Part shown: positions 1 to 64,000 of the stretch, one piece after another
How the letters are laid out: every line of letters starts with the position of its first letter
Numbering within the stretch: the first letter of the stretch is position 1
DNA from: Bauldia litoralis
GTDB lineage: Bacteria; Pseudomonadota; Alphaproteobacteria; Rhizobiales; Kaistiaceae
DNA length: 64,000 bases
NCBI GenBank assembly: GCA_945882315.1
Contig: CAMCWB010000007.1
Span: 1 to 64,000, forward strand
Direction of reading: 5' to 3'
Notes under the pieces: generated by a model
What the model was told of the DNA's origin: nothing
Database searches by the model: none
Seen by the model: only the letters and a program-made list of their open reading frames with translations
Position numbers and translations under genes: made by a program

Positions 1-2537
1 TCGGCGATGCCGGCGAGGACCTCGTCGCCGATCACCAGCAGGCGCGCCTCGGCGCTCGCATCGAAAGGGCCGCTCCATTCCTGGATGAAGCGGCCGAGCG
101 CATCATGGATGAGCGTGCCGCGGAGCGCGTAGTCCGGCGCCTGCCCGAGTCCATCGAGCGGCTCGAGGCTGAGCACATGGCGGGCATAGATCGCATAGGG
201 ATCGCGGATCAGCGTCTCGATCTCGGTGATCGACAAGCCCTTCGGCCGTGCGGCGACCGGCGGGCACGGCGCCGGGCGCGACACCGGGGCGACGACGTCC
301 TTGTCGACGGCATCGATGCGGCGGGCGAGATCGACATAGGCGGCGCCGCGCGCCGTGATCGCGCCCGTCCGCACTTCGCCGAGGAGCGCGGTGAGGCGCT
401 GCAGCCAGCGCGAGGCGACCGTCGGCGTGCCGCCGCGTTTCTCGGCGCGGGTGACGAGGACGCGCGGCGCGGCGAAGGCCTGCGCGAAATCATGCGCCGA
501 CTGGCCGATGCGGCGCTCGGGCGGCTCCAGCCCGATCTCGCCGCGCATCATACGCGACAGCCAGGGATCGGTGCGCGTTTCGGCCGGCCAGACACCTTCG
601 TCGAGCCCGCCGAGCACCAGGAAATCGACCGATTGCAGCCGCGCTTCGAGCGCTCCCCAGATATGGATGCGGGTCTCGGCGCCGACCGGCCGCGAGACGG
701 AAATTTCGGAGAGGAGGACGCGCAGAAGCGGCGGCGCTTCCGGCGGCGTGAAGGACAGTTTGCTGCCGTCCCCGATGAGCCCGTCGAGCAATGTCGCCAG
801 AGCCTCGCCGCCCGGACCGCGCCAGAGCAGGGCGTCGCTGCCGGCCTCGCAAGTGGCGGCCAGGCGAAGCGTGGCGAGAAGCGTCGCGGCAAAGTCCGTC
901 AGGGAAAGCTCGGCGGCACCGCGGCGGAGCAGAGCTTCGAGTGCCGCCATTCTTTCCGCCAGCGCCGCAGCCAGCGCGTCGGCCTCGTCCCACTCGCTTT
1001 CGAGAAGCCGCTTTCGCGCCCGGGAAACATGGCGGGCGTCGGGGGACGTCGCGGCGCGGCGGGCGGCGGCAAGCCCCGGCCGCAGCGCGGCGATGCCGCC
1101 ATGGACGCGATCGCCGCGAAGCAGCGCCAGCTCGAGGAGGCGCGCCGCGCGACGGCAGCGAACGCGCTCCATGCCGAAGGCGGCGAAGGGATGGTTGAGG
1201 AGCGCCAGCAGCGCGACCGGATCACACTCCGCCGCCGCCTCGACCAGTTGCATCGCGAAGATGCCCGGCGCCAGCCCGACGAGCGGCGCCCCGGCGGAAT
1301 CGTCGACGGCGAGATGCCAGCGGCCAAGCTCGACGGCGACGCGGCGAGCGAGCGAGCGATCCGGCGTGACCAGCGCCGCGACTGTGCCGGGCTTCTCCAC
1401 GGCTTCGCGGAAGGCGAGCGCGACGGCAAGCGCTTCCTCCTGCTCGTTGCGGGCCACGACGAGACCGACATCGGCGAAGCCGGCGTCGATGGCCGCTTCA
1501 TCATGGGCGCTTCTGAAGACGGCCCAGCTTTCGGTCGTCTCGGCCGGCCGCATGGCCTCCGAAAGAAGCTCGCTCCGCGCCGCGAGCGGCACGGACGCAG
1601 AGACGATCGCCTCGACCTCGTCGCGCGCGATTTCGAGCTTGGCGAGAAGCGTCTTCAGGCCGAATTGCGGATGGCCGTAGGATTTCGCTTTCTCATCCGT
1701 GATCGTCGCGAAAGCCGCATCGTCGAGCGTCATGTCGAGGCCGGGCAGCACGACGGCGCCGTTCGGCAGCCCCGCGATGGCGGCGAGCAGTTTTGCCGTG
1801 GCCGGAATGGATCCGGTCGAGCCGGCCGCGATGATCGGGCGGGTCGTCTGTGCCTGCTCGAGCCTATCCGCCTCGGCGCGGATGAGGTGATCGCGGCGCG
1901 ACGCCGGGTCGACGCGCTCCATGACTTGCAGGATCAGGGGCCAATGTTCCGAAACGATCTTCAGGAAATCGAGCGTGATCTGGAAATAGCCGGTGGCGTC
2001 GTCGGCACCGAGATTGCGCAGCGCATCGAAGCCGACCCCGGCGGTGGCGAGGTCGTCCATCAACTGCGCCAGGTCGCCGGCAAGGCGCGCCGCATCGGCG
2101 GCGGAGGACGGGATCAGCAGCGCCTCGCCGGCGCCGACCTTGAGGAGGTCGCGGCGGACCGTCCTGCCCCATTTGAGCGTCAGCTGCGTCAGCTGGAGAT
2201 GCCGCGACAAGGGCGAGATCGCCTCCTGCAGGACGAGGAGATCGGCGTTAGTTTCGGACGAGACGGCGAGAAGGTGATCCTCCTCGTCGACATCGCCGAT
2301 GGTGCGGATCGCCGGCAGGATCGTCGCACTTCCACCAAGGCGGGTGAGGAATATCTCGCGCAGGGCGCGGACGGCGCGCCGGGTCGGCAAGAGGATCGTG
2401 AGGTCGGCCAGCGCCAGCGGATCGCGGCGATCGAGCGCGACGAGGCTCCCGGACAGGGCGGCATCGGCCAGCGTCGGGAGAAACGGCGCGCCGGCCGGGA
2501 TGTTGAAGACGCGCGGGCGAGACCTCCCGGCGCTCAT
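1..2537 (-). CDS. addB: Double-strand break repair protein AddB, 3' end cut by window edge
   Basis: The frame stays open from an ATG at 2537 to the left edge (about 845 codons seen). The N-terminus reads MSAGRSRPRVFNIPAGAPF and is followed by LTILLPTRRAVRALRE; near the edge GTLIHDALGRF and ARLLVIGDEVL are visible. All are typical of alphaproteobacterial AddB. AddB pairs with AddA to resect double-strand breaks for RecA, as RecBCD does in enterics; it has a helicase-like N-terminal part and a C-terminal nuclease. The start lies 4 nt after the stop of the nucleotidyltransferase gene, so it is probably in that operon. addA would be expected just beyond the left edge. Confidence 0.9.
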   Translation of the reverse strand, partial: MSAGRSRPRVFNIPAGAPFLPTLADAALSGSLVALDRRDPLALADLTILLPTRRAVRALREIFLTRLGGSATILPAIRTIGDVDEEDHLLAVSSETNADLLVLQEAISPLSRHLQLTQLTLKWGRTVRRDLLKVGAGEALLIPSSAADAARLAGDLAQLMDDLATAGVGFDALRNLGADDATGYFQITLDFLKIVSEHWPLILQVMERVDPASRRDHLIRAEADRLEQAQTTRPIIAAGSTGSIPATAKLLAAIAGLPNGAVVLPGLDMTLDDAAFATITDEKAKSYGHPQFGLKTLLAKLEIARDEVEAIVSASVPLAARSELLSEAMRPAETTESWAVFRSAHDEAAIDAGFADVGLVVARNEQEEALAVALAFREAVEKPGTVAALVTPDRSLARRVAVELGRWHLAVDDSAGAPLVGLAPGIFAMQLVEAAAECDPVALLALLNHPFAAFGMERVRCRRAARLLELALLRGDRVHGGIAALRPGLAAARRAATSPDARHVSRARKRLLESEWDEADALAAALAERMAALEALLRRGAAELSLTDFAATLLATLRLAATCEAGSDALLWRGPGGEALATLLDGLIGDGSKLSFTPPEAPPLLRVLLSEISVSRPVGAETRIHIWGALEARLQSVDFLVLGGLDEGVWPAETRTDPWLSRMMRGEIGLEPPERRIGQSAHDFAQAFAAPRVLVTRAEKRGGTPTVASRWLQRLTALLGEVRTGAITARGAAYVDLARRIDAVDKDVVAPVSRPAPCPPVAARPKGLSITEIETLIRDPYAIYARHVLSLEPLDGLGQAPDYALRGTLIHDALGRFIQEWSGPFDASAEARLLVIGDEVLAGIA

Positions 2538-2541
2538 CGCA

Positions 2542-3276
2542 TCATGCGGCGCTGTCGGCGATCGACAATTCCGCTTCGCCGATCGTCTCCGGCGTGCCGA
2601 CATGGAGCCAGGTGCCGTCCATGCGGACACCGAAGAGGCGCTCGGCCTCGATCGCCTTGTCGAAGAGGCGGTTGAGCGAGAAGGCGCCCTCCGGACAATT
2701 CTCGAAGAGGCGCGGATGGAAGATGCCGGCACCGGCGTAGGCGAAGGGCGCGACCTCGCGCTCGGGTCGGCGCGACAGGCGGCCGGCCGGGTCCATCCGG
2801 AAATCGCCGCGGCCGTGATAGCCGACCGAGCGCACTGTCGAGGCGAGCAGCAAGAGCGCGTCCATCCGGTCGCCGTTCCAGGCGCCGGCCAGCCAATCGA
2901 GATTGGGACGCGGCCCCTCCATCCAGAAGGAATCGGAATTGATCACGTAGAAGGGCTCGCCCCGGAAATGCGGCAGCGCCTTGGCGACGCCGCCGCCGGT
3001 GTCGAGGAGCCCGTCGCGCTCGTCGGAGATGACGACTGCCGGATGCGGCCGGCGGCTGACATGGGCTTTCAGGAGGTCCGGCAAATAGTGGATGTTAACC
3101 ACCACCGTTTCGACGCCGGCGCGCTCGAGGCGGTCTAGGCCGTAATCGATCAGCGCGCGGCCGTTGACCTCGACGAGTGGCTTCGGGACCGTGGCCGTGA
3201 TCGGCCGCATGCGCTTGCCGATACCCGCGGCAAGGATCATCGCCCTTTGCGGGCGGATCGGGACCGGTGAACTCAT
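2542..3276 (-). CDS. murU: Nucleotidyltransferase, MurU-like (N-acetylmuramate 1-phosphate uridylyltransferase)
   Basis: 244 aa of the sugar-phosphate nucleotidyltransferase family. The N-terminal signature AMILAAGIGKRMRPIT and PKPLVEVNGRALIDY form the nucleotide-binding loop and the Lys of the active site. VINSDSFW matches the metal-binding Asp region. MurU makes UDP-MurNAc from MurNAc-1-phosphate in the cell-wall recycling bypass, using the product of the AmgK kinase. Here the AmgK-like domain is encoded immediately upstream (18 nt gap), which supports this substrate over other sugar phosphates. The assignment is by family and neighbourhood. Confidence 0.85.
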   Translation of the reverse strand: MSSPVPIRPQRAMILAAGIGKRMRPITATVPKPLVEVNGRALIDYGLDRLERAGVETVVVNIHYLPDLLKAHVSRRPHPAVVISDERDGLLDTGGGVAKALPHFRGEPFYVINSDSFWMEGPRPNLDWLAGAWNGDRMDALLLLASTVRSVGYHGRGDFRMDPAGRLSRRPEREVAPFAYAGAGIFHPRLFENCPEGAFSLNRLFDKAIEAERLFGVRMDGTWLHVGTPETIGEAELSIADSAA

Positions 3277-3294
3277 TCGCTTATTCCGGACGGT

Positions 3295-4764
3295 CTAAGG
3301 GAAGCGGTGCTTCTCATACCAGACCGCAAGCTCCGACAAAACCGGATCGGCCAGGCAGCGTGCGAGATAATCGCGCAGCCTGGGGATATGGCGCAGATAG
3401 GCCGGGCGGCCGTCGCGATCAGAAAGGCGTGCGAAAACGCCGAGAACCTTGGTGGCGCGCTGGGCCGCGAGGATCACATAGGCCTCGCGGAAACGGGCCG
3501 CGTCGAAGCCCGGATCGTCCCGCCTGCGGACTGCGACATAATGGGCGAGGAGATCGGCTTCGAGCCCCGGCGAAACCGTGACGCGGGCGTCCTCGGCAAG
3601 CGAGGCGACATCATAGGCGGCCGGGCCGATCAGCGTATCCTGGAAATCGAGGAGACCGACGCGCTGAAGGCCGCTCCGCTCCGGCAGCCAGAGGAGGTTG
3701 GGGGAGTGGACGTCGAGGAGGACCCAGCTCTTCTCGGCCTGCTCCAGGCGCGCCAGGAGCGGCGCCCAGGCCGCATCGAAGCTGCGACGCTCGTCTTCCG
3801 TCGCGGGCCGCTGCCGGATATGCGGGATGTACCAATCCGTGAAGAGCGCCAGCTCGGCGGCGAGCGCTTCCGTGCGGTAGGGCTGCAGGACGTGGACCGT
3901 GCCGTCCGGCAGCTTCAGTTCGGTTGCCCGCGGGCGGGCATGAATCGCAGCCAGCACCTCGATCGCCGCCCGATAACGCCCGGCGATCGGCGCATCGTCG
4001 GCGACGACGCCCTCCGCGCCGAGATCCTCCATGAGCAGGAAGCCGCGGCCGATATCGGCGGCATGGATCGCCGGGGCCGAGAGGCCGGCATCGCGGAGCG
4101 CGTTGCCGACGGCGATGAAGGGGCGGACATCGGCGGCGCGGTAGGCGGTGCGCTTGTCGCCGCTGTCGGGCGCCTGCGGACGCGGCGGCCAATCCATCAG
4201 GACCCGATCGCCGCCGCCGCTGCGGACGCGCTCATAGGCGCGCGTCGAGGCGTCGCTCTGGAGATGCCGCCGCTCCGCTCCGATCAGTCCGGCCGCGTCG
4301 AGGAAGGCGCGGATGTCGCGGCTGCGGTGGAAGCGCTCGACGAGGCGTCCGGCGCCGCCGACCGTCACCGTGCGGCCATCGCCGGCAATCTCGAAGGTCA
4401 GGTCGAGCCGTGCCGCCGGCAGGCGGGCACCGGCGCGATCCGGCCATTCGACGAGGACGATGCCGGTGTCGAGCGCGTCATCGAGGCCGATCTCGTCGAG
4501 CTCGTCCTCCGACGACAGACGATAGAGGTCGAAATGCGCGATCGGCGCGCGACCGCCCTCATAGGTCTGGACCAGCGTGAAGGTCGGGCTCGGCACCTCG
4601 ACATCGGGATCGTCGAGGAAGGCCCGGATCAGGGCGCGGGCGAAGCTCGTCTTGCCGGCGCCGAGATCGCCGGACAGCGCCACGAGATCGCCGCGGCCGA
4701 GAATGAGCGCGACATCCTCGGCAAGGCGCTCGGTCGCGGCGATGTCGGGCAAGTCGATGAGCAT
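3295..4764 (-). CDS. TsaE ATPase fused to AmgK-like aminoglycoside/sugar kinase
   Basis: 489 aa with two domains. Residues 1 to about 150 are TsaE: Walker A GDLGAGKTS at 32-40, SPTFTLVQTY, and HFDLYRL. TsaE energises TsaBCD in making the t6A37 base of ANN-reading tRNAs. From about residue 160 the protein is an APH-fold kinase with LLMEDLG, DVHSPNLLW (catalytic loop Asp and Asn) and LLDFQDT (metal-binding Asp), resembling AmgK, which phosphorylates MurNAc at C1. The two halves have no obvious biochemical link; similar fusions are known from related alphaproteobacteria. The MurU-like gene follows, and tsaB is elsewhere in this window (39.5-40.2 kb). No frameshift or internal stop separates the halves. 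Confidence 0.88.
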   Translation of the reverse strand: MLIDLPDIAATERLAEDVALILGRGDLVALSGDLGAGKTSFARALIRAFLDDPDVEVPSPTFTLVQTYEGGRAPIAHFDLYRLSSEDELDEIGLDDALDTGIVLVEWPDRAGARLPAARLDLTFEIAGDGRTVTVGGAGRLVERFHRSRDIRAFLDAAGLIGAERRHLQSDASTRAYERVRSGGGDRVLMDWPPRPQAPDSGDKRTAYRAADVRPFIAVGNALRDAGLSAPAIHAADIGRGFLLMEDLGAEGVVADDAPIAGRYRAAIEVLAAIHARPRATELKLPDGTVHVLQPYRTEALAAELALFTDWYIPHIRQRPATEDERRSFDAAWAPLLARLEQAEKSWVLLDVHSPNLLWLPERSGLQRVGLLDFQDTLIGPAAYDVASLAEDARVTVSPGLEADLLAHYVAVRRRDDPGFDAARFREAYVILAAQRATKVLGVFARLSDRDGRPAYLRHIPRLRDYLARCLADPVLSELAVWYEKHRFP

Positions 4765-4807
4765 GTCGGCGTCGTCTCCGGCCGCGCGTCCCGGCGGGCG
4801 GGACGGC

Positions 4808-7294
4808 CTATTCGGCCGCGGCGGCGTCGATTCGCGGCCGGGCCGGAAATCGGCAGGTAACGGTCACACCGCGGCCTTCGTCGGACTGGATATCGACGGT
4901 TCCGCCATGAAGCGCAACGAAACTTTTGACGATCGACAGGCCGAGGCCGGCGCCGCCGCGGCGCTCGCCGCTCGCCCGGCTGGCGAAGCGCTCGAAGACC
5001 AAGCCTAGGAAATCGCGGGAAATGCCGGGGCCATCATCGGCGACCGTGAACTCGACCGTATCGCCGGCGCGCCGCGCCGAGACCGAGACGGTGCCGTTCT
5101 GCGGCGAGAAGGCGACGGCATTGGCGAGGAGATTGAAGAGGACCTGACGGATGCGTTTGCCGTCGGCGACGAAGCCGCCGATGCCCGGCGGAATATCCGT
5201 CTCCAGCCGGATATGGGCTTCGACGATGCGATCCTGCAGCCCCTCGACCGCGGCGCCGACGGTGCCGGCGATATCGACCTCGGTGAGGTCGAGCTCCATG
5301 ATGCCGGCATCGATCGTGGCGAGATCGAGGATGTCGTTGACGATGGCGAGAAGGGCGCCGCTAGAGGACAGGATGTAGCCGGTATATTCGTGCTGCTTGG
5401 CGTTCAGCGGGCCAACGCGGGAATCGGCGAGGAGCTGGGCGAAGCCGATGATGTTGGTGAGCGGCGAGCGCAATTCGTAAGAGACATGCTGGATGAAGGC
5501 GTTCTTCAGCGTGTCGGCGGCTTCCAGCGCCTCGTTCCGGTCGACGAGGGCGCGCGCCACATTGGCCGTGTCGGTGACGTCGACGAAGGTGACCATCGTC
5601 TGGCCGTCGGGCAGCGGGATGGCGGCATAGTCGACGACGCTGCCGCTGTTCCGTTCCATGCGGCCCTTCATGCCGGCGCGATTCTCGTCGAGGCCGGCGA
5701 CGCTGGCGGTGAATTTCGCCCAGATCGCCTCGTCGTCGCCGGGACGCTTGCAGGCCACGACGATCTCGGCGATGTGCGGCCGGCCGGCCAGCAACTCCGG
5801 CGAAAGCTGCCAGATGCGGGCAAAGGCCGGATTGTTGAGGCGCAGGCGGCCGTCGGAGCCGAACACGGCGACCCCCTCGGCGAGGTGGTCGAGCGTCTCG
5901 CCCTGGACGTTCATCAGCGAATTGTAGCGGCTCTCGAGATCGAGCCGCTCGGTGACGTTCTCGTAGATCCAGGTCATGCCGCCCTGCGGATTGGGATTGG
6001 CGATGACGCGGAGCGTCTTGCCGTCCGGCAGGTGCCACCAGCGTTCGCTGGCTTCGAGCGAACGATAGGCGGTGAGGAGTTCGGCGCGCCAGGTGCGGAA
6101 GTCGGCCTGCTCGGGAATCTTGCGGCCGGCGCGCAGGCGGTCGAGGACGGCATTCTCTTCCGGCCGCGTCTCGAGATAGGCGGAGTCGAGATCGAAGAGC
6201 GCGCGATAGGCGGCGTTGTAGGAGACGAGGCGCCGGTCGGTATCGAAGATGGCGACGGCGGTGGCGAGCTGGTCGAGGGTACGGGCGTTGAATTCGATCT
6301 CGCGGCGAAATGCGGCTTCGGCATGCTCGATCGCGGTCATGTCGACGGCCATGCCGGCGCTGCCCGAGGAGACGGCAATGTCGGTGACGTCGAAGACGCA
6401 GCGATTGCCGGCGACGATGGCAGGCAGGCGGCTGGCGAAGACAGTGTTGGCCATGTGCGCGGTGGCGATCGACTGCCGCACGCCGCTGTCGAGGAGCTCG
6501 GCGCCGCGTTCGACGGCATCGGCCTCGTTGGCGGCGTCGACCGCCGCGGCGTAGGCGCGGTTGACCCAGACCAGGCGATTGCTCACGCCGCGCAGCCAGA
6601 CCGGCATCGTCACCGCGGTAAGCAGGGCCCGCAAGGCTTCGACCTCGGCGGCGAGGAGCTGGTAGCGCGCCTCGACCTCGGCACGGGCGAGGCGATCACC
6701 GGTGAGATCGCGGAAGCGAACCAGCGCCAGCCCGCCGACGGTGCGGCCGGCGGCCTCGATAAGGCGCCCCGGCGCGGTGGCAAGCGTCAGCACGAAAGCC
6801 TCGCCGCGCTCGCGGAGCCGGGCTAGCGCCCGGTCGAGCCGGCCCGCCGATTCCGGCTGGAGCCAGGTGCCGAAGGCGAGGAAGGCGGCGCGATCGCCGG
6901 GCACGCCGGCCTGCGCGGACAGCTTGCCGCCGACCAGCGGCGCCTCGCCCGGCGCGCTCCAGGCGACGAGACGCTGGTCGTCGCCGGCAACCAGGGCCTC
7001 GGCACGATCGGCCGCGGCCTTGAGGTCGGCCAGTTCGAGCCGCAGCGCGGCGTTTTCGGCCTCGGTCCGCTCGCGCGACCGCATCATGGTGATGACGGCC
7101 CAGACCGCGAAGGCGGTGATGCCGATCAGCGCCGCCAGGAACATGACCTGGCCGGCCGCCAGCGTCATGCCGAGGATATGGATGTTGCCGTCGGCCTGCG
7201 CCAGGGCCGGGCCCGAAGAGGCGCACAGAGACAATCCGGCCGGCAGCGACGCTGCCCCGATCGCTGTCAGAATCCCGCCTTGCGCCCGCATCAT
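4808..7294 (-). CDS. divL: DivL-like PAS sensor kinase with Tyr in place of the phospho-His
   Basis: 828 aa from an ATG preceded by GGAAG; a GTG at 7363 would give 851 aa. A short N-terminal hydrophobic stretch and a transmembrane segment (about residues 45-70) are followed by a large PAS-rich region. The dimerisation helix reads FIQHVSYELRSPLTNIIG, so the normal His is Tyr606 (codon 5477-5479, TAC). The ATPase domain is intact: NLLANA (N box), DDGPGI (G1), GAGLGLSIV (G2). Caulobacter DivL has the same His-to-Tyr change and acts in the CckA-CtrA cell-cycle pathway by protein contact, not phosphotransfer. I infer the same role. It lies between ahcY and tsaE. Confidence 0.85.
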   Translation of the reverse strand: MMRAQGGILTAIGAASLPAGLSLCASSGPALAQADGNIHILGMTLAAGQVMFLAALIGITAFAVWAVITMMRSRERTEAENAALRLELADLKAAADRAEALVAGDDQRLVAWSAPGEAPLVGGKLSAQAGVPGDRAAFLAFGTWLQPESAGRLDRALARLRERGEAFVLTLATAPGRLIEAAGRTVGGLALVRFRDLTGDRLARAEVEARYQLLAAEVEALRALLTAVTMPVWLRGVSNRLVWVNRAYAAAVDAANEADAVERGAELLDSGVRQSIATAHMANTVFASRLPAIVAGNRCVFDVTDIAVSSGSAGMAVDMTAIEHAEAAFRREIEFNARTLDQLATAVAIFDTDRRLVSYNAAYRALFDLDSAYLETRPEENAVLDRLRAGRKIPEQADFRTWRAELLTAYRSLEASERWWHLPDGKTLRVIANPNPQGGMTWIYENVTERLDLESRYNSLMNVQGETLDHLAEGVAVFGSDGRLRLNNPAFARIWQLSPELLAGRPHIAEIVVACKRPGDDEAIWAKFTASVAGLDENRAGMKGRMERNSGSVVDYAAIPLPDGQTMVTFVDVTDTANVARALVDRNEALEAADTLKNAFIQHVSYELRSPLTNIIGFAQLLADSRVGPLNAKQHEYTGYILSSSGALLAIVNDILDLATIDAGIMELDLTEVDIAGTVGAAVEGLQDRIVEAHIRLETDIPPGIGGFVADGKRIRQVLFNLLANAVAFSPQNGTVSVSARRAGDTVEFTVADDGPGISRDFLGLVFERFASRASGERRGGAGLGLSIVKSFVALHGGTVDIQSDEGRGVTVTCRFPARPRIDAAAAE

Positions 7295-7443
7295 CCAGGC
7301 ATCTTCCGCCGCCACATCGTGGGATGCCGGCGAGCGGTCCGTGCCTCCCGGACCAATCGCCACCCCACCCGAATCACTTCAATGTAACGGTTCGGGGACT
7401 CGCCGTGAATCCGCCTCCTCGCGAAAAGCGACGGGGGGCGAAA

Positions 7444-8844
7444 TCAGTAGCGATACTCGTTGGTCTTGTAGGGGCCGGCCTGTGGGATGCCGATATAGGC
7501 GGACTGCTTGTCGCTGAGCTCGGTGAGCTTGACGCCGATCTTGCTGAGATGCAGGCGGGCGACCTTCTCGTCGAGTTCCTTCGGCAGCGTATAGACCTTC
7601 TTCTCGAACTTCTCCGGCTCGGTGAAGAGCGCGATCTGGGCGAGCGTCTGGTTGGTGAAGGAGGCCGACATGACGAAGCTCGGATGGCCGGTGGCGTTGC
7701 CGAGATTGACCAGGCGGCCCTGCGACAGAAGGATAATGCGCTTGCCATCGGCGAACTCGATCTCGTCGACCTGCGGCTTGACGTTGTCCCATTTTAGGTT
7801 CTTCAGCGCGCCGACCTGAATCTCGGAATCGAAATGGCCGATATTGCAGACGATGGCGCGGTGCTTCATCGACCGCATATGCTCGATGGTGATGACGTCG
7901 ACATTGCCGGTGGCGGTGACGAAGATGTCGGCGCGCGAAGCGGCATCGTCCATCGTCGTGACCTCATAGCCCTCCATCGCCGCCTGCAGGGCGCAGATCG
8001 GGTCGATTTCGGAGACCATGACGCGGCAGCCGGCATTGCGAAGGCTGGCGGCCGAACCCTTGCCGACATCGCCGAAGCCGGCGACCATCGCCGTCTTGCC
8101 GGCCATCATCACGTCGGTGCCGCGGCGGATGCCGTCGACCAGCGATTCGCGGCAGCCATAGAGATTGTCGAATTTCGACTTGGTGACGGAGTCGTTGACG
8201 TTGATCGCCGGGAAGAGGAGCCGGCCTTCCTTGGCCATCTGGTAGAGGCGCTTGACGCCCGTCGTGGTCTCTTCGGTAACGCCGCGGATTTCCTTGGCAA
8301 CCTTGGTGTACCAGCCCGGCGACTTCTTCAGGCGCGCGGCGATCGAGGCGAAGAGGACTTCCTCCTCCTCATTGGTCGGGCGGGCCAGCACGGAGGCGTT
8401 GCTCTCGGCCTGCATGCCGAGATGCAGGAGGAGCGTGGCGTCGCCACCATCGTCGAGGATCATGTTGGGGGCGCCGCCATCGGCCCATTCGAAGATGCGG
8501 TGGGTGTAATCCCAATATTCCTCGAGCGTCTCGCCCTTGACGGCGAAGACCGGCGTGCCGGTGGCGGCGATCGCCGCGGCGGCATGGTCCTGGGTCGAGT
8601 AGATGTTGCAGGAGGCCCAGCGGATGTCGGCGCCGAGCGCCTGCAGCGTCTCGATGAGCACGCCCGTCTGGATGGTCATATGGAGCGAGCCGGCGATGCG
8701 GGCGCCGCGCAGCGGCTGTCCCGGCCCGTATTCCTCGCGGGTCGCCATAAGGCCCGGCATCTCGGTCTCGGCGATGGAGAGTTCCTTACGGCCCCACTCG
8801 GCGAGCGCGATATCCTTGACCACGTAATCGGTAAATTCGGGCAT
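7444..8844 (-). CDS. ahcY: Adenosylhomocysteinase (SAH hydrolase)
   Basis: 466 aa from the ATG of [18 protein letters not shown]; this start has a strong GGAGGAG ribosome site, whereas the frame extends 23 codons further without one. The enzyme splits S-adenosylhomocysteine to adenosine and homocysteine, recycling the product of SAM-dependent methylation. Visible marks are GSLHMTIQT, the [13 protein letters not shown] active-site segment, the NAD-binding [16 protein letters not shown], and the C-terminal PFKP-like tail ending in YKTNEYRY. A palindromic operator lies about 75 nt upstream, suggesting SAH-responsive control. metK, the SAM-forming partner, is at 30.7 kb. Confidence 0.97.
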
Positions 8845-8917
8845 GAAAACTCCTCCGTCGCCTTGAGGCGGATTGTTGCGGCGGACACTAATGGCTAATA
8901 CGGCGAGAGGCAATAAG

Positions 8918-8939
8918 GATATAAAGATTTCTTTATATC
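8918..8939. promoter_or_regulatory. Palindromic operator upstream of ahcY (SahR-like candidate)
   Basis: Perfect inverted repeat with arms GATATAAAGA (8918-8927) and TCTTTATATC (8930-8939) around TT. It is strikingly AT-rich for this genome and sits in the 108-bp gap between ptsH and ahcY. ArsR-family regulators of the SahR type control SAM/SAH recycling genes in proteobacteria, and the location fits. The regulator gene is not in the window, so its identity is inferred. Confidence 0.6.
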
Positions 8940-8952
8940 GTCTCGCAGGCCC

Positions 8953-9246
8953 TTATTCTTCCTCGCCGAAGCGGTTGCCGACTAGCGCGGCCAGCGCATC
9001 GACGGCCTCCTCCGCCTGGGCGCCGTCCGCGGTCACGCGGATCGAGGAGCCGATACCGGCGGCCAGCATCATGAGGCCCATGATCGAGGTGGCGTCGACC
9101 GTCGTCTGGTCACGCGACACGGTGATCGTCGCCTCGAAGGTCTCGGCAAGCTGGACGAAGCGGGCGGCTGCCCGGGCATGAAGGCCGCGCGTGTTGACGA
9201 TGGGAAGGTCCCGGCAAACCGTGGTTTTCGAGCCGTCCGACGTCAT
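8953..9246 (-). CDS. ptsH: HPr phosphocarrier protein
   Basis: 97 aa. NTRGLHARAAARFV holds the phospho-accepting His, and TSIMGLMMLAA holds the serine target of HPr kinase. No sugar permease genes are nearby. With the adjacent EIIA-Man-like protein and HprK this forms the regulatory (non-transporting) PTS of alphaproteobacteria, fed by EI-Ntr (PtsP), which is not in the window. The start overlaps the stop of the EIIA gene by 4 nt, so the two are translationally coupled. Confidence 0.95.
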   Translation of the reverse strand: MTSDGSKTTVCRDLPIVNTRGLHARAAARFVQLAETFEATITVSRDQTTVDATSIMGLMMLAAGIGSSIRVTADGAQAEEAVDALAALVGNRFGEEE

Positions 9247-9644
9247 TTGCCGTTCAGCACATGGCTGGCGACATTGATGTATTTGCGGCCGGCCTCCTGT
9301 GCGTCGGCGACGGCGGCCTCGAGGGGCTTGTCGTCGCGGATGCTGGCGAGCTTGATCAGCATCGGCAGGTTGACCCCGGCGACCACCTCGACCTTGCCGG
9401 CGTCCATCACGGAAATGGCGAGATTCGAAGGGGTTCCGCCGAACATGTCGGTGAGGAGAATGACGCCGGAGCCGTCATCGGCCTTCTGAACGGCATCGAC
9501 GATGTCCTGACGCCGACGCTCGACATTATCGTCGGGACCGATGGAAACGGTCTCGATCTGGGTCTGGGGGCCGACCACATGTTCGAGCGCGGCCCGGAAC
9601 TCCACGGCGAGCCTGCCATGGGTGACGAGTACTAGTCCGATCAT
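9243..9644 (-). CDS. PTS EIIA component, mannose family
   Basis: 133 aa from the ATG of MIGLVLVTHGRLAVEF, preceded by GAGGAAG; the open frame continues 19 codons further upstream without support. The His in VTHGRL is the expected phosphorylation site, and LLTDMFGGTPSN is the family signature. No IIB, IIC or IID partner is present, so it probably accepts phosphate from HPr as a regulatory sink, as EIIA-Man homologues do in other alphaproteobacteria. Which process it controls cannot be read from the sequence. Confidence 0.93.
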   Translation of the reverse strand: MIGLVLVTHGRLAVEFRAALEHVVGPQTQIETVSIGPDDNVERRRQDIVDAVQKADDGSGVILLTDMFGGTPSNLAISVMDAGKVEVVAGVNLPMLIKLASIRDDKPLEAAVADAQEAGRKYINVASHVLNGK

Positions 9645-9777
9645 TCGCCGTGGCTTCCTCGGATTGTTCCCGTCAATCCGTCCATGTTCTTCCAAGGCCA
9701 TGCTGCGGCGCGGAAGAAATTACCCGTCCGAGGCCACATCTTGACCATTCGATTCCGCAACGCAAGAGGCAATCGGA

Positions 9778-10227
9778 CTACACCCTGGACGCAAAAAAGC
9801 GCCCAATGGCCGCATGAATCCGCCGCACCCCGCCACCGGTGCCGGCCGGCAGGAAGAGACGCGGCAACCGGAGGCCGCCGATATCCGCCTCCGCCTCGTC
9901 TTCCTCGGGCAGGCGTGGGCAGTCGGCCAGCGGCACGAGGTCGACGATAAGCCGGATAAGCACCGGCGCAACATGAGGGTGCTTCACAAGTCCGAGACCG
10001 CGGACCTCGACGAGGCCGGCAAGGCCGGGCGGGGCATCGGCGAGAAGCCGCCCATGCGCGATCGTGAGAACGACGCGATCGTCCGCGACGAGATGCGCCG
10101 CCGCCGGCTCCGCCCGGATGAGTTCGAGAAGGAGGGAGGACTTGCCGCTGCCCGACGCTCCGCGGATCAGGATGCCGATCTCGCCGACCAGCGCGGCGCT
10201 GGCATGCACGGTATCGGGCAGGCTCAT
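9778..10227 (-). CDS. hprK: HPr kinase/phosphorylase, short alphaproteobacterial form
   Basis: 149 aa, only the catalytic domain of the roughly 310-aa Firmicutes enzyme, as usual in this class. Walker A GASGSGKSS, VADDRV and the HprK signature EVRGLGL are present. It phosphorylates HPr on the regulatory serine and removes that phosphate. Its ATG overlaps the chvG stop by 4 nt, so it is the third gene of a chvI-chvG-hprK unit, linking envelope/acid sensing to PTS state. A 133-bp gap separates it from the EIIA gene. Confidence 0.93.
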   Translation of the reverse strand: MSLPDTVHASAALVGEIGILIRGASGSGKSSLLLELIRAEPAAAHLVADDRVVLTIAHGRLLADAPPGLAGLVEVRGLGLVKHPHVAPVLIRLIVDLVPLADCPRLPEEDEAEADIGGLRLPRLFLPAGTGGGVRRIHAAIGRFFASRV

Positions 10228-11999
10228 TCGGTCGGGAGCCGGACCGTGAAGCGCGCGCCGAGGACGATCGGCTCGGCTTCGCCGACCGGTGGCTTCGTCC
10301 GGTTCTCGGCCCGGATCGTGCCGCGATGCGCTTCGACGATCTGCTTGGTGATCGACAGGCCGAGACCGGAATTCTGGCCGAAGTCGCCCTGGTCGCCACG
10401 GTCGGTATAGAAGCGCTCGAAGATGCGCTCGAACTGGTCGGGCCGGATGCCGGGTCCATCGTCGTCGATGACGACCTCGATAGCATCCTCGGCGCGGCGC
10501 ATCGTGACGCGCACGGTACCGTCCGTCCGGCAGAAGGAGCGCGCATTGTCGATCAGGTTATTGAAGACCTGGCCGAGGCGGCCGTCATGGCCGAGGATGA
10601 AATAGGCGGCCGGATCGGTGGCACGCCGGATGTCGAGGACGATCTTCGGCCCTTCCGGCAGTGTCATCTCGCGGGCCATGTCGACCACCGCATTCAGGAG
10701 CTTCACGAGATCGACCGGCGCGGCATCCTGGCGGGCGAGTTCGGCATCGAGCCGCGAGGCATTGGAGATGTCGCTGATCAGGCGGTCGAGGCGGCGGACG
10801 TCGTGCTGGATGATCGCGTTGAGGCGGGCCTTGGATTCTTCCGTCTTGGCGAGCGGCAGCGTCTCGACGGCGCTCCGCAAGGAGGTCAGCGGATTCTTCA
10901 ATTCATGCGAGACGTCGGCGGCGAAGCTCTCGATCGATTCGATGCGGCGGTAGAGCGCGTTGGTCATGTCGCGGAAGGCCTGGCTGAGATGGCCGATCTC
11001 GTCGCCGCGGCCGGAGAAATCCGGAATCTGCGGGCGCGATTTGAAGCCACGGCGGACCCGGTCGGCGGCATCGGCGAGCCGGCGGAGCGGCATGGCGATG
11101 GTGCTCGCCAGGAGGATCGAGAGAAGGATGGTGACCGTGGCGGCAACCAGGAAGACGCGGACGATCGCCATGCGCTCGTTATGGACGATGTCGTCGATGT
11201 CGCCACCCTGGGTGGAGAGGAGCAGCGAGCCGACGACGGTGCGGTAGCGCTGGATCGGCACGGCGACGGAGACGATCTGCTCGCCGCGCTCGGTGATCCG
11301 GACGATGCTGTTGGCGGTGCCGTTCAGCGCGCTGACGACTTCGGGATAGGCCTTGCCGTTGCCGCCGCCGATCTCCTTGTAGGGCGGCAGGTCGTTGCGC
11401 TGCATCCAGGTGTTGATCGCGCCGGCGACGCGCTCGATGAAGGAGGCGTCCTCGGTCTTCGGCACCGGCAGGTCGTAGCGCAGGATCTGGCCGCGCGAAT
11501 AAAGGTGGCGCGTGTCGACGATCAGCGTGCCGTCGCGGTCGTAGATGCGGGCGCGCGTGCCGGTCGGCGAGGCGAGCGCCCGGATGATCGGCGCGACGCG
11601 CTCCGGGTTGATGATGAACTCGATGCCGCTCGACGGCCGATCAAGCGAGGAGAGGCTCTCGCCGACCTCGAGATCGAGGAAATCCTGCGGATCGATCGGC
11701 ACGCTGCCGATATCGCCGGCGGCGCGCGCGGCGATGGTCTGGGCTATGATCTCGCCCTGGGTCAGAAGGCTGGTGACGCGGGCCTCGGTGAGGCCGGCGC
11801 GGAACTGGTTGAGGTAGAGGATGCCCGAGACGAGGACGACGAGCGCGGCGAGGTTGAGGACGATGATGCGCCGCGTCAGGCTCGAAAAGGCGTGCAGGGC
11901 GACGATGTGAAGGAGCTTGCCCACCGCCCGCACGGCTTTCGCCGCGGGACCGCCAGTCTCCGTGCCGCCGATCGGCCGTTCGTCGACTCCTGCGGTCAT
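10224..11999 (-). CDS. chvG: Sensor histidine kinase ChvG (BvrS/ExoS family)
   Basis: 591 aa. A transmembrane segment near residues 45-65 and a second near 275-300 bracket a periplasmic sensor domain. A HAMP segment follows, then the HisKA box ADVSHELKNPLTSL with the normal His, the N box NNLIDNA, G1 DDGPGI and G2 NSGLGLSI. ChvG/ChvI responds to acid and cell-envelope stress and controls virulence or symbiosis genes in Agrobacterium, Brucella and Sinorhizobium. It is encoded after chvI and before hprK. Confidence 0.95.
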   Translation of the reverse strand: MTAGVDERPIGGTETGGPAAKAVRAVGKLLHIVALHAFSSLTRRIIVLNLAALVVLVSGILYLNQFRAGLTEARVTSLLTQGEIIAQTIAARAAGDIGSVPIDPQDFLDLEVGESLSSLDRPSSGIEFIINPERVAPIIRALASPTGTRARIYDRDGTLIVDTRHLYSRGQILRYDLPVPKTEDASFIERVAGAINTWMQRNDLPPYKEIGGGNGKAYPEVVSALNGTANSIVRITERGEQIVSVAVPIQRYRTVVGSLLLSTQGGDIDDIVHNERMAIVRVFLVAATVTILLSILLASTIAMPLRRLADAADRVRRGFKSRPQIPDFSGRGDEIGHLSQAFRDMTNALYRRIESIESFAADVSHELKNPLTSLRSAVETLPLAKTEESKARLNAIIQHDVRRLDRLISDISNASRLDAELARQDAAPVDLVKLLNAVVDMAREMTLPEGPKIVLDIRRATDPAAYFILGHDGRLGQVFNNLIDNARSFCRTDGTVRVTMRRAEDAIEVVIDDDGPGIRPDQFERIFERFYTDRGDQGDFGQNSGLGLSITKQIVEAHRGTIRAENRTKPPVGEAEPIVLGARFTVRLPTE

Positions 12000-12025
12000 T
12001 CCCTCAACGCCCCCGGCGATGCCGG

Positions 12026-12727
12026 TCAGGCCTCCTTGAAGCGGTAGCCGACGCCATACAACGTCTCGATCATGTCGAAATCATCGTCGACCGCCTTGAA
12101 CTTCTTGCGCAGCCGCTTGATGTGGCTGTCGATGGTGCGGTCATCGACATAGACCTGGTCGTCATAGGCGGCATCCATGAGCGCGTTGCGGCTCTTCACG
12201 ACGCCCGGCCGCTGCGCGAGCGCGTAAAGGATCAGGAACTCGGTGACGGTCAGCGTCACCTGCTGGGTGTTCCAGGTGCAGGTGTGACGCTCCTGGTCCA
12301 TCGCCAGGGCGCCGCGGTCGAGCACGCGCTGGGTCTCGACCGTCTTCTTCTCGCCGGGGTCGCGCGGCTGGAAGCGGCGGAGCACCGCCTTGACGCGCTC
12401 GACGAGCAGGCGCTGCGAGAAGGGTTTGCGGATGAAATCGTCGGCGCCCATCTTGAGGCCGAACAATTCGTCGATCTCGTCATCCTTCGAAGTCAGGAAG
12501 ATGACCGGCATGTCGCTCTTCTGGCGCAGGCGCCGGAGCAGCTCCATGCCGTCCATACGCGGCATCTTGATGTCGAGGATGGCAAGGTCCGGCAGCCCGG
12601 TGGTGAAACCGTCGAGGGCCGAGGAGCCGTCCGTGTAGGTGAGAACCCGATAGCCTTCCGATTCGAGGGCTATCGACACCGATGCAAGGATGTTGCGGTC
12701 GTCGTCGACGAGGGCGATCGTCGGCAT
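12026..12727 (-). CDS. chvI: Response regulator ChvI (BvrR family)
   Basis: 233 aa from the ATG of [14 protein letters not shown]. The receiver domain has the DDD acidic pocket, the phospho-acceptor Asp in [13 protein letters not shown] and the KPF lysine. The C-terminal OmpR-type winged helix shows [15 protein letters not shown]. It is the partner of ChvG. In many Rhizobiales pckA lies divergently upstream; here a HugZ-type gene occupies that place. The leader between 12728 and 12800 holds a small hairpin with arms GGGAC and GTCCC. Confidence 0.96.
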
Positions 12728-12975
12728 TTTGCACTTCTCCGTTTCGTGGGGCGGGACTCGTCCCACCGGCAAACAGGTGTTCCGCCTTTGCCGTGATCAA
12801 TGCGAACAAATTGTGGCGGCGGACCATAGCGGATTACCGTGGCATACGCCAATTTCGGCAGAAATCTTGCGTTTTGAGGTGGCTGCGTGACCTATTGTGG
12901 CACCCCCGGGTCGACGCCCTTCCGGCGCGTCGGCGGTCTTAAAATGGGGTTTGAAGCGCCGAAAGGAAGCGCGGC

Positions 12976-13725
12976 ATGAACGCTCTTGAATCCGCCAGCC
13001 GCCCGGAAGTTCCCTTCTCGGCGGTGACCTCCGCCCGGCAGGTGCTGCGGCTCGCTGCAACGGGCTCGCTGGCGACACTCGCGGGCGACGGCAGCCCCTT
13101 CGCCTCGCTGGTGACTGTCGCGACCAGCGCGGCCGGCGAACCGATGCTGCTGCTCTCGGGGCTCGCCGTCCACACGCGCAACCTGATGCGTGACGGCCGC
13201 GCCAGCCTACTTCTGGTGGCGCCCGGCGGCGAGGCCGGCGATCCACTGGCCGGCGCCAGGCTGACGGTCTCCGGCACCGTGGCGCAGGACGCCGACCCGG
13301 CCCTCCGCCGGCGCTTTCTGGCACGGCATGAAGAGGCCGCCGGCTATGCGGATTTCGGGGATTTCGCCTTCTACCGTCTGAGCGTGGCCGCCGCCCATCT
13401 CGTGGCCGGCTTCGGCCGCATTCACGGCCTGACGGCGGCCGAGCTCCTGACCGACTGCTCGGATTGCGGCAGGCTCATCGATGCCGAGGACGGCGCCGTG
13501 GCGCATATGAACGAAGATCATGCCGATGCGCTGGCGCTCTACGCGACCCGGCTCCTCGGCATGACTGCCGGCGACTGGCGGGCGACCGGATGCGATCCCG
13601 ACGGCCTCGACCTTCGCGCCGGACCGCTGCGCGCACGGCTCACCTTCCCGGCGAAGGCACGAAGCGCCAAGGATCTGCGGACGATGCTGGTCGAGCTGGC
13701 CGGCAAGGCGCGGGCTGAGGGCTGA
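12976..13725 (+). CDS. HugZ-like pyridoxamine 5'-phosphate oxidase-fold protein with DUF2470
   Basis: 249 aa. Residues about 15-150 are a flavin-reductase-like split barrel (ATLAGDGSPFASLV, HTRNLMRDGRASLLL), followed by GFGRIHGL and a C-terminal DUF2470 region with HMNEDHADAL. This arrangement is found in HugZ/HutZ heme-utilisation proteins, but also in general PNPOx-like proteins, so a heme role is only possible. It is divergent from chvI across a 248-bp gap in which I see no clear Fur or Irr box. Its stop is 3 nt from the convergent toxin gene. Confidence 0.8.
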   Translation: MNALESASRPEVPFSAVTSARQVLRLAATGSLATLAGDGSPFASLVTVATSAAGEPMLLLSGLAVHTRNLMRDGRASLLLVAPGGEAGDPLAGARLTVSGTVAQDADPALRRRFLARHEEAAGYADFGDFAFYRLSVAAAHLVAGFGRIHGLTAAELLTDCSDCGRLIDAEDGAVAHMNEDHADALALYATRLLGMTAGDWRATGCDPDGLDLRAGPLRARLTFPAKARSAKDLRTMLVELAGKARAEG

Positions 13726-13728
13726 GGC

Positions 13729-14022
13729 CTATTGGTCGTCATGCTCGCGCTGCTGGGACGGGTGTCTGATCGACAGCACCGCTATCTCATCAGCCTCCGC
13801 TCTGATCGAATAATAAATCAGATAGGCATATTTCCGCGTCACGAGCTTACGTATGCCGGGAACTGACTGGCGACGGCCAGCCTCGGGATATCGGGTCAGA
13901 TGCCCAAGTGAAGCGAGAATAGCGGCACGCACGTCACGCGCAGCAGCCGGACTACGCTCACGCAGGTAGTCTGCGATCTCACCCAAGTTCCGAACTGCAC
14001 GCGGTGAAAGACGAAGCTTCAT
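13729..14022 (-). CDS. ParE/RelE-family toxin
   Basis: 97 aa. LRLSPRAVRNLGEIADYL at the N-terminus, YPEAGRR and the C-terminal KYAYLIYYSI and VLSIRHPSQ are typical of the ParE branch of the RelE superfamily. ParE members poison gyrase and RelE members cut mRNA; the target cannot be told here, although the ParE-like start and RHP motif favour ParE. It overlaps the antitoxin stop by 4 nt. Confidence 0.85.
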   Translation of the reverse strand: MKLRLSPRAVRNLGEIADYLRERSPAAARDVRAAILASLGHLTRYPEAGRRQSVPGIRKLVTRKYAYLIYYSIRAEADEIAVLSIRHPSQQREHDDQ

Positions 14023-14246
14023 GGATCGAAGCGGCGGAAGGCCGCTTCGATCTCGGCTTCCGTCGCGAAGTCGCCCCGGTTCGCCTCGGCCAATCCGGCA
14101 AGAATATCCGACAGATGGGCGGAATCGATTGGTTCGGGCTCGCCGCCATGCGCTGCCAGATCGAGCATCGCTCTGGCAATCTCGTCCTGGCTCTCGGCCG
14201 GAAGCTGGCGGACCGCTGCCACGGCTTGTTCAAGGAGCTTGGTCAT
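14019..14246 (-). CDS. Antitoxin partner of the ParE/RelE toxin
   Basis: 75 aa, acidic, helical and without a strong named domain (QLPAESQDEIARAMLDL, then EAEIEAAFRRFDP at the C-terminus, a form usual for toxin-wrapping antitoxins). It precedes the toxin with an ATGA overlap. No Shine-Dalgarno sequence is visible upstream of the ATG, and a promoter at 14255-14283 places the predicted transcript start almost at the start codon. Confidence 0.8.
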   Translation of the reverse strand: MTKLLEQAVAAVRQLPAESQDEIARAMLDLAAHGGEPEPIDSAHLSDILAGLAEANRGDFATEAEIEAAFRRFDP

Positions 14247-14254
14247 GGCGAGAA

Positions 14255-14283
14255 AGATAAGCGCTTTGAGGCTGCCGCTTCAA
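14255..14283 (-). promoter_or_regulatory. Sigma70-type promoter of the ParE-family TA operon
   Basis: On the minus strand, TTGAAG (14278-14283) and TTATCT (14255-14260) are separated by exactly 17 bp. Only 8 nt separate the -10 box from the antitoxin ATG, so the mRNA may be leaderless. The box is adjacent to the pnp terminator. Confidence 0.5.
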
Positions 14284-14289
14284 GCAGCC

Positions 14290-14324
14290 GCAAAAACAAA
14301 ACGGCCGGCGCGATGCCGGCCGTT
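14290..14324 (-). terminator. Rho-independent terminator of the rpsO-pnp unit
   Basis: Perfect 10-bp stem (arms 14300-14309 and 14315-14324, AACGGCCGGC type) with a 5-nt loop. On the minus strand it is followed by TTTTGTTTTTG, just after the pnp stop. Confidence 0.85.
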
Positions 14325-14347
14325 CGCTGATTCTTGCGCGGAAGCCG

Positions 14348-16495
14348 TTAGTCGGCGGCCTGCTCGGGCTGGCCTTCCGGACGGTCCTGCTTGATCTCTT
14401 CGCCGGTCTCCTGATTGACCATCTTCATAGACAGGCGGACCTTGCCGCGCTCGTCGAAACCGAGGAGCTTCACCCAGACCTTGTCGCCGTCCTTGATGAC
14501 GTCGGTGGTCTTGGCGACGCGGCCCGCACCGAGCTGGGAGATGTGGACGAGGCCGTCGCGGGCGCCGAAGAAGTTGACGAAGGCGCCGAAATCGACGGTC
14601 TTCACCACGGTACCCTGGTAGATCTGGCCGACTTCCGGCTCCTGGACGATCGACTTGATCCAGTTCAGCGCGGCGGTGATCGCCTTGCCGTCCGACGAGG
14701 CGACCTTGACGGTGCCGTCGTCCTGGATGTCGATCTTGGCGCCGGTCTTCTCGACGATCTCGCGGATGACCTTGCCGCCCGAACCGATGACTTCACGGAT
14801 CTTGTCGGTCGGGATGTTGATGACCTCGATGCGCGGGGCATATTCGCCGAGCTGGGCACGGGCGGTCGGAAGCGCCTTCGCCATCTCGCCGAGGATATGC
14901 ATGCGGCCGTCCTTCGCCTGGGCGAGTGCGGTGCGCATGATCTCTTCGGTGATGCCCTGGATCTTGATGTCCATCTGCAGCGAGGTGACGCCCGCTTCGG
15001 TGCCGGCGACCTTAAAGTCCATGTCGCCGAGATGATCCTCATCGCCGAGAATGTCGGAGAGGACGGCAAAGCGCTCGTCCTCCTTGATGAGGCCCATCGC
15101 GATGCCGGCCACCGGACGCTTGAGCGGCACGCCGGCATCCATCAGGGCCAGCGAGGTGCCGCAGACCGTCGCCATCGAGGACGAGCCGTTCGACTCGGTG
15201 ATCTCGGAGACGACGCGCAGCGTGTAGGGGAACTCGTTGTGCGCCGGCAGGATCGGACGGAGCGCGCGCCAGGCGAGCTTGCCGTGGCCGATCTCGCGGC
15301 GGCCGGGCGAACCCATGCGGCCGGTCTCGCCGACCGAATAGGGGGGGAAGTTATAATGCAGCAGGAAGGTCTCCTTGTAGGTGCCTTCCAGGGCGTCGAC
15401 GAACTGTTCGTCATCGCCGGTGCCGAGCGTGGCAACCACCAGCGCCTGCGTCTCGCCGCGGGTGAAGAGGGCGCTGCCATGGGTGCGCGGCAGGATGCCG
15501 ACTTCGGCGAGGATCGGGCGGACCGTCTTGAGATCACGGCCGTCGATGCGCGAACCGGTGTCGAGGATGTTCCAGCGGACGATCTTGGCCTGGAGCTCCT
15601 TGAAGGTCACCGCGACCTTCTGCTTCTCGAAGCGCGGCTCGACGCCTTCCGGCAGCATCGCGGCGACCACCTTCGCCTTGACGGCGTCGACGGCGGCGTA
15701 GCGCTCCTGCTTGACGGTGTGCTTGTAGGCGGCGCGAAGATCGGTCTCGGCGATGGCGAGCATCTCCGTCTCGATCGCCGAAAGGTCGGGGGCCGTGAAA
15801 TTGCGCGGCTCCTTGGCGGCCTTCTCGGCGAGCAGAACGATCGCGTCGATGACCGGCTGGAAGCCGCGATGGCCGAACATCACCGCGGAGAGCATGTCGT
15901 CTTCCGAAAGTTCCTTGGCTTCGGATTCGACCATCAGCACCGCATCGCCGGTGCCGGCGACGACGAGATCGAGCTTCGACTCGGCGCGCTGGTCGACCAG
16001 CGGGTTGAGGACGAAGGCGCCGTCGATGAGACCGACGCGGGCGGCGCCGACCGGACCCATGAAGGGCACGCCGGAGATGGTGAGAGCGGCAGAGGCCGCG
16101 ACCATCGCGACGATATCGGGATCGTTCTCGAGATCATGCGAGAGCACCGTCGCGACGACCTGCGTCTCGCAGCGGAAACCCTCGACGAAGAGCGGACGAA
16201 TCGGGCGGTCGATGAGGCGGGAGACCAGGGTCTCCTTCTCGCTCGGACGGCCTTCACGCTTGAAAAAGCCGCCGGGGATCTTGCCGGCGGCGAAGGTCTT
16301 TTCCTGGTAGTTCACGGTGAGCGGGAAAAAATCGATGCCGGGCTTTTCCTGCTTGGCGGCGACGATCGTCGCCAGCACCGTCGTCTCGCCATAGGTGGCG
16401 AGCACGGCGCCATCGGCCTGACGGGCGATCTTGCCGGTTTCGAGAATAAGCGGGCGCCCAGCCCAATCGATCTCGACACGTTGAATGTCGAACAT
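14348..16495 (-). CDS. pnp: Polyribonucleotide nucleotidyltransferase (PNPase)
   Basis: 715 aa from the ATG of [17 protein letters not shown] lies 7 nt upstream, better than an in-frame ATG five codons earlier. PNPase degrades RNA 3' to 5' using phosphate. Two RNase PH-like domains, a helical linker, the KH domain ([12 protein letters not shown]) and the S1 domain ([17 protein letters not shown]) are in the usual order, and the length is normal. It is the last gene of the rpsO-pnp unit. A 272-bp leader separates it from rpsO; in other bacteria RNase III and PNPase act on this stretch, but I could not define the hairpin. Confidence 0.98.
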
Positions 16496-16767
16496 GGCAT
16501 GTCCTTTCATGCGGCGGAGCCGGGACGAGCCATGGACAAGACGGCGAGACGCTCTCTATCCGAAAGCGCCTGACGATCCTGCCATGGCCCCTTGCCGGGT
16601 CCATCGCCTATGACGGCGGCCCCATGCCGCCGTCGCTCGAGGGCCAATCCCTGTCGGCCCTTCAGTGTCGCGACTCCGACGTCACCTGACGCGGAAAATC
16701 GCCCGTCTGTTTGGTGCGGCGACAGCGTCAGGGGAGAGCGATCGGCCCTCCCGACGCGGCGCCGGCC

Positions 16768-17037
16768 TCAGCGACGGAGGCCGAGGCGCTCGATCAGCGA
16801 GCTGTAACGCGCGCTGTCGATTTTCTTGAGATAGTCGAGGAGACCACGACGCTGGCTGACCATCTTGAGGAGGCCGCGCCGTGAGTGATTGTCCTTGACG
16901 TGAGACTTGAAGTGCTCGGTGAGGTTGGCGATCCTCTCGGAGAGGATGGCAACCTGGACCTCCGGCGAACCGGTGTCCCCGGCAGAGCTGCCGTATTCCT
17001 TGATGACTTCCTGCTTGCGATCCGGTGAGATCGACAT
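16768..17037 (-). CDS. rpsO: 30S ribosomal protein S15
   Basis: 89 aa, the usual length. The family motif runs through [28 protein letters not shown] and [22 protein letters not shown]15 binds 16S rRNA early in 30S assembly and in many bacteria represses its own mRNA. It has its own candidate promoter at 17190-17218 and is followed by pnp. Confidence 0.98.
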
Positions 17038-17189
17038 CGTGGTATCCTTTCGATGATGAAGGACCCTCGCCTTATCAAACCGGCCACTGCCGGGATGTCG
17101 TCCAGCACGGTCGTTTTCGGGAGGGGAAATCGCCTTCGGCCTGCGGCCGGATGGCGAAAACGCGCGGAATATGACCGAAGGCGGCCAAA

Positions 17190-17218
17190 ATAGCCAGCGA
17201 AACTGAATTCTCGGTCAA
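17190..17218 (-). promoter_or_regulatory. Candidate sigma70-type promoter for rpsO-pnp
   Basis: On the minus strand, TTGACC (17213-17218) is followed after 17 bp by GGCTAT (17190-17195). The -35 box is close to consensus and the -10 box is weak. It lies in the 203-bp truB-rpsO gap. Confidence 0.4.
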
Positions 17219-17240
17219 GCTTTTGATTCTAATAGTGTTT

Positions 17241-18158
17241 TTAGCGGAAGATGCGGCGGGGATGGAATTCGCCGCGCTCGATCTCGCCGATGGCGACGGT
17301 CTCGCCGGCGAGCGTCGCGTGGGCGAGCGCCGCCGCCGCAGGGCTGCCCTGGCCGCGCAAAAGCACCGGCTGGCCACGGCGCAGGCGGGCGGCGTCGGTT
17401 GGCGTCATGGCGATCTCGGGCAGCTCGCCGAGGACGAAGCCGACCGGCTTCAAAAGGCCGTCGAGGGCGCCCGGCCCTTCCGCCTCGCTCTTTTCGGTGA
17501 GCTGGTCGGGCGACACCATCGCGGTCTCGTCGAAGGGACCGACGACGAGGCGGCGGAGCGCCACGACATGGCCGAGGCAGCCGAGCTGCCGGCCGATGTC
17601 GCGGGCGAGCGAGCGGACATAGGTGCCCTTGCCGCATTCGGCCTCGAAGATGGCGCGATCGGCATCGGGCATCTCGACGAGCTCGAGACGATGGATGGAG
17701 ACGGGCCGCTCATCGATGATGACCTCCTCGCCGCCGCGGGCGAGGTCATAGGCGCGGGCGCCATCGATCTTGATCGCCGAGAAAGCCGGCGGCCGCTGCA
17801 TGATCTCGCCGGTGAAGCCCGGCAGCAGCGCACGGATCGCATCGGCATCCGGCCGGATTTCGGCGGTCGCGACCGCCTTGCCTTCGGCGTCGTCGGTATC
17901 GGTCTCGACGCCCCAGAGCACCGTGAAACGATAGATCTTGCGGCCGTCCTGGACGAAGGGAACCGTCTTGGTGGCGTCGCCGAAGGCGATGGGCAGCGCC
18001 CCGGTGGCGAGCGGATCGAGGGTGCCGGCGTGGCCGGCCTTGGCGGCGCCATAGAGGCGCTTGACCAGGGAGACGGCCTGGGTCGAGGTCATGCTGGCCG
18101 GCTTGTCGAGACAGAGCCAGCCGGAGACCTCACGGCCCTTACGCTTGCGATTTGCCAT
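17241..18158 (-). CDS. truB: tRNA pseudouridine(55) synthase TruB
   Basis: 305 aa from the ATG of MANRKRKGREVSGWLCLDKP; the open frame runs 49 codons further upstream through rbfA sequence and is not used. GHAGTLDPLATG contains the catalytic Asp, KIYRF and RPPAFSAIKI are family motifs, and GTYVRSLARDIG is the RNA-binding segment. It makes pseudouridine 55 in the T loop of elongator tRNAs. It starts 10 nt after rbfA. Confidence 0.97.
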   Translation of the reverse strand: MANRKRKGREVSGWLCLDKPASMTSTQAVSLVKRLYGAAKAGHAGTLDPLATGALPIAFGDATKTVPFVQDGRKIYRFTVLWGVETDTDDAEGKAVATAEIRPDADAIRALLPGFTGEIMQRPPAFSAIKIDGARAYDLARGGEEVIIDERPVSIHRLELVEMPDADRAIFEAECGKGTYVRSLARDIGRQLGCLGHVVALRRLVVGPFDETAMVSPDQLTEKSEAEGPGALDGLLKPVGFVLGELPEIAMTPTDAARLRRGQPVLLRGQGSPAAAALAHATLAGETVAIGEIERGEFHPRRIFR

Positions 18159-18168
18159 TCCTGATCCG

Positions 18169-18564
18169 TTATTCTTCGTCGCCGTCGAGATCGCGCCTGA
18201 CCTCGGGCCGGCGCAACAGCGCGTCGATGCGGGCGCCCTCGTCGAAGGATTCGTCGAGGCGGAAGCGCAGGGTGGGCGCGTAGCGGAGATTGACCTTCTT
18301 GGCAATCACGCCGCGCAGATACTTGCTGTTGCGGTCGAAGGCCTTGATGATCGCATCGCCATCCTTGCCGCCGAGCGGCACGATGAAGACCGTCGCGTTC
18401 TTGAGATCCGGCGACATGCGGACCTCGGGGACCGTGATGATGACGCCCTCGAAGGCCGGGTCGTGGATGTCGCCGCGCTGCAGGCTTTCGGCGAGCGCAT
18501 GGCGGATCAGCTCGCCGACGCGCAAGCCGCGCTGGCCGGGCGTGGAGGATTCAGGCTTCCGCAT
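18169..18564 (-). CDS. rbfA: 30S ribosome-binding factor RbfA
   Basis: 131 aa from the ATG of [24 protein letters not shown]. The KH-like fold is seen in [22 protein letters not shown] and [22 protein letters not shown]. It assists late maturation of the 16S rRNA 5' end and cold adaptation. The start overlaps the upstream membrane-protein gene by 14 nt, so its translation may be coupled to that gene. Confidence 0.96.
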
Positions 18565-19633
18565 TTTTCGACGCCTCCTCGGCAAAGTTGAAGAAGTCGA
18601 GCATGGACGGCCGGTTCCGGAAAGCGCGGCGCGGCACGATGATCGCACGATCGAGCGCCGTCATGAGAAATACGTGGTTGGCGCCGAGATTGATGGCGGG
18701 AAAATCCGTCCAGGCGTGGCGCTTCGTGGCGCCGTCGGCGGTGACCGCGACACCGGCCGCATCGGCGACGAGCGCCGTTTTGGTCGTCGGCAAAGGCAGG
18801 CGGCGGACCCGGCGGGCGCGCAAGACGCGGCGCACGAACAGGATGACCAGATACAGGAAGGCCACGAAGACCACGACGATGGCGATGGCGGCGCCGTTGT
18901 TCCGATCGACGAAGGCGCCGACCGCCGGATTCTCGTCGCGCAGCCAGGCGAGAAGACCGCCGGCAAGGACGGGCGGCAGGAAGATGAACGCCTTCCGCCA
19001 GCCGGTGATCTCGCGCTTGAGGTTGGCGAAGGCGGCAAGGTCGGAACGCTCCATCCGCCATACAACGTCATAGGACTTCGCGGCCGGATTCGCTTCGCCC
19101 GGGCCAGTGGTGAACTCGTCCCAGCGCGCCGACCAGAGATCGCGGGCACGCTGGACGAAGCGGTCGGCCTCCTCCAGCGAGGCGAAAGCACTCCGCGGAA
19201 CGAAAAAGGCTTCCTTCCACTCGGGAATGAAGACGATCGTCGGGCCGCGCTGAGCGATCTCGGCGACCGCCGTCCAGTCGACCTTGGTCTCGAAGCCCGG
19301 CCCGGTCGTCTCGAAACCGTCCTTGGAGAGGGTGAAGGTGCGCGGCATCAGGCGCGGATCGTCGTCGCTGCGATGGGTGAGGAGGCGGCCATAGAACCAG
19401 CCCAAGACCGCGCCGGCAAAGGCGAAGGCGAGAAGATCCTCCCAGGCGAGAAGGAAGATGCCGTGCCGGCGCCAGACGAAGGCGGCGACCGCCATGAAAA
19501 TAGACAGAGAGATAAAGGCGCCGCCGAGGACGATGCGCAGCCGCTCGTAACGGCCCCAGTTCTTCGGCCGGATGGCGAGCGCCGCTTCCCCGATATCCTT
19601 CGGCGTCGGCTTGAATTCGATATGGTCTGTCAT
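18551..19633 (-). CDS. Membrane protein with two YcxB-like domains
   Basis: 360 aa. It looks like an internal duplication: each half has a pair of hydrophobic segments (about residues 33-82 and 212-262) followed by a YcxB-like beta-rich segment ([47 protein letters not shown]), and each half ends in a phenylalanine-rich motif with FVPR or IVPRRAF. Function is unknown. It sits inside the infB-rbfA stretch of an otherwise universal operon and overlaps rbfA by 14 nt. It is preceded by a stem-loop at 19696-19730. Confidence 0.75.
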
Positions 19634-19695
19634 CGGCGGTGCCGCCGCTCAAAAGAAATGAAGCGGCGGCGGAGCGGCTCCATCTCTTCGCGCAA

Positions 19696-19730
19696 TGTCG
19701 GGCGGGAATCCGGTTCCCGCTTGCCCGACA
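19696..19730 (-). other. Stem-loop between infB and the YcxB-like gene
   Basis: Arms TGTCGGGC (19696-19703) and GCCCGACA (19723-19730) with an inner GGGAA/TTCCC pair. No T-run follows on the minus strand, so it is more likely an intercistronic processing or stabilising structure, or a repeat remnant, than a terminator. Confidence 0.5.
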
Positions 19731-19736
19731 CTGCTC

Positions 19737-22337
19737 CTAGAGCGAGCGCGCGATCTCCTCGACGCGGTAGCACTCGATGACGTCGCCGACGCGCATGTCC
19801 TCGTATTTCTCGAAAGCCATGCCGCATTCCTGACCCGACGGCACTTCGCGGACTTCGTCCTTGAAGCGCTTGAGGGTCGAGAGCTTGCCTTCGTGGACGA
19901 CGACGTTTTCGCGGATCAGGCGGACGCCGGCGCCACGCTGGACGACGCCGTCGGTGATACGGCAGCCGGCGATCTTGCCTATCTTCGAGATGTCGAAGAT
20001 CTCGAGGATCAGCGCATTGCCGAGCATCGTCTCGCGGCGTTCCGGAGACAGCAGGCCGGACATCGCCGCCTTCACGTCATCGACGAGATTGTAGATGATG
20101 TTGTAGTAGCGGATTTCGACGCCGTCGGCCTCGGAGGCCGAGCGTGCCTGCGTGTTGGCGCGGACATTGAAGCCGATGATCGCCGCGCCCGAGGAGGCGG
20201 CCAGCGTCACGTCCGACTCGGTGATGCCACCGACGCCGGAATGGATGATGCGGGCGGCAACCTCGTTGGTGCCAAGCGCATCGAGCGCGCCGACGATCGC
20301 CTCGACCGAGCCCTGCACGTCGCCCTTGATGATCAGCGGGAAGGTCTTCAGCCCGGTCGACTGCAACTGGGTCATCATCTGCTCGAGCGAGCCGCGGGCG
20401 CCGGTCATCCGGGCCTGCGCCTTCTCGCGCTTCTGACGGTGGCGGTAGTCGGCGATCTCCCTGGCGCGGGCTTCCGAATCGACGACGGCGAAACGGTCGC
20501 CCGCCTCCGGCGCACCCTGGAAACCCAGAACCTCGACGGGAGTCGACGGGCTGGCGGTCGGAACCTGCGTGCCGTGATCGTCGATCAGCGCGCGGACCCG
20601 GCCCCATTCGGCGCCGGCGACGAGGATGTCGCCGATCTTGAGCGTGCCCTGCTGGACGAGGACCGTGGCGACGGCGCCGCGGCCGCGATCGAGCTGCGCT
20701 TCGATCACCGCGCCTTCGGCTTCGCGATTCGGGTTGGCCTTCAGCTCGAGCACTTCGGCCTGGAGAAGGACGGTTTCGAGCAGGCGGTCGAGATTGGTGC
20801 CCTTCAGCGCCGAAACCTCGACGTCGAGGACGTCGCCGCCCATCGATTCGACGAAGACTTCGTGCTGCAGGAGTTCGGTGCGGACGCGCTGCGGATCGGC
20901 GCCAGGCTTGTCGACCTTGTTGATCGCAACGATGATCGGCACGCCCGCCGCCTTGGCGTGATTGATCGCCTCGATGGTCTGCGGCATGACGCCGTCATCG
21001 GCGGCAACCACCAGGATGACGATGTCGGTGACCTGGGCGCCGCGGGCGCGCATCGCCGTGAAGGCGGCGTGGCCGGGGGTATCGATGAAAGCGATCTTCT
21101 GGCCGTTCAGTTCGACTTGATAGGCGCCGATATGCTGGGTGATGCCGCCGGCTTCGCCCGAGACGACGCTCGTCTTGCGGATCGCGTCGAGAAGCGAGGT
21201 CTTGCCATGGTCGACATGGCCCATGATCGTCACGACCGGAGGACGCGATACGAGATCCGAATCCTGGTCCGGCGCGGCGAAGAGGCCGAGCTCGATATCG
21301 GATTCGGCGACGCGGCGGACCGTATGGCCCATTTCCTCGGCGATGAGCTGTGCCATGTCGGCGTCGATGACGTCGGCGGCCTTGAGGAGATGGCCCTGCT
21401 TCATCAGCAGCTTGATCACCTCGACGGCGCGCTCGCTCATGCGGTTGGCGAGCTCCTGGACTGTGATCGTCTCGGGGATGATCACTTCGCGCATTACTTT
21501 CTCGCGCGGCCCTTCATGGGCGCGGGCGCGTTCACGTTCACGACGACGGCGGATCGAGGCGAGCGAGCGCTCGCGTTCGCTGTCGTCAAGGGCGTTGACC
21601 AGCGTCAGGCGACCGCGGCGGCGATCGTCGACGGCCTTCTTGACCGGCTTCGGATCGGGCGGACGGGCCGTCTTGACCTTGCCGCGAAGAGCGGCACCGG
21701 GACGATCGTCTTCCTCGGCCTCGTTATTGACGGGACGAGCGCCGGGCGCACGCGGCGCCTCGACCGGAATTGGAACAGCCGGCTTCTTTTCTTCCTCGCC
21801 CAAACGGCGGCGGGCCGTGTCCTCGGCGCGATCGCGCAGCGAGGCCTCGGTCTTGTGGCGCGCGTCTTCCTCGCCCCTGCGACGCTCGGCCTCCTCATTC
21901 TCGCGGGCCAGGCGGACATTTTCCTCGGCACGGCGGATCGCGGATTCCTCGGCGGCCTTGCGCTCCTCGGCCTCATTGACCTTGGCATCGGCAAGCGCCC
22001 GGGCGCGGGCATCGATCTCGTCATGCGAGAGCTGGCGCAGGACGAGGCCGGCGCGGGCAGGTGCGGCGGGAGCCGGAGCCGGCTCCGGGCGGGCCGCGAC
22101 AGGCGGCGCCTCGGGCTGGGGCGCACGGACCGGAGCAGGCGCCTCCACCTCCGCCTTCGGCGTTTCGCCGGGCAAGGTTATGCGGCGCTTCTTACGCTCG
22201 ACCTGCACCGTATTGGTGCGGCCGTGCGAGAAGCTCTGGCGCACGGTGTCGCGTTCGACGCCGGGGCGCTTGAGGCTCAGAGGTTTTCTCGGCGCGACGC
22301 TGATCGTCTTATCGCCGGTATTTTTGGTATCGCTCAT
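19737..22337 (-). CDS. infB: Translation initiation factor IF-2
   Basis: 866 aa. The N-terminal third is a charged low-complexity region rich in Ala, Arg and Glu (IF-2 N and associated region). The G domain has GHVDHGKTS (G1), DTPGH (G3) and NKVDKPG (G4), followed by the beta-barrel domains and the fMet-tRNA-binding C domain ([34 protein letters not shown]). It brings initiator tRNA to the 30S subunit. The ATG overlaps the ylxR stop by 4 nt. Confidence 0.98.
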
Positions 22338-23011
22338 TCTTCTCGCTGTCCCGGGGACACAATTTCAGTCAATTCGAGTTCGGACGGATCGCGCGCGATG
22401 TCGCCTGCCGGGCGATCTTCGCCGCGAAAGGCGAGCCATGTTTCCACTCGCGCCATCAGGTTCCGGCTGGCCGGGCCGGCAAGAAGTGCAGCATGTATCA
22501 CATTTGGCCTGCCGAAAGCCAAATCCAATTGCTCGCCCGTGAAACAACGGATAACGGCGGGTTTCCCGCCACCCTGCCGACGGTTTGCGGCGGCATTGAG
22601 CTTGGCGACCCCGTCCGGCGCGGCTTCGGCCGCATGGATCAGGGCAATCACGTCTTCCTTAACCAGCGCCGCCTCGACCTTGGCGAAGCCAGCGGTCAGC
22701 GTGCCGGCCTTGCGCGCCATCGACAGGGCGGCCAGCGCTGCGGCCGCAAAACCCTTCTCGACACGGTCGGCCAAGCCAGGCTCGACCTTGACCGGGCCGC
22801 CATGGGCGCGGGCAAAGAGCTTGCGCTTCTCGGCGGTCGCGACGCAATCGGCGCGCGCCGTCACCCACATGCCGCGGCCGGGGAGCCGCCGCCGGAAGTC
22901 GGGAACCACCGCGCCGTCGGGCGCCACGACAAAACGGATCAGCGCGTCCACCGGCGCCGCGGCGCGCGTGACGATGCAGGTCCGTTCAGGGTCTTCGCGC
23001 CCGCTCGGCAA
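22334..23011 (-). CDS. YlxR-family RNA-binding protein with L7Ae-like C-terminal region
   Basis: 225 aa starting at TTG, with GAGG just upstream. The DUF448/YlxR part (about 8-90) shows RTCIVTR and [12 protein letters not shown]; a pelota/L7Ae-like region follows (about 95-190: [22 protein letters not shown]). YlxR proteins are RNA-binding and have been linked to RNase P and transcription control. The nusA-ylxR-infB position is the family's usual one. The final 30 residues show no recognisable motif. Confidence 0.88.
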
Positions 23012-23033
23012 GTGGTCCTCGTTCTCCGTCTTT

Positions 23034-24629
23034 TCAAGCCGCCGGTGCCTCGGCCTCTTCTTCGGCAGCCGGAAGGAGGTCTTCCTCGGTGATCCAGCCG
23101 GCCTTGACGCGGGCCGCCATGATCATCGCCTCGGCATCGGGGCGGGCCAGGTCGAAGCCGTCGAGGGCGCCGGCATGGCGGGTCGATTCGCCATCCTTGC
23201 GCTCGCTCCAGCCGATCAGGTCGTCGGCGACGGCGCCGGCGAAATCCTCGACCGTCTTCATGTCGGCCTTGCCGAGCGCGACCAGCATCGCGGTGGTCAT
23301 GCCGGGGATTTCCTTCAGTGCGTCGTCGACGCCGAGCTGACGGCGTTCCTCGTCATGTTCGGCCTCAATGCGGCCGAGATATTCGCGGGCCCGTTCCTGC
23401 AGCTCGGTCGCCGTCTCCTCGTCGAAACCTTCGATGCCGGAGATCTCCTCGAGGTCGATATAGGCGATGTCCTCGACGCTCGAGAAGCCTTCCGAGGCGA
23501 GCAGCTGGGCGACCATCTCGTCGACGTCGAGCGCGGTGGTGAAGAGCTGCGTGCGGTCGTGGAATTCCTTCTGGCGGCGCTCCGACTCTTCCTGCTCGGT
23601 GAGGATGTCGATATCCCAGCCGGTGAGCTGCGAGGCGAGGCGGACATTCTGGCCGCGGCGGCCGATGGCCAGCGAGAGCTGCTCGTCGGGCACGACCACT
23701 TCGATGCGCTCGGCTTCCTCGTCGAGCACGACCTTGGCGACTTCCGCCGGCTGCAGCGCGTTGACGATGAAGGTCGCCGGGTCGTTCGACCACGGAATGA
23801 TGTCGATCTTCTCGCCCTGGAGCTCGTTGACGACGGCCTGGACGCGGCTGCCGCGCATGCCGACGCAGGCGCCGACCGGGTCGATCGAGGAATCGCGCGA
23901 AATGACGGCGATCTTGGCGCGCGAGCCGGGATCGCGGGCGACCGACTTCACCTCGATGATGCCGTCATAGATCTCCGGCACTTCCTGCGCGAAGAGCTTC
24001 GACATGAATTGCGGATGGGTGCGCGACAGGAATATCTGCGGGCCGCGCTGCTCGCGGCGGACGTCGTAGATGTAGGCGCGGATGCGGTCGCCATAGCGGA
24101 AATTCTCGCGCGGGATCAGTTCGTCGCGGCGCACGATGCCCTCGCCGCGGCCGAGATCGACGATGACGTTGCCGTATTCGACGCGCTTGACCTGGCCGTT
24201 GACGATCTCGCCGATGCGATCCTTGTATTCCTCATACTGGCGGTCGCGCTCGGCCTCGCGGACCTTCTGGACGATAACCTGCTTGGCCGACTGGGCGGCG
24301 ATGCGGCCGAAATCCATGGGCGGTAGCGGCTCGGCGATGAAGTCGCCGACCTGGGCGGCGGGATTGCGGCCCCGCGCCTCGTCGAGCGAAATCTCGATCG
24401 CTGCGTTCTCGACCGCATCGGCGACGCGCAGCAGGCGCTGCAGCTTGATCTCGCCGGTCTTGGGATTGATCTCGGCGCGGATGTCGGTCTCCGAGCCGTA
24501 GCGCGAGCGCGCCGCTTTCTGGATCGCGTCCTCCATGGCGGCAACGACGATCATGCGGTCGATGCCCTTTTCCCGGGCGACCGCGTCGGCGATCTGCAGG
24601 AGCTCCAGTCGGTTTGCACTGACGGCCAT
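23034..24629 (-). CDS. nusA: Transcription termination/antitermination factor NusA
   Basis: 531 aa. Domains in order: the N-terminal RNA polymerase-binding domain ([20 protein letters not shown]), S1 ([20 protein letters not shown]), KH1 ([20 protein letters not shown]), KH2 ([20 protein letters not shown]) and C-terminal helical repeats ending in a Glu/Ala-rich tail. NusA regulates pausing, termination and antitermination. It follows rimP by 26 nt and is under the leader hairpin at 25271-25309. Confidence 0.98.
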
Positions 24630-24655
24630 AATGGCTTTCTCCTAGGGCCGGGCGC

Positions 24656-25237
24656 TCAGGCGCCGGCGTTATTCTGTTCACGCGCCTTCCGCTTCTCCTT
24701 GCGGAGCGTCTCGCGGACAAGCGCATCGGTGAGGACGAGGCGAGCTTCGCCGATATCGGCAAGGCGGATCGATACGGTCTCTGGCTCGGCAAGCGCCGAC
24801 TTGGCTTCGATCTCGAGCCTGACGCTGTCGCCGTCGAGGCCGGCGAGCGTGCCCTTGTAACGCTTGCGGCCATCGACCGGGCGTTCGAGCTCGATCTTGG
24901 TGACGTGGCCCGACCAGCGCTCGAAATCCGAGCGGCGGACCAGCGGACGGTCGATGCCGGGCGAGGAGACTTCGAGATGATACTCGCGGTCAATCGGATC
25001 CTCGGTATCGAGGGTCGGCGACAGGTCGCGCGACAGGATCTCGCAATCCTCGACCGTCATGGTGCCGTCCGGCTTCTCGGCCATGATCTGCAGCGTGGTG
25101 CCGTTCATCGCCGATAATTTTATGCGCACGAGCCTATAGCCGAGGCCGGCGGCAACCGGCTCGACAATATGGGCGATGCGGGCCTCGAGGCCCGTCTCGG
25201 TGATGATGCGCTCTTCGCCGTCGTCGGTATCGGACAA
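24656..25237 (-). CDS. rimP: Ribosome maturation factor RimP
   Basis: 193 aa if the TTG at 25237 is used; CAGGGA lies 6 nt upstream of it. Another in-frame TTG at 25267 abuts the leader hairpin and has no ribosome site. Family motifs are [27 protein letters not shown] and [14 protein letters not shown]. RimP helps 30S maturation. The C-terminus is lysine/arginine-rich ([15 protein letters not shown]). It is the first gene of the operon. Confidence 0.93.
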
Positions 25238-25270
25238 GGCAAATCCCTGCCTGGGACCGGTTCGCAAAGC

Positions 25271-25309
25271 AAAAGGAGTGGGGCAGCGGGGACCCGGAGG
25301 CTCCCACTC
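25271..25309 (-). promoter_or_regulatory. Attenuator-like hairpin in the rimP-nusA-infB leader
   Basis: On the minus strand an outer 7-bp stem GAGTGGG/CCCACTC (positions 25303-25309 and 25276-25282) encloses a smaller CGGG/CCCG hairpin and is followed by CTTTTGCTTTG. It lies between the candidate promoter and the rimP start, where autoregulation by NusA-dependent termination would act. Confidence 0.5.
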
Positions 25310-25342
25310 TCTAACGAACCGATCGTTTGAGATGATGGCAGC

Positions 25343-25371
25343 GATATAGTCCGAACGGCGGCCGAAAGCAA
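25343..25371 (-). promoter_or_regulatory. Sigma70-type promoter of the rimP-nusA operon
   Basis: On the minus strand, TTGCTT (25366-25371) and TATATC (25343-25348) are exactly 17 bp apart. A start near 25336 would give a leader of about 100 nt. Confidence 0.6.
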
Positions 25372-25392
25372 GACGGCCCCCGCGGCGTGCCT

Positions 25393-26559
25393 TCAGCCGC
25401 GGAAGGCGTCGGGCGAAAAGAGCCGCCAGCTCCGCGGCAGGACGACGACGCGATTGCCCTTCTGGCCGGCGGTTTCGGCGCCGACATCGATCTCGATGCG
25501 GTGGCGCTGCGGGCCGACCTCGATGGCGAGCCGGCGGGTCGCACCGTGGCGGAGCTCGGAGACGACGAGCCCGGCTATGCCGCCGGCGCCCTCGCCGGTG
25601 AATTCGATGTCATGCGGGCGGAAGGCAAGCATGCGCGGGCCGTCGGCCTCGCCGGTGCTGGCGAGGTCCAGCGCCCGGTCGTCGAGGAAGATCTTGCCGG
25701 ATTCGACCCGGACCGGCAGCGCGTTGGTCTCGCCGATGAAGCCGGCGACGAAGGGGGTTGCCGGCGCGTCGTAGATCTCGTCCGGCGTGCCGATCTGCTC
25801 GATGCGGCCCTTGTTGAGGACGGCGACGCGGTCGGCCAGTTCCAGCGCCTCGTCCTGGTCATGGGTGACGAAGACCGTCGTATGGCCGGTCCGGTCGTGG
25901 ATCTCGCGGAGCCAGCGGCGGAGATCCTTGCGGACCTTCGCGTCGAGCGCCCCGAAAGGCTCGTCGAGGAGGAGGATGCGAGGCTCGATGGCGAGCGCGC
26001 GGGCGAGCGCGACACGCTGGCGCTGGCCGCCGGAAAGCTGGGCCGGATAGCGCTTGCCGAGATCGGTGAGCTGGACCAGATCGAGAAGCTCGTCGACGCG
26101 CTTCTTGATGGCGGCCTTTGCCGGTCGTCTCTTCGCCGGCCGCACCGACAGGCCGAAGGCGATGTTGTCGTGGACGGTCATGTGGCGGAAGAGGGCGTAG
26201 CTCTGGAAGACGAAGCCGACATTGCGCTCCTGGACCGACAGGCCCAGCGCATCTTCGGCGCCGAACAGTACGCGGCCCTCGCTCGGGAAGTCGAGGCCGC
26301 CGAGGATGCGGAGCAGCGTCGTCTTGCCGGAGCCCGACGGGCCGAGCAGCGCGACGAGTTCGCCTGAGGCGATCTTCAGCGAGACGCCATGCAGCGCAGC
26401 GGTATCGCCGAAGCTCCGCGCGACATTCTCGACAGTGACGTCCACCTGCTTACCCCAAGTACCGGCCAGCGGCCGCAGACCTTCCGCGGCAGCGATGCGG
26501 GCATGGGCTGAACCAAGCCCGGCGCGGATATTCAAATCGTTTCCGGTAACGGCGTCCAT
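25393..26559 (-). CDS. cysA: Sulfate/thiosulfate ABC transporter ATP-binding protein
   Basis: 388 aa. An N-terminal extension of about 38 residues precedes the usual CysA start ([14 protein letters not shown]), where a GTG could be an alternative start. Walker [10 protein letters not shown], the Q loop [13 protein letters not shown], signature [16 protein letters not shown], Walker [13 protein letters not shown] and the H-loop [13 protein letters not shown] are all intact, and a TOBE-like C-terminal domain follows. It powers sulfate import by CysTW. Last gene of the sbp-cysT-cysW-cysA operon. Confidence 0.95.
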
Positions 26560-26587
26560 GTCTTCGTTCCGTTTTTCTTGCAGGCGT

Positions 26588-27466
26588 TCAACGGCGGATG
26601 GCGGCGATCTCGCCGGAGAAGCGCCATTCCAGGAAAGTCTTCAACCCGAGCGTGATGAGGGCCAGCATCGCAAGCAGCGAGGCGACGGCGAAAGCGGCGA
26701 CCGCCATGTACTCATTGTAGAGAATCTCGACATGCAGCGGCATGGTGTTGGTCTGGCCGCGGATCTTGCCGGAGACCACCGCGACGGCGCCGAACTCGCC
26801 CATGGCGCGGGCGTTGCCGAGAAGCACGCCGTAAAGCAGCGCCCATTTCACATTGGGCAAGGTGACCCGGAAGAAGGTCTGCCAGCCGCCGGCGCCGAGC
26901 GAAATCGCTGCTTCCTCGTCGGTCGTGCCCTGCTCCTGCATCAGCGGGATCAGTTCCCGGGCAACGAAGGGGAAGGTGACGAAGATCGTGGCGAGGACGA
27001 TGCCGGGCACGGCGAAGATGATCTGGATGCCCTGGCTCTGCAGCCACGGACCGAAGAAGCCCTGCGCCCCGAAGAGAAGCACATAGATCAGGCCGGAGGT
27101 GACCGGCGAGACCGAGAAGGGCAGGTCGATCAGCGTGATCAGGAAGCTCTTGCCCTTGAAGTCGAATTTGGCGATCGCCCAGGCCGCGGCGACGCCGAAG
27201 ACCAGATTGGCAGGCACCGCGATCGCGGCGACAAGCAGCGTCAGCCTTATGGCCGCAAGCGCATCCTTCTCGCCCAGCGCCGCCCAGTAGGGTCCGAAGC
27301 CGGTGCGGAACGCCTCGTAGAAAACGCTAACCAGCGGCAACAGGAGGAAGATGCCGAGAAGGGCGACCGCGATCGCGATCAGGACGACGCGAACGAAAAG
27401 CCCCTCGGAGATGACCTCGCGGCGGCGCGGCGCGCCCACGGGCGGGACGAGTGCGACGTCAGCCAT
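26588..27466 (-). CDS. cysW: Sulfate ABC transporter permease CysW
   Basis: 292 aa from the ATG of [11 protein letters not shown]. Six hydrophobic segments are visible, with the binding-protein-dependent permease (EAA) loop at [41 protein letters not shown] and the [15 protein letters not shown] region mark it as CysW rather than CysT. It overlaps the cysT stop by 8 nt. Confidence 0.95.
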
Positions 27467-28307
27467 TGGAGAGACCTCGCCGCGACCAGGCCTGGAGGAG
27501 GTTGATGACCAGCAACAGAACGAAGGAGATCGCCAGCATGATCGAGGCAATCGCGGTCGCTGCCGGATAGTTGAATTCGGTCAGCTTGATGACGATGAGC
27601 AGCGGCGCGATCTCCGACACGAAAGGGATATTGCCGGCGATGAAAATAACCGAGCCGTATTCGCCGATGGCACGGGCGAGCGCCAGCGCGAAGCCGGTCA
27701 GGAGGGCCGGCAGCAGCGCCGGCAGGATGACTTTGCGGAACGTCTGGAAGCGCCGGGCGCCGAGCGTCGCCGCCGCCTCCTCGACCTCGCGGTCGAGATC
27801 TTCCAGCACCGGCTGCACCGTGCGGACGATGAAGGGCAGACCGATGAAGGTCAGGGCGATCAGGATGCCGATCGGCGTGTAGGCGATCTTGATGCCGAAC
27901 GGCTTCACGAGCTCGCCGATCCAGCCATTCGGCGCGTAGAGCGCGGTGAGTGCGATTCCGGCCACCGCGGTCGGCAGCGCGAAGGGGAGGTCGATGAAGG
28001 CATCGAGAAGCTTGCGGCCGGGAAACTCGTAGCGGACCAGGACCCAGGCGACGATCAGGCCGAAGACCGCGTTGATCGCGGCGGCGGCGAAGGAGATGCC
28101 GAAAGAGACCTTCAACGCGGCGATGGTCCGCGGATCGGTGGCGATCCGCCAGAATTCCGGCCAGCCGAGCGACGCCGTCTTGAGGACGAGGGCGGCCAGC
28201 GGAATCAGAACGATGAGACTGAGATAGGCCAACGTGAAGCCGAGCGCCAACCCGAAGCCCGGGATGACGCTCGGTTTCTTCAACGCGCCTTGGGAGGAAG
28301 CGCGCAT
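27459..28307 (-). CDS. cysT: Sulfate ABC transporter permease CysT (CysU)
   Basis: 282 aa from the ATG of MRASSQGALKKPSVIPGFG, 7 nt after the sbp stop; the open frame extends into sbp without purpose. Six transmembrane segments are visible, with the EAA loop EEAAATLGARRFQTFRKVILPALLPAL and ARAIGEYGSVIFIAGN. It forms the inner-membrane channel with CysW. Confidence 0.95.
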   Translation of the reverse strand: MRASSQGALKKPSVIPGFGLALGFTLAYLSLIVLIPLAALVLKTASLGWPEFWRIATDPRTIAALKVSFGISFAAAAINAVFGLIVAWVLVRYEFPGRKLLDAFIDLPFALPTAVAGIALTALYAPNGWIGELVKPFGIKIAYTPIGILIALTFIGLPFIVRTVQPVLEDLDREVEEAAATLGARRFQTFRKVILPALLPALLTGFALALARAIGEYGSVIFIAGNIPFVSEIAPLLIVIKLTEFNYPAATAIASIMLAISFVLLLVINLLQAWSRRGLSNG

Positions 28308-28314
28308 GCGAACT

Positions 28315-29340
28315 CTATTTCGTGGGTTGATAGATCTTGTCGAAGATGCCGCCATCGGCGAAGAACTTCGGCGTCACTTCTTTCCAGCCGCCGAAAAGCG
28401 GATCGGCGATCGTGACGAGATTCACCTCAGGGAAGCGCTTGAGGTCTTCCGGATCGGCGAGCTCGGGCAACGCCGGCCAGTAGAAGTTCTTGGCAATCAG
28501 CTTCTGGCCGACATCGGTGTAGAGATATTCGAGATAGGCCTGCGCCACCTCGCGGGTGCCCTTCGCGTCGACATTCTTGTCGACCACCGCGACCGGCGGC
28601 TCGGCCTTGATCGAGGTGGGCGGAACCACGATGTCGAACTTGTCGGGACCCAGCTCGTTGACGGCGAGGAAAGCCTCGTTCTCCCAAGCGAGAAGCACAT
28701 CGCCGATCTCGCGTTCGACGAAAGTGGTGGTCGAGCCCCTGGCTCCGGAGTCGAGGACCGGGACGTGCTTGTAGACCGCGGTCACGAACTCGACGTTCTT
28801 GGCTTCGTCGCCACCAAACTTGGTGTTGGCCCAGTCCCAGGCCGCGAGGAAGTTCCACTGTGCCCCGCCCGAGGTCTTCGGGTTCGGCGTGATGACCTCG
28901 ACACCGTCCTTGATCAGGTCGCCCCAGTCGAGAATGCCTTTCGGGTTGCCCTTGCGGACCAGGAAAACGATCGTCGATGTATAGGGCGTCGAGTTGTGCT
29001 GGAGCTTGGACCGCCAATCGGTCGCCAGGAGGCCGGCCGCGGCGACCTTGTTGATGTCGCCTTCGAGGGCGAGCGTGACGACGTCGGCCTTGAGACCGTC
29101 GATGACGGCGCGGGCCTGGGCGCCGGAGCCGGCATGCGACTGCTCGATTGTCACGGTGTCGCCGGTTTTTTCCTTCCAGTAAGCCGCGAAAGCCTCGTCA
29201 TAGGCTTTGTAGAGCTCACGGGTCGGATCGTAGGACACGTTGAGAATGGTCTGATCGGCGGCCGAGGCCGGCGCCATCATGCCGAAGCCGGTGATCGCTA
29301 GAGCGGCGGCGAGGGTTCGAAATCTGGTCTGGCGGGTCAC
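28315..29340 (-). CDS. sbp: Periplasmic sulfate-binding protein
   Basis: 341 aa starting at GTG with GGGAG upstream. A signal peptide (about 28 residues) ends in the signal peptidase I site APASA-AD. The mature protein shows NVSYDPTRELYKAY, QSHAGSGAQARAVIDGL and TPNPKTSGGAQWNFL, the anion-binding loops of the Sbp/CysP family. First gene of the sulfate uptake operon. The 110-bp gap upstream shows no operator I can name. Confidence 0.95.
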   Translation of the reverse strand: MTRQTRFRTLAAALAITGFGMMAPASAADQTILNVSYDPTRELYKAYDEAFAAYWKEKTGDTVTIEQSHAGSGAQARAVIDGLKADVVTLALEGDINKVAAAGLLATDWRSKLQHNSTPYTSTIVFLVRKGNPKGILDWGDLIKDGVEVITPNPKTSGGAQWNFLAAWDWANTKFGGDEAKNVEFVTAVYKHVPVLDSGARGSTTTFVEREIGDVLLAWENEAFLAVNELGPDKFDIVVPPTSIKAEPPVAVVDKNVDAKGTREVAQAYLEYLYTDVGQKLIAKNFYWPALPELADPEDLKRFPEVNLVTIADPLFGGWKEVTPKFFADGGIFDKIYQPTK

Positions 29341-29450
29341 GGCAGAGCTCCCTGTTTGAACACCCCACTATCTCGACAGAGTTAATCGCCTTTCACAACG
29401 CGCCAGCATGCGAAGATTCGTGCTTCGTTAGGACAGGATTTCAAAAAAGC

Positions 29451-29924
29451 CTATTCGGCAGGAACCATTTCGCGATCGGGGCCTGCTATGGCTGGACCCT
29501 TGGAAATTGTTTCAGGATCGCGCAGGGCCTCGGCGAGCGTCGTCCCCTCCAGCAGAAGGAGCTGCGCGCTATAAGTATCGGCGAAGAGCCGGCGCACGAA
29601 GCAGGTCTTCTCGTCGGCACAATCGGTGCAGCGTCGATAGGCCGTGCGCGAGATGCAAGGCAGCGGCGCAATCGGGCCGTCGATGGCGCGCAGCACGTTG
29701 CCGATGGTGATGTCTTCCGGCCGCTTGATGATGACATAGCCCCCGGCCCGGCCGCGGCGGCTGGCGACGATGCCGGCCCGTTTGAGGTCGAGGAGGATGT
29801 GCTCGAGGAATTTCCGCGGGACCGCCGCTTCGGAAGCAATCTCCTCGATCTGCACAGAATCGCCCTTGCGCTCGGCCAGTTCGGCGAGCGCCTTGAAGGC
29901 GTATTTGGCTTTCTGGGAGATCAT
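29451..29924 (-). CDS. Rrf2-family regulator with four-cysteine cluster
   Basis: 157 aa. The winged-helix start is MISQKAKYAFKALAELAER, and the helix PRKFLEHILLDLKRAGIV precedes the wing GRAGGYVI. The segment PCISRTAYRRCTDCADEKTC contains four cysteines, suited to an iron-sulfur cluster. Rrf2 proteins include IscR, RirA and cysteine regulators such as CymR. Its place just upstream of the sulfate operon, in the same orientation, suggests control of sulfur assimilation, but this is inference. Confidence 0.85.
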   Translation of the reverse strand: MISQKAKYAFKALAELAERKGDSVQIEEIASEAAVPRKFLEHILLDLKRAGIVASRRGRAGGYVIIKRPEDITIGNVLRAIDGPIAPLPCISRTAYRRCTDCADEKTCFVRRLFADTYSAQLLLLEGTTLAEALRDPETISKGPAIAGPDREMVPAE

Positions 29925-29996
29925 CTACGGCGACCGACGGGCGAATTGCTGGGCTATACGCCCAAAATACCCATGTGGGAATGAATTATCCGTGCA

Positions 29997-30680
29997 TCAA
30001 CGCCGCCGGAAGGCAAGGTAAGCCGGCTTGCGGCCTTCTGCAAAGGCCTTCCGCTCGTAGCGCGTCCCCGGCCAGCCCGGAAAGGGCAGCCGCCAGTCGT
30101 CGGCGCGCTCCGCCGTCCAGTCGAATTCCGGCCGGACCACGACGTGGCGGAGCGTCCAGTCGACATAGGATTCGATATCCGAGGCAAACCGGAACAGGCC
30201 GCCCGGCACGAGGCCGCGGGCAAAACGGTCGAGGTTTTCGCGGCTGACGAAGCGGCGCTTCCAGTGGCGCTTCTTCGGCCAGGGGTCGGGATAGAAGAGG
30301 TCGATGCGGTCCAGCGCTGCCGCCGGCAGCCAATCGAGAAGCTCCGCCGCATCGCTGCCGAACAGGCGGACATTGCCGAGCTTCTTCTCCGAGACAGCGG
30401 CGACCGCCTTGGCCATGCCGTTCAGGAAGGGCTCGGCGCCGATGAAGCCGATATCGGGCCGCGCCTCGGCCTCGTGAACCAGGTGCTCGCCGCCGCCGAA
30501 GCCGATCTCGAGCCGGAAGGCCGAGACCGGCGATTCGAACAGGCCGGCGAGGGTCCCCGAAAATGGCGTGCCGATATCGACGAGGAGCGCCGGCAGGCGC
30601 TCCGCCATCAGGTCGGTGCGGCGGGCGGAGAGCGGCTTGCCCTTCCGCCTGCCCCAGAGCGAGTCGCGCCGCCCGGTCAT
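29997..30680 (-). CDS. trmB: tRNA (guanine(46)-N7)-methyltransferase
   Basis: 227 aa. The SAM-binding motif is LEIGFGGGEH, followed by IGAEPFLNGMAKAV, and the family motif is LFYPDPWPKKRHWKRRF. It uses SAM to methylate G46 in the tRNA variable loop. It starts 23 nt after metK in the same direction, so enzyme and SAM supply are probably co-transcribed. Confidence 0.96.
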   Translation of the reverse strand: MTGRRDSLWGRRKGKPLSARRTDLMAERLPALLVDIGTPFSGTLAGLFESPVSAFRLEIGFGGGEHLVHEAEARPDIGFIGAEPFLNGMAKAVAAVSEKKLGNVRLFGSDAAELLDWLPAAALDRIDLFYPDPWPKKRHWKRRFVSRENLDRFARGLVPGGLFRFASDIESYVDWTLRHVVVRPEFDWTAERADDWRLPFPGWPGTRYERKAFAEGRKPAYLAFRRR

Positions 30681-30703
30681 GGACGGTTTCCCGTTGCCGG
30701 CGA

Positions 30704-31879
30704 TCAGGCGTCGAGCGCGCTACGGATCTGGCCGGCAAGATCGGTGCGCTCCCACGAGAAGCCGCCATCCGACTCCGGCGCGCGGCCAAAATGGCCGTAG
30801 GCCGAGGTCCGCGCATAGATCGGCCGGTTGAGGCTGAGATGCTGGCGGATGCCGCGCGGCGACAGATCCATCACCTCGGAGAGAACCTTCTCGAGCTTGC
30901 CTTCGTCGACCCGGCCGGTGCCGTGCAGGTCGACATAGACCGAAAGCGGCTTGGCGACGCCGATCGCGTAGGAGACCTGGATCGTGCAGCGGTCGGCGAC
31001 ATCGGCGGCGACGACGTTCTTGGCGAGATAGCGGGCGGCGTAGGCGGCCGAACGATCGACCTTGGTCGGATCCTTGCCGGAGAAAGCGCCGCCGCCATGC
31101 GGTGCGGCGCCGCCATAGGTGTCGACGATGATCTTGCGGCCGGTCAGGCCGCAATCGCCGTCCGGTCCGCCGATGACGAATTTACCGGTCGGGTTGACGT
31201 GCCAGGCGGTGGTGCCGTTGACCCAGCCCTCGGGCAGCGCCTTGCGGACGAGCGGCTCGACGACGGCGCGGACGTCTTCCGAGCTCATGGTCTCGTCGAG
31301 ATGCTGGGTGGAGACGACGATCGACGTCGCCTTGACCGGCTTGCCGTTCTGATAAAGCACGGTCACCTGGCTCTTGGCGTCGGGGCCGAGCATCGGGGCA
31401 GCGCCCGACTTCCGTGCATCGTTCATCAGCTTCAGGATGCGGTGGGCGTAGTAGATCGGCGCCGGCATCAGCTCCGGCGTCTCGCGGCAGGCATAGCCGA
31501 ACATGATGCCCTGGTCGCCGGCGCCCTCGTCCTTGTTGCCGCTGGCATCGACGCCCTGGGCGATGTCGGCCGACTGGGCGTGCAGGAGAATTTCGACATT
31601 CGCCTTCTCCCAATGGAAGCCGTCCTGCTCGTAGCCGATGTCGCGAATGGCCTCGCGGGTGAGATTCTCGATCATGGCCGGGGTGATCGAGGATGGGCCC
31701 CTCACCTCGCCGGCGATGACCACCCGGTTGGTGGTGGCGAGCGTCTCGCAGGCGACGCGGGCTTCCGGCATCGCCGCAAGATACGCATCAACGACAGTAT
31801 CGGAAATCCGGTCGCAAACCTTGTCCGGATGGCCTTCGGAAACGGATTCACTGGTGAAATGATAGGAGGCTCGTGCCAC
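30704..31879 (-). CDS. metK: S-adenosylmethionine synthetase
   Basis: 391 aa starting at GTG, 9 nt after GGGGAA. Motifs: [18 protein letters not shown] (ATP binding), [17 protein letters not shown] and [19 protein letters not shown]. It makes SAM from methionine and ATP. Unlike ahcY it has no GATATAAAGA palindrome upstream; the leader instead contains two stem-loops. Confidence 0.98.
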
Positions 31880-31903
31880 GGATCGTGTTCCCCAATAGTG
31901 CGC

Positions 31904-31957
31904 CTGCCATGACGCGACGCGTTGTTCTGGCAGCGAGGCCGGTAATAATCAACCGGC
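31904..31957 (-). other. Two stem-loops in the metK leader
   Basis: Arms GCCGGT/ACCGGC (31938-31943 and 31952-31957, 8-nt loop) and CTGCCA/TGGCAG (31904-31909 and 31928-31933). They lie between xre and the metK start. They do not fit any SAM-sensing riboswitch consensus that I can recall, so no function is claimed. Confidence 0.3.
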
Positions 31958-32036
31958 AAACCGCCTCACTTTGTCATGCGGGATCATCCAGCGCAGACGA
32001 CTGCGCCGATTCCAAGTCCTCGCGAAGGGGTGGGCT

Positions 32037-32058
32037 TAAAGAGGCGGCTTAGCCGCCT
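32037..32058 (-). terminator. Weak terminator overlapping the xre stop codon
   Basis: On the minus strand a 7-bp stem AGGCGGC/GCCGCCT with the TAA stop as its loop is followed by CTTTAAG. The short T-run makes it weak, and read-through to metK is likely. Confidence 0.4.
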
Positions 32059-32462
32059 TCTTCTTCACCGGCGACGGCCCGCACAAGATCGATGATCCGG
32101 CGCCGCAGCTTCGCATCCTTGATGCGGACGAAGGCCTTGTTCAGCTGAATGCCTTCCGAGCTCGACAGGAAATCGACGACATAGTCGCGACCGCCGCTTT
32201 CGGCGAGGCTTGCCGCTTCGGCGGGCGTGCCCGGTGCATCTTCGAAGAAGAAGGCAACCGGGACGGTGAGCACGGTCGCGATATGCTGCAGCCGGCTGGC
32301 ACCGATGCGATTCGTGCCCTTTTCGTATTTCTGGATCTGCTGGAAAGTGATGCCGAGCGCTTCGCCCAGCTTTTCCTGACTCATGCCTAGCATCATGCGT
32401 CGAAGTCTGACCCGACTACCGACATGAATGTCGATCGGGTTAGGCTGCTTTTTATTGGCCAT
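32049..32462 (-). CDS. XRE/SinR-type helix-turn-helix regulator
   Basis: 137 aa from the ATG of MANKKQPNPIDIHVGSRVRL. The HTH covers about residues 15-70 (LRRMMLGMSQEKLGEALGITFQ, YEKGTNRIGASRLQHIA). A C-terminal region (VDFLSSSEGIQLNKAFVRI) resembles other Rhizobiales regulators of this type. Its place between lnt and metK is conserved in the order, where it is thought to have a regulatory or cell-cycle role, though its targets are not shown here. Confidence 0.88.
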   Translation of the reverse strand: MANKKQPNPIDIHVGSRVRLRRMMLGMSQEKLGEALGITFQQIQKYEKGTNRIGASRLQHIATVLTVPVAFFFEDAPGTPAEAASLAESGGRDYVVDFLSSSEGIQLNKAFVRIKDAKLRRRIIDLVRAVAGEEEGG

Positions 32463-32645
32463 TGCGGCTCTCTTCTCTCGCCGCCTGACGGCCGACGGCT
32501 TGCTGTCGTTCCTGAACGCGCCAACGAAGCCCGGCAAAAGAGCCGGACTCCCGAAGCGGCAGTGCGGCGCGCGTCGTCCGCACGCACCGCATTGTCTATG
32601 AACTCAGGTCGCAATCAATATTTTGGACCCCCCTCGTGATTTGTG

Positions 32646-34259
32646 TCAATTGCGCGAAATCCTCCGCGGGGACTGCCCAATTGTCGCAACACAAAGCGTG
32701 AAAACCATGAGAAACGGGAAGATCCAGACCCCGTAGAGGGAAAACACCGTCTGCGGCAAAGCGACCGGCAGTTCGCCGTCGACGACGCCGGCCTCGCCGA
32801 CGTCGAGGCTTGAACGCACCCGGCCGTATGAATCGACGATCGCCGAAATTCCAGAATTGGCGGCGCGGACGAGTGGCAATCCTTCCTCCACGGCGCGCAG
32901 GCGCGCCTGGAGAAAATGCTGGCGTGGCCCCGGCGTGTCGCCGAACCAGGCATCGTTGGTGAGATTGAGGAGCCAGCCGGGCCGCTCGCCCGGCGCCGTG
33001 ACCTCGCCGGGAAAAATGATCTCGTAGCAGATCAGGGGCGCGGCCGGCGGTGCACCGGCAATCGCCAGGTTGCGGCGCGCGGTGCCGGCGGAGAAGCCGC
33101 CGGGGAGGCTGGTGAGCTGGCGGAGGCCGAGTGATTCGAGCGCCGACTGGAAAGGCAGGAACTCGCCGAAGGGAACGAGGTGGACCTTGTCGTAGGCCGA
33201 CAGGATCTCGCCGTCATCGCCGATGACGTAGACGCTGTTGAAGACGCGCTCGGAGAGCGTCGCTTCGGTGCGTTCGGCCCGGGCCGCGCCGGTGATCAGC
33301 GTCGTCCCCTGCGGCAGGAGCGCCGCGATGGCGGCCAGCGCATCCGGACGGTCGGTGAGGAAAAACGGAAAGGCCGATTCGGGCCAGACGAGATGGGTGG
33401 CGCTGGCGATGCCGCTCCCCTCCGGCGACGGCGCTGCGTCGCTCAATTCAAGGTGGCGGCGGAAGATCGCGTCCTCGTTCTCGTCCTGCCATTTCTCGTT
33501 CTGGGCGATGGCCGGCTGGACGATGCGCAGACGCGTTTCCGGAACCACGGCGTCGGAGGCGCCGGCAAGCCGTACGAGCCCGAAGCCGGCATGGACAGCC
33601 ACCAGCAGCGCCGCAGCGCCCATGAACAGCAGGCGGCCGCGCCGGCCATCCCTCTCCGCCGAGGCGAGAACCGCCGGCGCCGCGAAGATGATGAAGGCGG
33701 CGAGCGTCAGCCCCCAGAGGCCCACGATCGAAGCCGACTGCATCATCACCGGGATCGGGGTCAGCGTGTAGCCGAAGGCGTTCCAGGGGAAGCCAGTCAG
33801 GACATGGCCGCGCAGCCATTCGGCGCCGGCGAAGGCAACGCCGAGGACCAGGATCCGCGGCCAGCCGTCCGGCCAGACAAGACGGGCGGCTGCGGCCGCG
33901 AGACCCCAGAACAGCGCCAGGCCGGCCGGCATGGCGAGGACCGCGACCGGCAGGAGCCAGGTGAACTTATCGGCGTCGACGAGGAAGGCGGCGCCGATCC
34001 ACCAGAGGCCGGCCAGGAAATAGCCGAAGCCGAAAGCCCAGCCGACCAGCGCCGCCGGCATCAGGCGGCCGATCGCGCCGCGACCGTCGCCCGGTACGGC
34101 GCCGTCGATCAGCCAGACGAGGACCGGCAGAGTCAGCCAGAGAACGGGAAAGGCGGAGAATGGCGGCAGGGCGAGTGCCGACAAAGCCCCGGCGGCAAGC
34201 GCCACGGCGAAGCGCCGCCAGCCCCAGAGCACGATGATCGCATCGGCGATGATGCGCAT
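32646..34259 (-). CDS. lnt: Apolipoprotein N-acyltransferase
   Basis: 537 aa inner-membrane protein. Several transmembrane segments precede a nitrilase-like domain with the catalytic Glu in VWPESAFPF, Lys in YDKVHLVPFGEFLP and Cys in LICYEIIFPGE. It adds the third acyl chain to lipoproteins. It is preceded (in transcription order) by corC across a repeat-rich 136-bp gap. Confidence 0.96.
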   Translation of the reverse strand: MRIIADAIIVLWGWRRFAVALAAGALSALALPPFSAFPVLWLTLPVLVWLIDGAVPGDGRGAIGRLMPAALVGWAFGFGYFLAGLWWIGAAFLVDADKFTWLLPVAVLAMPAGLALFWGLAAAAARLVWPDGWPRILVLGVAFAGAEWLRGHVLTGFPWNAFGYTLTPIPVMMQSASIVGLWGLTLAAFIIFAAPAVLASAERDGRRGRLLFMGAAALLVAVHAGFGLVRLAGASDAVVPETRLRIVQPAIAQNEKWQDENEDAIFRRHLELSDAAPSPEGSGIASATHLVWPESAFPFFLTDRPDALAAIAALLPQGTTLITGAARAERTEATLSERVFNSVYVIGDDGEILSAYDKVHLVPFGEFLPFQSALESLGLRQLTSLPGGFSAGTARRNLAIAGAPPAAPLICYEIIFPGEVTAPGERPGWLLNLTNDAWFGDTPGPRQHFLQARLRAVEEGLPLVRAANSGISAIVDSYGRVRSSLDVGEAGVVDGELPVALPQTVFSLYGVWIFPFLMVFTLCVATIGQSPRRISRN

Positions 34260-34290
34260 TGGGCGCTTCTGATTCCCGAATCGCTGGAGG

Positions 34291-34391
34291 GCGAATAGCG
34301 AATAGGGAGTAGCGAAAAGTGAGCGAATAGGGAAATAGCGAGTAGCGAATAGAGTTGAAACTACGCGCTATTCGCTACTCCCTATTCGCTC
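34291..34391. repeat. Short tandem and inverted repeats between corC and lnt
   Basis: A GCGAATAG/GGGAGTAGCG unit occurs at 34291-34314 and, with an 8-nt insertion, at 34321-34352, and its inverse copy occurs at 34368-34391. GCGAATAGGGAGTAGCG at 34298-34314 is an exact reverse complement of part of the inverse copy. The array can fold into a long hairpin right after the corC stop, so it may end or protect the transcript. Confidence 0.7.
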
Positions 34392-34395
34392 TCGA

Positions 34396-35448
34396 TCACG
34401 CTTCGGACGCTGCGCCCGTGCTGACTTTTTGCAGGCGCCGCCGCGGCTCGGGACGCGGCGATCCCGCCGGCCTTCGATAGATGCGGAGGCGCTTGATGCG
34501 GCGCGGATCGGCGTCGAGAATCTCGAACTCGAAGCCGCCAGGCCCGGCGATGAGCTCGCCGCGGACCGGAATACGGCCGATGAGGCTGTAGACCAGCCCG
34601 CCGATCGTATCGACATCCTCGCTGTCGTCGCCGCGGACGAAATCCGCGCCGATCGCCGCCTGGACCTCGTCGAGGTCGGCGCGCGCATCGGCCAGGAAGA
34701 CGCCGTCGCCATCGCCGACGATCATCGCGCTGGAGGCGTCGTCATATTCGTCCTCGATATCGCCGACGACCATCTCGATGATATCCTCCAGCGACACGAC
34801 GCCGTCGGTGCCGCCATACTCGTCGATGACGAGGGCGAGCTGCATGCGTGTCGCCTGCATCGACGCCAGCAGCACCGGCACCGGCATCGACGGCGGCACG
34901 AAGAGGATGTTGCGGACGAGATCGGCCTCGGCAAGATTCTTTGCGAGGTCGATCTTGGTGAGATCGATGGGCTGCTTGACGCCGTCCTGCATCGGCTCGG
35001 GGCCGGCCGCGGCAAGCGTCATATAGGCCATCAGATCCTTGATGTGGACGAAGCCGACGGGATCGTCGAGCGTCTCGCGGAAGACCGGCATGCGCGAATG
35101 GCCGGATTCGCGGAACTCGAGCAGCATGTCGCCGACCGACGTGCCGATGTCGACGGCATAGATGTCGGCGCGCGGCACCATGACGTCATCGACGCGAACG
35201 TCGCGAAGCCTGAGGATGTTGGAAAGCATCGCCCGTTCTTCGGGCGCAAAGGCGCTGGCGACCTCGTCATCGGCAAGCGCTTCGGCAAGATCCTCGCGGA
35301 TCGAGGAAGCGGCCTTGAGGCCTAATGCCGCCTTGAGGCGATCGAGCCAGGTCTCCTGGAAGTGAGGCTCGCCGCCGTTTCCTATTCGACTACTATCAGG
35401 GTCGGAAGACTGTTCGGACTTACTACTTTGCGATTCTGAGTCGTTCAT
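34396..35448 (-). CDS. corC: CorC/HlyC-family CBS-domain protein
   Basis: 350 aa. A disordered Ser/Asp-rich N-terminus is followed by RVDDVMVPRADIYAV and a CBS pair (about 95-235, with SRMPVFRETLDDPVGFVHIKD and LALVIDEYGGTDGVVSLEDI), then the CorC/HlyC C-terminal domain with IGGLVYSLIGRIPVRGE. No transmembrane DUF21 domain is present, so it matches soluble CorC (magnesium/cobalt efflux accessory). In this gene order it follows ybeY. Confidence 0.92.
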   Translation of the reverse strand: MNDSESQSSKSEQSSDPDSSRIGNGGEPHFQETWLDRLKAALGLKAASSIREDLAEALADDEVASAFAPEERAMLSNILRLRDVRVDDVMVPRADIYAVDIGTSVGDMLLEFRESGHSRMPVFRETLDDPVGFVHIKDLMAYMTLAAAGPEPMQDGVKQPIDLTKIDLAKNLAEADLVRNILFVPPSMPVPVLLASMQATRMQLALVIDEYGGTDGVVSLEDIIEMVVGDIEDEYDDASSAMIVGDGDGVFLADARADLDEVQAAIGADFVRGDDSEDVDTIGGLVYSLIGRIPVRGELIAGPGGFEFEILDADPRRIKRLRIYRRPAGSPRPEPRRRLQKVSTGAASEA

Positions 35449-35475
35449 CTCTCTCTACAGGCGCAAACGCGCCTC

Positions 35476-35976
35476 TCAACGTTGTCGGGAATAGGGATCG
35501 GCTATGCCGAGCCCGCCTAGAATGGCGGTTTCCAGCCCTTCCATCAGTTTGGCCTCACCGTCATCCTCGTGATCATAACCGAGAATGTGCAGGAAGCCAT
35601 GCAGGATCAGATGGGCCAGATGCGCCTCGAGGGTCAAGCCCCCGGCCGCGGCCTCGCGGGAAACGGTCTCCTCCGCCAGCACGACATCGCCGAGAATTGG
35701 CCCCATGCGGCCGTTTTTCAAGGGCGCGCCTGGAAAGGAAAGGACATTGGTCGGCTTGTCCTTCTTCCGGAACTTACGGTTAAGCAACCGGATATGGGCG
35801 TCATCGGTGAAGGCCAGCGACAGCTCGGCGCCTCCGGCGAGGTCGAGTTGCAACGCGACATTCGCAGCCGTAACGACCTTTTCGGCGATCTTCTTCAGCC
35901 GCGGCCGTGACGGCCAGTCGCCCGCCTCGACCAGGATGTCGAGGGCGATCGGGAGCGTGCTTTTCGCCTTCGGCAA
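35476..35976 (-). CDS. ybeY: Endoribonuclease YbeY
   Basis: 166 aa starting at TTG (35976), 10 nt after the phoH stop; the open frame runs on inside phoH but the protein would be much longer than the family. Zinc-binding H3XH5XH is present as HLILHGFLHILGYDH, and NVLSFPG is a family motif. It acts in 16S rRNA 3' maturation and ribosome quality control. The start codon is inferred from length and position; no strong ribosome site is visible. Confidence 0.93.
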   Translation of the reverse strand: MPKAKSTLPIALDILVEAGDWPSRPRLKKIAEKVVTAANVALQLDLAGGAELSLAFTDDAHIRLLNRKFRKKDKPTNVLSFPGAPLKNGRMGPILGDVVLAEETVSREAAAGGLTLEAHLAHLILHGFLHILGYDHEDDGEAKLMEGLETAILGGLGIADPYSRQR

Positions 35977-35986
35977 GCGGTGCTGC

Positions 35987-37018
35987 TCAGACGCTCTCGC
36001 CGCGACCGGCGGCCGCGGCGGCGTCATAGGCCTCGACGATGCGGCCGACGAGCGGATGACGGACGACATCGGCGGCGGTGAAGCGAATCTGGGCGATGCC
36101 GGCGACGCCGCGCAGCAGCGTCGTCGCCTCGACGAGGCCGGAAACATGGCCGGGCGGCAGGTCGATCTGGGTCGGATCGCCGGTGACGATCATGCGCGAA
36201 TTCTCGCCGAGGCGGGTCAGGAACATCTTCATCTGCATCGATGTCGTGTTCTGCGCCTCGTCGAGGATGACGATGGCATTGGTCAGGGTGCGGCCGCGCA
36301 TGAAGGCGAGCGGCGCCACCTCGATCACCTCGGAATCGAGCGCCCGCTCGACCTTTTCCGGCGGCATCATGTCGTAGAGCGCGTCGTAGAGCGGGCGGAG
36401 ATAAGGATCGACCTTCTCCTTCATGTCGCCGGGCAGGAAGCCGAGGCGCTCGCCGGCCTCGACGGCCGGACGCGACAGGATCAGCTTGTCGACGGCGCCG
36501 CGCTCCAGCATGGCGGCGGCATAGGCGACGGCGAGATAGGTCTTGCCGGTGCCGGCCGGACCGATGCCGAAGACGAGCTCGGCCCGGTCGAAGGCGCGGA
36601 TATAGGCATCCTGGACGGGTGTGCGGGCCATCACGGTGCGGCGCCGCGTCGAGATCTGCGCCATGGCGAGACGGCCGCGCGGTTCGAGGCTCGGCAGCGA
36701 GAGCTGATCGTCAGCTGCCTCCGCCATGCGGATGGCGCCGTCGACGTCGCCGGGCGCCAGCTCGTGGCCCTTTTGGAGGCGGCCATAGAGGATATCGAGG
36801 GCGAGGCGGGCGCGGTTCAGCGCCTCGGGCTCGCCGCGGATTGTCACCTGGTTGCCGCGGGCCGCGGCCTCGACGCCGAGGCGCTGCTCGATCATGGCGA
36901 GGTTCTGGTCGAACTCGCCGAACAGCGCCGGGATCAGGCGATTGTCATCGAAGGCGACGACGACATGGCCACGTTCATCGGACCGGCCAATCTCGCCAGC
37001 CATCGGCCGCAGGGTCAC
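35987..37018 (-). CDS. phoH: PhoH-family ATPase
   Basis: 343 aa starting at GTG overlapping the miaB stop (GTGA). [15 protein letters not shown] (Walker A), [18 protein letters not shown] and LDEAQNTT (Walker B) mark the PhoH domain. The N-terminal part has a KH-like segment (about 60-110). PhoH and YbeY are regularly linked and are thought to act on RNA. Confidence 0.94.
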
Positions 37019-38448
37019 GCGGTTGCCTCCATCGGCAGGGGGATGCGGGGTTCGGCGGCAGGCGCCGCCAGGCGGCCATTGAGGCTGTTGGTGCCGAGCG
37101 TCTCGATCACCACGCGGCCGATCGTGCCGATCAGGGTTGCGGATGCATCGACATGGACGGGAAGCAGCCAGGGCGAGCGGCCGACGATCTGGCCGGGGCG
37201 CTTGCCCTTGCGCTCGAACAGGACTTCCGCCGTGCGACCGACCGTCGAGGCGTTGAAGACGCGGGCGTGGCGGTTGACCGAGGCCTGCAGGCGCTGGAGG
37301 CGCTCGGACTTCTCGGCTTCCGGGACCTGGTCGGCCTGCGTCGCCGCCGGCGTGCCGGGGCGCGGGCTGTATTTGAAGGAGAAGGCCGCCGCGTAGCCGA
37401 CGGTATCGATGATCGACAGCGTGTCGGCGAAATCGGCCTCGGTCTCGCCGGGGAAGCCGACGATGAAATCGCAGGACAGGGCGATGTCCGGGCGCGCGGC
37501 GCGGACGCGGTCAACGAGGCGAAGATAATCGGCGCGGCTGTGGCGGCGGTTCATGGCCGCCAGGATGCGGTCGGAGCCGGACTGCACCGGCAGGTGCAGA
37601 TAGGGCATCAGCGCCGGCAGATCACGATGCGCGGCGATCAGGGCGTCATCCATATCGCGCGGATGGCTGGTGGTGTAGCGGAGGCGATCGAGCCCCGGGA
37701 TCTCGGCAAGGTGAAAAAGCAGCCGGCCAAGCCCCCAGTCGTTTCCGTCGGGGCCTTCCCCATGCCAGGCATTGACGTTCTGGCCGAGCAGCGTGACCTC
37801 GCGGACGCCATGCGCCACCAGCCGCTGCGCCTCGGCGGCGATCGCGGCGACCGGGCGCGAGACCTCGGCGCCGCGCGTGTAAGGGACGACGCAGAAGGTG
37901 CAGAACTTGTCGCAGCCTTCCTGGACGGTGAGGAAAGCGGAATAGTTCTTGTCTCTTGTTGCTTCCCGGTCGAGCCTACGGCTCTCCTCGCCTCTTGGGA
38001 GGCCATCGAGAACGCTGAACTTCTGGGCGACGGCGAAATCCGTCTCGATCGAGCGCTTGCCGGCGGCCGCATCGGCGACCAGGGCCGGCAGGCGCTGGTA
38101 GGATTGCGGGCCGACGACGAGGTCGACGGCCGGGGCACGGCGCATGATCTCGGCGCCTTCGGCCTGGGCGACGCAGCCGGCGACGCCGATCAGCACCTTG
38201 CGACCGGCTTCGGCCGCCTCGCCCTTCAGCACGCGCAGGCGGCCGAGCTCGGAATAGACCTTCTCGGAGGCCCGCTCGCGGATGTGGCAGGTGTTGAGCA
38301 GGATGAGATCGGCGGATTCTGCCGTCTCCGCGGCGGCGTAGCCGGCGGTCGCGAGAGCGTCCATCATCCTTTCGGAATCATAGACGTTCATCTGGCAGCC
38401 ATAGGTCTTGACGAAGACTTTCTTCAGGTCTCGATCCAATCCGCTCAT
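37015..38448 (-). CDS. miaB: tRNA-2-methylthio-N6-dimethylallyladenosine synthase MiaB
   Basis: 477 aa from the ATG of [21 protein letters not shown]; a GTG eight codons upstream is an alternative. N-terminal cysteines: [15 protein letters not shown] and [10 protein letters not shown]. Radical-SAM motif: [15 protein letters not shown] domain forms the C-terminus. It adds the methylthio group at A37. Start choice follows family length; neither start has a clear ribosome site. Confidence 0.96.
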
Positions 38449-38565
38449 CACATCAGGCGCTTGGCCGAGCACCGCAGACGCCTGCAGCAGTGGGCCATGG
38501 CCGTCATCCGTTCCTAGCGCCTTTTGGCTTCCGGGAGAATAGCCCGCCGAGTTGACGGAATTGCG

Positions 38566-39009
38566 TCAACGCTCGTCGGCCGGCTTGGCGCCGAGCGGCA
38601 CCGCGTAGAGTTCGAGGCGATGGTCGACCAGCCGGAAGCCAAGGCGCTCGGCGATCAGCTTCTGCAGGGCCTCGATTTCCTCGTTGCGGAATTCGATGAC
38701 CTCGCCCGAGCGGAGATCGATCAGATGATCGTGATGCTCGTCGGGGACCGGCTCATAACGGCTGCGGCCGGCGCCGAAATCATGGCGGGCGATGACGCCG
38801 GCATCCTCGAAGAGCTTCACCGTCCGGTAGACGGTGGCGATCGAGATGTGCGGATCGACTGCGGAGGCGCGACGATAGAGCTCCTCGACATCGGGATGGT
38901 CGGTCGCCGCTTCCAGCACGCGGGCAATGACCCGGCGCTGCTCGGTCATGCGCATGCCCTTGGCGACGCAGACCTCTTCGATGCTCTGAAGCGATTTTTC
39001 GGTAGCCAA
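38566..39009 (-). CDS. fur: Fur-family metal regulator (Fur/Mur)
   Basis: 147 aa starting at TTG (TTG GCT ACC GAA), with GGAAC upstream; the frame continues without support for 64 codons. Winged helix: MRMTEQRRVIARVLEAATDHPDVEELY and SIATVYRTVKLFEDAGVI. Metal-site residues are in HHDHLIDLRSG; no CXXC pair is seen at the C-terminus. In Rhizobiales the protein at this locus is often Mur, sensing manganese, so which metal it senses here is unresolved. Confidence 0.92.
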   Translation of the reverse strand: MATEKSLQSIEEVCVAKGMRMTEQRRVIARVLEAATDHPDVEELYRRASAVDPHISIATVYRTVKLFEDAGVIARHDFGAGRSRYEPVPDEHHDHLIDLRSGEVIEFRNEEIEALQKLIAERLGFRLVDHRLELYAVPLGAKPADER

Positions 39010-39040
39010 AATGCCAGTTCCGTCTATCGGGTCCTTCGCG

Positions 39041-39529
39041 TTACCGAAGTTGTAGGCGCATGACAAGCGCGCTGCCTTCCGGGTCGACGCCCTTGCGATA
39101 ATAGCCTTTTCGCACGCCCACGTCCTCGAATCCGAGCGAGCGATAGAGCCCGATGGCGGGCTCATTGCCGCGGTCGACCTCGAGGAAGCAGGCGGCGACA
39201 TGCTCGCGATAGAGGCGGCGCATCGCCTCCTCCATCAGAAGGCGGCCATGGCCCTTGCCGCGGCTGGCCCGCGATACGGCGACGGTCAGGATCTCGGCTT
39301 CGTCGGCGGCGGTGTGCACGATGATGAAGCCGAGCATCCGGCGCCTGCCGAAAATCGATTCGCGCCGGACGCCGAGCGTGAAGGCGTTGCCGCCATTCAT
39401 CAGCGCGGTGAAATCCTCGGCGCTCCAGGCGCGGGCGAAGGCGTCGGCGTGGATGTCGACCAGCGACTCGGCATCGGCGGAGCGGGCGGCGTCGATGAAG
39501 ATGCGGGCGCGCGGCAGGAGACCCATCAT
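39041..39529 (-). CDS. rimI: RimI-like ribosomal protein S18 N-acetyltransferase
   Basis: 162 aa GNAT fold. LTVAVSRASRGKGHGRLLM is the acetyl-CoA-binding motif, and FLEVDRGNEPAIGLYRSLGFEDVGVRKGYY is typical of RimI. The ATG overlaps the tsaB stop by 4 nt. RimI acetylates the S18 N-terminus; other N-terminal substrates are possible. Confidence 0.92.
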   Translation of the reverse strand: MMGLLPRARIFIDAARSADAESLVDIHADAFARAWSAEDFTALMNGGNAFTLGVRRESIFGRRRMLGFIIVHTAADEAEILTVAVSRASRGKGHGRLLMEEAMRRLYREHVAACFLEVDRGNEPAIGLYRSLGFEDVGVRKGYYRKGVDPEGSALVMRLQLR

Positions 39530-40191
39530 CGGCGGGCGACTGCTTTTGCCGCCTGCGGCTTGGCGTCGGGCGGACGCAGGTATAACGGCCGCGGCGGCGA
39601 CCCGTCGGGGATCGCGGCACGGCCGAGCGCGGCGACAGCGAGGATATCGGGCGAGGCCCGGCGATGGAGGATGGTCACGTCTTGCTCCGCCTGCGCGGCG
39701 ACCAGATCGGCGCCGCTCCCGGCGAGAGCATCGCCCAGCTCGAGCAGCGACGCAAAATAACCGGCCGGACCGACTTCCGCGGCCGTTGCCGGCGTGCCGT
39801 CGGCGTGGAAGCGCTGGCCGTAGATCTCGTCGCGGCGGGCATCGAGGACGGCCATGACCGGCACGGCGCCGGCGGTATCGCGGACCGAGCGCGCATGCGC
39901 TTCCAGCGTGCCCACGCCGACGACCGGACGGCCGGTGACCAGCGCGAAGCCGCGGGCCGCGGCAATGCCGACACGCAGCCCGGTGAAGGAGCCGGGGCCG
40001 ACGGTGACGGCGATTCGATCAAGATCGGGGAAGCCGAGGCCGACCTCACGCATGGCGCTTTCAACCATGCCGACGAGGCGCTCGGCATGGCCGCGGCCGA
40101 GGATTTCCGAGACGACGACCGGCGTGCCGCTCTCGGTGAGGACGGCGACCGAGCAGGCTTCCATTGCGGTGTCGATCGCGAGGAGCTTCAT
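39526..40191 (-). CDS. tsaB: tRNA t6A synthesis protein TsaB
   Basis: 221 aa from the ATG of MKLLAIDTAMEACSVAVL; an ATG four codons upstream is an alternative, and neither has a clear ribosome site. ASKHA fold with GPGSFTGLRVGIAAARGFAL and LDARRDEIYG. It supports TsaD in making t6A. The cognate TsaE is fused to a kinase at 3.3-4.8 kb. Confidence 0.95.
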   Translation of the reverse strand: MKLLAIDTAMEACSVAVLTESGTPVVVSEILGRGHAERLVGMVESAMREVGLGFPDLDRIAVTVGPGSFTGLRVGIAAARGFALVTGRPVVGVGTLEAHARSVRDTAGAVPVMAVLDARRDEIYGQRFHADGTPATAAEVGPAGYFASLLELGDALAGSGADLVAAQAEQDVTILHRRASPDILAVAALGRAAIPDGSPPRPLYLRPPDAKPQAAKAVARR

Positions 40192-40270
40192 GAAAAGCGG
40201 CATAGGACGGCCGGCGAACCCTGTCGAGGCACGTCCACGGACTAGCTCAATGAAAGCCTTCCGAGGCCGC

Positions 40271-40831
40271 TCAGGCCTCGACCTGACGGATGTCGCGGAC
40301 TTCCGGGACGTAGTGGCGGAGCAGATTCTCGATGCCGTGCTTCAGCGTCGCGGTCGAGGACGGGCAGCCCGAGCAGGCGCCGCGCATGTTGAGATAGACG
40401 GTGCCGTCGCGGAAGCCCCTAAAGGTGATGTCGCCGCCATCCTGGGCAACCGCCGGGCGGACTCGGGTCTCGATCAGCTCCTTGATGGTGCCGACGATCT
40501 CGGCATCGCCTTCCTCGAAGAATTCGTCCTCATCCTCGCCCGCCGGCTCCTCGATGAGGACCGGGATGCCGGACATGAAATGCTCCATGATGGCGCCGAG
40601 GATGGCCGGCTTGATATGCGGCCACTCGCCGGACGACTTGGTCACGGCGACGAAATCACCGCCCAGGAACACGCCCGAAACACCCGGCACGCCGAACAGG
40701 CGCTCGGCGAGTGGCGAGGAGTGGGCCTCTTCCAGATTGAGGAATTCCGCCGTTCCCGAGCCCATGACCATGCGGCCGGGCAGGAATTTCAGGGTCGCCG
40801 GATTGGGGGTTGATTCGGTCTGGATGAACAT
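40271..40831 (-). CDS. nfuA: NifU/NfuA-type iron-sulfur scaffold protein
   Basis: 186 aa. The N-terminal Nfu_N part starts MFIQTESTPNPATLKFLPG. The C-terminal NifU domain has GACSGCPSS with the CxxC pair that holds a [4Fe-4S] cluster. It donates clusters to target proteins. Upstream is a repeat element at 40911-41037. Confidence 0.96.
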   Translation of the reverse strand: MFIQTESTPNPATLKFLPGRMVMGSGTAEFLNLEEAHSSPLAERLFGVPGVSGVFLGGDFVAVTKSSGEWPHIKPAILGAIMEHFMSGIPVLIEEPAGEDEDEFFEEGDAEIVGTIKELIETRVRPAVAQDGGDITFRGFRDGTVYLNMRGACSGCPSSTATLKHGIENLLRHYVPEVRDIRQVEA

Positions 40832-40910
40832 TTTTCGCCCTCACGCGCGACTCCGCGCTTTCCTAGCCTCAGATGTAGGCCCGCGGCCGGTCGACATCAA
40901 GGCTGGCGCA

Positions 40911-41037
40911 TAGAGCGTGCCCCGATTCAACGGAATCGGATCATGCTCCAGATTCCTTGATTTGACGCGCTGTCGGACGGAAAACCGGTTCCACCCCGGA
41001 TCGGGGTCCGGGGCATGCTTTTCCTGACATTGCTCTA
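40911..41037. repeat. Interspersed palindromic repeat of Rhizobiales type
   Basis: Terminal inverted repeat TAGAGC/GCTCTA (40911-40916, 41032-41037). Inside are GATTC...GAATC with a GATCATGCTC segment, and the ACCGGTT / GGATCGGGGTCCGGGG region. Its layout resembles extragenic repeats common in Rhizobiales genomes. The stop codon of the adjacent regulator gene (TAG, 41035-41037) is formed by the element end. Confidence 0.7.
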
Positions 41038-43170
41038 GGCGGGATCTGCGCCGAGGCCGGCGAACAGCGCGTCGAAGCGTGGATCGAGGCGCGCGTTGTC
41101 GAGATCGGGATCGTGCCGCCTGATCCAGGCCGTCTTGAAACGGGCATAGCCCGGCTTCAGCATCCGCTCGAGCTGGCGCAGGCATTCGTCTACATCGCCC
41201 AAGACTGAAAACAGACAGGCAAGGTTGTAGATGGTGCGGCTGTCGCCGCTGTCGATGACCAGCGTCAGCCGCGCCCAGCGCATGGCCTCGGTCATGCGAC
41301 CCAGCGCCACCAGGGCAAAGGCGCCGACATAGGTGGCCCGCTCGTCCGACGGATCGACGGCGACGCGACGCTCGGCAACGCTCAGCACCCAGGCCGCGAT
41401 GCGTGCCATCTCCTCGTCCCGTCCACAGGCGCGGAGGCTGGTCATCAGCATCATGCCGGTCTGCAGGTCCTGATCCGCCAGGGCGAAGGCGGCCTTCATC
41501 GACCCAACCGATTCTTCCGCCTGGCCGATCAGCAGAAACATCAGCCCGCGATAGAAATGCGCCTCCTGGTGGCGCGGGTTGATGGCGATCGCCTTGCGGA
41601 AATCGGCCTCGGCGGGTTCGATCTCGTTGAGGATGGAACGGACGCGGCCCCGCGACGTGTAGGCCTCGGCCAGTTCCGGATCGAGCTCGAGCGCGCGTTC
41701 GCTGTCGGCGATCGCACCGGCGATCGCGCCGGCATCGTCATAGTGATAGGCGAGCATCGACAGGCTGTCGGCGCGACCGCAATAGGCTTCGGCATAGGCG
41801 GGATCGAGGGCGATCGCCCGCGCGAACATCCGGCTGGAGAGTTCGACGCTTCGCCGGGTCATCTCGCGCAGGCATGCGCGACCGCGGAGATAATCCGGAT
41901 AGGCGTCGGCATTGCGCGTCGCGCGCCGGCCGATGGCGATCGCCTCGTTCGGCGAAAGCTTCAACTTGAGCGCCTGGACGATGTTGGCGGCGATCTCGCC
42001 CTGCAGGTCGAAGATGTTGACGAGCTCGCGGTCATAGCGCTCGCCCCACAGCTGGCGGCCGCTGCGGCCATCGATGAGCTGCGCCGTGACCCGGACATTG
42101 GCGCCGGCCTTGCGCACGCTGCCGTCGAGGATGTAGCGGACCCCCAATTCGCCGGCGATGCGCTCGGGACGCATCGGCGTGCCCTTGTAGATCGATGTCG
42201 AGCTTCGCGCCGCGACATGGAGCTCGGCGACCTTGGACAGGTCGGTGATCACGTCTTCGGCGACGCCGTCGCTGAAATAATCCTGCTCGGCGTCGCCGCT
42301 CATGTTGACGAAGGGAAGCACCGCGATCGACAGGTCGCCATGATCGGCCGGTGCGGCAACGATCGGCGCGAACGGCGGCACGGCGGCGAAGCTGACGGTC
42401 GGGGCATGGTCCGAGGCGACGATGCCTTCGGCGAGCGCCACCGTTTCGGACGAGGGTTCGGCGCCGAGCTCGCGGCGCATGAGCTCGCGGCAATTGCGGA
42501 ATTGCGAGACTGCCAGCGAGCGCTCGCCGGAGGCCGCATAAAGCCGGATCAGCGCACGGTGGCTCTCCTCGCGAAGCGGATCGAGAGCCAGCAGATCGCG
42601 GGCCCGCTCGATTGCGGTGGCGAAGCGGCGCGTTTCGCCGAGCCGCCCGATCTCGCGCTCGAGCGCCTGCATCGCAAGGCTTCGGTATTTTTCGCGCTGG
42701 CCGAGAACCCAGGCCGTGAAGTCGCCGGCGTCGCGTTCGTGACCTTCGAGGAAGTCGCCCGGATAGATCTCCGACAATTGCCAATCGCCACCAGCCTCCC
42801 CCAGCGCCGCCCTTTGCAGACGGTCGCAATCCGTCGCCAGGATTCCGGCCTGCAAAGACACGGACTCGCGGTCGACGGCGATCGCCTCGTCGCCGAGAGC
42901 CTTGCGGAGATCCGACAGGGCGTTGCGCAGGCTGCCGCGGGCCTGCTCGTCCTGGCTGTCGCCCCAGAGCAGGCCGGCGAGATGATCGCGGCCATGGGCG
43001 CGGCCGGGCGCCAGCGCCAGATAAGCGAGGAGCTGGCCGCATTTGCGCGTCCGGAGCGCCAGCGGCAGGCCGTCGGCCCCCTTGAGGGTCAACCCTCCCA
43101 GGAGTTCGAGCAGGGGCCGCCGATCCTCGGTGACTGGGTTGGCGGCTGGGGGCAGGCTGATTTTTTTCAT
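41035..43170 (-). CDS. SARP-like regulator with TolB-like and TPR domains
   Basis: 711 aa. Residues about 18-110 are an OmpR/SARP winged helix (LALRTRKCGQLLAYLALAPG, ARGSLRNALSDLRKAL). About 115-255 is a BTAD domain (DPLREESHRALIRLYAASGERSLAVSQF). About 278-400 is a FlgO/TolB-N-like domain (IAVLPFVNMSGDAEQDYFSDGVAEDVI, then GVRYILDGSVRKAG and LIDGRSGRQLWGERYD). From about 425 on are TPR repeats (AIALDPAYAEAYCGRA, ALELDPELAEAY, AIAINPRHQEAHFY). No receiver or kinase domain is present. Such proteins are found next to adenylate cyclases or as orphans; its ligand and targets are unknown. It is divergent from the DUF1127 gene. Confidence 0.85.
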   Translation of the reverse strand: MKKISLPPAANPVTEDRRPLLELLGGLTLKGADGLPLALRTRKCGQLLAYLALAPGRAHGRDHLAGLLWGDSQDEQARGSLRNALSDLRKALGDEAIAVDRESVSLQAGILATDCDRLQRAALGEAGGDWQLSEIYPGDFLEGHERDAGDFTAWVLGQREKYRSLAMQALEREIGRLGETRRFATAIERARDLLALDPLREESHRALIRLYAASGERSLAVSQFRNCRELMRRELGAEPSSETVALAEGIVASDHAPTVSFAAVPPFAPIVAAPADHGDLSIAVLPFVNMSGDAEQDYFSDGVAEDVITDLSKVAELHVAARSSTSIYKGTPMRPERIAGELGVRYILDGSVRKAGANVRVTAQLIDGRSGRQLWGERYDRELVNIFDLQGEIAANIVQALKLKLSPNEAIAIGRRATRNADAYPDYLRGRACLREMTRRSVELSSRMFARAIALDPAYAEAYCGRADSLSMLAYHYDDAGAIAGAIADSERALELDPELAEAYTSRGRVRSILNEIEPAEADFRKAIAINPRHQEAHFYRGLMFLLIGQAEESVGSMKAAFALADQDLQTGMMLMTSLRACGRDEEMARIAAWVLSVAERRVAVDPSDERATYVGAFALVALGRMTEAMRWARLTLVIDSGDSRTIYNLACLFSVLGDVDECLRQLERMLKPGYARFKTAWIRRHDPDLDNARLDPRFDALFAGLGADPA

Positions 43171-43203
43171 CGGCAGACCGATTTAACGCGTTTTTCCCGA
43201 TGC

Positions 43204-43237
43204 CGTCACGCCGGCCGAACGATGGCGTCACGGCGGC
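43204..43237. promoter_or_regulatory. Direct repeat, 22 bp apart, in the SARP-DUF1127 divergent region
   Basis: CGTCACGCCGGC (43204-43215) and CGTCACGGCGGC (43226-43237) match at 11 of 12 positions and start 22 bp apart, two helical turns. SARP regulators bind direct repeats on one face of the helix, so this is a candidate operator. It lies in the 122-bp gap between the SARP-like gene and DUF1127. Confidence 0.4.
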
Positions 43238-43292
43238 GCGCGAGCCTCCCTGCATGGACTTCCGCTCGGGCGGAGAAACCGGGAGACGGGCG

Positions 43293-43505
43293 ATGCGTCA
43301 CGAGAAATTCGGGCTTGAAGCCGCCGAATTAAATCGAATTGCCATAGCGGATGCGAAGCGCCCTTCCCGGCTCTCCGGCTTTCTTCTGCGGAGCGGCCGG
43401 CGGATCGTCGGGGCTTTCATCAAGGATCGCCCCGACCTTCGCGATTTTTCCGATTCGCAGCTTCGCGATATCGGGCTGACACGCAACGACATCGAGCGCT
43501 TCTGA
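43293..43505 (+). CDS. DUF1127 small protein
   Basis: 70 aa from the ATG of MRHEKFGLEAAELNRIAI, with GGGAGACGGGCG just upstream; a longer frame from 43200 overlaps the repeat and lacks support. DUF1127 region DRPDLRDFSDSQLRDIGLTRNDIERF at the C-terminus. Some small proteins of this type in Agrobacterium and Rhodobacter bind RNA or affect phosphate metabolism. Its stop is 1 nt from the convergent usp gene. Confidence 0.85.
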   Translation: MRHEKFGLEAAELNRIAIADAKRPSRLSGFLLRSGRRIVGAFIKDRPDLRDFSDSQLRDIGLTRNDIERF

Positions 43506-43506
43506 C

Positions 43507-44001
43507 TCAGGCAATCGCCTTGATGGTGGCGTCGTCGAGCGTGCCCGGAACGATGGTGATCGGTATCGGGAAGGTGCCGGAGGCCTTGCCGGCGATGGCA
43601 GTGACGAGCGGGCCGGGGCCTTCATTCTCGGCACCGGCGGCGAGCACGAGGATGGCGATATCCTCATCCTCCTCGATCAGCTTGGCGATCTCGTCGGCAC
43701 GGGCGCCCTCGCGGATCACCATCTGCGGCTCGACCTGCGCGATGTCGCGGACCATGTCGGCGAAGCGGCCGAGGGTTTCCTCGGCGGTGTCCATCGCCTC
43801 GGCGCGCATGATGTTCTCGACGCCGATCCAGTGCTGGAATTCGCCGGGCACGATGACATACAGCATGACGAGCGCGCCGGCGGTGCGCTCGGCGCGGCGC
43901 GCCGCATAGAGAACGGCGCGCGAGCATTCCGGCGTGTCGTCGATGACGACCATGAATTTTCGCCGGTGGCCTTCCTCGGTACTTCGTCGGGGACGGAGCA
44001 T
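43507..44001 (-). CDS. Universal stress protein (UspA family)
   Basis: 164 aa; GAGGGG lies 8 nt before the ATG at 44001. FMVVIDDTPECSRAVLYAARRAER at the N-terminus and ILVLAAGAENEGPGPLVTAIAGKASG at the C-terminus are Usp motifs. The small-residue loop is not the exact G-x2-G-x9-G(S/T) ATP motif, so ATP binding is unclear. It follows trpS by 67 nt. Confidence 0.9.
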   Translation of the reverse strand: MLRPRRSTEEGHRRKFMVVIDDTPECSRAVLYAARRAERTAGALVMLYVIVPGEFQHWIGVENIMRAEAMDTAEETLGRFADMVRDIAQVEPQMVIREGARADEIAKLIEEDEDIAILVLAAGAENEGPGPLVTAIAGKASGTFPIPITIVPGTLDDATIKAIA

Positions 44002-44068
44002 CGTATCACCCCTCTACGCAAAGCGACGCAGCGCGCCCATGCTGCCACCCGCACTCCCCGCCGACAAC

Positions 44069-45109
44069 CTACTTCCGGCGGATGAAGCCGACGACATCCT
44101 TGACGCCGGCCATGGTGCGGTCGGCGATGACGCGGGCACGATCGGCACCGTCGACCAGAACGCTGTCGATATAGGCCGGATCGGCGATCAGCCGCCGCAT
44201 CTCGTTGGCGATTGGCGACAGCTTCTCGACGGCGAGCTCGGCCAGCGCCGGCTTGAACACCGAGAATTGCGAGCCGCCAAATTCGGCGAGCACGGATTCC
44301 TTCGGCCTTCCCGAGAGCGCCGCATAGATGCCGACGAGGTTATCGGCTTCCGGCCGGCCCTTCAGCCCACCGGGCTCGGAGGGCAGCGGCTCCGGATCGG
44401 TCTTGGCCTTGCGGATCTTCTGGGCGATGCCATCGGCATCGTCGGCGAGCGCGATCCGCGAATAATCGGACGGGTCCGATTTCGACATCTTCTTGGTGCC
44501 GTCGCGGAGCGACATGACGCGCGTCGCCGGGCCGGTGATCAGAGGCTCGGTGACCGGGAAGAAGGCATCGCCGAAGCCGTTGGCGACAATCGATTCGGAG
44601 AAGTCGTTGTTGAACTTGATGGCGATGTCGCGGGCGAGTTCGAGATGCTGCTTCTGGTCGTCGCCGACCGGCACATGCGTGGCGAGATAGGCGAGGATGT
44701 CGGCGGCCATCAGGTTCGGATAGGCGAAGAGGCCGACCGAGGCGTTCTCGCGATCCTTGCCGGCCTTTTCCTTGAACTGCGTCATTCGCGACAGCCAGCC
44801 CATGCGGGCGACGCAATTGAACACCCAGGCGAGCTCGGCATGGACCGAGACCTGGCTCTGGTTGAAGACGATATGGGCCTTCGGATCGACGCCGGCGGCG
44901 AGGAAGGCGGCGGTGACCTCGCGGATGTTGCCGGTCAGCTCGGCCGGATCCTGCCAGACCGTGATCGCATGCATGTCGACGACGCAGTAGACGCATTCAT
45001 GCGTCTTCTGCAGCGCGACGAAATTGACGATGGCGCCGAGATAGTTGCCGAGATGGAGATTTCCGGTCGGCTGGACGCCGGAAAAGACCCGCGGCTTGAA
45101 TTCGGTCAT
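44069..45109 (-). CDS. trpS: Tryptophanyl-tRNA synthetase
   Basis: 346 aa from the ATG of [26 protein letters not shown]. Class I signatures: HLGNYLGA (HIGH-like) and KKMSKS (KMSKS). The open frame extends 42 codons further upstream with no homology. It attaches Trp to its tRNA. Order murJ-trpS-usp is typical for the clade. Confidence 0.97.
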
Positions 45110-45170
45110 GGCTGAAAGGCTCCGGCTGGCGGCGCGGTTATGGCCGACGCGTTCCGGCGGCGCAAGTGGA

Positions 45171-46736
45171 TCAGGCGCCGCGCCGGCGCCGGAGCAGCGA
45201 GACGAGCCGGCTGCCGTCGACCGCGCCGGTGACATGGCAGAGCAGCGCGAAGAGGATAAGCCCGGTCAGGACGAGGACCACGAGCGCGCCGACCTGGGTG
45301 AGGATGCTCGCCGCCGTCAGGTAGGGCGACAGCAGCCAGGCGAGCAGGTAAAGCGCCGCGCCCATGAGGATCGCGGCCAGCGCCAGCAGCGGCACGCGGC
45401 GGCGGAACAGCGCATCCGGCCTGAACTGGCCGCGCTTCCACAGCGTCCAGCCGAGCATCGCGGTGTTGAGCCAGGAGGCTATGGCGGTGCCGGCGGCGAT
45501 GCCGAGATAGCCGAAGGTGAAGAAGAGCAGCAGCGAGCAGGCGATGTTCACGGCGACCGAGATCGCGCCATAGATCATCGGCGTGCGCGTGTCCTCGCGC
45601 GCGAAATAGGCCGGCTGGAGCACCTTGATCGCGACGAAAGCCGGCAGGCCCAGCGCATAAAGGGCGAGCGCCGGCGCGGTCGCGGCGGTATCGGCGGCGG
45701 TGAAGGCGCCATGTTCGAAGAGGACGCTGAGGATCGGCGCCGGAATCACGGCGAGCGCCACCGCGGCCGGCAGCGTCAGGGCGGCGGCGAATTCGAAGGA
45801 ACGGTTCTGGACGCGCGCCACCTCGTCCTCCTGCCCGGCCTGGAGGGCGCGGGCGAGATCGGGGAGAAGCACGACGCCGATGGCGATGCCGACGATGCCG
45901 AGCGGCAGTTGATAGAGGCGGTCGGCGTAATAGAGCCAGGAGACGGCACCGGCCTGCATCGACGCGATGATGGTGCCGACGACGATGTTGATCTGCACGA
46001 CGCCGCCGGCAACGACGCTCGGCACGGCGAGCCTTGCGAGCCTCTTCACGCCGGGCGTCAGCCGCGGCCAGCGGAGCCGGACGGTGAGGCCGGCGCGATG
46101 GCAGGCGATGAACAATACGACGAGCTGGACGATGCCACCGACGACGACGGCAGCGCTGAGGATGACGCCCGCCTCGAGCGTCGCGATCTCGCCCTGCCAG
46201 AAGATGAACAGCAGCGCGGCGATGAGAACGACGTTGAGAAGCACGGTCGAGAAGGCGGCGGCGGCAAAACGCCCGGCGCCGTTCAGCACGCCGGAGAGGA
46301 GCGTGACTACCGAGATCAGCGCCAGATAGGGAAAGGCGATGCGGCTCAGCAGAACGGCGAGATCGAATTTTTCCGGATCGGAGGCGAAGCCCGGCGCCAG
46401 AGCGAAGGTCATCCAGGTCATGGCGACTTCGGCGATGACCGTGAAGACGATCAGGGCCGCGGCAAGGCCGGCCAGCGACTCCTCGGCGAAACGCTGTGCG
46501 GCGACCGTGCCTTCCGCCTGTCGCGTGCGGGCGAACATCGGCACGAAGGCGGAGGCGAAGCCGCCCTCGGCGAAGATGCGGCGGAAGAGATTGGGCAGGC
46601 GCTGGGCGACGAAATAGGCTTCCGCGACCGGCCCGGCGCCGAGTGCCGTCGCCAGGAAGATGTCGCGGACGAAGCCCAGCACACGGCTCATCGCCGTGCC
46701 TGAGCCGACGGTCGCGAAGTTGCGGAGGAGCGACAT
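45171..46736 (-). CDS. murJ: Lipid II flippase MurJ
   Basis: 521 aa with about 14 hydrophobic segments. N-terminal [29 protein letters not shown] and [12 protein letters not shown] are family motifs, and [15 protein letters not shown] is the conserved loop. It flips lipid II across the inner membrane for peptidoglycan synthesis. It starts 15 nt after glnD. Confidence 0.96.
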
Positions 46737-46751
46737 CGGCTCCCGATCGCC

Positions 46752-49544
46752 TCAGACGGTCTCGCGCTTGCGCGCCGGTTTCGTCTCGGCCGATTGCGGC
46801 CCGTCGAAAGCGAGCCGCAGCCGGCGCCGGATCGCCGTCTCGCGAGCCGGGTTGACGATCTTCTGATGTGTCAGGTCGGTAACGTAGAAGACGTCGACGG
46901 CGCGCTCGCCGAAGGTCGTGACATGCGCCGAGGCGATGTTGAGGTTGAGGTCCGACAAGGCGCGGGTGAGGTCGTAGAGCAGGCCCGGCCGGTCGAGGCC
47001 GGAGGCTTCGACGACGGTGAAGCGGTTCGAGCCCTGATTGTCAACGACGATGTTGGTCTCCAGGCTGAAGGCCTTCAAGCGGCTGCGCTTCTGGGCCTTG
47101 TGGGCAATCGTCTCGGGCAGGCGGATGCCGCCGGCGAGCGCCTGCTCGATGAGGTCGCCGATCTTCTTCGCCCGCCGCAGCTCGTCCTCTTCCGTGTCGA
47201 ATTCGCGGCTCAGCGAAATCGTGTCGAGGGCCTTGCCGTCGGTGGTGGTGAAGATCTGCGCGTCGACGATGTTGCTGCCGGCGATGCTGCAGGCGCCGGC
47301 GATGACCGAGAGGAGGCGGGGGTGGTCGGGCGCCAGCACCGTGATCTCGGTGACGCCTTCGAAGGCGCGCGCCCGGGTCTGCGTCGCCAGGGCCTTGCCG
47401 TCGCGATCGGTGTCGCGGATGAAATTGGCATGCTCGACCATCTGGGACGGCTCGACGCGCAGCCAATAGGCCGGATAGTGGCGGTCGAGATAGGCGAGCC
47501 GGTCCTTCTCCGGCCAGTCGGACAGCGCGGCCGCGAGCTCGGCCTTGGCCTCGGCGACGCGGCGGTCGCGGCTGACCTGGCTGTGGCCGCCGGTCAGCAC
47601 CGGCTCGGTCTCGTAATAAAGCGTTCTCAGAAGCTGGCCTTTCCAGCCGTTCCAGACGCCAGGCCCGACCGCCTTGATGTCGGCAACCGTCAGGATCAGC
47701 AGCATCTTCAGCCTTTCGAGGCTTTGGATGACGGCGGCGAAATCGAGGATCGTCTTGCGGTCGTTGAGGTCGCGGGACTGCGCCACCATCGACATGGTGA
47801 GATGGCGCTCGATCAGCCAGGCGACATTCTCGGTCTGCAACGGCGTCAGCCCGAAGCGTGGGCAGAGGCGGCGGGCGACGCGGGCGCCGGCGACCGAATG
47901 ATCCTCCGGCCGGCCCTTGGCGATGTCGTGCAGGAAGAGCGCGACATAGAGAACGACGCGATCCTGCATGCCGGGCAGGATTTCGGCGGCCAGCGGATGC
48001 CGGTCGGCCTGCTCGCCGCGCTCGATCTCGGCGAGCTTGCCGATCGAGCGGATGAGATGCTCGTCGACCGTGTAGTGGTGATACATGTTGAACTGCATCA
48101 GCGCGACGATCTTGCCGAATTCCGGCACGAAGCGGCCGAGCACGCCGGCCTCGTTCATCTGGCGCAGAATCACTTCCGGCTGATTGCGCGAGGACAGGAT
48201 CTCGACGAAGAGGCGGTTAGCCTCGGGATCCTCGCGCAGCTCCGCATCGATGAGCTTCAGCGAGCGGGCGATCTGCTGCATCACATCCGCATGGATGGGA
48301 CGATCGTTGCGGTCGGCGAGATGGAAGACGCGGATCAGGTTGACCGGATCGCGCTTGAACACGCCGTCATTGGCCATGTTGATGCGGTCGTTGTCGACGA
48401 TGAAATCGGTCGAGCCGGTGATCGTGCGGCGCTTGCTGCGGCCGAGGCGGAAGAAGCGGTTCAACGCCGGCGCGGTCTTGCCGTGATGCTCCTCGAGCAC
48501 CGTGCAGAAAATGCGCGTCAGGTCGCCGACATCCTTGGCAACCAGGAAGTAGTGCTTCATGAAGCGCTCGACATCCTTCTGGCCGGGATGCGCGGTGTAG
48601 CCGAGGCGAGCCGCCATATCCTGCTGCAGGTCGAAGGTCAGGCGCTCCTCGGCGCGGCCGGTCATGAAATGGAGATGGCAGCGGACCGCCCAAAGGAAAT
48701 CGTCGGCCTTCTCGAAGAGCTTGAGCTCGGCCTTGGAGAAGACGCCGGCCTTGACGAGATCGTCGCCGGTCGAGACGCGGAAGAAATATTTGCCGATCCA
48801 GAACAGCGTGTGGAGATCGCGGAGGCCGCCCTTGCCGTCCTTGACGTTGGGCTCGACGAGGTAGCGCGAGGCACCCTGCTGGCGATGGCGCTCGTCGCGC
48901 TCAGCGAGCTTGGCGACGATGAATTCGCGGCCGGTGCCCTTGACCACCTCGGCATCGAAACGGCTGACGAGATCGCGGAAGAGAGCGGTATCGCCCCAGA
49001 TGTAGCGGGCCTCGAGGATAGCGGTCCGGATCGTCATGTCGGAGCGGGCGAGACGGATGCACTCGTCGACCGACCGCGTCGCATGGCCGACCTTCAGGCC
49101 GAGGTCCCAGAGCGTGTAGAGGATGAACTCGACGACGCTCTCGCCCCAGGGGGTCTGCTTGTAGGGCAGCAGGAAGAGGAGGTCGACGTCGGAGCCGGGC
49201 GCCAGCGTGCCGCGGCCATAGCCGCCGACGGCGGCCACCGTCATGTGCTCGGCGCTCGACCGGTTGGTCGAGGGATAGACGAACCGCAGCGCGAAATCAT
49301 GGACGGCGCGGAGCAGACCGTCCTGGAGATCGGACAGGCGGCGGGCGCACAGCGTCCCCTCGCCGTCCTTCATCAGGAGCTTTTCGGCTGCGGCGCGGCC
49401 ATCGGCCATCGCCTCCTTCAGGGCGGCGATGAGCGCGGGCCGGATCTTCGGCGAATACTCCGCATTCTTGCCGACAAGGGCGGCAAGCTTCGTCTGGAGC
49501 GCGTCTAGATCAAGCAGCGCAACCGGCGGAACGTCTGTTTTCAT
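46752..49544 (-). CDS. glnD: Bifunctional uridylyltransferase/uridylyl-removing enzyme GlnD
   Basis: 930 aa. Nucleotidyltransferase domain GGYGRGTLAPGSDVDLLFL, HD domain (LFLHDIAKG, with the MYHHYTVDEHLIR segment), and two C-terminal ACT domains (EITVLAPDHPRLLSVIAG; VEASGLDRPGLLYDLTRAL). It modifies PII proteins in response to glutamine. Length is normal. Confidence 0.97.
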   Translation of the reverse strand: MKTDVPPVALLDLDALQTKLAALVGKNAEYSPKIRPALIAALKEAMADGRAAAEKLLMKDGEGTLCARRLSDLQDGLLRAVHDFALRFVYPSTNRSSAEHMTVAAVGGYGRGTLAPGSDVDLLFLLPYKQTPWGESVVEFILYTLWDLGLKVGHATRSVDECIRLARSDMTIRTAILEARYIWGDTALFRDLVSRFDAEVVKGTGREFIVAKLAERDERHRQQGASRYLVEPNVKDGKGGLRDLHTLFWIGKYFFRVSTGDDLVKAGVFSKAELKLFEKADDFLWAVRCHLHFMTGRAEERLTFDLQQDMAARLGYTAHPGQKDVERFMKHYFLVAKDVGDLTRIFCTVLEEHHGKTAPALNRFFRLGRSKRRTITGSTDFIVDNDRINMANDGVFKRDPVNLIRVFHLADRNDRPIHADVMQQIARSLKLIDAELREDPEANRLFVEILSSRNQPEVILRQMNEAGVLGRFVPEFGKIVALMQFNMYHHYTVDEHLIRSIGKLAEIERGEQADRHPLAAEILPGMQDRVVLYVALFLHDIAKGRPEDHSVAGARVARRLCPRFGLTPLQTENVAWLIERHLTMSMVAQSRDLNDRKTILDFAAVIQSLERLKMLLILTVADIKAVGPGVWNGWKGQLLRTLYYETEPVLTGGHSQVSRDRRVAEAKAELAAALSDWPEKDRLAYLDRHYPAYWLRVEPSQMVEHANFIRDTDRDGKALATQTRARAFEGVTEITVLAPDHPRLLSVIAGACSIAGSNIVDAQIFTTTDGKALDTISLSREFDTEEDELRRAKKIGDLIEQALAGGIRLPETIAHKAQKRSRLKAFSLETNIVVDNQGSNRFTVVEASGLDRPGLLYDLTRALSDLNLNIASAHVTTFGERAVDVFYVTDLTHQKIVNPARETAIRRRLRLAFDGPQSAETKPARKRETV

Positions 49545-49609
49545 CGCGATTCGGAAGGTTTCCGGGGCATTTGGCGCGGGAAACTAGCGCGCTTTGCCGG
49601 CCGGCGCCA

Positions 49610-52312
<2,703 letters not shown>

Positions 52313-52387
52313 GGAGGCGAAACTACAGCTTCTTGAAGCATCGGTGAACGGGTTGGCGCGGCCGCTCAACAGATCAGACTCGACCTA

Positions 52388-52406
52388 TGTATCATACGGT
52401 GATACA
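52388..52406. promoter_or_regulatory. Palindromic operator of the HigBA module
   Basis: Arms TGTATCA and TGATACA around TACGG. It lies 35 nt upstream of the toxin ATG, where HigA would bind to repress the operon. Confidence 0.7.
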
Positions 52407-52441
52407 GTCGTGCGGGTTGTGGCTGTCCCAGATATCATCGA

Positions 52442-52723
52442 ATGATCCGCTCCTATCGGAATGCCACGACGGCTGCCGTTGCGGCCGGCAAAACGGTCAA
52501 GGGCTTTCCGGCCGATTTGGCCAAACGCGCGATCAACAAACTGACCATCCTCGAATATGCAACATCTCTCGAGGATCTTCGCTCTCCGCCGGGCAATCGA
52601 CTGGAAGCGTTGAGGGGCGACCGGAAAGGACAGCATTCTATCCGGCTTAACGATCAATTCCGGATTTGCTTTCGCTGGGTCGACGGGCATGCCGAAGACG
52701 TCGAGATCACCGATTATCACTGA
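52442..52723 (+). CDS. higB: HigB-type toxin (RelE superfamily)
   Basis: 93 aa. LEALRGDRKGQHSIRLNDQFRICF is the HigB/RelE catalytic core, with DVEITDYH at the end. HigB cuts mRNA in the ribosome. As usual for this type, the toxin gene comes first and the antitoxin follows (39 nt gap). No clear ribosome site before the ATG. Confidence 0.88.
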   Translation: MIRSYRNATTAAVAAGKTVKGFPADLAKRAINKLTILEYATSLEDLRSPPGNRLEALRGDRKGQHSIRLNDQFRICFRWVDGHAEDVEITDYH

Positions 52724-52762
52724 CTTTCAGAGCGCGGCGCGAATAGAACAGGCAAGGTATCA

Positions 52763-53059
52763 ATGACCGGCATTCTGCCTCCGATCCATCCAGGTGAGAT
52801 TCTTCGTGAGGAGTATCTCGAGCCTTTGCACATGAGCGCCGGCGCGCTCGCTAAACATCTTAATGTCCCCCGCACCCGGATTGAACGGCTTGCTGCCGGC
52901 CAGACGAGCGTGACGACTGACACGGCGCTTCGACTTGCGCGTTTCTTCCAGACCTCTCCCGAATTCTGGATGAATATGCAGGCCGGTTACGACCTGAAGA
53001 TCGAAGCGGCCGCGAAGAAAGGCGAGCTGGCGAAAATCAGGGCTCGCGAGAAGGCTTAG
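52763..53059 (+). CDS. higA: HigA-type antitoxin (XRE family)
   Basis: 98 aa. HPGEILREEYLEPLHMSAGALAKHLNVPRTRIERLAAGQTSVTTDTALRLARFFQTSPEFWMNMQ is classical HigA, with the helix-turn-helix between about residues 22 and 60. It neutralises HigB and probably binds the TGTATCA palindrome at 52388. It ends 123 nt before maeB. Confidence 0.92.
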   Translation: MTGILPPIHPGEILREEYLEPLHMSAGALAKHLNVPRTRIERLAAGQTSVTTDTALRLARFFQTSPEFWMNMQAGYDLKIEAAAKKGELAKIRAREKA

Positions 53060-53182
53060 CAACGCCTCTCCATACCGCGGCGCAGCACGGATGAATCGTC
53101 GCGGCGCCTTCCACCGACGCCTTTCCGGATATTAGGGTTGGGCTTCTCCACAAGAAACCGACCTGCGGCGGAAACCTTCCCG

Positions 53183-55456
53183 ATGGCTGAGAACAACACG
53201 CATAACGCCTCCGTGACCGACCAGGAGGCGCTCGATTTCCATTCGCAGGGCCGGCCCGGCAAGCTCGAGATCATCCCGACCAAGCCGATGGCGACGCAGC
53301 GCGACCTGTCGCTCGCCTATTCGCCGGGCGTCGCCGTTCCCGTCAACGCCATCGCCGCCGACCCCAACAAGGCCTTCGACTACACGACGCGCGGCAATTT
53401 CGTCGCGGTGATCACGAACGGCACCGCCATTCTCGGGCTCGGCAATCTCGGCGCGCTCGCCTCGAAGCCGGTGATGGAAGGCAAATGCGTTCTCTTCAAG
53501 CGCTTCGCCGACGTCGATTCGATCGACCTCGAGGTCGACACCGAGGACGTCGACGCCTTCGTCAATGCGGTGCGCTATCTCGGCCCGTCCTTCGGCGGCA
53601 TCAATCTCGAGGACATCCGGGCACCGGACTGCTTCATCATCGAGCAGCGGCTGCGCGAGCTGATGGACATCCCGGTCTTCCATGACGACCAGCACGGCAC
53701 CGCGATCATCGCGCTTGCCGGCGTCATCAATGCGCTGCATCTCACCGGCCGCGACATCAAGACGGCCAAGCTCGTCTGCAACGGCGCCGGCTCAGCCGGT
53801 ATCGCCTGCATCGAGCTGATCAAGTCGCGCGGCATGCCGAACGAGAACGTCATCCTCTGCGACACCAAGGGCGTGGTCTACAAGGGCCGCACCGAGGGCA
53901 TGAACCAGTGGAAGTCGGCGCATGCGGTCGACATCAAGATCCGGACCCTGGAAGAAGCCATGGTCGGCGCCGATATCTTCTTCGGCGTCTCGGTGAAGGG
54001 CGCGGTCACGGCCGAGATGGTGCGCTCGATGGCGCCGAACCCGATCATCTTCGCCATGGCCAATCCCGACCCGGAAATCTCGCCGGAGGAAGTCGCCGCG
54101 ATCCGCGACGACGCCATCATGGCGACCGGCCGTTCGGACTACCCGAACCAGGTCAACAACGTCCTCGGCTTCCCCTACATCTTCCGCGGCGCGCTCGATG
54201 TGCGCGCGACGACGATCAATGACGAGATGAAGATCGCCGCGGCGGAAGCGCTGGCTGCACTGGCCCGCGAGGACGTGCCCGACGAGGTCGCCGCCGCCTA
54301 TCAGGGCGTGCGCCCGAAATTCGGGCCGGGCTATATCATCCCGGTGCCCTTCGATCCACGGCTTCTCTCCGAGATTCCGGCAGCCGTGGCGCAGGCGGCG
54401 GCCGATTCCGGCGTGGCCCGGAAGCCGATCACCGACATGGCCGCCTACAAGGTGCAGCTCTCGTCGCGCCGCGACCCGATCGCCGGCACACTGCAGCGCA
54501 TCTTCCAGCGCGTCCGGCGGAACCCGCAGCGTGTCGTCTTCGCCGAGGGCGAGGAAGAGCAGATGATCCGCGCCGCGGTGAGCTTCGTGAACCAGAAGCT
54601 CGGTACGGCGATCCTGATCGGCCGCGAGGACACGGTACGCGACGCCGCCGGGCGGGCCGGCATCGAGCTTCGCGACGGCATCGAGATCCACAATGCGCGG
54701 CTGTCGCGGCGCAATGCCGACTACACCGACTATCTCTATTCGCGCCTGCAGCGGAAAGGCTATCTGCTCCGCGACTGCCAGCGGCTCGTCAACAGCGACC
54801 GCAACCATTTCGGCGCCTGCATGGTGGCGCTCGGCGACGCCGATGCGATCGTATCCGGCGTGACGCGCAACTATTCGACGGTGCTCGAGGATTTCCGCCG
54901 GGTGATCGACCCGAAGCCCGGCCACCGGATCATCGGCCTGTCGCTGGTGCTCGCCCGCGGCCGCACGGTGCTCGTCGCCGACACTGCCGTACACGACATG
55001 CCGACCTCGGAAGAGCTGGCTGACATCGCCGTGGAAGCGGCCGGCGTGGCGCGCCGGCTCGGCTACGATCCGCGCGTTGCGATGCTCGCCTATTCGACCT
55101 TCGGCCACCCCGAGGGCGAGCGCTCAAGGAAAGTCAGGGAAGCGGTCGAGATCCTCGACAAGCGCCGGGTCGATTTCGAATATGACGGCGAGATGGCAGC
55201 CGACGTGGCGCTCAACCCGGCGGCAATGGCGGCCTATCCCTTCTGCCGCCTGTCGGGGCCGGCCAATGTCCTGATCATGCCCGCCTACCACTCGGCGGCG
55301 ATCTCGACCAAGATGCTGCAGGAACTCGGCGGCTCGACGGTGATCGGGCCGCTGCTGGTCGGCTTCGACAAGCCGGTACAGATCGTGTCGCTGGCGGCGC
55401 GCGATTCCGACATCGTCAACATGGCGGCGCTGGCGGCCTTCAATCTCGGCGGCTGA
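53183..55456 (+). CDS. maeB: NADP-dependent malic enzyme with phosphotransacetylase-like domain
   Basis: 757 aa from the ATG of MAENNTHNASVTDQ. The malic enzyme part (to about 430) has SLAYSPGVAVP, HDDQHGTAI and the NAD(P)-binding GAGSAGIACIELI. The C-terminal part (about 440-757) resembles phosphate acetyltransferase (FAEGEEEQMIRAA, FGHPEGERS) and is usually regulatory, without PTA activity. It makes pyruvate from malate. TA modules stand on both sides. Confidence 0.95.
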   Translation: MAENNTHNASVTDQEALDFHSQGRPGKLEIIPTKPMATQRDLSLAYSPGVAVPVNAIAADPNKAFDYTTRGNFVAVITNGTAILGLGNLGALASKPVMEGKCVLFKRFADVDSIDLEVDTEDVDAFVNAVRYLGPSFGGINLEDIRAPDCFIIEQRLRELMDIPVFHDDQHGTAIIALAGVINALHLTGRDIKTAKLVCNGAGSAGIACIELIKSRGMPNENVILCDTKGVVYKGRTEGMNQWKSAHAVDIKIRTLEEAMVGADIFFGVSVKGAVTAEMVRSMAPNPIIFAMANPDPEISPEEVAAIRDDAIMATGRSDYPNQVNNVLGFPYIFRGALDVRATTINDEMKIAAAEALAALAREDVPDEVAAAYQGVRPKFGPGYIIPVPFDPRLLSEIPAAVAQAAADSGVARKPITDMAAYKVQLSSRRDPIAGTLQRIFQRVRRNPQRVVFAEGEEEQMIRAAVSFVNQKLGTAILIGREDTVRDAAGRAGIELRDGIEIHNARLSRRNADYTDYLYSRLQRKGYLLRDCQRLVNSDRNHFGACMVALGDADAIVSGVTRNYSTVLEDFRRVIDPKPGHRIIGLSLVLARGRTVLVADTAVHDMPTSEELADIAVEAAGVARRLGYDPRVAMLAYSTFGHPEGERSRKVREAVEILDKRRVDFEYDGEMAADVALNPAAMAAYPFCRLSGPANVLIMPAYHSAAISTKMLQELGGSTVIGPLLVGFDKPVQIVSLAARDSDIVNMAALAAFNLGG

Positions 55457-55475
55457 GGCTTGAACCCTCGCCACA

Positions 55476-55506
55476 GCTCCGTATATACTCGAGGTATATA
55501 CGGAGC
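55476..55506. promoter_or_regulatory. Palindromic operator of the VapBC module
   Basis: Perfect 13-bp arms, GCTCCGTATATAC (55476-55488) and GTATATACGGAGC (55494-55506), around TCGAG. It lies 7 nt upstream of vapB, the expected position for VapBC autorepression. Confidence 0.8.
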
Positions 55507-55513
55507 ATCTGCC

Positions 55514-55741
55514 ATGGCCACCGCCAAGGTTTTCCAATCCGGCAACAGCCAGGCCGTGCGCCTGCCCAAGCAATTCCGCTTCCAGGGCAAGGAAGTGGAG
55601 ATTTTCCGCCGCGGCGACGAGGTCGTGTTGCGGGAGAAGGGCAAGGGTCTGGCGCGGGTCTTTGAAATTCTTTCGGAATTGCCGGAGGATTTCCTTGCCG
55701 ACCGCGACGACCGGCCTCCGCAGGAACGGGACGGACTTTGA
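55514..55741 (+). CDS. vapB: VapB-type antitoxin (AbrB/MazE-like)
   Basis: 75 aa from the ATG of MATAKVFQSGNSQAVRLPKQ. The N-terminal SpoVT/AbrB fold binds DNA; the C-terminus (LARVFEILSELPEDFL) wraps the toxin. Its TGA overlaps the TTG start of vapC. Confidence 0.92.
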   Translation: MATAKVFQSGNSQAVRLPKQFRFQGKEVEIFRRGDEVVLREKGKGLARVFEILSELPEDFLADRDDRPPQERDGL

Positions 55742-56157
55742 CGTCCGTCCGCTATCTCCTCGACACCAATATCTGCATTTACCTTCGGGAGCGTCGCCGG
55801 CCGGAGGTTTTGCGGCGTTTCGAGGCGGTTGCCGAAGGGGAAGCTGCTCTTTCCGCCATCACCTATGGCGAATTGGTCTATGGCGCCGAGCACAGCAGTC
55901 AGCGTGAGAAGGCGATTGCCGGCGTGCGGGAAATCCTGCAGCTCATTCCCATCCTCGACCTGCCGACCAAAGCCGCAGAGTCCTACGGAGTCTTTCGCGC
56001 CGCGCTTGCAGCAAAGGGTAGCATGATCGGTGGGAACGACCTCTGGATCGCCGCCCATGCGCATGCCGCCGATCTCATCCTCGTCACCAACAACGAACGC
56101 GAATTCCGGCGCATTCCGGAACTCCGGATCGAGAACTGGGCCGTCAGCCCCGCCTGA
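55738..56157 (+). CDS. vapC: VapC-type PIN-domain ribonuclease toxin
   Basis: 139 aa starting at TTG overlapping the vapB stop (TTGA). PIN-domain acidic residues: LLDTNICIYL, the Glu in ITYGELVYGAE, GGNDLWIAAHA and LVTNNEREF. VapC toxins cut tRNA or rRNA; the target is unknown. No gene follows before the dnaK promoter. Confidence 0.92.
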   Translation: MTSVRYLLDTNICIYLRERRRPEVLRRFEAVAEGEAALSAITYGELVYGAEHSSQREKAIAGVREILQLIPILDLPTKAAESYGVFRAALAAKGSMIGGNDLWIAAHAHAADLILVTNNEREFRRIPELRIENWAVSPA

Positions 56158-56300
56158 AGCGCGGAAAAAGCGTCGCGGTTTGCGACGCCGGGCAAGCATT
56201 TCCGCGCGTTCCCGTTACCGGATCGCTCCCGTAAAGCCGGACGGCACGCGAAAGCCCTCGACAGCGGCGCATTTCAGCGGTCTATGCGTGTCCGGACCAG

Positions 56301-56332
56301 CTTGCGGCTCATTTCGCCCCTTCTTATATACG
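56301..56332 (+). promoter_or_regulatory. Heat-shock (RpoH/sigma32-type) promoter of dnaK
   Basis: CTTGCG (56301-56306), 16-bp spacer, CTTATATACG (56323-56332). The -10 box matches the alphaproteobacterial RpoH consensus CYTATNTNNG at every fixed base; the -35 box differs from CTTGAA at two bases. The leader to the dnaK ATG is about 100 nt. Confidence 0.65.
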
Positions 56333-56441
56333 GCCAGAACCTGTGCGCCGGGGGCCCATGCTTGGGGGCGCGCAATATCGCATCTGGGGACCGGCCGGGG
56401 GCCTTTTGGACCTGCCCGGTCTGCCGAAAGGAGACATTGAA

Positions 56442-58349
<1,908 letters not shown>

Positions 58350-58358
58350 GGACGGTAT

Positions 58359-58396
58359 TTTGCCCGGGCCGGCCGCACCGGCCCGGGCAAATTTTA
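58359..58396 (+). terminator. Rho-independent terminator after dnaK
   Basis: Perfect 14-bp stem (58359-58372 and 58378-58391) with loop CCGCA, followed by TTTTAT. It lies 10 nt after the dnaK stop, so dnaJ must mostly be transcribed from its own promoter in the remaining 191 bp. Confidence 0.9.
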
Positions 58397-58587
58397 TGGC
58401 GGGTCGTTTACCCGGCGAGCACTCCATGGCACGAGGACCGATCGATTCCGGCTTCCGCCGACAGGACCTTGAGGGTAGGAAATGATTTCTGACCCGCTTC
58501 GGCGCGAATCTTCGATGACCTCCGTCTGCCTCTTCCTTTCCTGTTTCGGGCGCCCTGCGCCGGACGAACGCCGCATGGATCGGGGCG

Positions 58588-59730
58588 ATGTCCTCCATCA
58601 AGATTGATTTCTACGAGGTGCTGGGCGTGGCCCGCACGGCCGACGAGAAGGTGCTGAAGACCGCCTTCCGCAAGCTCGCCATGCAGTACCATCCGGACCG
58701 TAATCCCGGCGACCCGTCGTCCGAGACGAAGTTCAAGGAGGTCAACGCCGCCTACGAATGCCTGAAGGACCCGCAGAAGCGGGCAGCCTATGACCGTTTT
58801 GGCCATGCCGCCTTCGAGAATGGCGGCGGACCGGGCAGTGCCGGCTCCGGCGATTTCAGCGCATCGATGTCGGACATCTTCGACAACATTTTCGGCGACT
58901 TCATGGGCGGTGGGCGCCGCCAGGGCAGCCGTTCGGGCCGCGAACGCGGCGCCGACCTCCGCTACAACATGGAAATCAGCCTTGAGGAGGCCTTCGCCGG
59001 CAAGACGGCGGAGATCGAGGTGCCGACCAAGATCGTCTGCAAGACCTGTTCGGGGACCGGCGCCAAGCCGGGCTCGTCGCCGAAGGTCTGCACGACCTGC
59101 GAAGGCCACGGCAAGGTGCGCGCCGCGCAGGGCTTCTTCTCGATCGAACGGACCTGCCCGACCTGCTACGGTCGCGGCGAGGTGATCTCCGACCCTTGCC
59201 TCGAATGCAACGGCGCCGGCCGCTCGACCGAGAAGCGGACGCTCAGCGTCAACATCCCGTCGGGCATCGAGGACGGCACGCGCATCCGGCTGGCCAGCGA
59301 GGGCGAGGCCGGCCTGCGCGGCGGACCGGCCGGCGACCTCTATATCTTCCTGTCGATCAAGCCGCATGAATTCTTCCAGCGCGACGGCGCCGACATCTTC
59401 TGCCGCGTGCCGGTGTCGATGACGACGGCGGCGCTCGGCGGCGAATTCCAGGTGCCGACCATCGACGGCGGCAAGACCAAGGTGAAGATTCCGGAAGGGA
59501 CGCAGACCGGCAAGCAGTTCCGCCTCAAGGGCAAGGGCATGCCGGTGCTTCGCTCGACCCGGGTCGGCGAGATGTATATCCAGGTCGCGGTCGAGACGCC
59601 GCGCAGCCTGACCCGCCGGCAGCGCGAGCTGCTCGAGGAGTTCGAGAAGGCCTCCTCGGCCGAGAACAATCCGGACTCCGCCGGCTTCTTCGCCCGCGTC
59701 CGCGATCTCTTCGACAAATTCGGCGCCTGA
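58588..59730 (+). CDS. dnaJ: Chaperone DnaJ (Hsp40)
   Basis: 380 aa. J domain with HPD in [11 protein letters not shown]; Gly-rich linker; four zinc motifs [24 protein letters not shown] and CLECNGAG; C-terminal substrate domains. It delivers clients to DnaK. Separated from dnaK by a strong terminator; I see no clear RpoH box in the gap. Confidence 0.97.
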
Positions 59731-59737
59731 CCGCATC

Positions 59738-60325
59738 ATGCCGGGGGGCATCATCGACAAGGACACATCGGGCCGGCGGGCTTTCCTGAAGAGCCTCGCC
59801 GAGCGGCCGAAGCTGACCGGCGCCATCGCGCCCTCGGGTAGGGCACTGTCGCGGCTGATGGCGAGCTTCGTCGATCCCGCCGACCCGCTTCCCGTGCTGG
59901 AGCTCGGGCCGGGCACCGGCGTCGTGACGCAGGCGCTGATCGAGCGCGGCGTCACGCCGGATAAGATCATCGCGATCGAATACAATCCCGATTTCTGCGG
60001 CCATCTCGCGGGGCAGTTTCCCGATGCCGCGATCGTCCAGGGCGACGCCTATGATCTCGCTGCGACATTGCCCTCACACCAATCCGGCCCGTTTTCGGCG
60101 GTGGTCTCCAGCCTGCCGCTCCTGACGCGGCCGCTCGAGATTCGCCAGGCGCTGATCGAGCAGGCGCTCGCCCGCATGGCGCCGGGCCGGCCGCTGATCC
60201 AGTTCTCCTATTCGCTGTTTCCACCGGTGAAGCCGGTCGAAGGCCGTTTCACCGTGACGCGATCGCGCTGGGTACTGAGGAATCTACCGCCGGCCCGCGT
60301 CTGGCTCTACCGGCGGGCGAGTTGA
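59738..60325 (+). CDS. pmtA: PmtA-like phospholipid N-methyltransferase
   Basis: 195 aa. SAM motif I is VLELGPGTGVVTQALIERG, followed by IAIEYNPDFCGHL and SSLPLLTRPLEIRQ. Resembles rhizobial PmtA, which methylates phosphatidylethanolamine to phosphatidylcholine and is encoded beside dnaJ in Sinorhizobium. It begins 7 nt after dnaJ with no clear ribosome site. The family also resembles rRNA adenine methylases, but the neighbourhood favours PmtA. Confidence 0.85.
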   Translation: MPGGIIDKDTSGRRAFLKSLAERPKLTGAIAPSGRALSRLMASFVDPADPLPVLELGPGTGVVTQALIERGVTPDKIIAIEYNPDFCGHLAGQFPDAAIVQGDAYDLAATLPSHQSGPFSAVVSSLPLLTRPLEIRQALIEQALARMAPGRPLIQFSYSLFPPVKPVEGRFTVTRSRWVLRNLPPARVWLYRRAS

Positions 60326-60385
60326 TCCCCCGCTGTCGCGGCCTATCTAAGCCTGCACTGAATTCCTAAGGCCCAAGGGGGGACC

Positions 60386-60958
60386 ATGGCTTCGCCGAAA
60401 ATTCTCGTATTCGCCGGCTCGATCCGCACTGGCGCGCTTTCCGGCAAGCTTGCCGCCGCCGCCGCCAAGGAACTGGCGCTCAACGATGCCGAGGTGACCA
60501 AGCTGTCGCTCGCCGACTACGAGCTGCCGATCTACAATGGCGACTTCGAGAAGGAGAAGGGCGTTCCCGAGAACGCCAAGAAGCTCGCCCGCCAGATCGC
60601 GGCGCATCAGGGCGTCTTCATCGCGACGCCCGAATACAACAGCACGATGCCGCCGCTCCTCAAGAATGCGATCGACTGGGTGAGCCGCATCAAGCCGGGC
60701 GAAATCCCTTACCGCAACCGCGTCTATGGCGTCGGCTCGTCGTCGGACGGCCCGGTCGGCGGGGCGCGGGCGCTGATCGACGTCCGCAAGATCATCATGC
60801 CCGGGCTGGGCGCTATCGTGATCCCGGAGAAGATCGAGGTCGGCCGCGCCGGCGAGGCCTTCGACGAATCCGGCAATCTGATCGCCGAGGCGCCGGCCAA
60901 ACTCCTCAAGGGCCTCTGCAAGCACCTCGTCGAGCTGGCAAGGCGGCTGGTCGACTAG
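60386..60958 (+). CDS. NADPH-dependent FMN reductase (ChrR-like)
   Basis: 190 aa with GGGGGG before the ATG. Flavodoxin-like fold: VFAGSIRTGALSGKLA (phosphate loop), ATPEYNSTMPPLLKNAIDWVSR and GVGSSSDGPVGG. Members reduce FMN, chromate or quinones; the substrate is not evident. It stands alone between pmtA and a repeat element. Confidence 0.9.
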   Translation: MASPKILVFAGSIRTGALSGKLAAAAAKELALNDAEVTKLSLADYELPIYNGDFEKEKGVPENAKKLARQIAAHQGVFIATPEYNSTMPPLLKNAIDWVSRIKPGEIPYRNRVYGVGSSSDGPVGGARALIDVRKIIMPGLGAIVIPEKIEVGRAGEAFDESGNLIAEAPAKLLKGLCKHLVELARRLVD

Positions 60959-60999
60959 GCCGTGGCGCGTTGAGGTTGGACCAATGTCGCCAGCCCCAT

Positions 61000-61090
61000 C
61001 CGCTCGTCCCCGCCGAAAGCGGGGACCCAGGGTGACGAATTCAGGTCATGCCATGGGCCTTGGATTCCCGCTTGCAGCGGGAATGAGCGG
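61000..61090. repeat. Interspersed palindromic repeat
   Basis: Terminal inverted repeat CCGCTC/GAGCGG (61000-61005, 61085-61090) enclosing two hairpins: GTCCCCGC/GCGGGGAC (61006-61013 and 61019-61026) and ATTCCCGCT/AGCGGGAAT (61064-61072 and 61076-61084). The layout resembles extragenic repeats common in Rhizobiales. The rest of the 232-bp gap before lepB shows nothing further. Confidence 0.75.
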
Positions 61091-61190
61091 AGTATGGTTG
61101 GATTTCCTCTCCGTCTCCTCCCGCCCAAAGAACCCGACAAGCCGACTTGACGTAGGCTCGCCTCGTCGAAGCGGAAAAGAGAGCTTCGAC

Positions 61191-62105
61191 CTAATCCAGC
61201 CGCTTCCCAATCCGGGTGAGCGTCGGAGACCAAAAGATACCAGTCGCCTTTCCGAGAATATTATCGATAGGCACAAAGCCGATGGTTTGATCGCGGCTGT
61301 CCTGAGCTTCACGCCGATTGTCGCCCAACAGGAAATAGTAGCCGGCAGGAACTGCATAGGTGCTCAGCCCATCCGCCGGTGAGTGAGCCTCCGTATCAAG
61401 CGTCTGATATGCGGCCGCGCCTTCGATCGATTCCTGAAAGCATTTTCTTTCCTTAGCGGGAGGGCCTGCTTCCGTCTCACCGCAGGATTCGGATGGTTCG
61501 CGCGCCACTGTCATGCCGTTGATGGTCAAGGTTCCGCCGAGAATTTCTATCCTATCCCCGGGCAGTCCGATGACGCGCCTGACATATTCATGCTGAAGAT
61601 TTGGCATCGAAAAGACAACAACGTCCCCGCGATCGGGAGACCGTCGACTGAAAGCGTGCATATCCACGACAAACCGGTCGCCCGGCCGAAGGGCCGGCTG
61701 CATCGAGTTGGTCGGTACGGAGAATGTTCTCAAAGTACGTTCGTTCAGCGGCAAGCCGATAATCAGAATCAGCGCTGCCGCTCCCACATAGACCCACCAG
61801 CGATTATAGCCGCGCAGTTCGTAGGCGCGGCTCTGAAGAGCAATGCGTACTGAGTCGATCAGAAAGAACACGTAGGCGAGGATGCCGAAACAGCCAAAGG
61901 TAACGGTTATCCATGGCTGGGCGAGGAATCCCCAAAGCCCGTGCCAAATAATAAAAAACGGCCCGAATATGAGCGTCGCGGCAATCAGCGCGCGGCGAGG
62001 ACGGCCGAGATAGAGGTAGCCGACATGGGGAATGACCAAGGACATAAGGGCCGCGAGCCAAGCGCGGCGTGGCCGTACCAAAGAAAGCCGATCCGGCTGC
62101 GTCAT
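61191..62105 (-). CDS. lepB: Signal peptidase I homologue, catalytic Lys replaced by Arg
   Basis: 304 aa from the ATG of MTQPDRLSLVRPRRAW. The N-terminal third has about four hydrophobic segments with a TM2-like GYLYLGRPRRAL. The peptidase part has the nucleophile Ser134 in PTNSMQPAL, DRGDVVVFSMPN, and box E GDNRREAQDSRD. In the box that normally reads YVKRVIGLPGD, this protein has YVRRVIGLPGD: Arg176 (AGG, 61578-61580) stands where the general-base Lys should be. It may be inactive. The DNA looks lower in GC than its neighbours, suggesting transfer. Confidence 0.85.
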   Translation of the reverse strand: MTQPDRLSLVRPRRAWLAALMSLVIPHVGYLYLGRPRRALIAATLIFGPFFIIWHGLWGFLAQPWITVTFGCFGILAYVFFLIDSVRIALQSRAYELRGYNRWWVYVGAAALILIIGLPLNERTLRTFSVPTNSMQPALRPGDRFVVDMHAFSRRSPDRGDVVVFSMPNLQHEYVRRVIGLPGDRIEILGGTLTINGMTVAREPSESCGETEAGPPAKERKCFQESIEGAAAYQTLDTEAHSPADGLSTYAVPAGYYFLLGDNRREAQDSRDQTIGFVPIDNILGKATGIFWSPTLTRIGKRLD

Positions 62106-62180
62106 GCTTATTGGCCCCCGCCTCTCCAAAGCTCTCTTAGGCTGCTCGCGAGTTGGCCCACAACCGGAATATTTGTCGTC

Positions 62181-62210
62181 TTGACCGATTGAATGACTTC
62201 ACGCGATATC
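62181..62210 (+). promoter_or_regulatory. Candidate pyrF promoter, possibly leaderless
   Basis: TTGACC (62181-62186) and GATATC (62205-62210), 18 bp apart. The predicted transcript start falls at or next to the pyrF ATG. The -10 lies in the palindrome CGCGATATCGCG (62202-62213). Confidence 0.4.
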
Positions 62211-62215
62211 GCGCG

Positions 62216-62920
62216 ATGCCTGTTCCTCCCCAAGACCGCCTGATCGTCGGCCTCGACGTGCCGACGATTGCCGAAGCCGAAGACATGGTCGCCCGGCTCG
62301 GCGACAGCGTGAGCTTCTACAAGGTCGGGCTGCAGCTCGTCTTTGCTGGCGGGCTCGCTTTCGCGGGCACGCTGGCAGAGGCCGGCAAGAAGGTCTTTCT
62401 CGACGTAAAACTCCTCGACATCGACAACACGGTCGAGGGCGCCATCCGGAACATCGCGCGGATGGGCATGACTTTCGTGACGCTGCATGCCTATCCAAAG
62501 GCGATGCGGGCGGCGGTGAAGGCGCGCGGCGACGCGTCGCTCGGCCTTCTCGGCGTCACCGTGCTGACCTCGATGGACGATAGCGACCTCGCCGAGGCGG
62601 GCTACGAGGGCCGGGTCGAAGACCTCGTGCTTCGCCGCGCCAGAGATGCGCGCGACGCCGGCATGACGGGGATCGTCTGCTCGCCTGTCGAGGTAGCCAA
62701 GGTCCGGGCGATCGTCGGGCCGGACATGGCCCTCGTCACCCCCGGCATCCGTCCGGCCGGTGCCGAACCGGGTGACCAGAAGCGGGTGACGACGCCATCC
62801 GACGCCATCCGCGCCGGGGCGGATTACCTCGTCGTCGCACGGCCGATCCTGAAAGCCGCCGACCCGAAACGGGCCGCCGAGGCTATCCAGGCGGAAATCG
62901 CGTCGGCGCTCCAGCGCTAG
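62216..62920 (+). CDS. pyrF: Orotidine 5'-phosphate decarboxylase
   Basis: 234 aa from the ATG of [16 protein letters not shown]. Catalytic [33 protein letters not shown] and [14 protein letters not shown] are family motifs. It makes UMP. No ribosome site is visible before the ATG. It is divergent from the lepB homologue. Confidence 0.97.
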
Positions 62921-62959
62921 ACGGTTTCAGAGGTTCCTTCCGCCTGCTATAGAGCCGCC

Positions 62960-63775
62960 ATGAGTGATATGGGTCTGATCGTCGTCGGCGCGGCCGGCCG
63001 CATGGGGCGGACGCTGATCCGAATCATTGCCGAAACACCGGGCGTGACGCTTGCCGGCGCGGTCGAGCGCGAGGGCAGCACCGATCTCGGCAAGGATGCC
63101 GGCGAACTCGCGGGCATCGGGCCGAACGGCATCCTCCTCAGCGACGATCCGCTGCCGCTGTTCGCCAAGGCCGAAGGCGTCCTCGACTTCACGGCGCCGA
63201 AGGCAACGCTGGCCTTCGCCGAACTCGCCGCCCAGGCGCGCATCGTCCATGTCATCGGAACGACCGGGCTTTCGACGGATGACGCGGCAAAGCTCGACGC
63301 CGCCGCGCGTCATGCGGTGCTGGTCAAGTCCGGCAATATGAGCCTCGGGGTCAATCTGCTGGCGGTGCTTGTCCGCCAGGCGGCGAAAGCGCTCGACGCC
63401 GATTTCGACATCGAGATCCTCGAGATGCATCACCGCCACAAGGTCGACGCGCCCTCCGGCACCGCCCTCCTCCTCGGCGCCGCCGCCGCCGAAGGGCGCG
63501 GCGTCGATCTCGGTTCAAGCTCGGTGCGGTCGCGCGACGGTCATACGGGTGCGAGAAAACGTGGCGATATCGGCTTCGCGACGCTGCGCGGCGGCTCGGT
63601 GGTCGGCGAGCATTCGGTTCTGCTCGCCGGCGAGGGCGAAGTGATCGAGCTCTCGCACAAGGCGACCGACCGGGGCATCTTCGCCCGCGGCGCCGTCAAG
63701 GCCGCCCTGTGGGGACGGGACAAGAAGCCGGGGCTTTATTCCATGGCCGATGTGCTCGGCCTTTCGAAAGGTTGA
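62960..63775 (+). CDS. dapB: 4-hydroxy-tetrahydrodipicolinate reductase
   Basis: 271 aa. The NAD(P)-binding motif is [34 protein letters not shown] holds the catalytic His and Lys. It acts in lysine and diaminopimelate synthesis. It is 39 nt after pyrF in the same direction. Confidence 0.97.
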
Positions 63776-63783
63776 CCGCCGCA

Positions 63784-64000
63784 ATGACCGAACGCCTGCT
63801 CGTGCTCGTCCGCCATGGACAGAGCGAATGGAACCTGAAGAACCTCTTCACCGGCTGGCGTGACGTCGAGCTGACCGAGACCGGCACCAAGGAGGCGCGC
63901 TCGGCCGGCCGCAAGCTGAAGGCCAAGGGCCTCACCTTCGGCATGGCCTTCACCTCGGCGCTGAAGCGGGCCCAGAACACGCTCGACCTGATGCTCGACG
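63784..64000 (+). CDS. gpmA: 2,3-bisphosphoglycerate-dependent phosphoglycerate mutase, 5' part
   Basis: 72 codons seen before the right edge. [21 protein letters not shown] contains the phospho-histidine, and [12 protein letters not shown] and [15 protein letters not shown] follow. It interconverts 2- and 3-phosphoglycerate in glycolysis. It begins 8 nt after dapB and may be co-transcribed. Confidence 0.95.

What the first reader, a model, noticed from the sequence alone, without database searches (positions are those of the whole stretch)
61191..62105. Signal peptidase I homologue with catalytic Lys changed to Arg
The conserved YVKRVIGLPGD box reads YVRRVIGLPGD here (Arg176, codon AGG). In E. 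coli LepB the matching Lys145 is the general base, and Lys to Arg should abolish or sharply reduce cleavage. The Ser134 nucleophile, box E and the 42-residue Ser-to-Arg spacing are all kept, so this is a single-site change in an otherwise intact gene. An extra TM2-like membrane region precedes the peptidase part. It could be a dead paralogue with a binding or inhibitory role.
Basis: partly seen in the sequence, partly recalled or inferred. Interest (0 to 1): 0.55.

Follow-up and report, generated by a model that had tools for sequence, protein, structure and literature searches.

The report
Probably inactive signal peptidase I relative
A second copy of the enzyme that trims export tags off proteins has lost the amino acid it should need for cutting, and a relative carries the same change at the same place, so it is probably a non-cutting version kept for another job.

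Summary
In detail: the gene at 61191-62105 (-) is an S26 signal peptidase I homologue whose general-base Lys is Arg176 (AGG). A sequencing error is very unlikely. One of the 27 other family genomes searched (G006) has a full-length relative, 40% identical, at the same spot between an FMN reductase gene and pyrF, and it also has Arg, by another codon (CGC). The Arg box occurs in exactly these 2 of 397 genomes drawn from the order. A normal Lys-bearing lepB lies elsewhere in the genome.

"Single-site change in an otherwise intact gene" is wrong: the residue that steadies the catalytic Lys in E. coli (Ser278) is Ala in both Arg proteins. Active-site boxes are still better conserved between the two than the rest. 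My reading: an inherited, very probably non-cleaving paralogue with an added N-terminal membrane domain, perhaps holding signal peptides or membrane segments without cutting them. Dead signal peptidases with another role are known (streptococcal SipA). Other paralogues in this order have lost Ser, Lys or both. No activity or role was tested; decay in the window's lineage is not excluded.

The parts
61191..62105 (-). S26 signal peptidase I homologue, 304 aa, Arg at the general-base position
   Evidence: predicted structure, mean pLDDT 86.2
61740..62105 (-). N-terminal helical membrane region (residues 1-122; predicted helices 15-24, 26-32, 36-54, 64-91, 103-122)
   Evidence: no Pfam family above its cut-off; a similar region in G006 and several relatives in the order
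61704..61706 (-). codon of Ser134 (TCG), the conserved nucleophile position
61578..61580 (-). codon of Arg176 (AGG), in place of the catalytic Lys (E. coli Lys145)
61305..61307 (-). codon of Ala267, in place of E. coli Ser278, which steadies the catalytic Lys
   Evidence: role of Ser278 from PMC4049620 (passages)
60386..60958 (+). NADPH-dependent FMN reductase gene, left neighbour of the insertion site
62216..62920 (+). pyrF (name from recall; ATG at 62216 is my choice of start), right neighbour of the insertion site

Best explanation
It is an inherited paralogue of signal peptidase I that keeps the fold and the Ser position but has lost the general base (Lys to Arg) and the residue that steadies that base (Ser278 to Ala). 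It therefore very probably does not cleave. It is anchored in the membrane, with an added N-terminal helical domain. Most likely it holds signal peptides or membrane segments in the conserved cleft without cutting, as a chaperone, decoy or assembly factor. Shown: sequence, predicted fold, second lepB, Arg-bearing relative at the same site, Ala at the Ser278 position. Inferred: loss of cleavage (established Ser/Lys chemistry) and the binding role (analogy with SipA).
For: A canonical Lys lepB is present in the same genome. G006 has a 40%-identical full-length relative between the same neighbours, also Arg, codon CGC against AGG. The Arg box is in 2 of 397 genomes drawn from the order and 1 of 398 drawn from the phylum (the window's own; G006 was not in that draw); the same pattern with Lys rings in 59 of 61 genomes. 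None of the other 26 family genomes has a full-length relative, nor an SPase hit in the held flanks of pyrF. Of 71 distinct S26 ORFs held, 60 of 63 Lys proteins have Ser at the 278 position, while 6 of 8 non-Lys proteins have Ala, both Arg ones included. Active-site boxes B to E are 36 of 59 identical between the two Arg proteins against 81 of 236 elsewhere, Fisher p 0.0003. The predicted fold matches E. coli signal peptidase at Z 21.7 and SipA at Z 16.3. The protein has only 4 Lys, none in boxes B to E.
Against: No activity data. The Lys/Ser278 coupling is not significant once kinship is allowed for (3 independent pairs on starred branches, median p 0.5). The best tree does not join the two Arg proteins: the window's groups with Lys-bearing G062/G137 (97/81), G006's with non-Lys paralogues of G009, G012, G015 (95/51); holding the two together is not rejected (p-AU 0.329). 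The window gene's GC3 (0.63) is well below that of five neighbours (0.82-0.89), of the own lepB (0.84) and of G006's copy (0.91), which may point to relaxed constraint or replacement. Ser134 is kept, which a pure binder would not need. Passages of PMC12984324 say that Ser278 also hydrogen-bonds bound ligand in LepB, so Ala there could weaken binding too. The neighbours are housekeeping genes and name no client.
Confidence: 0.6

Rival explanations
1. A functionless, decaying gene in the window's lineage: activity was lost in an ancestor and nothing now keeps the protein.
For: GC3 0.63 against 0.82-0.89 in five neighbours; long end branch of 1.74; full-length relatives in only 2 of 28 family genomes. 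A promoter scan found no sigma-70-like site around the gene, but 0.5 are expected by chance, so this says little.
Against: Intact 304-codon frame; active-site boxes more conserved than the rest between two Arg proteins 40% identical; Arg kept although its codon differs, AGG/CGC; N-terminal domain and C-terminus retained in both.
Confidence: 0.22
2. A working peptidase with unusual chemistry: Arg176, possibly with substrate help, activates Ser134.
For: Ser134, Thr132 (at the place of E. coli Ser88, an oxyanion-hole residue by recall), Gly261 and most of box E are kept; Ser is kept in both Arg proteins although the paralogues in G012, G015 and G104 lost theirs.
Against: Arg is normally a very poor general base (established chemistry); the residue that steadies the Lys is Ala; no Lys in boxes B to E.
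Confidence: 0.13
3. A single-base sequencing or assembly error (AAG read as AGG at 61579).
For: One base separates AGG from AAG; no reads could be checked.
Against: The relative in G006 has CGC, at least two bases from any Lys codon, and both proteins carry Ala at the 278 position.
Confidence: 0.02

Closest known systems
Bacterial signal peptidase I (LepB/SPase I, S26; Pfam PF10502, NCBIfam TIGR02227)
   Same: Domain, predicted fold, Ser nucleophile position, most of boxes B to E, predicted membrane anchoring
   Different: General-base Lys is Arg; Ser278 is Ala; an extra N-terminal helical membrane domain; shorter Ser-to-base spacing (42 against 61 in the genome's own LepB)
Streptococcus pyogenes SipA, a signal-peptidase-like pilus assembly factor
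   [quoted passage not shown] Z 16.3)
   Different: SipA has Asp/Gly for Ser/Lys and sits in a pilus gene cluster; here Ser is kept, Lys is Arg, and no pilus genes were seen in the stretch looked at
Staphylococcus aureus SpsA
   Same: Second SPase I homologue described as inactive beside an active SpsB (PMC12445088, passages)
   Different: SpsA lacks two conserved catalytic residues according to that passage; its sequence was not compared here
Other S26 paralogues in the same order with lost Ser and/or Lys (G009 His; G012, G015 Ala/Phe; G104 Asn/Gly; G101 Gly; G248 Gln)
   Same: S26 domains without the Lys; G104, G101 and G248 also match the N-terminal region. G009, G012 and G015 have a Lys-bearing SPase as well; this was not checked for G104, G101, G248
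   Different: Other replacements; in G009, G012 and G015 the match covers the peptidase part only

Membership tests
Active signal peptidase I (S26) | Family profile above curated cut-off | tested here: met
   PF10502 129.4 bits (cut-off 22.9); TIGR02227 130.2 (cut-off 47)
Active signal peptidase I (S26) | SPase I fold | tested here: met
   On a predicted model (mean pLDDT 86.2): Z 21.7, 2.6 A over 171 residues to 1t7d_A
Active signal peptidase I (S26) | Ser nucleophile (E. coli Ser90) | tested here: met
   Ser134 aligned
Active signal peptidase I (S26) | Lys general base (E. coli Lys145) | tested here: not met
   Arg176, AGG
Active signal peptidase I (S26) | Ser278 equivalent that steadies Lys145 | tested here: not met
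   Ala267; 3 of 63 Lys-bearing proteins also lack this Ser, so it is not strictly defining
Active signal peptidase I (S26) | Cleavage of signal peptides | not testable with these tools
   Needs an assay
Catalytically dead SPase I homologue (SipA/SpsA kind) | SPase fold with the catalytic dyad broken | tested here: met
Catalytically dead SPase I homologue (SipA/SpsA kind) | No peptidase activity, with or without another role | not testable with these tools
   Inference only
SipA pilus assembly factor | Encoded in a pilus/sortase cluster | tested here: not met
   Genes read between 53138 and 63999: a malic-enzyme-like gene, a PIN pair, dnaK, dnaJ, pmtA-like, FMN reductase, pyrF, dapB, gpmA (names or recall). 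The rest of the window was not examined for pili
   No TM2 family listed for 6 N-terminal regions; weak DUF6677 (E 0.19) for the window protein, DUF5683 (2.5e-5, 24.7 bits, cut-off 26.7) for the G063 relative

The most novel reading that the evidence does not exclude
A clade-specific Ser-Arg signal-peptidase-like protein, fused to its own multi-helix membrane domain, that either captures signal peptides or membrane segments without cutting, or cleaves by a so far unseen Ser-Arg mechanism; and this bacterial order repeatedly turns S26 paralogues into proteins without the Lys.
Probability: 0.3. Interest if true: 0.55.

Novelty: new variant of a known kind. Interest (0 to 1): 0.33.

Why it matters
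Signal-peptidase relatives without activity are described in Gram-positives (SipA, SpsA; passages). I saw none with Arg at the base position among the papers listed by my searches (one search listed 10 of 286, and most subscription papers are not in the library). A natural Ser-Arg version shared by two genera at 40% identity is a clean test of whether this fold has a non-cutting job outside Gram-positives. It also warns that a high profile score for 'signal peptidase I' (130 bits here) does not imply activity.

Tried and rejected
Sequencing error: set aside because G006's relative has Arg by CGC. Arg as a common natural variant: not borne out, 2 of 397 drawn from the order and 1 of 398 drawn from the phylum. 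The two draws overlap, family members G007, G012, G015, G017, G025, G026 and G027 were not in the order draw, and the pattern misses boxes that differ elsewhere; its Lys twin rang in 59 of 61, missing G003 and G032. TM2 family for the N-terminus: not supported. Plasmid relatives: 416 records match, all under 60% identity, 1 covers at least 80% of the query; I did not check residues there. The genome-contig scan gave one distant Gemmatimonadota relative with Ser changed to Ala and Lys kept. Substitute base near the site: the only Lys are K218, K221, K286, K301; H172, four residues before the Arg, looks too far (inference; no coordinates could be measured). A second structure prediction (own LepB, alignment) was prepared but not run, since side-chain geometry could not be read out.

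Results against the coupling argument: the kinship-aware test had 3 independent pairs, median p 0.5. The plain Fisher test (p 1.5e-5) ignores kinship and the fact that most Lys rows are ordinary LepBs. Among the rows aligned by eye as N-terminal-domain paralogues, three Lys rows (G050, G265, G281) also lack the Ser, and two non-Lys rows (G104, G101) keep it.

Full report
What is there. The gene at 61191-62105 on the minus strand codes for 304 residues. It matches Pfam Peptidase_S26 (129.4 bits, cut-off 22.9) and NCBIfam sigpep_I_bact (130.2 bits, cut-off 47). Alignment with solved LepB and SpsB puts Ser134 on the nucleophile and Arg176 on the catalytic Lys. The Arg codon is AGG at 61578-61580. 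AlphaFold2 gives mean pLDDT 86.2 and pTM 0.71. The model's residues 124-304 match E. coli signal peptidase at Z 21.7, 2.6 A over 171 residues (1t7d_A), and residues 118-297 match S. pyogenes SipA at Z 16.3.

The genome has a normal signal peptidase. A family search of the window's own genome found 2 S26 loci. The other lies on contig C10 and has YIKRVIGLPGD, between genes that I read as acpS and rnc (those names from recall). So the window gene is a paralogue, and loss of its activity need not harm the cell (inference).

The Arg is shared. Among 61 genomes (own and relatives), the best match after the window's own is in G006, 197.8 bits over residues 10-301; the next best of any genome is 117.6 bits and covers the peptidase part only, while G049 and G050 match from residue 10 at 92.9 and 82.1 bits. 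G006's protein is 40% identical and reads YLRRVIGLPGD with codon CGC. In both genomes the gene lies between the FMN reductase gene and pyrF and points the opposite way to both. In a search of 28 family genomes only these two have a full-length match. I looked at the pyrF flanks of the same 28 genomes (29 loci, up to 1.5 kb each side, less at contig ends): an SPase hit lay there in these 2 and in none of the other 26. Of the 26, eight have an FMN reductase gene of 60-70% identity upstream of pyrF with no SPase between (gap under 270 bases in seven, about 890 in G001); seven have a more distant FMN reductase hit (35-43%); eight have the pmtA-like gene as the nearest hit; G009, G012 and G015 showed too little to judge. 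I read this as one insertion in an ancestor of the two genera, later kept.

How rare it is. A DNA pattern for [ILV]-R-R-[ILV]-[IV]-G-[LF]-P-G-[DE] (it also admits a few other codons) found 2 of 397 genomes drawn from the order, exactly G000 and G006, and 1 of 398 drawn from the phylum, the window's own; G006 was not in that draw. The twin pattern with Lys rang in 59 of 61 genomes, so the pattern is sensitive for ordinary boxes. The two draws overlap.

The active site is changed twice. In E. coli, Ser278 is involved in stabilising Lys145 (PMC4049620, passages); passages of PMC12984324 add that it hydrogen-bonds ligand. Both Arg proteins have Ala there. From all loci held at that point I took 89 S26 ORF hits, dropped 18 duplicates and kept 71. 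Lys-bearing: 63, with Ser at this position in 60, Ala in 2, Thr in 1. Without Lys: 8 (Arg 2, Phe 2, Gly 2, His 1, Gln 1), with Ala in 6 and Ser in 2 (both Gly). A plain Fisher test gives p 1.5e-5, but with kinship allowed for there are 3 independent pairs and median p 0.5, so this is suggestive only.

Is it under constraint? Between the two Arg proteins the boxes B to E are 36 of 59 identical, against 81 of 236 elsewhere (p 0.0003; I set the box limits). By box: B 10 of 17, C 3 of 12, D 11 of 15, E 12 of 15, so box C is not conserved. If Arg was ancestral, this suggests that the cleft region has mattered since. Against it: the window gene's GC3 is 0.63, while five neighbours are 0.82-0.89, the own lepB 0.84 and G006's copy 0.91. 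The tree of 71 S26 domains puts the window protein with Lys-bearing G062/G137 (97/81) and G006's with the non-Lys paralogues of G009, G012 and G015 (95/51), on long branches. Joining the two Arg proteins is not rejected (p-AU 0.329). If the tree were right, Arg would have arisen twice, or one copy was replaced. The shared site and the rarity make one origin likelier to me.

The N-terminal region. Residues 15-122 are mostly predicted helices, the last of which leads into the peptidase domain. Similar regions precede S26 domains in G006, G062, G104, G341, G063 and, more distantly, others including a Gemmatimonadota contig. No Pfam family passes its cut-off there in the six regions scanned.

Mechanism. 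By established Ser/Lys chemistry, a protonated Arg is a poor base. With Ala at the 278 position as well, I judge cleavage unlikely. The retained fold, the conserved boxes B, D and E and the added membrane domain fit a protein that binds signal peptides or membrane segments without cutting; this step is inference. The nearest precedent is SipA: its catalytic residues are replaced and no peptidase activity was seen, yet it is essential for pilus polymerisation and keeps the peptide-binding cleft (PMC4049620, passages). SpsA of S. aureus is described as inactive and dispensable (PMC12445088, passages). The neighbouring genes name no client.

Novelty. Catalytically broken S26 homologues are known. 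The Arg/Ala site with an N-terminal membrane domain in this order is a new variant of that kind. The papers listed by my searches held nothing on point (listings only, 10 of 286 shown). The library misses most subscription papers, including the original LepB mutagenesis work, which I know only by recall and have not seen.

Noticed in passing
G009:C175, G012:C3, G015:C184 (L037, L038, L041); G104:C45 (L077): Three genomes of the window's family carry other S26 paralogues with broken sites (G009 Lys to His; G012 and G015 Ser to Ala with Lys to Phe), and G104 has Ser to Asn with Lys to Gly: repeated loss of the dyad in S26 paralogues.
   Followed up: partly
window 61191-62105: GC3 of the gene is 0.63 against 0.82-0.89 in five neighbours and 0.91 in the G006 copy; unexplained.
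   Followed up: partly
window 60999-61091: Imperfect inverted repeat, 34-nt arms 79% complementary, in the gap between the FMN reductase gene and the gene's stop; CCCGCTTTCGGCGGGGACGA from its left arm occurs once in the window with up to 3 mismatches.
   Followed up: no
window 55460-56157: Small ORF with an AbrB-like look (by eye) overlapping the start of a PIN-domain ORF (PF01850, 69.8 bits): perhaps a VapBC-type toxin-antitoxin pair.
   Followed up: no
L033 710-1645: Gemmatimonadota S26 homologue with an N-terminal membrane region and an NRWWVYVG motif, Ser to Ala but Lys kept.
   Followed up: no
L036 10754-11470: G006 has a third, Lys-bearing S26 paralogue close to dnaK.
   Followed up: no
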